Source: Diabrotica undecimpunctata
Lineage: Eukaryota > Arthropoda > Insecta > Coleoptera > Chrysomelidae
NCBI RefSeq assembly: GCF_040954645.1
Contig: NC_092807.1
Coordinates: forward strand, 54,525,239-54,589,238
Direction of reading: 5' to 3'
DNA: 64,000 nucleotides
Shown: piece by piece, positions 1 to 64,000 of the stretch
Layout: each line of letters opens with the position of its first letter
Numbering within the stretch: the first letter of the stretch is position 1
Program-made: the position numbers and the translations under genes
Notes under the pieces: model-generated
Seen by the model: the letters and a program-made list of their open reading frames with translations, nothing else
Told to the model about the DNA's origin: nothing
The model's database searches: none

Positions 1-109
1 ATAGGAACGCTAAAGAAAAACAAACAGGAAATCCCTTATTAATATTTAGATACAAAAATTTGTGCCTCTAAAAGTAGTATGTTTGCATATGAAAGATACT
101 CTAATCAAT

Positions 110-715
110 ATATGCGTACATCATACATACGAAGGCGTGGTAAAAATGTTTTGACGTTATTAACATTTCACGATGATAACGAAATCGATATTGAATCTGG
201 TGACAAAGATAAGACTCTGTTATTATGTTTTATAGCCTAACAAAGGGCGCAGTAGACGTTTTATGATGCTAGGAATAAACTTATAGGATAACTGAATACT
301 CCGTTACAAAAATATGTAGCAGGTGACCGCTTACTTTTTTTTTGCTTAATGCTTAACATTGGTGTAATAAGTTTTAGAATTATTTATACCAACAATACCG
401 GAGATAATATTCCTCAAAGACAATTACTTAACAGAGCTATCAAAACAGCTTACATTAAAGTTTCATATTTTTCTATCTCCTTAAAGAAAGAAATTTGAAA
501 TATCCTTGGTCGTGAGGACCCTTTAACAGAACGAGCCAACGAGGAACGAATTGATACTCAGCAAAAACCTAAATGCTCTGTTTGTCCAATGCAAAAAACA
601 TAGATTTACAAGTTACGAGGTGTACGTACGCCATGCACGCCCAAAGACTATTGGTAAGGAATATAGGAGAAAAACTACAGTTTTGTGCCAGGAGTGCCTT
701 AGGTGAGAAGAGGAA
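110..715 (+). pseudogene. piggyBac-like transposase, C-terminal relic
   Basis: This is a decayed 3' part of a piggyBac-superfamily DNA transposase. Reading from about 131, the piece GKNVLTLLTFHDDNEID matches the family segment in which a 'K-K-N-V ... S-T-x-H-D-D-x-x-I-D' string precedes the conserved 'K-G-x-V-D' box; that box survives here as a broken GAVDV-like piece near 247. It is followed by an LNIGVISFRIIYTNN piece (the family's 'LNIAGINS..IY' region), an ILG piece, and the start of the cysteine-rich C-terminal domain (KCSVCPMQKT near 570). A second CxxC pair occurs near 690. The reading frame is broken by at least five stops or shifts. No terminal inverted repeat was found. Identity is by motif order only; age and subfamily are unclear. 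Confidence 0.72.
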
Positions 716-2049
716 TAGCCTATTTCTGTATTTTGGGTGTCTTTTTCACTTCGATTTGGTACTTTTTTTACAGATTTGTTTATGTAATAGTAATGGTTAC
801 CTTTAAAGAAATGCACACTTTTGTTTATTTTGCGAATGAAGTTTACGTTTCTTCTAGAGTTATGGTCCAAATTATAGCACAACTCGTATCTCTATTAGAA
901 ATAATGAATACGCTTTTGAAAAACGGAAAAAATGTATTACGACAGTACAGACCATAAATAACTCATTTAAAAATATCAGGCAAGCTGTTGTTTTTCTCTC
1001 CAAAAAGCTTAGTTTTTTTTTAAATATTGTCTGACTAAAAGTTTACGTATAAATTTAATATTAAAACAGCACTTTTTTTCACGGAAGCCGTCTATTGTAA
1101 ACCGGTCGTACTATAGCCAGTTGGCTCATTATACATTTTCAATTTATTCATAATACCTACTATAGTATTTTGAAACCATATACTAGTTTATACAGTTTTA
1201 AAAGATGGGTACCATATGTTTTTGGAGTCACTAGGTAGTCTTTAAAAAGTGATTGGTGCCTACGATGTGCAAGTGATTGCTAATAACTTACATTCATGCG
1301 TAATATAGTTGATCCTTTTAGGTCCTCTGCTACATATCTGCAGTTTAAGTTTACATGAAACAGTCCCATTACATACAGGTGATCCTTGGCTGGTGCATAT
1401 CTAATTCCTTAGCTGATTCCTGCTCATTTTCCATGGTACTCGGTACTTTAGCCCTATTAGTAGGTACATGTCCGTCCAATATATATTTTGTCATGGGTTT
1501 GATCGAGTATATTTTCTCAGTAAGAGTTATGTTCAGTTCAGATCCGGGCTTTTTTTCGGTAGCATACTCTGCTTTTTGGCACTTACACGGTCAGTTCCGG
1601 CTTTAAGTATTTGTACCTGATGCTCTTCTGGAAAGTTTATTAGCTTTTTTCACTGTCATGTGTTCTTCGGTGACTTCGAACTCATGTTATTATGTTTCGT
1701 CGAGATCCTAATATGTCGAGATCTTTTTGACTATCGCACCCTAGCCTAAAGTCCAATTTGAGGCTTATGAAAGCCACCATAGCTGCCAGTCTATCCGTGT
1801 ATATATTAATACACCAAAGTTTAAAGGCCGCTATATTATTTTCTCTTGCACTGTGCAGGAATTAAAAACTGTATAAAATACAGTAAAATAAAAATGTTTA
1901 AGGCCCTGCAGTCGGGTCGATTATTATCTCCATTCCATTTCGTCTCGTGGCCTAATGTCGTCCACTTGAAGAGGTACTTTGAGGACAATATCTGGGTGCC
2001 ATATGGTCATAATTTCTTGGAGCTATATACATTTCTTACGTTACACGTA
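716..2049. other. No recognisable gene or repeat
   Basis: AT-rich sequence. The open frames here, for example 1355-1606, have no recognisable motif and look like chance frames. Confidence 0.5.
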
Positions 2050-2870
2050 GCTTTACCAATATATTTGGGAACTCTTATCACCTTTTGTTATAAGGGACCT
2101 GTGGGATTAGTGGCAGTATTATTCTTTGTAGAATTTGGTCGCCATTTTCCCCATTTTTTTAAAAATTTATTAATATTATATTTCTTTCCTTTATATCTAA
2201 AGCAATGACATCTACATAAATAAATTTGCCTGAGATTGTAGTGGAAGCGTATGGGGTGTAAACGTTGAACAATTGCGGCGATAGAACCGAACCTTGGGTA
2301 AGCCATTTTGTAAACTTTTGAATTACTAGTTTTTTCATTAACTCTAATTTAAAATAATTTATATAATCTAATTATTTAATAATAATAATCTACTTTAAGT
2401 AGTAGAACTTTTTTCCATACCGTGTTGTAAGCGCATGTTAGATCTATGAAGGCCACTGCCATTTTAATTCTATTTTGAAAGCCATTTTCAATAAATGTTG
2501 TTAGAAAAAGAACTTAAACACTGCAGTTCCTTCCTGGCATTAATACAGCTTGTTTTACAGGAATCTTTCTGCTAACAGATTGCAAAAGCCTTAAGTAGAT
2601 TATCCTTTAAAAAATCTTATAGCAGACAGTCAAAAGGGTGATTGGTCTGTAACTTTTTGGTAGTAAAGTGTATTTGCCTGGTTTCCAAATTTTGATGACT
2701 TTCCTTTGTTTGAATAGTAAATCAGGCTTTTGCGTTGTAATTATCTGGTTAAAGAAATTTAGAAGCCACTTTTGAGTTTTTGTATAAGTGCCATTTATGA
2801 AATAGGAAAATATTTTGTCAACTCCTGCAGCTTTGCGACACTTTATTAAGTATAGTGCATTAAAAAGTTT
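2050..2870 (-). pseudogene. Non-LTR retrotransposon reverse transcriptase, decayed fragment
   Basis: Minus-strand remnant of a LINE reverse transcriptase of the type common in insects (jockey/R1-like). In order from 2870 downwards I can read: a KSAGVDKIF piece (usual 'KSAG.DKI'), WLLNFFNQI, a VIKIWKPGK piece, SYRPITLLTVCYKIF (the conserved 'YRPI.LL...K' finger motif), PVKQAVLMPGRNC, an AFIDLTCAYNTVW piece carrying the first palm aspartate, then QGSVLSPQLFNVYT (motif 4), and KFIYVDVIAL where the catalytic YADD has become YVDV. Several stops and shifts interrupt it. The lost second and third catalytic residues mean it cannot be active. It ends without a visible tail or target duplication. Confidence 0.72.
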
Positions 2871-3714
2871 CTCTCTTGCATGATTCAGGGACTTTAGAAG
2901 TTGTTCACCTACGCCTAGGCTCTGCTATACTCGTATGGGTAATTTAGGTTTTTACATTATTTGGTCTAACATGGAATGTAAGCAAATTGCCATAATTAGT
3001 GATAATTCTATAAAAATGATAATTATCATAATCCACTATTAGTAATTTGTTTAGGTATTGATATTCGTAATTGGAGGCAATATTCAAATTTTTTTTTTGA
3101 TGAAATTTCGCCGAAATGGCCGTTTAATGCAGAGAAATATCCAGATTAAAATAAATGAAATATTTCAGCTGCTGTGGTGTACTATTACTACCAGATTAGA
3201 ACTAATCAATGCTAAGTGTGCTACGACACTTAACTGTAATTGGGGCGCAATGAGATAATACCCAATATTAATTAATGTATCGATATGGTACAAATCATAA
3301 CATTGGAAAATTTCAGTGTTCTAGCTTTGAATTGATTTCACGTTATGAATAGTTTTTTTCTTAATTTTAAATAGATTCTCATGCCTTATAATAAACATAT
3401 ATTTGCTTTTAAAAAATAAAGGCTACGAACTATGACAACATTTTTGAAAATTTAAACGATAGGTCAATTTTTAATTTATACGATAGGTCAATTTTTTATT
3501 AAAGGGGAACACCTTTTCCGGTAATTTCAATAATTTTATTTTCACCCATAAGTCAAAGTAAAAATCACAACTTTTTTTAAGACAATGGGGGTCAGATAGA
3601 ATATCGTTTGAAAACCTTTACAACTGCCTATATATTGGTATTTAAATTTTTAAATTCGGTGCAATACTTTATTTGATTTATTAACAAAAAAAACCTTTTA
3701 AAATTAATAATTTT
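2871..3714. other. No recognisable gene
   Basis: AT-rich spacer. A short direct repeat (acgataggtcaattttt-like) occurs twice near 3457-3500. Nothing else stands out. Confidence 0.45.
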
Positions 3715-3992
3715 AGCTGGTTACTTATTTTTTAGTTGACCAAATGGTGAAACTGATGACATTCGCAGTCCACTCAATGATAAAGGTTTAATCCAAACGT
3801 TCTTGAGAAGCATTTGCGGAGTGATCTGTAAATATTCGTTAACAATCCGTTGACGCAAGTCTTCTATGGATACGGGTGGTGTTTTATAGATTTTACTTTT
3901 AGGTCCCTCCACACAAAATAAAATTCAAAAGAGATAAATCTGGTGACCGAGGAGGTCATTCAAAGCTTCCTTCTCCTTTTAATCTAATGCCT
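3715..3992 (-). pseudogene. Tc1/mariner transposase, C-terminal relic
   Basis: The minus strand encodes the last part of a mariner-type DDE transposase. Near 3960 the piece PPRSPDLSLLNFIL carries the third catalytic aspartate region ('W-P-P-R-S-P-D-L-x-x-L-x-F'); after a stop and a frameshift the usual 'KS.VY.TPP.++EDLR.RI' tail follows as SKIYKTPPVSIEDLRQRIV, then ITPQMLLKNV. The expected tryptophan before PPRSPD is a stop codon. Only about 90 codons remain, so it is a dead fragment. It is not closely similar to the mariner at 11.2-13.0 kb. Confidence 0.75.
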
Positions 3993-4166
3993 TCATCAAA
4001 TGACCATTGTCATATTGTTGATCATATTCAAAAATATCAATCAAGGCAGAATATTCCAGTAACTGTAAATACTAATGAAAATACTGATATGTTTTTGTAC
4101 ACACTTATAACAAAGTAAAGTAATATAAAAGAAAAGTATTTTTGAACTCATGAAACATTTAACTCC

Positions 4167-4207
4167 TAGCTGAGTGCTTTCAGCTTACAATGCCATCTTC
4201 AGAGCTA
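4167..4207 (-). ncRNA. Candidate type I hammerhead ribozyme motif
   Basis: On the minus strand: TAGCT, CTGAAGA, one unpaired T, a weak 3-bp helix II (GGC/GCT with 7-nt loop), GAAA, GCACT, C, AGCTA. TAGCT/AGCTA give a perfect 5-bp helix I; helix III is AG/CU; the predicted cleavage residue C17 is complementary to 4172. CTGAAGA is allowed because position 7 is variable. Helix II is poor, so activity is doubtful. No associated reading frame was found nearby. Confidence 0.5.
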
Positions 4208-4658
4208 TGGTCAACTATTTAAAAAATATTCTTTTTAAGCTGGTTCTATTACAAATTTTGCATTGAAAAAACTCAAAAAGGCAGTATATTGGATTCCACA
4301 AAAAAGACATTAAAAAATTTGGTTATCGTAAGTGTGTCAGAACCCGACCATTTATTGGAGTTTAGGCAGCAGATGTAATAAAATAGAATAGAATATAATA
4401 AAAATAGGTAAAAGAAATTAAATAAGACTTACTCACAATCAATTAATTTTACTACCAAACGACCAGTGTCGCTTTCTACACTTTGCAAAGCATCTTCAGG
4501 TCAAACGGTAGAAGGTAAATTAAACGCTGAAATTATAAAAGCCTTTATTAGGGTGCTGTCTTATAAAGATAAAGCTTAAAACTTATGGTAATTATGCCAA
4601 TATTACATGTCTGTATCTATCAATTGATTGATTAAACTAAAGTTCTGCCTATCCCTAA

Positions 4659-5132
4659 AACCTATCCCTAAATACTATCGAGGATAACTTATCCGAAATC
4701 AACTTTCCGTGCACAAAAGTAGTTCGTATAATAGTCCGTTCCACAAACCAACCCACCTCCTACATCAGAGTCTTTACGAACTCTAAACCCAAATTTGCAG
4801 AAGCACTTTCGAGCGGTATTAAGATCGAGGGAGAACGGCTAAATTGCGAGATCCCAAGATCTAGCAACTCCGTCCCGATTCGATCGAAATATTGCTCGAA
4901 ATGTTACAAAAGTGAACATTTTAACAGCGAATACCCAGAGAAATCATATACTTGTCTATTCTGTGAACTAGAGCACAGGTCTACCGCGTGTCCTACAATA
5001 TCTGATCCCAAATGCACGAACTGCAACGGTCTCCATCCCGCCTTCTCACCAAGATGTCCACACCGCAACACACATCCCAATAACTATAATCAAATCCAAT
5101 CAGTACACACATCGAAACAAATCCGTTCATAG
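4659..5132 (+). pseudogene. LINE ORF1 (gag-like) fragment with three CCHC knuckles
   Basis: An open frame without an ATG, about 157 codons, ending at TAG 5130-5132. It has the arrangement of ORF1 proteins of jockey/R1-like LINEs: a degenerate RNA-binding-fold stretch (VVRIIVRSTNQPTSYIRVF) followed by three consecutive zinc knuckles, beginning CSKCYKSEHFNSEYP (last Cys replaced by Tyr), CLFCELEHRSTAC and CTNCNGLHPAFSPRC. Such proteins bind the element's RNA. The N-terminus and any ORF2 are missing. The sequence after the stop still looks weakly like the Gag C-terminus. It is followed by an (AC)n tract. Confidence 0.7.
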
Positions 5133-5366
5133 GACCTTTCCTCCGTTATCAAATCCTTAATACACTTCATTTCCATGACCTTATTTAACGTCTTCCCTGA
5201 AAAAAGAAGCGCAACCATCTGATACCTTAACCAAATATCCAATTCACTATACGGATATGCCATAACCACCTCCTACTTTAATAACCATATAAACCAAACC
5301 TTCATCCAACTTCTCACATAAATAGACGACACCACACTCTCATGCACACCGAATACACACATCAAA

Positions 5367-5367
<1 letters not shown>

Positions 5368-5420
<53 letters not shown>
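5368..5420. repeat. (AC)n microsatellite
   Basis: Uninterrupted AC dinucleotide run of about 50 bases. Confidence 0.95.
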
Positions 5421-5423
<3 letters not shown>

Positions 5424-8303
5424 TCAATAATACACATTACACTTTAACTATAGGCTCACAATCATAAACATATAGAAATTCATAAACATATAGAAATCCA
5501 ACTTTCACAAACATATAAAATCCTACAACACACAAACAACATAATACAATTCTAAACACCTACACACAACACCAAAACAGTATACAGTGAGCGCCACACA
5601 CTCCTTAAGAGTCGAACTAAATATCACAAGGATAGGGGGAGATTGGTTTTCTGTGGTTTCCCCATATCATTGCATAATGATACCTGATCCTAGGTGATGA
5701 CACAGCCACAGCTATCCACCACGCGTTTTCCAAACAAACAAACAATGGTCGACAATCTGAAAGGAACCGTTTTCCAAGGAACTTGTACTTAGTAGCGGGC
5801 TTGGTCCACACGGCTCCAATAAGGCGGTTATAGTTCTTCTGACACTTCTGCCTACAGCGGCGCACCGGTCTTAGTCAACTGAACCAAACATGCAAACTGC
5901 ACCAAATCATAAATCTCTATCCTTGAAGAAGCACAAAGCTTAAACAAGGTAAAGATGATAGTACTTGGAATAATACCAGTTTTAGTTTATCTGAGTTAAA
6001 TTAGAATTATTATATGTTTCTTGCACTATGTGTGCGTATTATTAATCTTAAAAGCCCAAAATGTTGTTCACTAATGAAAAGGTACCATACTTAAAAAAAT
6101 ATTCAGTAAATACCGATGTCTTGGACCGGCGCGACTATGCAATTCCTACAAATCTACGAGAATACTGGAAAATTAACTACCCAACATTCAGTTCCGTAAA
6201 TCATAGCTGGTCTCATGGCTATTTTCTAGAGTTTTTCTTTAGCTTCATTAAGATTTTTCTGTTATCTGTTATCTGTAACACATCACCTGTTTACTTCCAC
6301 TTCATCCCTCCAACCCTAATTCTACTGCATATATCTCCATCTCTTTCCTCATAACTCTGTACCACCAATCCTATGTATTCATAACTATCACTTGTCAAAA
6401 TCATTTCATTATCCACAAATATAATTTTATTTTTAATAAATCCATCTTTAAATATTTATTCTAGATACTTTGTTTTTCTCCTTCTACGTATTAAAACTTT
6501 TTCCTCAAAAGATTGTCTTCAATGTTCCAGTTTTTGTTTTAAATCCCTTTCACTATTTCTCACGCATTTATAATATGATGCATACGCGCATTCTGAGAGT
6601 TTCTTGGGTTGATCATATCAATAACATAAGAAGTCCTTAGAAGAATGTTATTCTTTAGAAATCAAGTTGGTGTTCTTGAATTGATTTGACAAATTGTTAC
6701 ATGAACTGAGAGAAATTTCAACCTCTGAATATTTTTTAACACGAACATGCGAACTTTCTCTTGTATGCTCAAAAAATAGCTCTAACTGGTCAAAAATAAT
6801 AAAAATAATTTTATTTAAAAATAATGAAAAAATCCGCATTTATGTCCTAATTTAATTACCACTGCAAATGTATGCAACCTATATTAGAGTCGTTTTAATT
6901 ATTTTAAAAAGCATTATACCAATTCTTTATAATGTCACCTGTCTATCTGAACACTTAACTAGTAAACTCTCGAAATTGCTTTTTACTGAAGTCCTACTAC
7001 GATAAACTAAATTTTAAATCAGGCTAAGCTGTCTCTTATCTCCAATTAACATTATTATTTTACTTTATATTCGAATACTATCACTTCCTTGACAGAGATT
7101 TAATTCAACATTTTCAATTAACAAAGATGCTTCAGGATAGCTCATAATTATAACTACTATTGTTTTCCCAGGAAGCAACACGTTTTGGTAGAATTTCAAT
7201 TTGGATAAGCAATTGAGTCAAACTCGTTAACCAGTTTTTATGTCAATATGAAATAGTTGTAGAGAGATACGTCGTCACCGAATAGTCTAATATAATTAAT
7301 TAATAATTAATTTGACAATAATTTTTTTTCTGATATCTAATAACTATAATTATGTTTAACTAAAATCATGTTTGTAAATATTTTATTTACCGCTTAACTA
7401 TTTTTGTAAGAATAGCCGTTTAGTTAACACTTAATAAAGCAAGTTTCTGCATAGGATATACAAATTTTTAATAATTAAAAAAAGTGCTATAAATAATGAT
7501 AAAATTTTACTAGTTGTAAAAATATAATAAAGCGACGTCTTATAGATAAGGAAGGACGTTGTACCTTGATTATAGTGTAAATAATTTAAACGAATAGAGT
7601 ACTTTAATTATTCTAGAAGACTCTTAAAAATGATGATAGAGTAATAAAAGTAATCCGCCCTTGTAAGTCTTGTTGAAAATTCGTAAATTATCAAGACCGA
7701 CTTTATTCCTAATTGAAGACCTTGGAACCAGAGGGGGACATGCCACCAACAATATTTAAAAGAAAATATCATTTTAAACTTATTTTCAAATCCTGAAATC
7801 CAATTTTTACATTCTTCTCGCAAGTAAGGTTCACAATCGGTTGAAAATATATTATTAAATACACAATAAAAGTAACACAAACGTTTATTTAATGGTTTTT
7901 GAGTTTTTGAATAATTTTCGAAAAAATATGATTGAATTGAATCTCCTTTTGTATAAAAATAATATATTCTAAAAAATGAACATAAAATGTAACAATAAAA
8001 AATTCAGTTGTCAATACTTTCAATATCTGAAGAGCCCTCCAAATATTCAATGTCTTCCAATGGTTCATTATCAGCTTCTGGTAGGATCTGTTGGCAAGCA
8101 CCAATTTCTTCATAAAATTTTAGGAAAGCTGGCGGAATAAACTGTAAGAGCTGGGAAATTATTTTAATTTTTTATCTGTTTAGTGGAATAGGCCCACTGT
8201 ATTTTGATTTCGAATACCTGGAAAGTAAAATTAACCTCCTCAAACCTTTCTTACCAATATTAACTGCCTTATAGCCTTTATTTACAAGATGTTTGATATA
8301 CAT
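5421..8303. other. No recognisable gene
   Basis: About 2.9 kb of AT-rich sequence. The longest frames (5617-5865 minus, 6061-6354 plus, 7608-7880 minus) show no family motif and I treat them as chance frames. There is a short direct repeat of 'catatagaaat' near 5470-5495. Confidence 0.5.
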
Positions 8304-8305
8304 TA

Positions 8306-11024
8306 GGGAAGAGGGGGGCAAGTTGTTACGCGGGCAAGTTGTTACACAATTATTTTAAAACGCAGCAAGTATCATGAGTTGCCGATATTTTATGGAAAGT
8401 TGGGTCAACCGACCCGTCATCTGTGAACGGATATTGATACTCAAGTCAGACATCCATCATAGTGTTATTGCTTAGAATGTGGTTTCGGGTCTAAAACTGT
8501 ACCGTTGTCAGGTGGCTTTTGTTTTTATTTGTGAGAAATTGGTAAGTAGTATAAATATGTGTATTATATAGTTTTGAAGCGTATATATTTCTCGTTATTG
8601 GCATGCTATTGTTGGTAATTGATTCTCAATATTTACCAAAAAACGTTGACTTAACCTCATCTCGTACACGTGGGGCCAGTTGTTACAATAATCTGGGGCC
8701 AGGTTGTTACTGTAACAACTTGCCCCGAACACGTTAATGTAAGAATATATCGAAATACCTACAATGGTTACAATATGGTTACCATAATTTATGATTTCAC
8801 TAAAAATCCAATATTATGATCAGACATATTTTGTAGATAGTAATTTGTTTGTAATGAATAGCATACCTACCTACATTTATTTTCGCAAAGCATGTTAGAA
8901 ACACAGATTAGGTTTTATTAAATTTTTCTATCATGAAATTGTTTTGGTTGTTTTCAGATAGCTTAACATGGTGCGAACGTATACCAAGAAAACCACAAGG
9001 GGTATTATTCCAACCGAACAATTTGAAAGGGCGGCGCAATCGGTTTTACAAGAACACTTGTCAATTAGGGATGCTGCTACTCGCTATGGAGTTAATTTTA
9101 TGACATTGCACCGCTATATGAAAAGAAAATCAAACTTAGGTGCTGAAAACAGTAACAAGAACTTAGTCGGCTACGCTACGGCCAGAAAAATATTTAACAA
9201 TGCTGAAGAAGAGAAACTTGCCGAATATACTGAGCATTCTGCTAAAATTTATTACGGTCTTACAACTTCTGATTTGCGAAAATTTGCATTTCAATATGCA
9301 ACAGCCAACCAAATATCTGTTTCGTAAAATTGGAAGGTTAATGAAATAGCTTTCAGAGACTGGCTATATGGATTTTTGAAGAGGCATCGAACTTTATCAG
9401 TCCGGACACCTGAAGCTACTAGTATGGGTCGAGCTACCGCGTTTAATCGTCATAATGTGTCACAGTTTTTTAACAATCTCGGCGAAGTTTATGATAAATA
9501 TGTGTACAATATGGACGAAACTGGACTTAAAACTGTCCAAAGGCCTACAAAATTCATTGCAAAAAGAGGAACTAAGCAGGTAGGTGCTATCACATCTGGA
9601 GAAAGAGGTCAACTTGTTACCTTGGCATTAGCTGTCAACGCAACTGGAAATTTTGTACCTCATATTACCTCATCTAATACCTTGTATTAGATAATCACGA
9701 GTCTCATTTGTCTATTCCGGTGTTGAATTTTTGCAAAGAAAATGGAGTGGTTCTTTTAAGTTTCCCGCCACATACATCACACAAGTTGCAGCCGCTTGAT
9801 AGGACGGTATTTGGCCCACTTAAAAGATATTTTAATAGTGCTGCAGATGCATGGTTAAGATCTAATCCCGGTAAAGTAATGAGCATTTACGATATACCTA
9901 TCGTTCTTAAAGATTCATTTCCTCTTGCTGTTACACCTCTCAATATACAAAAAGGATTTAGTGTGACAGGAATTTGGCCATACAACAGAGAAATTTTTCA
10001 AGATGATGAATTCTTGCCTGCAGAGGTAACAAATAGGCCAATAACAGAAAATATAAATGGAACAGTAGTCATAGATCCGGCACCTATTGGCACCGAAACA
10101 CATAGAACTCTTTCCCAACAGCAACCTTCTACAAGCACAGATTTTAACTTGGCGATAAATGAACCTGTCGATTCACCTACTCATATAACGCCCCAGGAGT
10201 TGAAGCCTTATCCAGAAGCAATGCCAAGGAAATCCAAAGGGGGTCGGAAGAAAAGAACTTCCGCTGTTTTGACTGATTCTCCCATTAAATCAGCTTTGGA
10301 GGACGAAGAAAAGGCAAGACAAAGAAAAAAAAATGTGGGGGCAACCAAAAGAAACATATCAGGTGAATCAAGAAACAAGATAAAAACTACTGTTAAAAAA
10401 TGTAAGAAACGGACCGTCATTACCAAAAACACCTTCAAAAAATCAGATTCTGAAAGCTCGGAAGAGGATGAGGAATCGACGTGTCTGGTATGTTTAGCTC
10501 CATTTTCGAAGTCCAAAAACGAAGAATGGATTCGGTGCATTGTGTGTCAAAAGTGGGCACATGTTGCTTGTGGAAAAGACGATGATTTTTATATTTGTAT
10601 TCACTGCTCGTCCGATAGTGACTAGTTTAACATTCTTGTAAACAGGTTTGTTCAGATTTTCATTTTTTATTTTATTTCATTTTGTGTTTAGTTTATAATA
10701 TTTTTTGTAGCTAAGCAAGGGTTCTTTCTGTGACCACTAAATAATGTTGTGGGAAGTTTTTAGAATTTTTTTTTCTATTGTAACATCTTACCCCATGGAC
10801 TGTAACAATTTGCCTCATAGTGGGGTATGTTGTTACAATTTACAAGTTGAGTTAAATTGATAATAACAAAATGTTAAATATGATTTTTTAAATAAATTAA
10901 AATTAACATTATTTGTGTAAATGTATCAACTACCTTAATCCGATTTTAGTTTTCATATAAAAGATCTACTATTGCCCAAATAAATAATAGAATCAATTAT
11001 GTAACAACTTGCCCCCCTCTCCCC
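8306..11024 (+). mobile_element. pogo/Tigger-type DNA transposon with TIRs and TA duplication
   Basis: The left end after TA (8304-8305) begins GGGAAGAGGGGGGCAAGTTG; the right end, inverted, begins GGGGAGAGGGGGGCAAGTTG before TA (11025-11026). The TIRs match at 23 of 24 positions and extend through TTAC. The core GGGGCAAGTTGTTAC and its variants recur near both ends (8331, 8672, 8696, inverted at 8711; 10787, 10808, 10827), the look of subterminal transposase-binding repeats. The element contains one transposase relic (8968-10625). TA target choice and the CENP-B-like domain fit the Tc1/mariner superfamily, pogo branch. Confidence 0.9.
8968..10625 (+). pseudogene. pogo-type transposase with C-terminal PHD-like finger, broken
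   Basis: Cut-and-paste transposase relic. From the ATG at 8968, residues 1-60 carry a Psq/CENP-B helix-turn-helix (SIRDAATRYGVNFMTLHRYMK). The frame meets a TAA at 9325-9327 and continues in the same frame with the second DNA-binding half and the first catalytic residue (YNMDETGLKTVQRPTKF near 9500). After VNATGNFVPH there is a deletion plus frameshift: the next recognisable piece is LDNHESHLS, with the second catalytic Asp, leading to SFPPHTSHKLQPLDRTVFGP and GFSVTGIWPYNR. The C-terminus is basic and serine/acid-rich and ends in a PHD/RING-like finger (CLVCLAPF ... WIRCIVCQKWAHVAC ... YICIHC). The missing segment is part of the DDE core, so the protein is inactive. Confidence 0.88.
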
Positions 11025-11026
11025 TA

Positions 11027-11188
11027 CGTTAGGTTGTTCAGATGAAAACTTGAGGCTTCATATTTTGGAAAACTCAACTTTTTCCTTGTGATCTGTATGG
11101 CTTTTTTGTAATCTCGCTATGTAATTTTTTAAAAGAAAAATAAAATCAGCTTTTTTTAATACAATCACCTCAAAGCACTTTTTTCTTA
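11027..11188. other. Short spacer between pogo and mariner
   Basis: No motif seen. Confidence 0.4.
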
Positions 11189-12324
11189 TAAAGGGTGATT
11201 CATTTAGAGGTACTTTTATCAACAGGAAAAAACAATGAAAAAAATAAATTTTACTTAAAAATATTTATTGTCATACACAAGAACCATTCTTTACAATTAC
11301 TTCTTATAAATTTTTACTTATTTCTTATAAGATAATTTCTTTTAAATTTTGGCCATGACTACGATTAAGTTGGTTCATTTTGAAGTTCCAATTCTCGATG
11401 ACTTGTTGCAGAATTTCTATTGGTATTTCACCAATGACTTAAGTAATATTAGCCTCCAATGCTTCAATCGTATCTGGTTTATTTATGTATATTTTGAACT
11501 TTAGGTAGCCCCAAAAGAAAAAGTCTAGAGGTGAGATGTCACAGGATTTAGGCGGCCAATTCACTGGTCCAAAGCGTGAAATAATTTGTTCACCGAATCG
11601 TTCTCGCAGTAAAGCCATGCTTTTACGGGGCTGTATGGCAAGTGGAGCCATCTTGTTGGAACCAAATGTCGCCGAGATCACAAGCTTTAATTTCAGTTAC
11701 CAAATAGTCCGTTATCATGGCACGATAACGGCCTCCATTCACAGTAACATTCTGGCCGGCCTCTGTTTTAAAGAAATATGGACCAACGATTCCGCCAGCC
11801 CATAAACCACACCAAAAAGTTGTTTTTTTCAGGATGTAATGGCAACTCTTGAACCTCTTTGGGTTGCTCATTACCCCAAATACGGGCATTTTGTTTATTA
11901 ACGTACCCATTAAGCCAAAAATGGGCCTCGTCTGTAAACAAAAATTTTCTCGAAAACAGTGGATCTTCTGAAAGTTTAACAAGAGCCCATCGACTGAAAC
12001 GGTGCCGACTTGGAAGGTCGGTCGGCTTCAGCTCGTGCACTTATTGAATTTTGTATGCTTTTAAACTAAAATCCTTACATAAAATGCGCCAAGTTGTTGC
12101 ATATGACAAGCCAAACTGTTGAGAACGGCGACGAATCGATTCTTCATTATTTTCGAGTGCACTATCCGTTACCGCCGCTATATTTTCTTTAGTACGTGCT
12201 GAATGTGGTCTATTTGGTTGCGTTTTATCCAATAATAAAAACTGAGTTTCAAACTTACTAATCGTAAAGCGAACTGTAGGTTCGGTAGGCCGATTCTGTG
12301 GACCTTAAGTTGCTTTAAGCGCAC

Positions 12325-12364
12325 GAAACACATTCCTCACAGAATTCCTATTTTCAAAATACAA

Positions 12365-12436
<72 letters not shown>

Positions 12437-12474
12437 TTGTATTTTGAAAATAGGAATTCTGTGAGGAATGTGTT
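12325..12474. repeat. Near-perfect inverted repeat with (TA)n loop
   Basis: Arms of about 44 bases (12325-12368 and 12431-12474) are complementary except for two extra T near the right end; the loop is about 62 bases of TA. The left arm is mariner coding sequence, so the right arm is an inverted copy of the adjacent target. Confidence 0.92.
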
Positions 12475-12779
12475 TTTCGATTAACCTTGGGTAAGCCTTT
12501 ACGTGTCAAGTTCAAAGCTACCATACATTTCAAACCTTATAAAAAACTTTTTTTGCACATAGTAACAAAAAAACACCACTATGTTACTAGCAAAGTTTTT
12601 TAATATTCTAACTCTACAATTCTTATAATGTTTTAATAGATAATATATGGTAGCTAATTATAATTTATTCTCTTTCAGCCCTGAAGAAGCCAAATTAATT
12701 CTCTTTGGCGAAAACGTTCGGCGAAACAATTGATACACATTAGAGTCTTTCTTGCAGATTTCCCCAATATTTAAGAGTT

Positions 12780-12840
<61 letters not shown>
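12369..12840 (+). mobile_element. (TA)n-bounded insert with hammerhead, probably Penelope-derived
   Basis: This segment separates the two halves of the mariner frame. It has (TA)n at both edges (12369-12430 and 12783-12838), an inverted copy of the target on the left, about 300 bases of unique sequence and a hammerhead motif at 12678-12722. No protein frame. I infer a truncated Penelope-like or retrozyme-type insertion because those elements carry hammerheads and TA flanks elsewhere in this window. Confidence 0.55.
12678..12722 (+). ncRNA. Candidate type I hammerhead ribozyme motif
   Basis: GCC, CTGAAGA, one unpaired A, helix II GCCAAA/TTTGGC with 9-nt loop, GAAA, ACGTT, C, GGC. Helix II is a perfect 6 bp. 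Helix III is the palindrome AACGUU. Helix I is only 3 bp (GCC/GGC). Predicted cleavage is after C 12719. All invariant core bases (CUGANGA, GAAA) are present. Confidence 0.6.
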
Positions 12841-12843
<3 letters not shown>

Positions 12844-12996
12844 CGTCTATAATTTCTAGACGCTGTGCCGGGCTAAGTCTTTCCATCATGAAATGTCAAA
12901 CAATACTGAACAAAAGCAAAATGTCAGTTTGACACTATTCATGCACGATCTCCAATCAAATCCCCACCAAAAAATACCTCTAAATGAATCACCCTT

Positions 12997-12997
<1 letters not shown>

Positions 12998-13087
<90 letters not shown>
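12998..13087. repeat. (TA)n tract
   Basis: TA dinucleotides with one CA interruption, abutting the mariner right end. Confidence 0.95.
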
Positions 13088-13089
<2 letters not shown>

Positions 13090-15789
13090 CTACCTCACTT
13101 GTCAATTTTTCTGGCCACATATACATATAGACGTCATGGATGCCGAGGTTATAAACCCATGCCTTTCTTAAACCATTAAGCCATTAACCATTAAATCTTA
13201 AGCCTATCTTAAATAATTTCTCGTAGCTTTAGGCTCCTCTATGTCATTTTTCATTAGATCCTGCATGGCCTGGGCACGTCTTTGATCTAACTCCAAATTA
13301 ATTTTCAATTTGCAATTTATTTGTCAGCTTCATCATTAATTTTTATATTCATTTCATTACCTACATACTTTACAGGTATCGCTCTTAGGTAACTTAAAGC
13401 CTATATTAAACTCCGAGCAGAATATGCGCCTATATTTATCTTCTTTAAATGTTTGTCAAGTCTATATTATTCCGACCGCTGTATTAATTTGTTCAAGAAT
13501 ATTTTAAACTGACTTATGGTATATCAAATCAGAATGGACTTAAGCATTTTAATCCTATTTTGTAAACTTTCACCTCATATTTTTTGTTCCTTAAATTCGA
13601 TGTATAACCTGTTAAAAAATGGCCTCCAAAAACGTTAAAATCGGCATTTTTAATTGTTTATTTGCATTTTAAATCTAAGATAAGTATTTTACAAAAAAAA
13701 AAAATACAAGGATCACGTCTTAAGATAATTCAAATTATTAAGAGAAAGTAATTTTGAAGCAAAAATATTTTTTTTTATAAATTGTTTAAAAATTGTTACA
13801 TAAATAAATAATAATAAATAAATAAATAGGTTGCCATGAAATTTTTTTCATTAAGATGATGTTTTTATTGAGCAAACTTTTTCTTTAAGGTTTTTTTATT
13901 TTTAAATAAACATTAATAAGTACTTTAAAGTAGAAAAAATTGATCAGGATAATTTTTTTTTATATAATCAGTAGTTTCACAGCCGACCAATTTTAAGGAC
14001 CACAATTTTGAAGCTTTGTGAACGATTCCATTAAAATGCAAGCTTTTTCGAATTTTTCACGTTACAACCTTAAACAATGTTCTTTCAGAAGTCCCTAATT
14101 AGGTTTCTCAATTGTTTTAAACAAAGCTGCTATCAATTTATAAAATAAAGGCACCAACTTCGCCCCAAAGTGTCCTAGGTAAACTTTTTTTCCTTTTGAA
14201 TTTGTAAAAAAATTCAGGATGTCAAAACATAAAAAAAATCAGTTGTATGCAGTAAGTAGTTAAAAAGTTATTCTAATTGTTTTGTAACGTTATAAATGTC
14301 ATATATTTATTTATTTATATTTAAATAATTATTTTTGTATATATACTTCCTACTTTCTGTCAATCACCTTTCGTGATGGGATATCTTCTTTTGTTTGTAA
14401 TTGAAATTTATAAAAGAAGGTAGAAATTATTATAAGCTTCATTTAATCGTCTGCAGAAATCTCTTGTCGTGAGTACTTCCATTGTAATTTATATTCCATA
14501 ATTCTGACAGCATTTTCAATATTCATAACCTCACTTCTTTTAAAGCCACGTTTTTAATTTTGTGCATGTAGGAATTTAACAATACTTAACTGATTTTAAT
14601 AATAATTATATTTATCTTTATCTTTGCCATCAAGGATTAATTGGCAAGGTTATTGGCAAGATAATTTAATTTTCTAGTTTATGGAATATTTCTGGAACAT
14701 TTTATTGAAAATACTTTATGGAGTAATGAGGGCCTAAACGACTGTCTTTAAGACCTACTCAAATGCTTTGGAACCGGCAACAGGACGTGGCCACATAATC
14801 TGCAGGCAACATATATTTAGAAGCATGCAGCCCATCGATGACATAAGTGTAAGTTCCAAATTTATTTAATGTAAAGCATTATACAGCGTTGTTTTTTGCT
14901 ACTTAAATATTAATTTTTATGTTGAATAAATATTGTTAGTTAAATCATTGTTTTATTTGTTACTAGCTATATTTTCATGGTGTAATTCATAGTTTGAGAC
15001 CAGATGGATTCACACTGGAGAGACTGAGCTAGGCGAAGCATAAACGATCAGCTCCCATGGTTGATTGAGGTATTATTTTATAATAGTATTTCAATTCTCT
15101 TTGGCAGTCTTATCGTTACAGTTTATAAGCAAAAAATTGACATGTTTTTGCCAAATTATTTTGCAATATTTGCCTGGCCGGACGAGTGTCACGAAAAAAA
15201 GCTTATTTTTCTGGGCTATAATGTATCTATCTAAGTATGAAATATTAATTAAAAATTTGCTGTTCTTTTTTAAATTATCTTAAAAGACATTACCATATAT
15301 ATTGAGGTACTAGTCACCTCTCTTTAAAAAACATGTATGTATAATTAAGGCCTATATTTTCTTTCTGCGTTGGAGATTTATCTACCATTTTAAAAATTGC
15401 GTCTCCGACATCCTCTTATGCTGTAAAAAACGACATTCGTTGTGCTATCCGTATGAAATAGTAAAATTTCCATTCCATTGGTGAACAAAGAAAGGAAGGA
15501 CGAATATCCATGTAAATTTCTCGGATACGATTCCTTTTGCAAATGTATACAGGACGGAGAAGTTGAAAGAGGACTGATTTGGCAACTTTCGAGTTTTTGT
15601 AGTGGGTTTTTAGTATGCGTGGTTGGTTTGATGAGCCGGTATTGGTCCTTTTAATTCAAAGGGATTTATTTGTATCCGATAGGAATCTCAGCAAGACGTT
15701 ACATCCTTTGAGGTGAAGTTTAAAACATCGTCTTGAATAAAAGAGCAAATTATGTAAATAAAAAGTAATCTTAGAATTTATTTCTTTAG
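13088..15789. other. No recognisable gene
   Basis: About 2.7 kb of very AT-rich sequence. Short (AATA)n runs near 13800. The open frame 15065-15283 has no motif. No LINE, TIR or hammerhead signal was found by eye. Confidence 0.45.

Positions 15790-15875
<86 letters not shown>
15790..15875. repeat. (TA)n tract
   Basis: About 85 bases of TA immediately upstream of the LTR that starts at 15876. Confidence 0.95.
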
Positions 15876-15876
<1 letters not shown>

Positions 15877-16185
15877 GTTATATGATAAAATATTAACCTT
15901 GAACTAGCTGAAATTCGCCGACTTTACATTTCATCATGCAGTTCCCATAGAAACCGCTGACTTGCAGAAGACCCTTGGACCAACCGTTAGCCAAGGGAAC
16001 AGCAACTCTGCGTTTTATAGGCAGGGTATTAATTAGCTTCCTAGACGACGAAGATCACTCTTAGCTGTTACTTCAACGCAGTCAGTTTTGTAGTCATTTT
16101 AAATTAATTAAATAATGTAATATTTTAATCATAACAACTAAAGTTCTTTTTTAAAAAAGTTAAACGAGTAATCAGTAATATAACA
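15876..16185 (+). repeat. Putative LTR of a gypsy/errantivirus-type element
   Basis: A 310-bp segment starting TGTTATAT and ending ATATAACA, i.e. TG...CA with an 8-base terminal inverted repeat, directly followed by a primer-binding site at the +2 spacing. Only one copy was found in the window, so this is a lone 5' LTR. It is inserted at the edge of a (TA)n tract, consistent with the ATAT/TATA target preference known for gypsy, 17.6 and 297. Confidence 0.75.
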
Positions 16186-16187
16186 TT

Positions 16188-16204
16188 TGGCGCAGTCAGT
16201 AGGA
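16188..16204 (+). promoter_or_regulatory. tRNA-Ser-type primer-binding site
   Basis: TGGCGCAGTCAGTAGGA differs by one base from the TGGCGCAGTCGGTAGGAT site known for the 17.6/297/gypsy group, where minus-strand DNA synthesis is primed by tRNA-Ser. It lies 2 bases after the LTR. Confidence 0.82.
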
Positions 16205-17928
16205 TAGAAATATCTTTGAATTTTCGAATGGTTCGATTGAGATGTCCAAAAATTCAATTATCTTCGGTATAGCGTGAGCGTTAATCACGGAAGTTAAGAA
16301 TTCTCCATTTTCGTCTACACAGACTAATGCATTAGGTAATTAAGCTTTTTCTATTTCTTGCGCTGATAATATGGCATGTGTATTTGATAAGTTGCATTTT
16401 AATTTGCGAATTTTTTCCGTCCGGCTATCAATCGTTATTCTGTTTGTTTTTCCTTTTACTCGTTTTCTCTCCGGTCTTTCCAGATTTTTGTCTTGGTTTT
16501 GGGTTTTTTGGAATGAGGTACATTCCTTACTCATGGTTTTTTGGGATTTTATATTTGGTTTTGGTTTGGGATCTAACTTAATTTTATTTTCAGGTTCTAC
16601 TTGTATTGTTGCTGTAAGCACTGTCTGAGATTTGTCTTTCGCCGATGTATTTGTCTCTTGTCCTACTTTGTGAAGGGTAAGGGTTTTCAAATTTGTAGGC
16701 AACTGTCGGTATTTTAGATCTATTACACATTCATCATGATCTAGGCCTATTATGCCGCCGAAATCAATGTCTAGATTAAAAATAAAAACTTTGTGAGGAT
16801 TATCTTTAGTTAGATAAATAGGGACCGATTCTGTACTTAATAATTTTTCGTCGGTTATGCTTTGAATAGTAACTTTCTCGGGAAATCTATTATCATAATA
16901 TCTTGCTTTGTTTTCTTTAAAAACAATAATCCCAGCATTCGTGTAAATTAGAAGTTTAAAAGAATTAGTAGCATCATTAATGTAATATAAATTTTTAGAA
17001 ACCATTATATGAAAGGGGCTTACAGTAGGGATGGGAAAAACCTACCGGTTTTAACCGAAAACCGGTTTTTTTACATCGCAATAACCGGTTTTGTCGGTTG
17101 TTTTTTTGTCCCGGTTATAACCGGTTTTTTATTTTTAAAGTAAAAACCGGTTATTAGGTTTTTACGGTGATTAGGATTATTTTAGGTATTATTTTGGATC
17201 CCAATCATAATTATTATTCTCAAGTAATTATTCCAAACAAAACCATAATTCAAATTTTATTTTATTTTATAAATACAGAAGCAAATTTAAAGTGCAAACT
17301 CACATCAGCAAAAACAATTTTTTTATAATATTTCGTTGAAAAGGTATTTGTAATCATAATATTTACATAAGAAGTGATCTGGTACATCTTCTATTTTTCA
17401 CACTTGACTCTTGACATTGAAAGTGGGTGAATGGCTTTTTCTGATTACCAAAAGTAATGTTCTGACTATGACTATCGAATTAGGTACCGATTACGAATAC
17501 GAATCTCCAAGGATTTTCCTACGTTTTCAAAATGATACACCCATACAGGAAGTATTAAATGAGTTAAAGTGTACCTATTATACAAATATACAAACGTGTT
17601 AAAAGTAATACATACATTTTTTTTGATGGCAGTAAAAATAAAAGATGAATTGCATTATCCAATTAATTTTTAAGTAAAATATTTATGTTGATATTATTTT
17701 TTTTAAATCCCATTTAAAAGAATCTGGGAAATTTTTTGTAAGTTGAAATGGTTAGGGTAACAAGAAACAGGGAAATAGGAGAGCATCTCTCTCCTGTTGC
17801 CGACTAGAATGTAGCTTCGACTATTTTTTAAATAATTTTAAACTGTTTGTCCTTGTTTAGTGTGGTGTTATGTACAATTTTATGTTTACGACATTCTGCG
17901 ATTGTTCGATAGCGCAAATTTGACGAAA

Positions 17929-17968
17929 TGCCCCTGAAGATGCTCTAGGAGGCGAAAGTACTTGGGCA
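17929..17968 (+). ncRNA. Candidate type I hammerhead ribozyme motif
   Basis: TGCCC, CTGAAGA, one unpaired T, helix II GCTC/GA(G)GC with one bulged G and TAG loop, GAAA, GTACT, T, GGGCA. TGCCC/GGGCA give a perfect 5-bp helix I; helix III is the palindrome AGUACU; predicted cleavage is after T 17963. It sits inside the hAT element just upstream of the transposase relic, with no RT frame beside it. Confidence 0.62.
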
Positions 17969-18052
17969 AGATTTAATTAATAAAACTGTGCTTGATATCG
18001 GCCTTTCATTTTATGAAAGTTCATTTATTTGAGCATTCAACCTTATATCAAT

Positions 18053-18500
18053 TTACATCCAATGTAGACTCGGAAGTTAGGACGTACCTTACCGAAATTG
18101 GAAAACTTTCTCCTTCCTGCTCCTTCCAGAATGAAGAAGCCAAAGTGAGTTTAAAATCAAATCCTCTTTGGTCTTTACACGATCTGGAGTTGGTGAACAG
18201 TGATTCCAGTTTAAGTTCTCAGGACACACGGATTCAAAGTTCTTTTCCAAATGAACTGACTCTATATCTGCAGTAACCTTTGCTGCCGAGATTAAGTGAT
18301 CCGTTTTCATTCTGGGAGCAGAACAGAGCCTGTATGCCAGGCTTGACTTTTACAGCTAAAAAATACAAATTGTTGGTCGGAAGTTCGGTGGCATCAGAGA
18401 GACTGGTGTCATCATTGAATGATATTGTGTATGATGCGAGAAGCCGCTTAACCGACTAACATATATATGATTGAGTTTTTCTCAATAGGCTTCATGAAAA
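18053..18500 (+). pseudogene. hAT transposase C-terminal (dimerisation) relic
   Basis: In one frame, broken by stops (TAA at 18274-18276 and others), the sequence reads an acidic/serine-rich stretch, then DPFSFWEQNRACMPGLTFTA, KKYKLLVGSSVASERLVSS and DIVYDARSRLTD. This is the conserved hAT C-terminal domain ('DPL.WW......P.L..LA.+YL..P.+S..SER.FS..G.I....R..L'), here with WW replaced by FW. This domain mediates multimerisation and contributes the last catalytic acidic residue. The N-terminal BED finger and the DDE body are missing, so the copy is non-autonomous. Confidence 0.85.
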
Positions 18501-19244
18501 ATACTGGCCAACACAATGTTAAATCCATTTCATATAATATAACCTATTTGTAACCTTCTAACCTATACTTTTTACTTAAAATATTACTTCATTTTACTTA
18601 TATTATACTTTTATTGTATATTATTGCAATATGTATATATTAATCTTACGCTATATTATATTTAATAATAATCAATAAATATATAATAATAATAAAATAA
18701 TAAATAAATATAATAATTAATAGAATAAAATTATTTTATTAAAAATTGTGTTTTATTTTTATTGATATTGATATTTTTTCGATAGTACCTTCTAATTTTG
18801 ATCATATATTGATATCGAGTAGAATGAAGTATCGCAAACTAAAGTGCATTGTAAATGTAAGTTTGTAACTTATTGGATTAAAAAAACCGAAAACCGGTTT
18901 TTCCAAAAAACCGTTTTTTTTGGCCGGTTATAACCGCCAGGTTAAACCGTAAGCAAAAAAAACCGGTATAACCGAAAACCGGTGTTTTATCAAAAACCGC
19001 CATCCCTAGCTTACAGTCGGGAAAATTGAGATTCGGGTGGAAGTTATCCAAGGTGAGTGCTTGGATTTGTTCTTGTATTTCCGTAATATCTGTTGAATTT
19101 TGAGAATGGGTTTGATTGCGAAGTGAAGTAAAATCCAATTTTTTGTATTGGCTATATTATTGGCATCGTTATTATACAAATCGGTTTGCACATTATTTTC
19201 TTTATAATAATCTGTATCATAATATCATAATATCACTCGCCTGC

Positions 19245-19824
19245 AAATTTTACATAGTTCTATTATTTTGCCCGTAGACTTACCGCACTTATTGAAAGAG
19301 ATCTCACAGTCATCCCAAAAGAATGTATTGCCTCTACCCACCTACATGTCAAATATATTGATGTAATTAAAACTTCAAGCTTATCAGCTTGATTCAAAAA
19401 TCGTTTTTGTCCTCGAAATCCCATTAGTTGATCTCAGAATCTACACCCTATATTAATTATATTCAATACCAATATTAGATAATCAAACTGGTTTTCATCA
19501 TATACTTTTAACTGTACATAAATATATAGCGCGAGATGATGATTTAATTTCATATGTATAACCCATGGACACATATACACCGATGCCATATGTGAAACCC
19601 GGCTTTTGGAACCTCCCAGCGTTCTGCCAAAAACTTGCCAAATGTCGATAATATTGGCAAAAGATTACAATGTGCAAGAAATTGACCGAAATTTATGGTT
19701 ACTAACTATTTCCGATCCATTACCAATAATAGTCAAGTGTGCAAGAAAAGACGCCACTACACAAATAATCAAAACAAATTCAATTTTAAGATTAACTCCC
19801 GAATGTACCTCATTTATAAACTAA
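19245..19824 (+). pseudogene. Env-like relic of an insect LTR retroelement
   Basis: Decayed plus-strand remnant of an envelope-like (baculovirus F-related) protein, the third frame of errantivirus-type gypsy elements. Pieces in order: PVDLPHLLKEIS near 19280, QLDSKIVFVLEIPLVDLRIY near 19390, a HHILLTVHKYIARDDD piece near 19500, and a 72-codon open end (19606-19824) ending in a WLLTISDPLP ... LRLTPEC pattern typical of the end of the ectodomain. Frames shift between pieces; no signal peptide, fusion peptide or transmembrane segment is intact. It is an old inactive copy on the same strand as the LTR at 15876, with the gag-pro segment inverted between them. Confidence 0.62.
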
Positions 19825-21126
19825 TTACAACTTATAAGAATTATTAAGACATTCCGGCATATTTTGTTAATATACCGGACTATTTTATTTATATATTTAT
19901 GTTAATAAATGTAGTAACTAAATTTGTATTAGTTCCTTGTTGGATAATTATAATAACATTGAGCACAAACACTTTTTTCGGTTATTGTTTTTAAGTTCCT
20001 TAATAACGAATTGCTTATACTAATTATAAGTACTAATTACAAAAAGGTAAGATAATTATACACAAGGAGGTACTTCTTCGATGCTTGTTTCCAACTCGAA
20101 GGTTCGAACGAGACTGGTCTCCTCAATAATATTTAAAAATATTTATCATATTTCAATAAAATATCGCTGATTATAATATATAGTTATGGTCAAATTAAAT
20201 TATGTCCCTTTTAAACATCAATACAAAGTATTTTTAAATCAATATATACCATAAGATTGTCAAATTGTTCTTTTTGAATTAAAACGGACATGGCGACAGA
20301 AAATCGACACATGGAATTTCCGGGTCAATGGCGCTTCGTCTGTAATTCTGAACATCGTCGAGTCGCTTGCCAACTTCCTCTGGTATTGACATATTTTCTC
20401 CAAAAGTCATAAAAACTAACAAGCTCGGTTTAAGCACGCATTTTAACTGTGCTCGGTATTTCCTTTCTTACTGTTTTCTAAGAGAAAATACAAACAAGGC
20501 TTTATTTAATTTAACATCAAGAAAAAACATATTTTTATAAAATCCGCTTTTCTATCATTTGATGTTACGCAAAAAAAATTATAACGAATAGTCGCAATTA
20601 TTTCAAAACTGACCAATAAGGGTTAAAGAAAAGTTCCTTAGCATATATAGCTGTTATTTCAGGGTTGTTATTTTTTTATATTTAGAATTACCATGTCCTA
20701 GCAACAAAGACATTGGCATGTTTACAAAAAATATGTTTTATAAACATTGCGTAAAAGAACTGAGAAGAACTAACATTGATTTATTAGTCTTCTTCCAGAG
20801 CATACTAGTCTCATGTTAAGACATATATGTTTGACGGTTATATAGGTGTTGTAGACATCGCAAAAAATATAACTTTGTGCCTTCTGGTAACTAGGGAACT
20901 TTATCTCTTCTGCTTCTGTTCTGTCTATTCTTGTTTAACAGGACAACATCAATTCTGGTGAAATATTGTATATTATATAATAAAAAAATTAAATACTATC
21001 TAATTATATGAAAGCTTTAGCACTGCAAAATGTTGACACTAAAGCTAAGATTCTCGTGTTAATTTTAAACAAGTGAGCTCCTAAGTAATTAAATACAACT
21101 TCCACCATGTACGTATATATTTTAGA
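19825..21126. other. No recognisable gene
   Basis: AT-rich. I looked for a second copy of the 15876-16185 LTR after the env relic and did not see one. Confidence 0.45.
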
Positions 21127-21133
21127 TATATAA

Positions 21134-21193
<60 letters not shown>
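21127..21193. repeat. (TA)n tract
   Basis: TA run abutting the hairpin element at 21194. Confidence 0.95.
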
Positions 21194-21195
<2 letters not shown>

Positions 21196-21476
21196 CCGGG
21201 ATGTTAATGAAACACTCTTTCGACTTTTTGTCTAGCTTTCGGAATGGTTTTATTCCATTTTTAAGACACTGTAATAAGAAAGATATGTAAATATTTATAA
21301 AATATCACAATTCTTCAGTGCAACTTAATAGTCGTTGAGATTATTTATAAAAGCATTGACATTGATATTTTATAAATATTTACATATTTTTCTTATTACA
21401 GTGTCTTGAAAAAGGAGTAAAACCATACCAAAAGCTGGTCAAAAAGTCAAAAGAGTGTTTCATTAACATCCCGGCC
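21194..21476. mobile_element. Hairpin MITE with long inverted arms and decayed hammerhead
   Basis: The ends GGCCGGGATGTTAATGAAAC and its inverse are the tips of arms of about 114 bases (21194-21308 and 21363-21476), roughly 90% complementary, around a loop of about 55 bases. No reading frame. On the minus strand of the left arm, a GTC, TTAAAAA, T, GGAAT/ATTCC hairpin, GAAA, GCT, A, GAC order matches a type I hammerhead with three core transitions (C3, G5, G8). Flanked on the left by (TA)n; another TA tract follows at 21544. Confidence 0.78.
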
Positions 21477-21540
21477 AATTTTCTGACTGCAACCTTAATA
21501 AACTGTGTTGTTTGTTTATATCGACAGTCACTAATATCCA

Positions 21541-22440
<900 letters not shown>

Positions 22441-22463
22441 GTTGTCTTCTGTTCGGTTCTGTT

Positions 22464-22466
<3 letters not shown>

Positions 22467-22547
<81 letters not shown>
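22467..22547. repeat. (TA)n tract
   Basis: TA run on the left of the foldback element. Confidence 0.95.
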
Positions 22548-22549
<2 letters not shown>

Positions 22550-22564
22550 AAGTACTTGTGACTC

Positions 22565-23413
22565 GGTTGGAGAGTCAATAAAAGGGCTATTGGTTAACTA
22601 TTTTTTTAATCTTGAGCTTTCAATTGTGTTTACAATTATTATCAAGAGCTAAAAAAGACAAAATATCTTACAAGGTTGAACTAAAAAGAAAAAACAATTT
22701 TTGTTAACTTACCAAATAAAAATTAGTTTAGTAAGTAAAAATTACTGCTAAATAATTAATATAAAAATGTTTTAATCTAATAAATGTTTCTCTGAAAATT
22801 TTTATAATTTTGAAAACATTTTTTTATTACAAAAATAATTAAATTTATAAATAAGTTAAAATAGCAACCAATTACAAATAAGCCTCAATGTCATAAATGC
22901 CAACATAAAATTTTTATTTTTGACAATTATATTGCCAAAAGTAAAATTTCGTTTAAACATTCTTTTTTGTTTAGTAACAAAAAAGAAGAAGATTTATTCA
23001 CCGTTGACAGATGTCTGAAAAAATGTAACAGATATATGGAGAATTAAATATGACATTTTACATAAGTTTTATATATAAATCATAACGAAAGAATATAATT
23101 ATAATATAATTATAATTTTAATATTCAAAATCTAAGCAAAATTTATAATTATATTCAAAATTATAAAAATTTTCAAAAAAACATTTATTAGATTAAAACA
23201 TTTTTATATTAATTATTTTTAAGATGTATTAGCAGTAATTTTTACTTACTAAACTAATTTTTATTTGGTAAGTTAACAAAAATTGTTTTTTCTTTTTAGT
23301 TCAACCTTGTAAGATATTTTGTCTTTTTTAGGTCTTGATAATAATTGTAAACACAATTGAAAGCTCGAGATTAAAAAAATAGTTAACCAATAGCCCTTTG
23401 GTTGACTCCAACC
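22565..23413. mobile_element. Foldback element with ~255-bp inverted arms
   Basis: The arms 22565-22815 and 23154-23413 are inverted copies with only scattered mismatches and small indels, around a loop of about 340 bases. (TA)n tracts flank both sides (22467-22547 and 23427-23516). There is no reading frame, so this is a non-autonomous element; its superfamily cannot be told from the ends. Confidence 0.82.
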
Positions 23414-23426
23414 CATCCAAAACAGT

Positions 23427-23430
23427 TATA

Positions 23431-23516
<86 letters not shown>
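23427..23516. repeat. (TA)n tract
   Basis: TA run on the right of the foldback element. Confidence 0.95.
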
Positions 23517-23519
<3 letters not shown>

Positions 23520-24113
23520 TTTTACTTTTTTTATTATAATTTTAATTGATAGTAAGTGATCATCAGAATTATCAAGTTCTTCTCTTACAAGTTACTAGAA
23601 ATGAAGAACAACTATACTATCATCTTGTTTGTATATTATAGTGTAGTACATTTAGGATTGAGTTTATTTGCTAGAACAAAATATAAAAAGATCTTAAATT
23701 TTTATTAAAGAAATAAACTATAAACTACAGATCGAATGCAATTTGATTTTCTCTTAGGAAAATATCCGCAATTTTTTTATGTTTGAGGAGCAAATAAATG
23801 AAAAGCTCGCAGAAAAATATTTGCCCTTGTCGGGACTACAAAACCAAAAAATCACCTGCAGTTATAAGAATTGACACCCTATTATTTCTTCCAGTCGGAC
23901 GGGATAATTCTAAAAAGAACAAACCGGATGAAAATGTTGGCAATATATATCTTACGTCAACATTTAAGGATGCGGAACAAGAAATATAAAGCAAAGGATG
24001 TCTAACAGTAAGAAAAATAATTTAATAGTTAATATGATATGAACTATCTATCAAAACAACTGCAAACTTTGTTTTTTGTTGATTTAAAAATTAGCTTTTA
24101 ATAATATACACTT
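23517..24113. other. No recognisable gene
   Basis: A 63-codon frame at 23798-23989 has no recognised motif. Confidence 0.4.
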
Positions 24114-24743
24114 CATCTAATTTAGTTAACGATGTACGTCATCGGCGTCATAGCGTGTGACGTCACATGATACCAACACGAAATATTTAGGGTGTAGGTG
24201 TGTTCTTTTTTAGAATCACTTTACCGAGTACACTGGCATTACAGCCACTAGACATATTTTATTATATACGCGTAGAACTAATATTTAAAAGTTTCTATTA
24301 ATGTTAACTTAAAGAAATACACAATAATATGTTTCATTTAATTTGTATAAATGCATTATAAATCGTTTTTATCAAGAACATTTGTTCGGAACACACTGTA
24401 ACTGTAATTGAACGAAGGTAAAATTTTGGCATAAATTGGTAACACCTATTTGACAGTTGCGGTGTTGACACTTTTTGTACTTTATTATTTTAAATATTAA
24501 AGTGAATACCTCTTGTTTTATATTTTTACTATTTAATAAAATCTGTTCTTTTTAGAACAAAATTAGTGTGTTTTATTTCAAAAATGTCATGTAAGAATTT
24601 AAATAGTCGTTGTAAAGAGTATATTAATAATTATGTGACCTATTTGATTTAAAATGGATTCAGGATTTTTTTATACTTTGGCAACTATGTCAACTTCAAT
24701 CTCTGACGTATATAATGACGTAAATCGTTATCTAAATTAGATG
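24114..24743. mobile_element. MITE-like element with 29-bp TIRs
   Basis: CATCTAATTTAGTTAACGAT at 24114 is inverted at 24743 with two mismatches over 29 bases (TTAACGATG versus ATAACGATT). Internal size is about 570 bp and no frame is present. A CRE-like palindrome (gtgacgtcac) lies at about 24158. I could not settle a target duplication. Confidence 0.65.
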
Positions 24744-25191
24744 GACTGTAATTCTTTAATAAATTACCGAACAATAAATGACATTTCGAATAATGACAGT
24801 AAAATCATAATGAAGATAATAGAGATAAAACAAACTTCTTGCTCTCTCAGTGGCATATTAGGTTCCCCTAACGTTGGCAATTACATAGGCGAGTTATTCA
24901 CGGTCTTCAACTAATCTAAATGGTTACGACACTGCATATTCCTGTCCAATCGCGAAAGTTCTTCAGCTATGACATCTGCTTTTTTCCAATTCCTCTGCAG
25001 CCCTTGATTTTACCTTTTATAGAGGTATCATGAAAGGTGAAACAACCTTACTTTGAATAAATATAATGTAAAATGGTCGAAGATTTCTAGAAAAATACGA
25101 TTTATTTAACTTAAACAGAAAAAAAGTTAAAAAATTACAGGATTATAATGAAGTATCATAGCGCAGCTCATTTAGATAAAAATTAGAATAA
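24744..25191. other. Spacer, no gene seen
   Basis: Ordinary AT-rich sequence. Confidence 0.4.
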
Positions 25192-28100
25192 TATACTAAC
25201 CCAAGTTCCGAGGAGGAGGTTGTCAATCCTCTACCGGACGCGTCCCCAGGTGGCGGATAGGGGAATGCCTCCCAGATATGGGTGGTATCGGGGAAATGAA
25301 ATACCCGACGCGGACCAAAACTGACAACAGTAGCGTCTGACCCAGAGTGGGCGGCTGAACAATAGGTCCTCCAAAAGGGGGTTGTGGCGTTAGGCGTTAG
25401 CAACCTAGCACACTTAAAAAAATCCAAGGGCTAACGAACAATTGGCAGAAATGAAAAATTTTAAAATTAATCCCCGGGTGGCAATCCACACCTCCGAAGG
25501 AGGGAGCCCCATCGGATACGGGGGGGGGGCACTTCTGCTTTGAGTTCAACAAACCCGGCTTCGAAACTCAACCGAAGACAAAGACAGAGAAAACTAAGAA
25601 TCGGCACATGGAATGTGCAGGGCTGGAGAACAAAAGCCAGTGAAGTAACATCAGAATTCGAAAAGATGAATCTCGATATCCTCGTCACAACGGAAACAAA
25701 AAAGAAAGGAAACGCCACGGAAAGAATAGGGGAACTAATCCATTGTTGGAGCGGAGTAGAAAAGAAAGACCGCGCAAAAGCTGGAGTTGGAATTCTACTA
25801 AAGAAGAAATGGGAAAAATCTATAGACGATTGGGAACCCATAAACGAGAGAATTGCCAAACTGAAAATCAAGATGTATGGCAGAGAAATTATAATACTAG
25901 CAACATACGGTCCAACGGAAGACAGTCCAGCCAATGAGAAAGAACGATTTATCGAACAACTTCAAGAACAAATGGATAAGAGAAAACCTAAACAAGAAAT
26001 AATAATAGTGGGGGATCTAAATGGAAGAGTCGGAAGAAAAGACAATGACAGAACAGTTGGTCCATTTGGAGAAGACACAATTAACGACAACGGAGAAAGA
26101 TTGGTAGAACTATGTGAAGTAAATGATTTGAAAATTATGAACGGATTTTACAAACACAAAAATATACATAAGTACACATGGACTCAAGAGACAAGAAAAC
26201 TAAGATCCATTATTGACTACATTATCATGAACCACAAAAGCTCCATCAAAGTGAAAGACATCAGAGTGAAAAGAGGGGCAGAGTGTGGAACAGATCATAA
26301 ACTTGTGGTGGCATGGATGGAATTCCCCTATATCTGGACAAAACAAAAACATACATCGATTGTTACAACGGGAACGACAATAAACGAAAAGAGGCTCAAA
26401 TTACATCTATTGCAGGAAGAATCAATAAAAGATTTATACAAAAGAAGACTAGACCAAAAACTAGAAGAATTCAGATATGACACGTTAGATGAAATGCATG
26501 AACACATAAAAACCTGCCTGATTTCAGCGGCCTTAGAAGCTCTTGGAGAAGACGACCAAAGGAACACCCATCAGAATATCCAATTAAGGGAAGACACATT
26601 AAAATGCATAAAAGAAAAGAAAAAACTACACATAAAATACCTAAACACCAAAAAACAGGAAGACTTAGACCTATATAGAGCGAAAAACAGAGAGGTAAAG
26701 AAAAGAGTAACAAATGAAAAGAACGAACGATGGGAACAAGCATGCACAGAGATAGAACGACATATCGGAGGAACGAGAAATTCAGAATCATGGCGAATAT
26801 TAAAAGCACTTCAACGAAATAAGACAGAGAAAACCCAGATCGGCAAAATTAGTGAAAACGAGTGGCAAGAATACTACGTAGAACTACTTACAGAAAACCG
26901 TCCCCAATTTCAGGAAGAGAATATAGAACATGCAGGAAATGGGGCATACGACCAGATAGAAATAAGCCTGGCAGAAGTTAAGAGAGCAATCAAGACATTG
27001 AAAAACAAAAAAGCCAAAGGACCCGGAGGAATACCAAACGAACTAATTAAAAACGAAACGGAAAAGTTATTTCGCATGCTACATAGAATGTTCGAAAGAG
27101 GACTAAATGGAGAAGAAATACCTGCGGAATGGACACAAGCATACATCACATCCATACATAAGAAAGGAAACAGGAAAAAATGTGAAAACTATAGAGGAAT
27201 TAGTATAATATCGTCGGTAGGTAGACTTTACGGGAAAATTATTAAAGAAAAACTAGAAACTGAAATAATAGGAAAAATTGGAGAAGACCAAGCAGGGTTC
27301 ACAGTAGGAAAATCATGCCTAGATCATACGTACACATTAGAACAACTGATAGAGAAGAAAATGGCAAAAGGTAGACCGGTCCATCTGGCCTTTGTTGATC
27401 TAAAGAAAGCATATGACTCAATACCTAGAGTCAAATTATGGGAAGCAATGAATGATCTCGGAATCCGACAAACACTAATAAAAGCAGTTAAAGCACTATA
27501 CAAAGAAAACAAAGTAGCTATTAAATGTGGAAATAAAGCCTACAATCCATTTAAGACGACAAAAGGACTTCTACAAGGCTGTGCTACGTCCCCTACTCTG
27601 TTTAAAATATTCTTGGAAAAGACACTCAAACCATGGAGGAGAAAGTGCGAAGGAATGGGCATACCAGTAAGAGACGAATACCTATACACCTTAAGTTTTG
27701 CCGACGATCAAGTAGTCATCGCACAAGATGAAGAAGATCTCAGCTTTATGCTCAGAAAACTAGAAGAAGAATATAAAAACAACGGAATGGAAATAAACTT
27801 AGAGAAAACCGAATACCTAACAACAGAAAACAAGGATATGAGAAACCTAGAGATAGACGAGGGAAGACAAATAAATGGAACAGATAAATTCAAGTATTTA
27901 GGAACCATAATATCGAACCAGGGAACAACAGAAGAAGATATAAACAACAGACTGAGACAAACAAGAAACTGTATAAGACAACTAAACTCAGTGTTGTGGG
28001 ATAAGAACATTACGATAAAGACAAAAAAGAGAATATATAACACCCTGACAAGAAGTATCCTGACTTATGGGTCCGAAAACTGGACAATAAACAAGAGAAA

Positions 28101-28620
28101 TAGAGGTAGAATAAGAGCAGTAGAAATGGAGTTCCTGAGGAGAAGCTGTAGACTTACAAAAAGAGACAGAATTGAAAACGCAGAGATTAAGCGGAGAATG
28201 GGAGTGCAATCAGACATATCGACTATCGACATATCGACATATCGACAATCGACTATATAGAGGAGAAGAGACTATCCTGGTACGGCCACGTCAGAAGAGC
28301 GGACAGAGGACGCTGGATAAACAAAATCACAGAATGGAGCCCGATTGGAAGAAGAAAGAGAGGAAGACCCCGAAGGTCATTCAGAGATGAAATCGACGAG
28401 GCTATGGAGAAAAGAACCCTGCGAGATGGAGACTGGAATGATAGGGAAAATTGGAGAAAACGGTTAAGTGAAGGAAGACAGTGAAAACTGTGGAAATCCT
28501 TAGTAGTAGTATACTAACCCAAGTAAGACCTAAAATAATGAGCAGTTTGCAAAATATAGATTGCCATGATGGTTGCAAACATCCGAAACGGATAGGCACT
28601 ACAACAAGAAGAAGAAGGTT
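25192..28620 (+). mobile_element. RTE-like LINE, nearly complete
   Basis: The element comprises a GC-richer 5' region (25200-25540, with a 10-base G run at 25520-25529), one long endonuclease-RT frame, and a 3' end running into a short GAAGAAGAAG tail at about 28608-28618. The 15-base string tatactaacccaagt occurs at both 25192-25206 and 28510-28524. I could not find a clear target duplication. It is the best-preserved LINE in the window. Confidence 0.8.
25540..28260 (+). CDS. LINE endonuclease-reverse transcriptase (RTE-like), frameshifted at 3' end
   Basis: This 906-codon frame encodes an apurinic-type endonuclease followed by a reverse transcriptase, which nick the target and copy the element's RNA there. 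Endonuclease motifs: GTWNVQG (about residue 24), TTETKKKG, VGDLNGRVG, DYIIMN and GTDHKLV (about 250). RT motifs: KKAKGPGGIPNELIK, SIHKKGNRKKCENYRGISI, DQAGFTVGKSCLDH, FVDLKKAYDSIPR (about 617), LLQGCATSPTLF and FADD (about 720). All catalytic residues look intact. No ATG precedes the endonuclease motif; the frame is open from 25471, so initiation is non-ATG or upstream across the G run. A short duplicated 'atatcgac' stretch near 28215-28250 shifts the frame; the normal C-terminus (YIEEKRLSWYGHVRRADRGR ... GRRKRGRPRR) continues in another frame to TGA 28482-28484. Confidence 0.9.
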   Translation: MSSTNPASKLNRRQRQRKLRIGTWNVQGWRTKASEVTSEFEKMNLDILVTTETKKKGNATERIGELIHCWSGVEKKDRAKAGVGILLKKKWEKSIDDWEPINERIAKLKIKMYGREIIILATYGPTEDSPANEKERFIEQLQEQMDKRKPKQEIIIVGDLNGRVGRKDNDRTVGPFGEDTINDNGERLVELCEVNDLKIMNGFYKHKNIHKYTWTQETRKLRSIIDYIIMNHKSSIKVKDIRVKRGAECGTDHKLVVAWMEFPYIWTKQKHTSIVTTGTTINEKRLKLHLLQEESIKDLYKRRLDQKLEEFRYDTLDEMHEHIKTCLISAALEALGEDDQRNTHQNIQLREDTLKCIKEKKKLHIKYLNTKKQEDLDLYRAKNREVKKRVTNEKNERWEQACTEIERHIGGTRNSESWRILKALQRNKTEKTQIGKISENEWQEYYVELLTENRPQFQEENIEHAGNGAYDQIEISLAEVKRAIKTLKNKKAKGPGGIPNELIKNETEKLFRMLHRMFERGLNGEEIPAEWTQAYITSIHKKGNRKKCENYRGISIISSVGRLYGKIIKEKLETEIIGKIGEDQAGFTVGKSCLDHTYTLEQLIEKKMAKGRPVHLAFVDLKKAYDSIPRVKLWEAMNDLGIRQTLIKAVKALYKENKVAIKCGNKAYNPFKTTKGLLQGCATSPTLFKIFLEKTLKPWRRKCEGMGIPVRDEYLYTLSFADDQVVIAQDEEDLSFMLRKLEEEYKNNGMEINLEKTEYLTTENKDMRNLEIDEGRQINGTDKFKYLGTIISNQGTTEEDINNRLRQTRNCIRQLNSVLWDKNITIKTKKRIYNTLTRSILTYGSENWTINKRNRGRIRAVEMEFLRRSCRLTKRDRIENAEIKRRMGVQSDISTIDISTYRQSTI

Positions 28621-28825
28621 TACATGGAGAAAATATCTTGAATAAAAATTAAACGAGACTTATTAACCCATGTGACTACTATTCGTTGAGAATATATGTA
28701 ACGGTTCCTTTATAAAGGAATACATAAACATATACCTAAAAAAACTACTTTTCAATTAAAAATCAATAAAATACTATCTTATTGTTAGACAAGAGTCAAT
28801 GATTAGGATCAAAGAATTAAGATTA

Positions 28826-29021
28826 TATAGGCGAGCCACCTGTGAGTTAGACCACCATTTGAAGAGATCAAGAATATACATAAGAAATAACTATCACAAC
28901 AAATAAGCACGCAACCACAAATCTATAGGCGAGCCATCTGTGAGTCAGACCACCATTTAAAGAGATCGAGAATATACATAAGAAATATCTATCACAAAAA
29001 ATAAGCACGCAACTACAAATC
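28826..29021. repeat. Tandem duplication, 98-bp unit, two copies
   Basis: Units 28826-28923 and 28924-29021 start 'tataggcgagcca' and differ at only a handful of bases. Confidence 0.88.
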
Positions 29022-29630
29022 CCATGACAACGTGTTATAAAAAACGACGGCATCAAAGCAGTGAACGAATTTGTATACCTGGGAGCGCTCCTTAACACGG
29101 AAAATAATACTACCGCAGAGATAAACCACAGAATTTTTACGGCAAACAGATAGTATTTCCTCCTCCTTAGATCCACAATTATATCGAGAAATACAAAAAT
29201 AAAATTCTACAAAACAATAATACGCCCAGTCCTAACATATATGGTTACAGACCTGGACTCTAACAAAAAATAATAAAAACATGTTAGGATATTTCGAAAG
29301 AAACGTACTAAGGCGAATCTATGGAGTAGTGAATGACAATGGAGTGTGGAAATGACGATACAACTTCAAACTTTATCTAAAGGAACCCTATATCGTAAAA
29401 CCTATTAAGATAGGACGTCTAAGGTGGATAGGGCATGTAATGCGGATTGAACAAAATGACCCACGTAGAAAAATGCTTGAAAACATTGATGAGGACATGA
29501 GAAATATGGTAATACGTGCTTGGCAGAGAAAGGCGATGGATAGAGACGACTGGAGAGAAATTATTGAGGAGGCTACGACTCACGCAGGATTGTAAAGCCA
29601 GAATGATGATAATAACTAACACAACAGTCC
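29022..29630 (+). pseudogene. LINE RT C-terminal fragment, decayed
   Basis: A plus-strand remnant of the end of an RTE/BovB-like LINE protein: NEFVYLGALLNTENNTTAEI ('F.YLG..+......EI..R'), then YFLLLRSTII, IKFYKTIIRPVLTY ('K...Y.T..RPVL.Y'), and after several stops KIGRLRWIGHVMRIEQNDPR and a DRDDWREIIEEATTHAGL tail. At least five stops or shifts. It is 5' truncated as LINE copies often are; no clear tail or duplication was found. Confidence 0.72.
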
Positions 29631-30590
29631 ATCACAGTAAACCGCAGAACCGTATAGATAAACTAAATGACGAGTGGACCTCTTTGCTTTATAAATTAAG
29701 ACTGACATCAGAAACATATACAAAGAATAAAAAATAAGGAACGATATGAAAATATGAAAAAAACCCCTGAGAGTGAAAGAAGCTATGGGAAGACAAAATG
29801 ATCAGATAAATTATAAACAGGAAAAATCATATTCGTGAAATACAAAAATAGAAATCCAATTAAAAGAAAATAAAAAATCTTACCAAGAGTTATTTTTATT
29901 ACGATTATGAGTGTTTAAGGTTTAATATATTTTTTTTAATAGTCCCTAGGAAAGATAGTTTTGACAACATAAAATTAGCGTGAGATGCTTAGTTACAAGT
30001 TTCACAAACAGTTGTCCTGCAAACGTCTACTTTCAAAATTTCAGATAGAGATAAGTAATGAACTATCGTACTTTATGAGAGCCCTTCATATTTTTCTATG
30101 TATATCTACAAACAGTTCTAGATTTTTTCTTCTTCTTTTACTTCTCCTTCTTCGGAAAAAGGTAGACTTTTGACTCTTGTTCATACATTATTGCAAAAAA
30201 AATCCACGTAATAACCGTCTAATATCATGATGCATCTGTCAAAAAAATAATTTAATATAAACTTCTAAAAACTAAAATATTACTTAAAATTTAGTTACGA
30301 TTCATTCGTATCCAGTCACGTCACATAAAGCATCATTAATGGTACTTATCGCTGCTTGATGAAGATTCCAAATTCTAAGTAGAGACCGCTACAATATTTT
30401 TTATGTACATTGTAAGTAAATTATTTAAATAATGACACTTAAGGTCTTGCGTATATTTCGTACCTTACATAAAGAAAGTCAAATGGTAAAAGAGAAATTA
30501 CTTATATTTATGTGCAAAAGTTGAAAAACGGTTTTACCTTTTATTAGAAAACAAAAATTACTTTAAAAAGAGTAAATACAAAGAATATGT
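29631..30590. other. No recognisable gene
   Basis: AT-rich; a CTT-rich run at about 30128-30155 in the frame 29985-30173 is not a gene. Confidence 0.4.
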
Positions 30591-30594
30591 ATTC

Positions 30595-31180
30595 ACTCTT
30601 AATGCTGAGACGTCATTTTCATCTTTAAGTGTAATCTTGATCGGACAATTTTTACCTTGTACTGATTGTCCAAGCTTAAATATTTTGAGTTCATTGACAT
30701 TCACACTAGTATTCAAACTTTGAATTATTGTTTGGACTTCCTGTGTATCATTATCATTGCGACTATTGGGAGGGAGCTAAGTATTTTGCTCTGGTACACC
30801 AAATAAAATAGCACGGCGTTTGCGTTTTATACACTCATTTATTTCCTGAATGACTTCTTTCATAACCAACATGGCTGAAGAATTCTTCATTGATTGGTTT
30901 TCATTTTTAAGTGTTTGAATGTCAGTTTGTAAAGTTAGAATTAATGCTTTCAGATCTTTTATTTGGTTCCCAACCTGTCTACAACTCCAATGCAACACCA
31001 ATCGAATCCTTTATCATTATTATTATATAATTCTAGTTCTACATTACTAACATTCACACAGGTATGTCTAAAAATTTTATTGCAAATGGAACATTTTATC
31101 ATTAAATTCAATGTATACGATTTACTACAGCAGGAACAAATCATATTCGAAGTCGAAGGCATGATAAAAGCCGTTGAAGA
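30595..31180 (-). pseudogene. LINE ORF1 relic: PHD-like finger, coiled coil, RRM-like end
   Basis: From about 31162 downwards the minus strand reads MICSCCSKSYTLNLMIKCSI then CNKIFRHTCVN, a Cys/His finger like the N-terminal PHD-type finger of several insect LINE ORF1 proteins. After a frameshift it continues as a coiled coil (QIKDLKALILTLQTDIQTLK), then KRKRRAILFGVPEQN and, past a stop, NELKIFKLGQSVQGKNCPIK and ITLKDENDVSALRV, the pattern of the RNA-binding domain of L1-like ORF1 ('R..++.GVPE ... R.G......RP+++.L'). It probably bound element RNA; it is broken by one frameshift and one stop. No matching ORF2 is next to it. Confidence 0.65.
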
Positions 31181-32960
31181 TACGCCTATGTATTTATACA
31201 GTAATTAAGAATTCTCGTTTTTATTATTATCTTAATTGGTGTTATAATTTGTAAGTTAGGACGTATAAATACTAAAAATTGAATAAAAAATCTATCAAAA
31301 ACTACTTTTAGGAAGATAAATATCTTACTGTTATGTCCGTATATTTAACTGCAAAAATATTTGTGTAGCTTCACAATCACTTCATTACACTATTATAGTG
31401 ACATTGTCACTGGGAAGTTTTATTTCTCTTTTTTTTAATTTTCGCTCAATGCAGGCATGTACAGAATCTACCTCCATTTGGGTATGTCCAACTTCTAAGT
31501 ACTTCTGGTAAATCCGAACCTCATAGAGCATACTAAAGTTTAATAATGCATTCGCCATAACTTTATTTCGATTTTGAGCCGTGCATCTATCAGAGTATAT
31601 TACAATGTCTTTCTCATCAGCCGTGATGGTGCTAGCTTAACTACTTGAAAATCCGTTTGAAGGCTAATTATATCGCCTTTAAAAGCACGTTCCTTTTCTG
31701 CTCCTTTTTCGGATCGAGCGTGGTTCTTACGTTCTTGATGTTCCTGCCACTCTTCCTCTGCCACATTTCCTAAATAATAACTTGCACATAGATTGCATGG
31801 ATCTTGTTTTACATTAAACAATTAAATATTTTAATCTTTTATAATATTCGAGGTTTTTCATGGAGGTTTTCGGCTCAAAGGCGAGGACTCTATTTTTTGA
31901 CATCTAGTTGTATATAATTTATATACATAATATTATATTTTCAGAAAAACAGGCTGTAGGTATATTTTGCTTGTATTCTTTTGACTATACTGAGATGTCA
32001 GTCATTTTTGGAAGAATATTCAGAAATTCCTTTAAATAGTTACTTGGATGGCTTCTCCTCTTTCTGGCCGCAATGTTACATAAGGTAAGCTGTAAGTGCT
32101 TTCTTTTACCCAATTTTAAACCATTCTGTATCCAACGCCCAAAGTCTTTATGAACATCTCTCTACATACTTGCAAACTTTCATCGTCATTACTTAACACA
32201 TACTTAAGAGTATTAATGCGTCTCGAATCAGTCTCAAGAGTACACCGTTTTTTTGCTATTTTTTTAAAATTGCCAAAAACAAATGTCTTACGTTCTGACC
32301 AAGTGAGACTCCAAAATCTTTTAAAAATTGATAGTTGTTGATTTTTTGTAAACTCTTTGCAATGCCTTGTTTTAGAACGTTTACAGGCTTCTTTATTGCA
32401 CCCGACTTTAATTTTCCGTTCTTTCCTTGGTGTATCTTGTACCATTGATTCCCCACTCTTTCTAAATCCTACGTATGATTTTCCTTCCATTCTTAGTTGT
32501 TTATTAATATTTCGCTTCCATTGACTAGGTTTAGCTTTTCTTCCGGGTGTAGAATTGTGTTATAGAGGTAGTACCTTTTATTGGAACGACCACATCGAGC
32601 GTAATAGACAAGAGATGGTTCTTGATAACTGGTCCTCATAAGACACCTAACTCTCACTTATGGCTTCACGTGCCACACCCCGGGCAACTGCATTGGTCTG
32701 CAGGCTAAACTAAGTGAGGGTAGCCAGATATGACGAAAATTTCACCGAGCGATTGCCGGTATAAGCAGTCCCCCACTTACTGACCAACGGCTTCGGGCGG
32801 ATGAGTTAGTAAGTGTTTAGGGCACTCTTTTATCCTGAGACTAAGAAATCGGTCTCGAAGGCAGATGAACCCTACAGAATGGTCAACGGCATAAGGATGC
32901 AGAGGGCAACGGGCAACCACTGCATTAAAGGCTCATAGAGTACCCCTAGTAACAATCATC

Positions 32961-34016
32961 ATGGCAGATATGCAAAGGAGAAGTACTGATCATGGACATC
33001 GGTTAACAAGATCCGGCAGGGGAAGCCAAATAGATAAATACAAGGCTTTTACTGTCGTAAACCTGCGAAACTCTTGTAATAAGAAAAATACAACCATAAA
33101 AATTGCTACATGGAATGTAAGTAGCTTATTCTCTTCGGGAAAATTAGATAACGCCGTGTTGGAAATGAATCGTTTGGGTATAGACATATTAGGAATGAGT
33201 GATACACAATGGCCAGGAAATATCAAATGTCCCACAAATAATCATGAAATGTTTTATTATGTCGGAAGTGACACCACAACCCATCGATACGGAGTTGAAG
33301 TCATGATCTTAAAAAAATGGAAAGATGCTGTAGTAAACTTTACTCCATACTCAGAGCGTGTAATGTTAATACAATCGAAAGATAAGTAGAACATAATAAA
33401 CATCATACAAGTCTACGCTCCTACAGCAGACAAAGACGAAGAGGAAATAGAACAATTCTATGATACTTTAAACGAGGTGATAAGAACAACAAAGAGACAA
33501 CACATTAACATAATAATGGGCGATCTGAACGCCAAGGTAGGTCAGAGTAAAGTTGTAGAAAATGTCGGTGAATATGGCTTAGGTAACAGAAATGAAAGGG
33601 GTGACCGTTTAGTTCAGTTTTGTCAAAGTGAAGATTTAATAATAACTAATACATTCTTTAAATTACCCCCAAGGTGACTGTATACATGGACCTCACCTCA
33701 ACACACTCAAGAAAAAGTAATCAGAAACCAAATAGATTACATATTGGTGACAAAAAGATACCGTAATGCCGTGAAATCTACTAAAACTTATCCTGGAGCT
33801 GATATCGGTTCGGATCATAATCCAGTAGTATCTGTGATAGAAGCTAGACCAAAGAAAATAAGAAAAACCATCATCCCAGCGTTAGACTTAAGCCAGCTAA
33901 AAAGTGAACACCTACGACAAACAGTGCAAGAAGAAATAAACACCAGCCTCAGAATAGCAGAAAGTCAAATCCGCAGAAAAGACAATATAGATGAAGAACT
34001 TAAGTATACAGATTGA
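32961..34016 (+). pseudogene. LINE endonuclease domain with two in-frame stops
   Basis: From the ATG at 32961 one frame holds the whole endonuclease: KIATWNVSSLFSSGKLDNAV, DILGMSDTQWPG, IIQVYAPTADKDEEE, IIMGDLNAKVG, NQIDYILVT and GADIGSDHNPVV. The motifs resemble the BovB-type endonuclease (CFDP2-like). Premature stops are TAG 33387-33389 and TGA 33675-33677; the frame ends at 34014-34016 inside the TIR element that interrupts the LINE from 34009. Compared with the sister LINE at 39.96-47.92 kb, about 1 kb of linker and RT fingers is missing on the far side of that insertion. Confidence 0.85.
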
Positions 34017-34590
34017 ACGAATTTAAAACGGAACATACGAAATCAATGTATTTCGGCTCAACTCCGCTCTAGGTGGTTGGCCAACAAAAGGTTGTCAAAT
34101 AATTATATTATAAAAATCCAATACTTCAGCGGGCTACTGGATTCGGAACTCATTCAAGAACAAGTCAAAACTCCACCCAAATAGGTTGCCTAGAATCACT
34201 GAAAAAACTAGACTTAAAAGCAGTTATTATGCTGTCAATCCACTTATCGCTTCCTTATAGTCCAAGAGATAGGGCCGAATTTATAATGTTAACTATTAAA
34301 TATTTTTGGTATAACAAATAGTAATTTTACTTATTTTTTATTACAATAAAAAGGTTTTTAAATTTACATTGCATAAATAATGATTGTTCAGATATAAGAA
34401 AAATTTGATTTATTATTACATTAATAATCAAATACAAAATATATTATTTCTATTTATCAATAGGTAAAATTCAATTTGTAGAATTCCTTTAACATTTTAT
34501 AAATAATTATTAATAAAAATCAATTTAATAGTGGAATTATCAATTTTTTAAGTTTTGAAATTTACTTTGTAGATATTTTCAATATTTTTT

Positions 34591-35089
34591 TGACGTGACA
34601 ACGTCTTAAATTAGGTTGTGGCTCGGAGTCATTCATGAAAAAGTGTAACGCCCGCTCACGTCTGTTACAGTGAGTCACCGAACGAGAGAGAGGCCCGCCG
34701 GACCGGCGAATGCCTTGCGTCTCTCTCCCACTCAAACATGATCGGTCCGCTGCGCGCGCAGCACTAGAGAATTAGGCGCGTTGAATCGGTGCGTGCTTCC
34801 GTGCTTGTGTCTCTGTCTTTCTCGGGCGTTCTTGGCGTTCAAGACACATTACAGCAGAAACACCTTTCATTTCATATTTCTCCTATCATCGTCCTATCCT
34901 CAACAAAATCACTCAAATAGAAATTAGTTAAGTTTAAGTTTACATGTACAATGTTTTAGTAAACAAAATATATTTCTATAGTTAAAATTTGTGCAATTCT
35001 TATTTTCATTCAATTCCTTGTTCCTATTGTGCAATTTAATAATATTCATATCAATAAATATTCTACCGAGAAAAAGACGTTGTCACGTA
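34591..35089. mobile_element. Inverted-repeat unit with GC-rich core (MITE-like)
   Basis: ACGTGACAACGTCTT near 34593 is inverted at 35075-35089. Between them, 34640-34850 is strikingly GC- and CpG-rich (cccgccggaccggcg, gctgcgcgcgcagc) in an otherwise AT-rich window. No frame. It could be a nested MITE or the promoter/leader of a larger element. Confidence 0.55.
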
Positions 35090-35218
35090 AAATCTTCGCC
35101 CGTAAAACCTTACAGGTTGACTTTACAGGCAACCGATTTTTTTTTAACTTTCAAATTGATTGAATTTTTTTTCATTAGTTAATTATAATTTTACAAATTC
35201 TGTTTGGACATTAATTTT

Positions 35219-35259
35219 GCATCATTATTATTTTAAAATATTAAAATAATAATGATGCG
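35219..35259. repeat. Near-perfect palindrome
   Basis: GCATCATTATTATTTTA and its inverse with a short AT centre, about 17-bp arms. Confidence 0.85.
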
Positions 35260-35499
35260 CGTTCATTTAGATCAGTAATTCTAGACGCATGCGCTAAATG
35301 TAATAAGTATCAAGATGCTTTTATTCAACTTAGATTTGACTGATTTCGATTGTAATGAAGTTTTTGAAACCTTAGTCACTTATATGGAACAGGACTGACG
35401 AGAACAATTCCAAAAAGAAAAGTAAACGATGTCAGATTTTTACTATTTAACCGGCAGTATAAGTTGCATGATGTGAACGAGCCTTAAAAAAAACTAAAA

Positions 35500-35878
35500 A
35501 ATTTCGATGCTTCAAGCTTACCACCATGTCAAGATGAATTACACCAACATCTACTGCGAGCTCATTATATTTTAAATATTTGGACAAATGCTCATAAAAA
35601 AGTACCAACAGAATTGATTGTTGATGAACATGGTTGGGAGTTTGAAGATGAAACATAAATTCAAATGGTTTAGTGGACCTCAGATGCCAGAATCAGTTCG
35701 AGAAGTAGTGATTGAAAATGAAGCAGATAATGAATGTGATATTATTGAAAGTGAAAGTGACGAAGATGATGAATGTGATAACATCAATGAGAGTGAGAAA
35801 AATGACGAAGTTTTTCTAAATTTTTTTTTCTTATCGGAAAAATCGTTTGAAAATTTTTGGAAAAAAATCATGGTATAA
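35500..35878 (+). pseudogene. C-terminal relic of an arthropod transposon-borne protein, function unknown
   Basis: Two frames joined by a shift near 35655 give PPCQDELHQHLLRAHYILNI, then ELIVDEHGWEFEDET, then HKFKWFSGPQMPESVREVV and an acidic tail (SESDEDDE). The order 'L-P-P-x-x-x-x-x-x-x-H-x-x-R-x-x-Y' then 'G-W' then 'W-F-x-G-x-Q-x-P' resembles a protein often seen in arthropod mobile elements. I cannot name it. The tail runs into a poly-T stretch at 35821. It lies inside the TIR element at 34009-36708 and may be its own gene. Confidence 0.4.
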
Positions 35879-36129
35879 CTTACAGAAAATTGAAAGGATT
35901 CTACAAATTAGATTTTACCTCAAAAAATTACGAAAATTTTCATTTACGGAAATTTTTTTGGAAAATTTTGAGGAAAACTCTACTTGACGCTTCTCAGAAT
36001 AGTAACAGCAGTGAGCATAAAAATTTTCAAATCAATCGGTATAAAAATATCATAATAAAATCAGTTTGAAAATTGTTGCCGAGACCTAAAATGCGCAGGC
36101 AAGTGGTACATTTGACCCCGTTTTGTGGC

Positions 36130-36440
36130 TCTCTGTACCAACCCAGCTGTCCGCCCTTTTGGATTTAGAGTTTTTAGGGGCTAAATAATAAGCCATGAAA
36201 ATGGCGGACATATTACTTATCGTTAATTTTTCCCCAAAAAATTGCAATTTCACCCCTGTCCGCCACCCCTTATGTATCCACTTTCGCGTCCGCCCTTTGG
36301 GATTTCGTCTAGTTATACCAAGATCTTACTCTGGGCAAATGTTCAGCCATATTATCGATCGTTAATTTTTCCGAAAAAAATTTCAACTTCATCCCTGTAT
36401 AGCCACCCCCTGTACCACGAGGGACGTCCGCCTGTAAGGC
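36130..36440. repeat. Diverged ~155-bp direct duplication
   Basis: 'ccgcccttttggattt...atcgttaatttttcc...ttcacccctgtccgccacccc' recurs about 155 bases later as 'ccgccctttgggattt...atcgttaatttttcc...ttcatccctgtatagccacccc'. Confidence 0.75.
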
Positions 36441-36712
36441 AAAGTCTTAACCCAGTTACAATGAATATATTCCAATAGAGAAATGTCATATTACTGATCA
36501 GTTCAAAATTTCGGCTCTATCTCTCCGACTATTAGGCAAACTCCTCTTTCCTTTAAAGGAGACAGATAGTTGAACGATATTTTATACAATGTCTATCACC
36601 GGGTATGTATTTATTTTTGTCCAAGTTTTATATTGGTCCACTATTTCAAATGCAGTTCAAACAGACATATATTAAATTGTATGTTCCGTTTTAAATTGGT
36701 TCAATCTGTATA

Positions 36713-37600
36713 AACACTACAATAAGAACTACGGGAAAGAAACACCTAACCTGATAGATAATAAAGATCTGCGAATTATTCTCAATCTATATTGGAATCA
36801 GAATGCTAACATCAAAATAGAAAATAAAATATCACAAGCAATAGAAATACGTAGAGGAGTACGACAGGGATGCATTTTGTCACCGCTGCTATTTAATGTT
36901 TATAGTCAAAGCATCTGCCAAAAAACCCTTTTGCAAGCAAACGAAGGAATCGTAATCAATGGAGAGGTTGTAAATAATATTCGATACGCAGACGACACTG
37001 TACTAGTCGCAAAAAACAGTAGAAGAATTACAACAATTACTTACTAATATAAATATTGCCTGCAACAATTATGGCCTAAGTATCAATATAAAAAAAACCA
37101 AGTATATGGTCTTCAGTAAGAACATGACACAACCAGCACATATTAGTATAAACGACATTTAAATTGAAAAAGTATCAAGTTACAAATACTTGGGTACTTC
37201 AGTAAACGAAACTGGAGACCAAAAAAATGAAATAAAAAGACATATCGAAATTGCCAGGGCCACTTTCATAAAGATGAGGAAATTCTTCTGCAACAGAGAT
37301 ATAAGCATCCCTCTCCGATTAAGAATACTAAGGGGCTACGTATTTAACACGTTATTATACGGTGTAGAGGCCTAGACTCTCAAGCAGAACAATATAAAAA
37401 ATATTGAAAGTTTTAAGATGTAGTGCTACCGTCGAATACTGAAGATAAGTTGGGATGAAAGAGTTACAAACTTTGAAGTAATGCGAAGAATAGGAAAAGA
37501 CCCAGAAATTTTGTCAAAGATCAAACGAAGAAAACTTGAATATTTGATCGGAGAGAGTGGTTTGGCTGTACTACTAATGAACTCTTTAGGTCAGCTGTAA
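36713..37600 (+). pseudogene. LINE reverse transcriptase C-terminal half, decayed
   Basis: Continuation of the LINE beyond the TIR element. Motifs: DLRIILNLYWNQNANIKIEN, IRRGVRQGCILSPLLFNVYS, then NNIRYADDTVLVAKN with an intact YADD, a frameshift just after, YKYLGTSVNETGDQKNEIKR, RLRILRGYVFNTLLYGVEA with the following Trp codon changed to TAG, and a broken tail VQ/KRRKLEYLIG. The order and spacing match the sister LINE at 42.2-43.3 and 47.4-47.9 kb (DLRIISELYWHQTATIVIEH, IRYADDTVLIA, RMIRCYVFSVLLYGCESWT). Confidence 0.85.
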
Positions 37601-38540
37601 ACAAGATCAGGATAGTCTTGATGATTTCCAATCTCCGATAGGAGTGGCACAAGAAGAAGAAGCTTTTCTTTTTCTTATACGACCTTCATTCATATTAAAA
37701 TTATACGGATTATTTTCACGATAAAATTCCGAATCTTTGTCGTCAAGGAACACGGAATGTAGTCTATATCATACCCATCTTTATGGTCTATTAACGTATT
37801 AACCGAAGGTAAATCTTGTTTCTCATTGTTAAATGACTACGGAGGTAGGTTTAATACTAAAGTCTGTGATGATTATGGAATAATTTCAGAAAATAATTGA
37901 TTATCTGATCAATCAAATTCATTTAATCTTTCGCTTATATCGGAACTTTTGGTCTCCTGCTGTTCTACCAATGAAGCTTCATTTACCGATGAAGCTTCAT
38001 TATTCACCGGAAATATTATTATTTGTAAAGAAGTGTCCTGCCGACCTTTTTCCTCACATATTATTTGGTCAAAATTTATTGACTGTTTTACAGTAGACGA
38101 GTCTTTTTCTATTGAACTAAACCTACATTAGGTGTATAAGGTACATTCTTCTCTATTTAAATTTATAGTTAATGATGTCGGTTTTTGATTTTTGGTATTG
38201 TCTAAATGCATATCCTGAAGATGTACCGAATTACCTGATACTACGACCAATATGGGAGGATTATCTGATAATTTCAATGTCTTTTCGGGTGGTAATTCCA
38301 GTTTTTTCGTGTGGATAAAATATTAATATAGATAACGAAGTATTAAACCGTTACTTTATCGATTTTATTACTTATAAATTAAGAAACATTTTGCACTGTA
38401 GTTAAACAATAAACAGCTATATCATTAAAAACAATCATATTAGATTACCTCTTCATTTTTTTTAAATTCGTCCAAAGCTTTCATAGTCAAATATTTCCCT
38501 CTATACATGTTCGGTATTCTGAAACAATATAGTAAATTAC

Positions 38541-39891
38541 TATATTGTATTAAATTTATTAATATTAGTAATAAAAAATATGAAATAACTTAGTCCATGT
38601 TTAACTAACGAACATAGATATTCGTTGGTTTAATCTTACATTTACTTAGTGATGAAATAAAACAGATAGATACATGCAGTATTATCTTACATTGTGGGAA
38701 ATACGTATCGCTACAATTTAAAAGCATAAAGTACTATCTAGAATATTATTAATTCTTAACTTATGAATGCTCTACAATCACACAGTATAATAATGCACTA
38801 TAAATTTTGTGATATTAAAAACGATTTTAACTATATTTCGGCACAAAATGTCAACACGTTCACTGTTGAAATAAAACTGAAGAGTTAGGACCGAATGCTC
38901 ATTACTCAGCAGTTAGGACCGAATGAAAGAGTTAAATTAGCGCGAAATTGGATGATTGTTTATTTGTTCATAATATAGCCATATCATGTGTTTTAGTGGT
39001 TAAATTCCAATGCCGCGAAAAACGAAAAATGGTAAAAATGTCAGATAGGACATTATGCATGCACACAGTCAATATACTTTTTAATAAGGAATTTTTAACT
39101 AAATTTTTTAATATATTATCAGGTTCTTGTTGAATTTATTGTTAAATAACAGTTAGGCTTCAATGTGAAAAAACTTTGAAATATACTAATCTTTAATTTT
39201 CATATCTAAATCTATTAGGGATTATTGTATAACTCATTTTACACAATAAAAAATACATGGCGGGTAAGCTTCCAAATACATACCACACCTAACATTAATT
39301 TAAGTTTTTTTGGGTACATAAACTTTTTAAATTTTCAAATGGCTGCCTGCAGCATAAATTTAATTAGCAACGTTTGCTAAAGGTTACTCGCTTTTCCACC
39401 TGAATTTCGGCAATGCACAAATCCATTAGGGTTGCTAAAGAGGGAGTCGAAACACGTACGGTTAAATTTGCGCAAATTATATTTCCCTTCGGATTTTAGC
39501 CAGAATGCGAGACTAAGAAATTACGAAATTATAAAATATTGCATTTTATATAAGTAACAGCTACACTAAAGCACCATATTTTAAACTATTTTTTATTACT
39601 GTTCTCTACTCTTTTCTACTATAATAATATATTATTATTAATAAAAATAGTAGTACCAACAATAATCTGTTTGTTTAATAGTACAGGAAAATCGTTAAGC
39701 CGGGTCCAGACTATGTAATAAAATATATTAACAAAAAAGTTTTAAAAACAATTTGTTGTAGAACTTTGTTCTGTAACTTGTTGTAGTATAACATAAGCAT
39801 CCCGACTATATATCAAAAGACAAAACAACAAAATACGGATAACTTTTGCAGCATTTTAGCTGGATAGGTGGTAGTTACGCAGTATATAAAA
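38541..39891. other. Mostly no recognisable gene; possible Harbinger 5' end
   Basis: AT-rich. 'ggtccagactatg' at about 39704 follows TTAA and resembles the start of some Harbinger-type ends, 190 bases upstream of a Harbinger-like exon; I did not find the matching right end. Confidence 0.35.
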
Positions 39892-40305
39892 TGGCGTCAT
39901 ATGTAGAGCATGCCGTCATAGCAGCAGCAGCTGGTGCAGTTTAATATCGGCATATTAAACGAATTGGGGTAGCGGGTAGACACTTTTCTACGATCCTGGT
40001 AGAAAATAGGTCTACTTCAGGGTAGCATACCTGCCCACGCGAGCCATGCTTTGCTCTCAATTCCTTACTGAGAGAAATCATGTCCCATTCCTTTATCCTT
40101 CCAAAATCTAGTTACCTACTTCCTATCCCTCCCTGGTGAAGGGCAGCAGCGATCATCAGCACCAGTTCAAGGCGTAGAGGAAATGATCCTGGACCGGCTT
40201 GAAACTGGATTACCACAAGCATGACTGGAGCAGTTTAAATGGTTGTGGTACTGCGATGGGGAAGGCAACGGGAAAACCACCCCATTATATTTTCCACAAA
40301 TCTAA

Positions 40306-41250
40306 ATGGCAGACGAGAAAAAGAAAATGGCCCTCAGTCCGGGGCACCCCTTAAATGGGGAGAGGGTGCGAAGAATCCCCCCGTCAACTACCCAAGAAAG
40401 TGCACAGAGAATACAAATATACGACCGAATAGTACGCATTGCCACCTGGAACGTACGCAGCTTATTTATGTCCGGGAAACTGTCAAACACTGAAGCCGAG
40501 ATGGTAAGACTGAAAATAGACATCTTGGGGATGAGTGAAGTAAGATGGCCTGGATCAGGAATACAAAAAACAAAATATGGATACATATACTATTCAGGTG
40601 GAACCGACCCAGAACATCAATATGGAACTGCTATATTAGTGTCGAACAAAATTGCTCAATCAGTCATAGACTTCATCCCCCTAAATGATAGAGTAGCAAT
40701 GTTGAAATTACAAACAACTCACAGAAAACTAAATATTATTCAGGTCTAAGCTCCAACAAGTGACAAGTCAGACGAAGAAATCGAAAAATTTTATAACAAC
40801 ATAGATGAAATAATGAGACTGACAAAAAGAGGTGAGATAACGTTGATCATGGGTGACTTTAACGCTAAAATTAGTCGTGGTGCGGAAGGTACCAGACTAG
40901 GTACCAGAAATATTAGAGGAGACAGACTTGTACAATTCTGCGTAGAAAACAATCTGTTAATTGCCAATACCTTCTTCAAACAACATCCTAGAAGGCTATA
41001 CACATGGAAATCACCTGCAGACAGAAAAGACAGAATTGTTAGAAATCAAATTGACTTCATTTTGGTCAATAACACCTTTAAGAAGTACATACAATCTACG
41101 AAAAGATACCCTGGAGCTGATATACATAGCTATCACAATCCAGTTATAATGGATTTTAGATTAAAAAGATTTCTTAAAGTCAAAAAGAAAACAGTCACAA
41201 AAAAAATAGACATCTCACAACTGAAGAACCCTGAACAGAAAAAGAAATAA
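40306..41250 (+). pseudogene. LINE endonuclease domain, one in-frame stop
   Basis: From ATG 40306, one frame holds RIATWNVRSLFMSGKLSNTE, DILGMSEVRWPG, IIMGDFNAKI, NQIDFILVNNTF and GADIHSYHNPVI. A TAA at 40747-40749 replaces the usual Tyr in the VYAP motif. The catalytic 'SDH' is SYH here, so the general-base Asp is lost. The frame ends at 41250 and the RT part continues in another frame from 41280. The sister copy at 32961-34016 shows the same arrangement. Confidence 0.87.
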
Positions 41251-41279
41251 GTATTAAGCTTGAGGAAGAAATTAAAACG

Positions 41280-42559
41280 ATGGAAAACTTGGTACAGACA
41301 GACATTGAAGTAACATGGACTGCTCTAAAAACAAAAATAACAAAGATACAAGAAGAAGACATCGGGTTCATAAAACACAACAAAAAACAAGAATGGATAA
41401 CGCAAGAGATCATGGACCTCATGGACGTAAGACGAAAACATAAAACAAGCCCAATAGAATACAAGCGAATCAACAAAATCATTAGAAAAAAGTGCAGGGA
41501 GGCGAAAGAAAACTGGATGTCAACAAAATGCCTAGAAATCGAACAACTTCAGGAAAAATACGACACCTTTAATATCCATAAAAAAGTAAAAGAAATGACA
41601 GGTAGACACAAAAAGAGACAAGCAACAATGTTAAAAAATGATAATAACGAAATAATTATGGGTACAGAAGACAAACTAGAGAGATGGAAAGAATACATAC
41701 AAACTCTTTTTGACGACGATAGACCTTGTTCTCCACCATCCACAGACAATCGAATAAATGAAAAAGGCCCAGAAATAACCAAAGAAGAAGTGATTCATGC
41801 AGTAAAATCTCAGAAAGATGGAAAAGCCACCGGTCCAGACAATATCAATGTCGAAATACTTAAACTAATTGCAGATAACGAAAGTAAAAGCCTAGATTTA
41901 ATAACAGCACTATTCAATAAGATATATGACACAGGTAAAATACCAACAGACTGGCTAAAATCAACATTTGTAGCATTACCAAAAAAATCGAATTCCTCAC
42001 AATGCGATGATTATCGAATATTAAGCTTGATGTCTCATGTCCTTAAAACTTTTCTCAGAATTATCCATACACGAATTTACAAGAAGTGCGAGTTCCAGAT
42101 GAGTGACACTCAATTCGGATTTCGAAACGGATTGGGAACACGAGAGGCTCTTTTTGCTTTAAATGTGTTAACGCAACGATGCAGAGACATGAATGTAGAT
42201 GTATATGCATGTTTTATTGACTATCGAAAAGCATTTGACTGCGTTAACCATCAAAAGATGATCGAAATTCTGAGAACAACTGGAGTTGACGAACAAGACT
42301 TGCGAATTATCTCAGAACTATACTGGCACCAAACGGCAACAATTGTAATAGAGCACACAACATCCGAAGACATACAAATCCGACGAGGAGTGAGACAGGG
42401 TTGCGTCTTATCACCGCTACTCTTTAATTTGTATTCGGAGTCTATATTCAGAGAAGCATTAGACGAGGTCCAAGGCGGAATTAAGATTAACGGAATCAGC
42501 ATAGACAACATCAGATATGCTGATGATACCGTCTTAATAGCAAGCAACGCACAAGAACT
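41280..42559 (+). pseudogene. LINE reverse transcriptase, interrupted after YADD
   Basis: About 425 codons of linker and RT fingers/palm: linker helices (MDVRRKHKTSPIEYKRINKI), DGKATGPDNINVEILK, VALPKKSNSSQCDDYRILSL, TQFGFRNGLGTREALF, CFIDYRKAFDCVNHQKMIEI (first Asp), RRGVRQGCVLSPLLFNLYSE, and NIRYADDTVLIASN with intact catalytic Asp pair. The frame is then cut at 42559 by a minus-strand LINE fragment; the apparent reading frame to 42797 is foreign sequence. It continues at 43043 (thumb) and 47424. Confidence 0.9.
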
Positions 42560-43027
42560 TCTTCTTCTTCTTCTTCTAATGGCGCTACAACCCTTTGTGA
42601 GTCTTGGCCTGCTTAACAATGTTCTTCCATTCTGCCCTGTCGGATACTTTCCTTCGCCACTGCCTGATATTCATGGTTTTAAGATCCCTCTCTACGTCGT
42701 CTATCCATCTTTTACGGAGCCTTCCTCTTGTTCTGTTTCCTTGGGGCTTCCATCTCTGGACTACTTTTACAGCTCGATTATCTGGCATTCGTTCTAGGTG
42801 ACCAAGCCAGTTTAGTCTTTGTGGTTTTACAAATCTGACAATATCTGCGCTCTGCATTAGTTCATCCAGCTCGTGGTTCATTTTAATTCTCCACGAACTA
42901 TCGCTTCATTGGGTTGGTCCAAATATCTTCCTTAGTATTTGCGCTCAAATATTCTCAGTTGATTTTCATCAGTGGTTGAGAGGGTCCACGTTTCACATCC
43001 ATATGTGACCACTGGTCTAATTACTGT
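42560..43027 (-). mobile_element. 5'-truncated LINE insertion with 14-bp duplication
   Basis: AACGCACAAGAACT flanks it (42546-42559 and 43028-43041). On the minus strand it ends in a GAAGAAG tail at 42560. It contains only the last part of a LINE protein, 42881-42585: RFVKPQRLNWLGHLERMPDN, KRWIDDVERDLKTM and a GRAEWK-like DRAEWKNIVKQAKTHKGL end, 98 codons from an internal Met. Truncation at the 5' side and the tail are the marks of target-primed insertion. Confidence 0.92.
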
Positions 43028-43041
43028 AACGCACAAGAACT

Positions 43042-43265
43042 ACAAAATAAAATAAATGCGGTAGTTCACCACAGCAAAATGTTCGGTTTACATCTAAACG
43101 TTTTCAAAACTAAAACTTTAGTATTTTCAAAAACACCAATAAACTTACAGGTGTATGCCAAGGGTCAAATAATAGAACAGGTAAATTCCATAAAATATTT
43201 GGGAACAAATATCAATAGTCAGCGTAATCCAAAAAAGAAATCCTATCAAGAATCGAACAAGCAAG
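43042..43265 (+). pseudogene. Host LINE thumb segment between nested insertions
   Basis: Continues the interrupted LINE: HHSKMFGLHLNVFKTKTLVF, QVNSIKYLGTNINSQRNPKK and RIEQARK-like end, cut at 43277 by the second nested LINE and resumed at 47424. Confidence 0.85.
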
Positions 43266-43369
43266 GAAAACATTCATCTTTCTTTCTTTCTTTCTTTCTC
43301 CCCTTCCTTTTACCCTAACAGGGTGTCGGATTTGGGCTAGCTATTTTAATTTCCATTTACCCACCTCTT

Positions 43370-43933
43370 TCATTCTTTTCTGTTTCCTGCCATTATTTTC
43401 AATTCCTCGAGTGATTTTTGTTTAAGTTTTCCCGCCTCTACTACTTGCTGTATCCATTTTATTCTTGGTCTGCCTCTTTTTCTTTTTCCGATGTTTTTTG
43501 CTTCATAAATTTTTCTTGTTATTCTATTGGATTGCATCCTCATCAGATGCCCATACCAGTTCATTTGTCTCTTTGCTATTTTGTTCATTATCGGTTCCTG
43601 GTTGGCCATTCTCCTAATAGTCTCGTTGCTTAATCTATCCCATTTTGTCTTTCCAACTATCCTTCTTAGATGTCTCATCTCCATTGCGTTTATCCTGCTC
43701 TTATGTTTTTCCAGAATTGTCCAGTTTTCACATAGAGCACAGTCGGTATCACTATTAATTGTGCTATATATTTTTATTCTTGTTTCTCGTGCAAGTTCTC
43801 CTTTTCCCATTATTGGGGCTAACGCATAATATAACTTGTTTGATTTCTTTGCTCTATTTGTTATTTCCCAGTCTATTTTTCCATCATTAGTTATTATACT
43901 TCCCAGGTATTCGTAAGTTGTTACTATTTCCAA
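43370..43933 (-). pseudogene. LINE C-terminal part (thumb and basic tail)
   Basis: Reads VTTYEYLGSIITNDGKIDWE ('Y.YLG..I..DG....EI..R'), ARETRIKIYSTI, a CENWTI piece where 'GSE.W' is expected, MRHLRRIVGKTKWDRLSNET, MNWYGHLMRMQSNRITRKIY and GKRKRGRPRIKWIQQV, ending in a Lys-rich tail. This is the usual C-terminus of RTE-like LINE proteins; the basic GRP..W segment probably contacts nucleic acid. It is in a different frame from the RT fingers upstream because of an internal deletion near 43966. Confidence 0.85.
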
Positions 43934-43964
43934 TTCTGAGTTTTTACATTTTATCTTTATTTGA

Positions 43965-44789
43965 TTATTGCCATATTGCCCTATAGTTGTCGCAGTTTAC
44001 ATGTTCTCCTTTTTTGTATATTGGCACGATGATATTGTTCTGCCAGTCTTTAGGGATTGTTTGTTTTTCCCACGCCTCTTTATATATTTTCCATAGCCAG
44101 TTTATTCCTTCTTCTCCCATGTATTTTACCATTTCCGGTTCAATTTCATCATCTCCACCTGCCTTGCCTATTTTTATATTTGATAATCCTTCTATTACTT
44201 CTTCTCTACTTATTTGCTCTGGCTCTGTGTTTTCTTCGCCTTCATTGATTATATTGTCTTCCGTTATCACTTCGGTATCAAATTTTTTCTCATAATATTT
44301 TTTCCATACCCTAGCTATTTGTTCTGGGCTTATTTGTATTTGGTTTGAAGTATCTCTTACTGCGTTTATTTCCTTTCGTTTTCCCTGCCTTATGTGTCGT
44401 ATTGTCGTCCAAAAGTTTCTATTATTTGTTATATATTCTTCCTGAAGTTCTTCTCCAAATTCTTTCCATGTTTTTGTTTTTGCTTGTGTGACTGTCTTTT
44501 TTGCCAATCGTCTCTGCCTATAGTATTGTTCTTTATCTTCTTCTAATCCCGTTTCGAGGTATTTTTTCCATGCTATTTTCTTCTTTTTTATTTCTGTCTT
44601 CACTTCTTTATTCCACCACTTTGTCCTTTTTAACTGTTTATTATATTTTTTGATTCTACACACTTCAGTTGCTGTTGTCTTTAATACTTCACTGTATGTA
44701 TTCCATCTTTCTTCCATTGTCCATGTTTCTTTTTGGCGCTCTATTTGTCTCAGTCTTTTGTTAGTTTCCTCCGTGTAAAATTCTCGCAC
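43965..44789 (-). pseudogene. LINE linker and RT fingers, truncated by deletion
   Basis: A 274-codon frame: linker helices (TKWWNKEVKTEIKKKKIAWK), NFWTTIRHIRQGKRKEINAV, a KIGKAGGDDEIEPEMVKYMG motif (usual 'GKA.G.D.I..E++K'), and IVPIYKKGEHVNCDNYRAI ('P+YKKG....C.NYR.I'). Just after this finger motif the sequence jumps to the thumb, so the palm with both catalytic motifs is missing. Confidence 0.87.
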
Positions 44790-44837
44790 ACTTTTTATCT
44801 TTAGTTTGTTTACATTTACTTTCTTGTACTCTTTTCT

Positions 44838-45851
44838 TTACACTTCATCCTCCAGTTTTGCAGTGACCATCCTGTGTTGTGTAGACAGTTCGGGTTCCTT
44901 TTCTGTTAAGATGTTTTTTATATTTTGTTCTAGGTTTCTCGTATAGACTATATAGTCGATTAAGCTTTTCGCATTTCTCTCTTCAGCCACAAATGTATAT
45001 TTGTCGGTAATGGTTTGTTCACTGAATGGGTTTCCTATTATCAGGTCATTGGTTTGGCAGAATTCCAGCATTTTAATTCCATTTCTATTTAATGTTTCTT
45101 CCCCATATTGTCCAATGCATCCTAATCCCCTGTTAATATCCTTACCTACTCTTGAATTCCAATCGCCTAAGATTACTATTTTTTCTCTTGTCTCTCTTAA
45201 TTTGTCTAATGCGTTTTGGAGTTCGTTGTAGAATTCTATCATTATCTCTTCTTCATTACCTTCTGTTGGTCCGTATATTTGTATTATTCCTATCTTGTCT
45301 TTTAGTTCTATTTGGGCTGTGATTATTCTAGATGATACTGCTTCGTAGTTTGTTATTCTTGATTCTATTCTTTTATTAACTATTATACCGACTCCTTCTT
45401 TTGCTCTGTGACCCTGTGGTACTCCGGAATAATATAGACTATATTTCTCATTGATATTGATATGTCCTTTCCCTATCTTTTTTGTCTCGCTTATTCCCAT
45501 TAATTGTACATTCATTTTTTCCATTTCTTCCGTAGCTTCTATTTCCTTGCCGGTCAGAGATGTCACATTCCATGTCGCTATTCCTATATGATTTGTCTTG
45601 TTAAGATGTATTTCCTTATTACTGTATTCTTCTTCTCCATTATTGGTGTTAACGTTGATTTCATGCTCCCTGGTTTTTGTATTAACATTATATCCGTTAT
45701 TTATTTCATTACCGTTTTTATTTCTAATGCTAATATTTAATTTTTCCCTACCTTCATTACTAATGCTATGCCCATTTTTGATATTCCCCCTAACTATAAT
45801 ATTATCACTACTGTTAGTAAGCCTAATACCCATATTCCTATCACAAGTCAA
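44838..45851 (-). pseudogene. LINE endonuclease domain (ORF2 N-terminus)
   Basis: A 337-codon frame with an Asn-rich, low-complexity N-terminus (about 85 residues) followed by the endonuclease: GIATWNVTSLTGKEIEATEE, LMGISETKKIGKG, IIQIYGPTEGNEEE, VILGDWNSRVGKD, SLIDYIVYTRN and STQHRMVTAKL. The last motif has TQH where SDH is usual, so the catalytic Asp is changed. There is no ATG at the frame start; it opens after a stop at about 45892, so translation would need readthrough/reinitiation after ORF1 or an internal Met (MGIRL near 45836). Confidence 0.85.
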
Positions 45852-45950
45852 ATTCCTAATGGCATACTTATCATTTACATTTCTAATCCTTACTACTTAA
45901 AACTAAACATTTATCATCATTGTCCGGATAATTTTGTAATTCTTCTTTCT

Positions 45951-46844
45951 CTATTCGTTGCTTGACCTCTCCTTGGTTCCTTTTATGTTGCTCTGGTAGT
46001 TTTTTGAACTCTCTATTTCCACTACTTTTTCTTCTTTATAGCACCATCTCCATTCCTTGCCATCTACTGTGATTTTATTGTATCCTATTTTGACCATTTT
46101 TCCATTTTCCCTCATTTCTCTTGCTTTATCTCTTAAAGCTTTCATTTTATCTCTCTCTCCTTTTGTGAGATCCTCTGTAATCCATATTTTTTTGGTCTTC
46201 ACATTCTTAAGTTTGTATTTGTTTCTTAAGATTGTTGTTTTTTCTTCTTCGCTTTCTAGTTCAATTAAGCATGTTTTTGTGCTTATTTTTTGTGCTCTTT
46301 TAATATTAGTTTTGACTTCAAGATGATTTTCTAACATAGTAGTCATTCCTTCTTTCAATGTTTTTGGGTCTTCAGAGTCTATTATTGCTCCACTAATGAT
46401 TATATTCTTCTTTCTTTTTTCTTTGTCTAATCTTTCCAATGAGTGTTTTAGATCATTTAATTCTTCCGTTATCTTTTTGTTATCGGTTTTGGTTAGTTCG
46501 TTTTCTCTTTTCAGTTCTTCTTTCTCTTTTGTCCATTCTTTCTTCACCCTTTCTATTTCCAGCTTTATGATTTTTATTTCATCATTATTTAGTTTTATCT
46601 CTTCTTTAACTTCATTTATATATCTTCTGATCTCCTTATTTTCTTCCTTCATTTCTGTTTTCAGCTCTTTTATCTCCGTTTTAATCTCCTTACTTATTTC
46701 TTCTAGTAGTTTCTTTAGTTCTTCCATTTCGTGATTTTTTATGTTATCCTTAGGAGGTGTTCTTAGCGTAGCTTTGCTTCTTTTGAAGGCTTCCTCCTCG
46801 TCGGATGAGTTATCGTGTTCTGGTTTATTTCTTTTGCTGTTCAT
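45951..46844 (-). CDS. LINE ORF1 protein: coiled coil plus RRM-like domain
   Basis: A 297-codon intact frame from ATG 46844. Residues 1-40 are acidic/basic and serine-rich; residues 40-145 form a long Glu/Lys-rich heptad-repeat coiled coil (ELKKLLEEISKEIKTEIKEL onwards), which in ORF1 proteins drives trimer formation. Residues 146-260 resemble the L1-type RNA-binding region: KRKKNIIISGAI, TCLIELESEEEKTTILRNKY, KIWITEDLTKGERDKMKALR. It would coat the LINE RNA. It lies upstream of the endonuclease with about 60 bases between, the normal ORF1-ORF2 order. It is intact although the RT downstream is deleted. Confidence 0.85.
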   Translation of the reverse strand: MNSKRNKPEHDNSSDEEEAFKRSKATLRTPPKDNIKNHEMEELKKLLEEISKEIKTEIKELKTEMKEENKEIRRYINEVKEEIKLNNDEIKIIKLEIERVKKEWTKEKEELKRENELTKTDNKKITEELNDLKHSLERLDKEKRKKNIIISGAIIDSEDPKTLKEGMTTMLENHLEVKTNIKRAQKISTKTCLIELESEEEKTTILRNKYKLKNVKTKKIWITEDLTKGERDKMKALRDKAREMRENGKMVKIGYNKITVDGKEWRWCYKEEKVVEIESSKNYQSNIKGTKERSSNE

Positions 46845-47411
46845 TCGATTTTGTTACCTTCTATATTAATATATATTTTCTATATTAATATACACCAATA
46901 TAGTATTTTCCTATATTAATTAAACTTTTTTATTACAATAACAATTAATATTTATTATTTTAATTTAATTTAATTCTAATCTTAACTTTAAACTAATTTA
47001 TTCTAAGGCCGGATCTGGATTTTTATAATAAACTTATGAGGCTTTTATTTTAATATTTAATTTTTGTCGGCACTAATTACTTTCTTATCTGCCAAGAAAC
47101 CAAAAAACGTGTAGGAATGCCTAAGCGGGTCGACCCCTCGGACTTAAAACATTCGCCAAAACCAGTTTTTTTAATATTTCTCACAATTATTTATTTACTC
47201 AAAACTTGTTAAAATTATTTAAAATGGTTATATCTTACTTGTCTGATGGTATTTCTTTTATTCAATACTATCACCTGTATGCACTTAACTTTTAACTCTT
47301 ATTTTTGAACTTTGTTGAATTTTTTAACTTTTAATTCCCCAATTATTTGAAGTTTATTACGGAGCGAAAATCAACGAAACTACTGTGTCACTTGCAGGAC
47401 CGTATCCATCT
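46845..47411 (-). other. 5' untranslated region of the nested two-ORF LINE
   Basis: AT-rich leader. Three short 'tatattaat' repeats lie at 46862-46918. No other feature seen. Confidence 0.55.
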
Positions 47412-47423
47412 GAAAACATTCAT

Positions 47424-47916
47424 GAGCATTAAAACATTTTTTACAAGATCAGACCTTAGTCTACAGCTTAGAATCCGAATGATCAGATGTTACGTTTTTT
47501 CTGTCTTACTGTATGGCTGTGAAAGTTGGACAATGGACTCCGAAATAGAAAAAAGAATAGATGCCTTTGAGATGTATATATACAGACGAATATTGAGGAT
47601 TCCATGGGTACAAAGAGTTACTAATGTTGAGGTACTTCGTCGCATGTGTAAACAAAAAGAATTACTAAGAATAATCAAAGAGAGGAAAATGCAATACTTG
47701 GGTCATGTGCTGAGAGGCGAAAGATATGAATTACTTCAAGTTATACTGGAAGGAAAAGTAAAGGGCAAAAGATCAGTAGGAAGACGCCAGAACTCGTGGC
47801 TGAAAGACCTGAGGAGATGGTTCGACCGCTCATCCGCAGAGATCTTTCGCGCAGCAGTTTCCAAAACTACAATTGCCATTTGGATCGCCAACCTTCAAAA
47901 GGAGACGGCGCAATGA
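47424..47916 (+). pseudogene. Host LINE C-terminal segment
   Basis: Final part of the outer LINE's ORF2 after the nested insertion: MSIKTFFTRSDLSLQLRIRM, RCYVFSVLLYGCESWTMDSE, YRRILRIPWVQRVTNVEVLR, RKMQYLGHVLRGERYELLQV, GKRSVGRRQNSWLKDLRRWF and a DLQKETAQ-like stop at 47914-47916. About 163 codons without a stop. The open frame that appears to begin at 47347 is an artefact: its first 23 codons belong to the nested LINE. Confidence 0.88.
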
Positions 47917-48150
47917 GAAGAAGATTAAACGAAGATTTGGGTGCGACGTTTATTAGCTGGTCGCGCAAAATATAGTGGTGCTGATTTGGAAAGGGATGAC
48001 ATAGATTTATCGACAGGAGACATTAATTGTGATGACAGTTTTAAAAACTTCTTAAGAATGCAAAGTTCTGATTTTGAATTGATCATAAATGAAATGGGCC
48101 ATAAAATAGGCAGAAAAGACACAATATTTCAAAATGCAATTATAGTAAGT

Positions 48151-48639
48151 TAAAGATAGTAGAGTATTTATTTAACTTCATAACAGATACAAATATTGTT
48201 TGTAGCAAATAAAAAAATACACAACGTAACTTAAATATATCACAAATAAGAACACATATTAAACAGAAAAAGATTTATTTCAAAGTCACGGTAAGCAGTT
48301 AAGTGGATGTTCTGCAATGAGTCATATATTCTTCTGAGCAGTAAAAAACTGAATATGTAGAAGATATTTTTTTATAACTTTATGTTTTATGTGAATTTCA
48401 GTTAGAACTTGAAATAACAACAGAGTAGCAGTAGCGCACCTAGAATTTTACTATGGTGGGGTTTTGATTGGGCACCGAATTTTTTTTATGCTACCTCCAT
48501 TATTTTGAGTCCTTGAAATTTGTGAGTAACAGTATCAGAATAGTGCCCTTGGAGGGGTTTAAACCCCCAAGTGTTCTAGATAACTACCCCCTGCTAAAAT
48601 CCTGGCAGCTTTCTTTTGCATTCTAAAAATTTGAAGTGC
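48151..48639. other. No recognisable gene
   Basis: AT-rich; would be the intron after the Harbinger exon donor at 48145-48150. Confidence 0.4.
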
Positions 48640-49570
48640 ATGTGTTAATTTGCCCCATATAATTACACTATTTTCGGTGAGAGTGGAATAAAGAAAAATA
48701 CGTCATTTTTAATGTTTCCAAAATAACAAACCTTGTTAGTCGGCGAAAAACAAATAATGAACTTGATAGCTTTTTCTGAAGTTGTGAGATATGAGCCGAC
48801 CAGTTGAGTCGATTATCTATGGTTATTTCTAATAGTTTAACAGTCTCTTTGTTATCTGGATTATTGTGTAAATAACGTGCAGATGTAACCATATTTTGCG
48901 TTTTATCAGAGTTAAGTTTTAGTTTGTTTGCAAACTAAAACAAAAATTTGATTTTTACACCATCAGCTAGATTTAGTAGAAAGTTCCTAATTAGACATTT
49001 TTATATCATCATTATTTTTATAATGTCGTATCATCTGCAAATTGTACGGTTTTTACGGAGATATGAATTTAGGCAAATCGTTGACATAAATAATAAACAA
49101 AAGAGGTCCTAAGACTGAACCTTGTGGGACTCTATATTGTACGGATAGAAAATCGGAGAGATGACCTTTTGACACTACCACCTGGTGTATGCCACATAGA
49201 TAAGAAGTTATAAGCTTAAGAGGGATACCTCTAATTCCTTAGTAATTAAATTTGTGGAGCAGAATTTCATGTGAAATGTAATCAAAAGCCTTCGACAAGT
49301 CGCAAAGAGAAATTGCTATGTGATTGTCGCGTTGAAGCCCCTCAATCACCTCGCTCACAACATTAAATACCGCGTTCGTAGTAGAACGAGTACTTCTGAA
49401 TCCATATTGTGAGTGAATAAAGTAATTATTTGACTCAAAATAGAAATAACATTGTTGTTTAGTAACCTTTTCAATCACTTTCCCAAAAGTAGAAACAGTG
49501 CTTATGGGTCTGTAGTTATCAGTTTTTGAGAAATCAGCTTTTTTGTAGATTATTAGTACTTTTTAAGGGT
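48640..49570 (-). pseudogene. Jockey/CR1-like LINE reverse transcriptase fragment
   Basis: Minus-strand RT remnant from another LINE clade. From 49540 downwards: YRPISTVSTFGKVIEKVTKQ, a SQYGFRSTRSTTNAVF motif, AISLCDLSKAFDYISHEILL (first Asp present), GIRGIPLKLITSYL, VVSKGHLSDFLSVQYRVPQG and SVLGPLLFIIYVNDLPKF. The YADD strand is replaced by QMI/RHYKN, and downstream pieces (VKLLEITIDNRLNWSAHISQ, 'LG+.+D..L.W..HI') are in broken frames. Sequence order '...LSKAFD.I.HEILL.K...GIRG...' is the CR1/jockey type, unlike the RTE-like LINEs elsewhere in the window. Confidence 0.82.
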
Positions 49571-49617
49571 GAAGGGTGTAAAAACTATCTGATAAGTTTC
49601 TTTTTAATTTTTGCTTT

Positions 49618-49642
49618 ATATATATATATAATATATATAATG

Positions 49643-49728
<86 letters not shown>
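49618..49728. repeat. (TA)n tract
   Basis: TA run with a few TG/AA interruptions, abutting the left LTR. Confidence 0.95.
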
Positions 49729-49731
<3 letters not shown>

Positions 49732-51139
49732 ATTGTGATATTTAAAGTCTTGGTGCGCCAAGCAATAATTAGCTAATTAATTTTTTTGATTAATTAAAAT
49801 TATTTAAATGATATGATTATGACTCTATCACAATTTTTAATTCTTTTATCTCAGGGTTAAATTCGTGCTTCAATATCTATGCTATTACATGTGAAAGGTA
49901 AGGTCCAAAGAATACCGGAATAATAAAAAACACATATGATCTAACACTATATATTGAAATAAAAATAATGAAATAATTCACACTCAAAAGTTTTCAATAA
50001 ACAAATCTCATATAATGATTCTCAAAATTTGTTCTACGTACGTGAACAATCAAAATTAATGGTACAAACAATATTAATTGAAATCTCAAAATCCCAAACT
50101 ATTCTAACTTTCCTAATCAAAATATTTATATCCTTTCTAAATTAAGTGTAAAAATTGTGTTATCAATAAAAGAAAAAACTGCAGAAAACAAAAATATCTC
50201 TCTCTGATGATGAGTGGTCCAAATCCTTGTTCCTTGTAGACTATATTATCTCCTCTCAACCGCTCCCTATGTAATCAGCAATCGCACAACAGATTGTTGC
50301 AAGTATATCGTCCTTAATGATCTCCTTCAAAAGCACAAATCATTCAAATTATGATAGCCTTTCTCCTCTCGATAAACTGAATCTCTCGTTGGCCCGAGTG
50401 AAAAATGACTCTTGGAATATCTTCTCTTTACGATAAACTGAATCTCTCGTTGGCCTGAACAGTGACTCTTGGAATATAAGTAGAAAAATATGACTTACAA
50501 TATTTTGCTGCTTCAGCTTCTGTCAGATACACTAACTCCACAAAAACTCACTAACATTCAACACTACTGCTTGCTACATCTCGGGAACCGTCAGAGAACA
50601 ATTACTGTTCATCTTACAGACTTGGAAAACCAACTGATTATCTCTTCTCTCTCCTAAATCTAGCTAAACTTTCATTTCTACATACCTATCCCACCTTTTT
50701 CAATCTCCGCCAATCAAAACTCGTCACAATTCCCCCATTTTTTCATTTCGATAACAAACAAATTTTCACCTATAATTATAAAATTTCCTAAAACTTATTT
50801 ACAAATATTATTTTTTTATAATTCTTAAAAACTAACAAAAACCTCTTTCTAAAATCTCTTTTATTTGTCTCTAATCACTGCATTAATGTATTTTGGAAAA
50901 CCCCGTTCAATTGTCTTTGGATTTCACTTAAAATTATGCGGGTCACTCAAGTATAACAAAGAAATAATTTATGCAAAGCTTACATTTTGTTTAGTACAGG
51001 TAATCCAAGAATTTAATAACTTTCCTTCTTCGAAATGTTTGTTGGATATTATCCTACTTATCTGAATTATTTTAATGTTTTTGAACTTTGAAATATTTTT
51101 AAACAAACCAATATTTTTCTCGATTTTACATATCATAAC
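49729..51139 (-). repeat. 3' LTR (minus orientation)
   Basis: Begins GTTATTGTGATAT and ends ATATCATAAC, a short imperfect terminal inverted repeat. It contains a 61-bp internal tandem duplication (50371 and 50432, 'gataaactgaatctctcgtt'). On the minus strand it is preceded by a G-rich run (GGCGGGGATTT, 51140-51150), the likely polypurine-type priming site. Confidence 0.9.
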
Positions 51140-51235
51140 AAATCCCCGCCATTTGATCTGCCGAAAACTCTTTGTTAAATTTTAAAAATGACAAAAGTTT
51201 TCTAGGATCAAATTATTTCACCATGTTATTAAAAT

Positions 51236-53674
51236 CTACTTATGATACTGATAAATGTCGTGAATGTTAAAATACCCCGTATATTGCCTGTCTTTATACG
51301 GGATTGGATATATTTTCGTTTTAAATTTTTCCAAGTATTTTCCCTTAAAAGAAAGTTCATAATTTTTAGCCACTCGGTTTACTTCATTAACAAAATCTCC
51401 ATGGTTTCCTAAAATCTTCTCTATTTTCTTTCCCATGTTTTCTCCACAATTTATTTTTCTTTCATCCTCCTTTTGTTCACATGTGTTCACTGTCCATAAT
51501 ACTTCTTCACAAAATTCTGGATTCTCGTCCATCAGTGCCATTTTTTCTTCTGTTTTCTTTTTATCCTCTAATTCCCTTTGGTATTCCGAGCACCATGTTT
51601 CTATTCCTTTCATTTCTCTGATGATACCTTTTTTTTCTTCCTGCTTCCATTCTGTTTTATCGTCGGTTGCCAACAATTCTTCTGTACCTTCTATTTCCTG
51701 TTTTTCTCTGGTCTCCATCTTATTTTCCTGCTTTCTTTTCGAACTCTTCTTCTTTTTCTTCCTTCTCTTTTTCTCTTCTGTTAGATCTTGTTCTTGTACT
51801 TTCGGTTTATCCTCTACAGTCATATCGATTTCTTTGCGTTTTTCCTGTGCATTGATCCTTCCAAAATTTGTTTTCCTATCTGTTTGCTTTTCTTCTCCTG
51901 TGTTGTCTGGTTCTGCTCTGATTTCCAGTTTATTTTCCGAAAAATTTATGGTGATATCTTTTTTTCTCAATTCATCAATTCCCGCTATCATATCATGATT
52001 TAAATCTTCAATCACCACACATTTCATAATATGGAATTTGTTTCCCACTCTTATCTGTACTCCCAAACCTTCGTTTACTGTCGTCAAATTTTTATTGTTT
52101 GCACCCACTAAATCAACCCTAGGAATCTTATACACAAATCTGTCCAAATTTAATTCTTTTACTAGTTTTTTATTGATTAGCGATATCTCCGAGCCAGAAT
52201 CAATCACAATTTTAATCGCTTTATGTTTTATAAATGCATCTAAAAATATTAGATTAGAATTAGAAATTTGTCTTTCGTTTCCTATTGCTACATGATTCAT
52301 CTCCCTTCTATTTTGTTGTTGGAAGCTCTGGTTATTTCTATCGTCCATTTGTTCGTTAGTATTCCTATTCGGAGGATTTTGTGCATCTCTATTCCTGTTG
52401 TGATTTTCATATGTTCTATGTTGTGTGTCATTCCTGTTATCGTAATTTTGTTGTCTATTGTAATTATTGTAATTTCTCGGCCTATATTCGTTTGTTGATC
52501 TGGGATGTCGGTTTCTCTGGTCATAATTTGATGAATATCTTCTTTTCGGTCCATTATATTGGTCATGTTGTCTTCTATTTCTCATTTCTTTTCTTTTCGC
52601 TTCTTTTAATTGAAGGAATTGGCACAAACTATCAATATCTTGATAGTTTCTCAAAATCACGTGATCTTCCAACGTTTCCTCAAAATGTCTGCTGATCATT
52701 TCTACCAGCTGTTCGGTAGAATATTTGTATTCTAGATATTTTGAATTGTTATATATCTGCAAAGCATATCTTTCTTCAGATATTCCCATTTTTTCGTGAT
52801 ATTTTCCATTCTGTAGCTCTTGGTTGATTTCTCTCTGTTTATTTTTCCCCCAGAAATAGTTGAGAAATTTATTTTCAAAATCTGTCCAATTTTCAAACTC
52901 ATCTTCCTTGCTTTCATACCATAACGCTGCTCCTTTTTTCAAATGGTTTCTAATTGTTTCTTTGCAATCGTCAAAATATCTAATATGTTGTAATTTGGTT
53001 TTCAGATTTTTAACAAACGGTACTGGGTGTGTTTTCCGAATATCCCCGCCAAATTGTATTTTCGCCTCGCTTGTTCCATGGATGATAACTGCTTTTCTCT
53101 CTACCCCTCTTAGTTCAATTTCTGCCATTTGTTTTTCATTTTGCTTTAATCTTCTTTCTACTTCCTTCCTGTCTTCTTGTAGCGCCATTTCAAATTTTTC
53201 TTCTAACTGTTCTAATTCCTTTTTCTGGACAATCTTTATTTCCTTCATCGTATTTTGGATATCTTTTATCTCTGTCTCTTGTTTTGCATTCTTTATGTTT
53301 ATTTCTTCTATCTGTTGTATCAGTTCTTTCTTTATCCCCTCAACACATCCATTAATTTCTTGTTCATAGTTTTCCAAACGCTGCTCTATATTCCTGTTAT
53401 TTAGTTCTATTGCTTGTCTTGTTTCCCGTTGGTTTTCTTCCATTGTTTGTTTTGTTTCTTGTTGATTTCTATCCATTTTCTTTGATGTTTCATTCATTGT
53501 TTGTGTCTGTATTTGCATCATTGCTAATAATTTCTCTATTCCTGATAATTCTTTTTTCTCCTCAACTATTGTAACATTTCCTTCATTATCCGATCCTTCT
53601 TCAACAATTGTTTCTTCTTCTCTGTTATCCTCCTTCCTTTCTTGCATTTTGCTTTGACTCCTTGTGGTCGACAT
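51236..53674 (-). CDS. Gag-protease polyprotein of the LTR element
   Basis: About 812 codons from the ATG at 53674 (the frame is open 12 codons further up but without ATG). Residues 50-190: Gln/Glu/Lys-rich coiled coil. Residues 205-360: capsid-like Gag domain, including HLKKGAALWYESKEDEFENW and a YFWGKNKQREI segment typical of gypsy Gag. Residues 370-460: Asn/Arg/Tyr-rich basic nucleocapsid region without CCHC knuckles. Residues 480-575: retropepsin with VIDSGSEISLINKKL (active Asp in D-S-G) and HDMIAGIDELRKKDITINF. Then a long Lys/Glu-rich insert, and a last 40 residues (NYELSFKGKYLEKFKTKIYP, IPYK) like the Pol segment just before RT. The protein stops at 51236 where RT should begin. Intact frame and 1% LTR divergence suggest a recent insertion. 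Confidence 0.88.
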   Translation of the reverse strand: MSTTRSQSKMQERKEDNREEETIVEEGSDNEGNVTIVEEKKELSGIEKLLAMMQIQTQTMNETSKKMDRNQQETKQTMEENQRETRQAIELNNRNIEQRLENYEQEINGCVEGIKKELIQQIEEINIKNAKQETEIKDIQNTMKEIKIVQKKELEQLEEKFEMALQEDRKEVERRLKQNEKQMAEIELRGVERKAVIIHGTSEAKIQFGGDIRKTHPVPFVKNLKTKLQHIRYFDDCKETIRNHLKKGAALWYESKEDEFENWTDFENKFLNYFWGKNKQREINQELQNGKYHEKMGISEERYALQIYNNSKYLEYKYSTEQLVEMISRHFEETLEDHVILRNYQDIDSLCQFLQLKEAKRKEMRNRRQHDQYNGPKRRYSSNYDQRNRHPRSTNEYRPRNYNNYNRQQNYDNRNDTQHRTYENHNRNRDAQNPPNRNTNEQMDDRNNQSFQQQNRREMNHVAIGNERQISNSNLIFLDAFIKHKAIKIVIDSGSEISLINKKLVKELNLDRFVYKIPRVDLVGANNKNLTTVNEGLGVQIRVGNKFHIMKCVVIEDLNHDMIAGIDELRKKDITINFSENKLEIRAEPDNTGEEKQTDRKTNFGRINAQEKRKEIDMTVEDKPKVQEQDLTEEKKRRKKKKKSSKRKQENKMETREKQEIEGTEELLATDDKTEWKQEEKKGIIREMKGIETWCSEYQRELEDKKKTEEKMALMDENPEFCEEVLWTVNTCEQKEDERKINCGENMGKKIEKILGNHGDFVNEVNRVAKNYELSFKGKYLEKFKTKIYPIPYKDRQYTGYFNIHDIYQYHK

Positions 53675-54078
53675 GTTGTTTCTTTTCGTTACTGTTTTTG
53701 TCCCCGCCAAATGTGAAATTTTACAACACTCTATATGTTTCAGAACACGACAATATTTCTCCCCAAATGTATTAAATTTTCACGACAAATATCAAATATG
53801 CAATCAGTAAAATTCAAATAATTCAAAATAAATATCAAATGTACGATTGGTAAAGAAAATAAAATCAAATAATTCAATAGCAGTAAATATCCACTAACTA
53901 CGATCAATCAATAAATCAAATTTATATTCCCTGGAAAAATTGTCAAAATACTTTCAAATTCAAATTCCCTCAATGTTATATGTTTTTATCTCTGGATCAC
54001 CTGTACTTATTCCAGATCTCTTTCCCTTCCTTCAAATGTAAAGCTGCGATATTTTCAAGCCCCACGTTTTGGAAGCCA
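53675..54078 (-). promoter_or_regulatory. Leader and probable primer-binding site of the LTR element
   Basis: Directly after the 5' LTR on the minus strand, TGGCTTCCAAAACG (54065-54078) begins with the TGG expected of a tRNA-complementary primer site; the matching tRNA was not identified. The remainder is untranslated leader. Confidence 0.55.
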
Positions 54079-55624
<1,546 letters not shown>

Positions 55625-55693
55625 TCTAAAATAACAGCTGAACTGGTAGATGAAAAAGGGGGGTTGAGGTTAATTGGGTATACAGCTGATTAA

Positions 55694-58178
55694 AAGCCAA
55701 GTGTACCAAATGTTTTCTACGAAAACATCGAGTACCACTACGGAACTGATGCCGTCAACTATTTAAAACTATGGTCAAAGACAAACAAGAAATTAGCTAA
55801 AGAAAGAAATAGAAAACAATTCTTATTGAACTGTCGAACAATGGGATTACAACCAACGCACCTCAAGCAAGTAACTATACCAGTTGAAGACCTGTTGCTA
55901 AGACAAGAACCAGAAGCACAACATGAACTTTTAAAGATACAAAAAAGGTTAAGTACTATTTTACTAAATAAAGAAATTCATTTTGTACACAAATCAATAA
56001 ACAAATTAGAACATAAACTTACACTACTTAAAGATAAAATCATTAATAATATAAATGAATACACTTTTAATGAATTTTCTAGCAAACAATTAATTGTATA
56101 CAACAGACTATATCACAGAATTAAAAGAACACAAATCAATAAATTAGAAAAATTAAAAAATGATTTTGAATCCATACATTTTAACACAAAATCAAGCTGG
56201 TTAAAAAACATTAGTAATGTAGATATTCCTAAAGATATTGAAAAATTTTTAGCACTAGGCCCAAAGTTTAGTATTGAACCAAAACTGAATAACGACATTG
56301 CAATAAAGAACCTACTTGCTGACATTGATTTGGTAGCTTCTTCAATTAAAAACGAACAAACAAAAACAAACACAAGAGCTAGATCCACAAACGTACTCAC
56401 TAATTACGCTAAACGCAATAAAAAGACTAACAACTACTTTCACTATTTACTAGGCAAAACAAAAAAATTTCTCAGAGAACATCCAGAACTTATAGTCACT
56501 AGATCTGATAAAGGGAACGTTACTGTAGTCATGAAACAAACAGACTACACAGAACTATCACAACAAATCCTTAATGATAATAAAATATATTTAGAATTAA
56601 ATTCTGATCCTACACTCAAAATACAAAAAGAAAGTAATAGTCTAGTACAGAATTTGTTCCATAAGAAATTTATTGACGAACCTACCAAAAAGCAACTAAC
56701 AAAATATAACAGTAACTCTCCAAAATTCTATGCATTGCCAAAAATACACAAACCGACATTATCACTAAGACCTATTGTTTCATCAATTAACTCTCCAACT
56801 GAAAATATTGCAAACTTTGTAAAAAACATCCTAACTGTATCATATGACTTCGATAATGAGTACTACATAAATGACTCATTCGACGTAAAAACAACATTTA
56901 ATGGATTAAAACTTCCTAATGACTACGTCCTTATAAGTCTGGACGTCATTTCCCTTTTTACTAATATCTATCTAGACGCTTGTCTAAGATCCATAAACAA
57001 ACATTGGTCCGACATAAGTAAACATTGCAAAATCGATAAAGATAACTTCTTAGCTTTAGTCCGATTCCTATTCAATAACACATACTTCTCCTTTAATAAC
57101 AAAATATATAAACAAAAAATAGGCACCCCCATGGGAGGATGTGTGAGTTCTATTCTGGCCCCATATGTTATGGGTGACCTCTTAGATATACTCATCCCTG
57201 TTCTTCCATTTAAAATAACCTATAAAAAGACATGATTAATGAACTCTTATACATTTTTAACGACTTCGACCGACATATAAAATTTACAGTTGAAACAGAA
57301 GACAAACATCAGTCAATCCCATTCCTTGACACCAAACTAATACCTAACAATAACAACATAATAACAACAGATTGGTATATGAAACCTATTAGTTCCGGAA
57401 GATACATTAACTATTGGTCATATCATAAGCATAGCACAAAAATTAATCTTATAAAACAAATGAAAAACAGAATTTTACAAATTGCAGATCAATCACTCTA
57501 TTATAAAAACCTAAAAATCCTTCATCAGCTCTTTCTAGACAATTCATACCCAAACACATTACTTACTAAAATACTATTTAACACAACAAATGATACATTA
57601 TCTGTAACACAAACCATCTCTAACCACACACCACAAAACACTACACCTACACTAGACACAACCCCTAACACTAATTTAACTCCTTTTAAACACTTTAAAT
57701 TACCCTTCATACAAGACTTAACACCGAAACTTACACGAATTTTCAAATCAGTTGACGACAACATAAAAATCGCTAATTACGCAGTGTTAAACATTAATTA
57801 GATATTCACCAAACTAAAAGATAAAATACCTACTGATCAATTATCTAATATAGTCTATCGTATCCCGTGCGGAAGTTGTAACAAACAATATATTGGCCAA
57901 ACCAACAGACACCTAAAAAGTCGCATCACTTCCCACAAGATGACAGCAGATTATATCCTGATAGATGTTCCCTTGCAAAACACGTACATGATGAACACCA
58001 CATAATGAACTACAGTGAAACAAAGATTCTTGCAATGGAAAATAATCTCAATAAAAGACTCTTCCTCGAGATGGCATTTATCATTCAAATGGATAATTTA
58101 ATAAATAAGAAATCAGATGTTGAACATCTGAGTGAGATTTATGCTTATTTATTACACATCGAAAAACAAACATTATAA
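55694..58178 (+). pseudogene. Penelope-like reverse transcriptase with GIY-YIG endonuclease, broken
   Basis: The main frame is open from 55694 without ATG (first Met at 55841). The N-terminal domain includes KLWSKTNKKLAKERNRKQFL and a helical region. RT motifs: ITRSDKGNVTVVMKQTDYTE (as VTRSDKGN...), KFYALPKIHKPTLSLRPIVS, YVLISLDVISLFTNIYLDAC (first Asp) and KIGTPMGGCVSSILAPYVMG. At about 57235 the frame shifts and the YVDD strand is missing; the next piece is INELLYIFNDFDRHIKFTVE and IPFLDTKLI. A TAG at 57799-57801 precedes the GIY-YIG domain (IVYRIPCGSCNKQYIGQTNR, HLKSRITSHK), and another shift near 57960 precedes SLAKHVHDEHHIMN and KRLFLEMAFII, ending at TAA 58176-58178. The copy cannot reverse transcribe. 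Confidence 0.92.
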
Positions 58179-58597
58179 ATAGACACATATAACTATTAAA
58201 TAATTAATACAACACATAATGTAATTTCAAAAAAATTTTTCAACTATAACACACCTTACAGTAAATATTAATCAAATAAACAACTACTACGTCAACACCA
58301 TGGAACTAATCATCTTCACAAAAGTCAATTAATAACATTCGATATTTGATAGTTCTAGTACTTAACCTTAATGATATTTACCGAACTAAACGTTGTGTCT
58401 GTTTTATTTTTAATTTGAATTGAATTGAATTTTAATTTGTAATCAACATCAACTACAATCAACATTATTCCAACAAAAAAATTTTTACTTGATGGTATTA
58501 AAATAAATCGCACTGTCATTAACCTCAATTAAGTAAGTATATAAACAACAAACTATTATTAAATTGTATTTTACCATGTTTTAAATAATTGTAGCTC

Positions 58598-58637
58598 TCA
58601 TCTGATGATGCCAATGAAAATTGGCGAAATATAATGA
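58598..58637 (+). ncRNA. Hammerhead ribozyme, type I, at 3' end of Penelope-like element
   Basis: TCAT, CTGATGA, one unpaired T, helix II GCCAAT/ATTGGC closed by a GAAA loop, GAAA, TAT, A, ATGA. Helix II is a perfect 6 bp with a GNRA loop; helix I is 4 bp (TCAT/ATGA); helix III is the short palindrome AUAU. Cleavage is predicted after A 58633. Sense strand of the element, 420 bases after the coding end. Type I hammerheads in Penelope-like terminal repeats are established knowledge. Confidence 0.85.
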
Positions 58638-58698
58638 ATTGTTAAACAGAGTACACTTGGCTTTTAATCAGCTGTATACCCAATTAACCTCAACCCCC

Positions 58699-61719
<3,021 letters not shown>

Positions 61720-61796
<77 letters not shown>

Positions 61797-61832
61797 CATA
61801 CATATTTATATATATATATATATACATATACA

Positions 61833-61873
<41 letters not shown>
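61720..61873. repeat. (TA)n tract
   Basis: TA with CA and TT interruptions, running directly into the first 359-bp monomer. Confidence 0.95.
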
Positions 61874-61879
<6 letters not shown>

Positions 61880-61918
61880 GTAAAAGATTGCATTTCATTT
61901 CAATCGGAACTCCACCAT

Positions 61919-61962
61919 TGCTCTACACGTGTTTCGAGTTATTCAACTCATCATCAGGAGCA
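61919..61962 (-). ncRNA. Hammerhead ribozyme, array copy 1
   Basis: Minus strand: TGCTC, CTGATGA, one unpaired T, helix II GAGTT/AACTC with GAAT loop, GAAA, CACGTGT, A, GAGCA. Helix I is a perfect 5 bp (TGCTC/GAGCA) and, after a small internal loop, continues as CTTCCAC/GTGGAG and the 13-bp outer repeat (arms to 61890 and 61991). Helix III is the palindrome ACACGUGU, either a 2-bp stem with a 4-nt loop or, between two RNAs, an 8-bp duplex. Cleavage is predicted between 61924 and 61923, giving 359-nt monomers from a multimer. Confidence 0.9.
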
Positions 61963-62277
61963 CTTGTGGAAGTTCAACTGAAATGAAATGCAGTCTAGTA
62001 TTTGGTTATTATAACCAAAATAACAGAAAGGTACGCTAGCAGCGACATCTATACGAAGTAACAAGAAGTCCAGAGACCTCTCTGATAGTAAATTAGGTGA
62101 ACCGCAAATTCAAAGCCTCTTACTAGAGACTTTTAACGACGCTAGAAGTATCTTTTTACTTCAACAAGCATCTACGATTCACCTTTGAAAATTACTATCT
62201 TTTTCGCTCTTTACGTAGAGAAAGACGTTTAAATGAAAGTAAAAGATTGCATTTCATTTCAATCGGAACTCCACCAT

Positions 62278-62321
62278 TGCTCTACACGTGTTTCGAGTTA
62301 TTCAACTCATCATCAGGAGCA
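62278..62321 (-). ncRNA. Hammerhead ribozyme, array copy 2
   Basis: Identical to copy 1, 359 bases downstream. Confidence 0.9.
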
Positions 62322-62636
62322 CTTGTGGAAGTTCAACTGAAATGAAATGCAGTCTAGTATTTGGTTATTATAACCAAAATAACAGAAAGGTACGCTAGCA
62401 GCGACATCTATACGAAGTAACAAGAAGTCCAGAGACCTCTCTGATAGTAAATTAGGTGAACCGCAAATTCAAAGCCTCTTACTAGAGACTTTTAACGACG
62501 CTAGAAGTATCTTTTTACTTCAACAAGCATCTACGATTCACCTTTGAAAATTACTATCTTTTTCGCTCTTTACGTAGAGAAAGACGTTTAAATGAAAGTA
62601 AAAGATTGCATTTCATTTCAATCGGAACTCCACCAT

Positions 62637-62680
62637 TGCTCTACACGTGTTTCGAGTTATTCAACTCATCATCAGGAGCA
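62637..62680 (-). ncRNA. Hammerhead ribozyme, array copy 3
   Basis: Identical to copy 1. Confidence 0.9.
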
Positions 62681-62995
62681 CTTGTGGAAGTTCAACTGAA
62701 ATGAAATGCAGTCTAGTATTTGGTTATTATAACCAAAATAACAGAAAGGTACGCTAGCAGCGACATCTATACGAAGTAACAAGAAGTCCAGAGACCTCTC
62801 TGATAGTAAATTAGGTGAACCGCAAATTCAAAGCCTCTTACTAGAGACTTTTAACGACGCTAGAAGTATCTTTTTACTTCAACAAGCATCTACGATTCAC
62901 CTTTGAAAATTACTATCTTTTTCGCTCTTTACGTAGAGAAAGACGTTTAAATGAAAGTAAAAGATTGCATTTCATTTCAATCGGAACTCCACCAT

Positions 62996-63039
62996 TGCTC
63001 TACACGTGTTTCGAGTTATTCAACTCATCATCAGGAGCA
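62996..63039 (-). ncRNA. Hammerhead ribozyme, array copy 4
   Basis: Identical to copy 1. Confidence 0.9.
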
Positions 63040-63354
63040 CTTGTGGAAGTTCAACTGAAATGAAATGCAGTCTAGTATTTGGTTATTATAACCAAAATAA
63101 CAGAAAGGTACGCTAGCAGCGACATCTATACGAAGTAACAAGAAGTCCAGAGACCTCTCTGATAGTAAATTAGGTGAACCGCAAATTCAAAGCCTCTTAC
63201 TAGAGACTTTTAACGACGCTAGAAGTATCTTTTTACTTCAACAAGCATCTACGATTCACCTTTGAAAATTACTATCTTTTTCGCTCTTTACGTAGAGAAA
63301 GACGTTTAAATGAAAGTAAAAGATTGCATTTCATTTCAATCGGAACTCCACCAT

Positions 63355-63398
63355 TGCTCTACACGTGTTTCGAGTTATTCAACTCATCATCAGGAGCA
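63355..63398 (-). ncRNA. Hammerhead ribozyme, array copy 5
   Basis: Identical to copy 1. Confidence 0.9.
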
Positions 63399-63713
63399 CT
63401 TGTGGAAGTTCAACTGAAATGAAATGCAGTCTAGTATTTGGTTATTATAACCAAAATAACAGAAAGGTACGCTAGCAGCGACATCTATACGAAGTAACAA
63501 GAAGTCCAGAGACCTCTCTGATAGTAAATTAGGTGAACCGCAAATTCAAAGCCTCTTACTAGAGACTTTTAACGACGCTAGAAGTATCTTTTTACTTCAA
63601 CAAGCATCTACGATTCACCTTTGAAAATTACTATCTTTTTCGCTCTTTACGTAGAGAAAGACGTTTAAATGAAAGTAAAAGATTGCATTTCATTTCAATC
63701 GGAACTCCACCAT

Positions 63714-63757
63714 TGCTCTACACGTGTTTCGAGTTATTCAACTCATCATCAGGAGCA
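63714..63757 (-). ncRNA. Hammerhead ribozyme, array copy 6
   Basis: Identical to copy 1; its monomer is truncated by the window end but the ribozyme is complete. Confidence 0.9.
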
Positions 63758-64000
63758 CTTGTGGAAGTTCAACTGAAATGAAATGCAGTCTAGTATTTGG
63801 TTATTATAACCAAAATAACAGAAAGGTACGCTAGCAGCGACATCTATACGAAGTAACAAGAAGTCCAGAGACCTCTCTGATAGTAAATTAGGTGAACCGC
63901 AAATTCAAAGCCTCTTACTAGAGACTTTTAACGACGCTAGAAGTATCTTTTTACTTCAACAAGCATCTACGATTCACCTTTGAAAATTACTATCTTTTTC

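What the first reader, a model, noticed from the sequence alone, without database searches (positions are those of the whole stretch)
61874..64000. 359-bp tandem array in which every monomer encodes a type I hammerhead ribozyme (retrozyme-like)
Six consecutive monomers at exact 359-base spacing, with no difference seen, each carry on the minus strand CTGATGA, a closed helix II, GAAA, a palindromic helix III and a perfect 5-bp helix I, extended by 6-7 more pairs and a 13-bp outer repeat. A multimeric minus-strand transcript would cut itself into 359-nt units. Tandem 170-400-bp repeats with type I hammerheads are the known layout of animal retrozymes, which give abundant circular RNAs. The lack of divergence points to very recent or ongoing amplification, or rolling-circle-derived DNA. 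Whether this family is described I cannot tell.
Basis: partly seen in the sequence, partly recalled or inferred. Interest (0 to 1): 0.92.

Follow-up and report, generated by a model that had tools for sequence, protein, structure and literature searches.

The report
Hammerhead retrozyme inserting like Penelope elements
A beetle genome carries a family of small non-coding repeats with a predicted self-cutting RNA motif, and the way these repeats sit in the chromosomes looks like that of the genome's Penelope retrotransposons, which suggests that those elements move them.

Summary
Five full 359-bp monomers plus 332 nt, without differences, each carry a type I hammerhead fold on the minus strand.

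The genome is Diabrotica undecimpunctata, by exact contig lengths. The monomer recurs at 39 or more loci at 94-100% identity and is homologous to two other hammerhead families there. It is a mobile retrozyme family, not a lone satellite.

How it inserts: 22 of the 39 loci are head-to-head pairs with RNA 3' ends outward. Nineteen of the 22 have one end at start site 1 and the other at site 2; three have one odd end; none has the same site twice. All 16 ends read, and the window's own, lie in (TA)n. The genome's Penelope-like elements (PLEs) show this layout too: (TA)n at 18 of 20 ends asked for, and one short plus one long end in 8 of 8 resolved pairs.

Best reading: a non-autonomous retrozyme copied into (TA)n by PLE machinery. 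RNA cleavage, circles and the enzyme are untested.

The parts
61874..62232 (-). Monomer 1 of the 359-bp array; its RNA-sense 3' end (start site 1) is at 61874, against the AT tract
62233..64000 (-). Monomers 2-6 (the sixth incomplete, 332 nt), identical to monomer 1 where they overlap
61919..61962 (-). Hammerhead of copy 1: helix I 61958-61962 with 61919-61923, core CUGAUGA plus extra U 61950-61957, helix II 61936-61949, GAAA 61932-61935, palindrome 61926-61931; repeats every 359 bases
61923..61924 (-). Predicted cleavage site, between A17 (61924) and the first base of the 3' strand of helix I (61923)
   Evidence: position from the hammerhead alignment; cleavage not tested
61889..61992 (-). 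104-nt rod: extended helix I with 13-bp outer inverted repeat, hammerhead at its tip
61874..61888 (-). 15-nt tail from the rod to start site 1 (84 nt after the C of CUGAUGA); partly conserved in families B, C and the L058 relative
62043..62051 (-). TAGATGTCG of copy 1, conserved among families A, B and C, at start site 2 (+266 to +270)
61720..61873 (.). (AT)n tract, the target of the insertion on the visible side
55623..58702 (+). Decayed Penelope-like element in (TA)n on both sides, with a short inverted piece at its left end that bears the longer tail
58602..58636 (+). Hammerhead-like motif of that PLE, with the same extra U; its 3' end lies 101 nt after the C

Best explanation
The array is one insertion of a non-autonomous retrozyme. 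Inferred steps: a multimeric minus-strand RNA is cut by its hammerheads into 359-nt units, which are probably closed into circles by a host ligase. A Penelope-like reverse transcriptase with GIY-YIG endonuclease recognises the region around the hammerhead, cuts both strands of a (TA)n tract and reverse-transcribes the RNA from both. One strand starts at site 1 (84 nt after the C of CUGAUGA), the other at site 2 (+266 to +270, at TAGATGTCG). Running round the circle gives tandem copies, and the two halves meet head to head. Shown here by sequence: the hammerhead fold, the family of 39 or more loci, two preferred 3' ends, the outward orientation, one-of-each use, and the (TA)n target shared with PLEs of the same genome. 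Inferred: cleavage, circularisation, and the identity of the enzyme.
For: Family A: 39 loci; 22 head-to-head, 3' ends outward in all 22; 19 of 22 with one site-1 and one site-2 end, 0 with the same site twice. All 16 ends read at 8 chosen loci lie in (TA)n, against 198 of 8829 40-mers of the window; the window's own left end does too. Family B: 23 of 23 ends of 17 loci at 81-90 or 285-292 after the C of CUGACGA, one of each in 6 of 6 pairs, target duplications of 11-14 bp at 11 of 17. PLEs of the genome: 10 of 20 ends at +92 to +103 and 8 of 20 at +143 to +145, these 18 in (TA)n; one short and one long end in 8 of 8 resolved pairs. Published: a PLE protein cuts and extends both strands, starts internally at two adjacent sites and prefers AT-rich DNA (PMC11167929, parts 1-2 of 4 read); PLE inserts are mostly head-to-head, with a tail optionally on one of the inverted repeats (PMC3846280, passages). 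The PLE hammerheads found carry an extra core base as well.
Against: No RNA evidence of cleavage, circles or expression. The extra U and the alternative fold could weaken the ribozyme. Family B follows the same two-site rule but does not lie in (TA)n. Site 2 lies at +270 (A) and +285 to +292 (B), but at +137 to +145 in PLEs. Three of 22 A pairs have one odd end (q24, q72, q110). For 11 of the 19 regular A pairs the ends are known by match coordinates only, and 24 of 174 matches were not listed, so a short extra piece could hide there. The LINE control search did not complete.
Confidence: 0.75

Rival explanations
1. A retrozyme moved by a LINE through ordinary target-primed reverse transcription, the head-to-head pairs being made by twin priming.
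For: Family B has fixed 3' ends, variable 5' ends and target duplications of 11-14 bp; LINE-like ORFs are present in the window. PMC7229834 names LINEs as possible helpers. Twin priming (recalled) also gives outward 3' ends.
Against: In twin priming as I recall it the second start is variable; here both starts are fixed and one of each is used (A 19 of 22, B 6 of 6). The (TA)n target and the two-length ends match the PLEs of this genome.
Confidence: 0.15
2. The family moves through PLE machinery, but from uncut multimeric transcripts; the hammerhead is mainly a binding structure and circles play no part.
For: In vitro, hammerhead mutants of a PLE did not change insertion (PMC11167929). Inserts run across the predicted cut site, so the template was uncut or re-closed.
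Against: Animal retrozymes with this layout do make circles (PMC7229834). The core and the palindromic helix III are largely kept across families A, B and C.
Confidence: 0.25
3. An ordinary satellite array homogenised by unequal exchange or spread as extrachromosomal DNA; the hammerhead is a relic.
For: Head-to-tail copies without differences; some hammerhead repeats were first described as satellite DNA (PMC7229834).
Against: 39 or more dispersed loci with two preferred ends and fixed polarity; pairs kept through two-sided changes; target duplications in family B.
Confidence: 0.05

Closest known systems
Non-LTR retrozymes of animals (Cervera and de la Pena 2020, PMC7229834; parts 1-4 of 6 read)
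   Same: Type I hammerhead in a non-coding tandem unit of 170-400 nt, low GC, strongly self-paired, co-resident PLEs
   Different: Extra U in the core; not seen by Rfam Hammerhead_1; (TA)n target; most multi-copy loci here are head-to-head pairs with two fixed ends, which the parts read do not describe
Penelope-like elements with minimal hammerheads and a tail (PMC11167929, parts 1-2 of 4; PMC3846280, passages)
   Same: Hammerhead upstream of two start sites, head-to-head insertion, one long and one short end, AT-rich target, perfect tandem units, extra core base in this genome's PLEs
   Different: The 359-bp unit encodes no protein (longest ATG ORF 35 aa) and is non-autonomous; its site 2 is farther from the hammerhead
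Families B (386 bp) and C (L021) of this genome
   Same: Same rod, hammerhead place, tail and TAGATG(T/G)CG motif; B has the two-site rule
   Different: Canonical core without the extra U; B lies in other AT-rich DNA with 11-14 bp duplications
pDo500 hammerhead satellite of Dolichopoda cave crickets (PMC2837043; listing and start of abstract only)
   Same: Insect tandem repeat with a hammerhead
   Different: Described as a satellite; its sequence was not compared here

Membership tests
Animal non-LTR retrozyme | Type I hammerhead with conserved core in each unit | tested here: met
   Descriptor in 6 of 6 window copies, 0 in 100 shuffles, but only with one extra core base allowed
Animal non-LTR retrozyme | Tandem units of about 170-400 nt, low GC, no long ORF | tested here: met
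   359 nt, GC 36.5%, longest ATG ORF 35 aa on either strand of a trimer
Animal non-LTR retrozyme | Dispersed, mobile copies | tested here: met
   39 loci from the 150 matches listed of 174
Animal non-LTR retrozyme | Highly self-paired RNA | tested here: met
   Linear z -7.5 in 100 shuffles; circular z -6.3 in 60 shuffles
Animal non-LTR retrozyme | Co-existence with PLEs | tested here: met
   84 and 54 scored matches to two PLE queries, overlapping sets
Animal non-LTR retrozyme | Loop-loop contacts between helices I and II | not tested
   The internal loop and loop II are there; contacts were not modelled
Animal non-LTR retrozyme | Self-cleavage and 359-nt linear and circular RNA | not testable with these tools
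   No RNA data at hand
Rfam Hammerhead_1 (RF00163) | Score at or above the gathering cut-off | tested here: not met
   Not reported at gathering or at E up to 10; family B and C loci reach it
Penelope-like element | Encodes RT (with or without GIY-YIG endonuclease) | tested here: not met
   No ORF above 35 aa in the unit
Works like a PLE at insertion | Head-to-head inserts, 3' ends outward, one short and one long end, AT-rich target | tested here: met
   22 of 39 loci head-to-head; 19 of 22 one of each; 16 of 16 ends read in (TA)n

The most novel reading that the evidence does not exclude
Animal retrozymes are RNA parasites of Penelope-like elements. The PLE protein takes the retrozyme circle by its hammerhead region, opens a (TA)n tract on both strands and copies the circle from two fixed starts, one for each strand, round and round, so that an insertion is a head-to-head pair of arrays with one short and one long end. 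The same two-start rule governs the PLEs themselves.
Probability: 0.6. Interest if true: 0.87.

Novelty: new variant of a known kind. Interest (0 to 1): 0.77.

Why it matters
Which enzyme moves animal retrozymes is open: PMC7229834 names LINEs or PLEs and calls PLEs a strong candidate, on shared hammerheads, tandem copies and co-occurrence. Here the insertion sites themselves carry a PLE-like signature: target, orientation, fixed starts and one-of-each ends. That turns the question into a direct in vitro test, and it suggests a two-start, two-strand mechanism for PLE insertion and an origin for perfect tandem arrays in single events.

Tried and rejected
Rfam at the array gave only sub-threshold miRNA-model hits. 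An apparent retrozyme-PLE template-switch chimera at C1:12.26 Mb was dropped: the 71%-identical relative of family A there is more likely older flanking DNA beside a TA stretch into which a 98%-identical PLE inserted. The neighbouring 499-bp satellite (L010) shows no hammerhead in its array; one degenerate motif lies before it (L010:3333). The core pattern has no match in viral contigs. The PLE1 protein has no relative among solved structures by sequence at E up to 1.

Model R1 scores 53.8 bits on the antisense strand of the array itself, because the rod is near-palindromic, so 40-55 bits on families B and C were not taken alone as homology. No hit to the antisense strand of an intact B rod was listed at E up to 1. 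Outside the rod, shuffles scoring as high were 0 of 1000 (A-C), 0 of 1000 (B-C) and 2 of 1000 (A-B). Alignment A2 holds antisense rows of the window and is fitted to the structure; alignment A3 avoids both.

One head-to-head PLE (C4:132.07 Mb) is unresolved: its right piece, L087, runs on into what reads as an ORF start. The LINE control and the genome-wide family B search did not complete.

Full report
What is there. The window end holds five full 359-bp monomers and 332 nt of a sixth, with 0 differences. On the minus strand each holds helix I, CUGAUGA, an extra U, helix II, GAAA, the palindrome CACGUG, UA and the closing half of helix I. A descriptor finds these six and nothing else in the window, and nothing in 100 shuffles. 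The hammerhead tips a 104-nt rod; its fold lies 3.1 kcal/mol above the free-energy minimum. The unit has no ATG ORF above 35 aa and folds far more strongly than shuffles. Rfam does not report it, most likely because of the extra U. A viroid hammerhead with an extra core nucleotide is known to me by title from reference lists only.

Where it is. Four contig lengths of the assembly (C2, C3, C8, C9) equal those attached to Diabrotica undecimpunctata proteins, so the genome is that beetle. C5, the window's contig, is close to but not equal to a listed length (162,782,489 against 162,785,928).

Relatives. Rfam Hammerhead_1 gives 19 hits in the assembly, 16 of them over the cut-off (74 of 202,998 candidates scored). 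The 18 loci that cover them fall into a 386-bp family B (17 loci) and a third family C (L021). A model of the window unit (R1), run on 39 sources, also found a 71%-identical relative in L058. Outside the rod, shuffles scoring as high were 0 of 1000 for A-C, 0 of 1000 for B-C and 2 of 1000 for A-B. On an alignment not fitted to structure, RNAalifold recovers the rod, helix I and helix II; 17 of 38 predicted pairs are kept with both sides changed in at least one row; it draws other pairs inside the core, and 15 of the 18 rows are family B. On the structure-fitted alignment 91.0% of cells pair, against 37-46% when the partners are slid.

Family A in the genome. The DNA search gave 174 matches, 150 listed; the 150 form 39 loci, the window's among them. 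In 22 loci query-plus copies are followed by query-minus copies, in none the reverse: RNA 3' ends point outward. Nineteen of the 22 have one end at query 1-2 (site 1) and the other at query 172-174 (site 2); 10 have site 2 on the left and 9 on the right; none has the same site twice. Three have one odd end (q24, q72, q110). If two ends were drawn independently, at most half of the pairs would be mixed. The other 17 loci show copies in one direction, with the visible 3' end at site 1 in 13 and at site 2 in 4. I read 16 ends at 8 loci chosen from the 19: all 16 lie in (TA)n, against 198 of 8829 40-mers of the window; the 8 site-1 ends among them are confirmed by letters. For the other 11 pairs the ends rest on match coordinates, and a short unlisted piece could hide beyond a site-1 end. 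Because the tract is repetitive, the place of site 2 is uncertain by a few bases (+266 to +270 after the C of the core).

Family B. RNA-sense 3' ends: 8 single loci at 83-90 (the interrupted L020 counted here), 3 single loci at 285-292, and six head-to-head pairs (L014, L023-L027), each with one of each: 23 of 23 ends at two places. A shared flanking word of 11-14 bp, read as target duplication, is present at 11 of 17 loci (at L017 it lies 19 nt from the block edge); at the other six the longest shared word is 9 nt or less. By reading the flanks, none of the 17 abuts a TA tract. Site 2 falls at TAGATG(T/G)CG in A and B, which C also has. B inserts run over the cut site, up to 672 nt, so their template was uncut or re-closed RNA. 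The loci were picked by their hammerhead, so copies without it are not in this sample.

PLEs. The window has a decayed PLE 3.2 kb from the array, in (TA)n at both ends, with a longer tail on one side. A related PLE (PLE1, 844-aa ORF with RVT_1) aligns end to end, including a C-terminal YIG region, with three proteins for which Pfam GIY-YIG is listed; Pfam did not report GIY-YIG on PLE1 itself. Thirteen copies stand in one array of 3164-bp units, 7 in one direction and 6 in the other; ten units are identical and three differ from them by 1, 1 and 4 bases. By reading the listings, neighbouring opposite copies have their 3' ends outward; this was not scripted. Of 20 PLE1 3' ends asked for, 10 lie at +92 to +103 and 8 at +143 to +145, these 18 in (TA)n; one lies at +97 in other DNA; one piece has no hammerhead. 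Head-to-head insertions with one short and one long end: 8 of 8 resolved (window PLE; L059/L060; L061/L062; L077/L066; L081/L067; L082/L074; L084/L085; L088/L089); one more was unresolved. A hammerhead-like motif with an extra base after CTGANGA was seen in 29 of the 30 PLE loci (not in L057; in L055 the base is G, otherwise T).

Mechanism. A PLE protein was shown to cut and extend both strands, to start internally at two adjacent sites that make the genomic tail, downstream of the hammerhead, and to prefer AT-rich DNA; hammerhead mutants did not affect insertion in vitro, and no difference of start site between strands was seen there (PMC11167929). The last point is against a strict one-start-per-strand rule, unless it arises in cells. 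PLE inserts are most often head-to-head, with a tail optionally on one of the inverted repeats; that paper favoured self-priming on an antisense template as the cause (PMC3846280, passages). The retrozymes share this signature, and family A shares the target of the PLEs as well. So I read the array as the product of a PLE-type insertion that went several times round a retrozyme circle or multimer.

Known or not. PMC7229834 mentions retrozyme-like repeats in insects without sequence detail in the parts I read. Searches on retrozyme, hammerhead, tandem and Penelope, satellite and beetle, Diabrotica, PLE and minimal hammerheads, retrozyme and target-primed reverse transcription, later Penelope-retrozyme papers, PLE tails and inverted repeats, PLE microsatellite targets and retrozymes in insects listed no paper that by its title or abstract start reports this link. 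Most of the listed texts were not read, listings were cut, and subscription papers are not held.

Limits. No RNA data; the right end of this array is unseen; counts of family A are lower bounds; the LINE control did not complete.

Noticed in passing
58836-61719: A DNA-transposon-like element between the PLE and the array: inverted ends CGTCGGCATACTGCC, both next to TA tracts, with an ORF carrying DUF7869.
   Followed up: partly
L010:4422-10000: A 499-bp satellite array (11.3 copies in view, 97% matches) lies about 14 kb beyond the window; a degenerate hammerhead-like motif lies just before it (L010:3333).
   Followed up: partly
G000:C4:43666733-43708543: A 13-copy head-to-head array of a PLE with identical or nearly identical 3164-bp units; similar arrays of a 3272-bp PLE on C3 and C4.
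   Followed up: partly
L021:2964-3087: A third hammerhead retrozyme family (C) with a canonical core; its copy number and ends were not studied.
   Followed up: partly
window, 12 places: Twelve TA/AT tracts make up 1257 bases of the 64 kb, many at ends of mobile elements; why this genome has so many was not studied.
   Followed up: no
21872-22412: A 273-bp unit twice in tandem (87% matches), close to two TA tracts.
   Followed up: no
25471-28260 and 51236-53779: Long ORFs that read like a LINE reverse transcriptase (929 aa) and a gag-protease-like protein (847 aa); named by eye from the translations.
   Followed up: no
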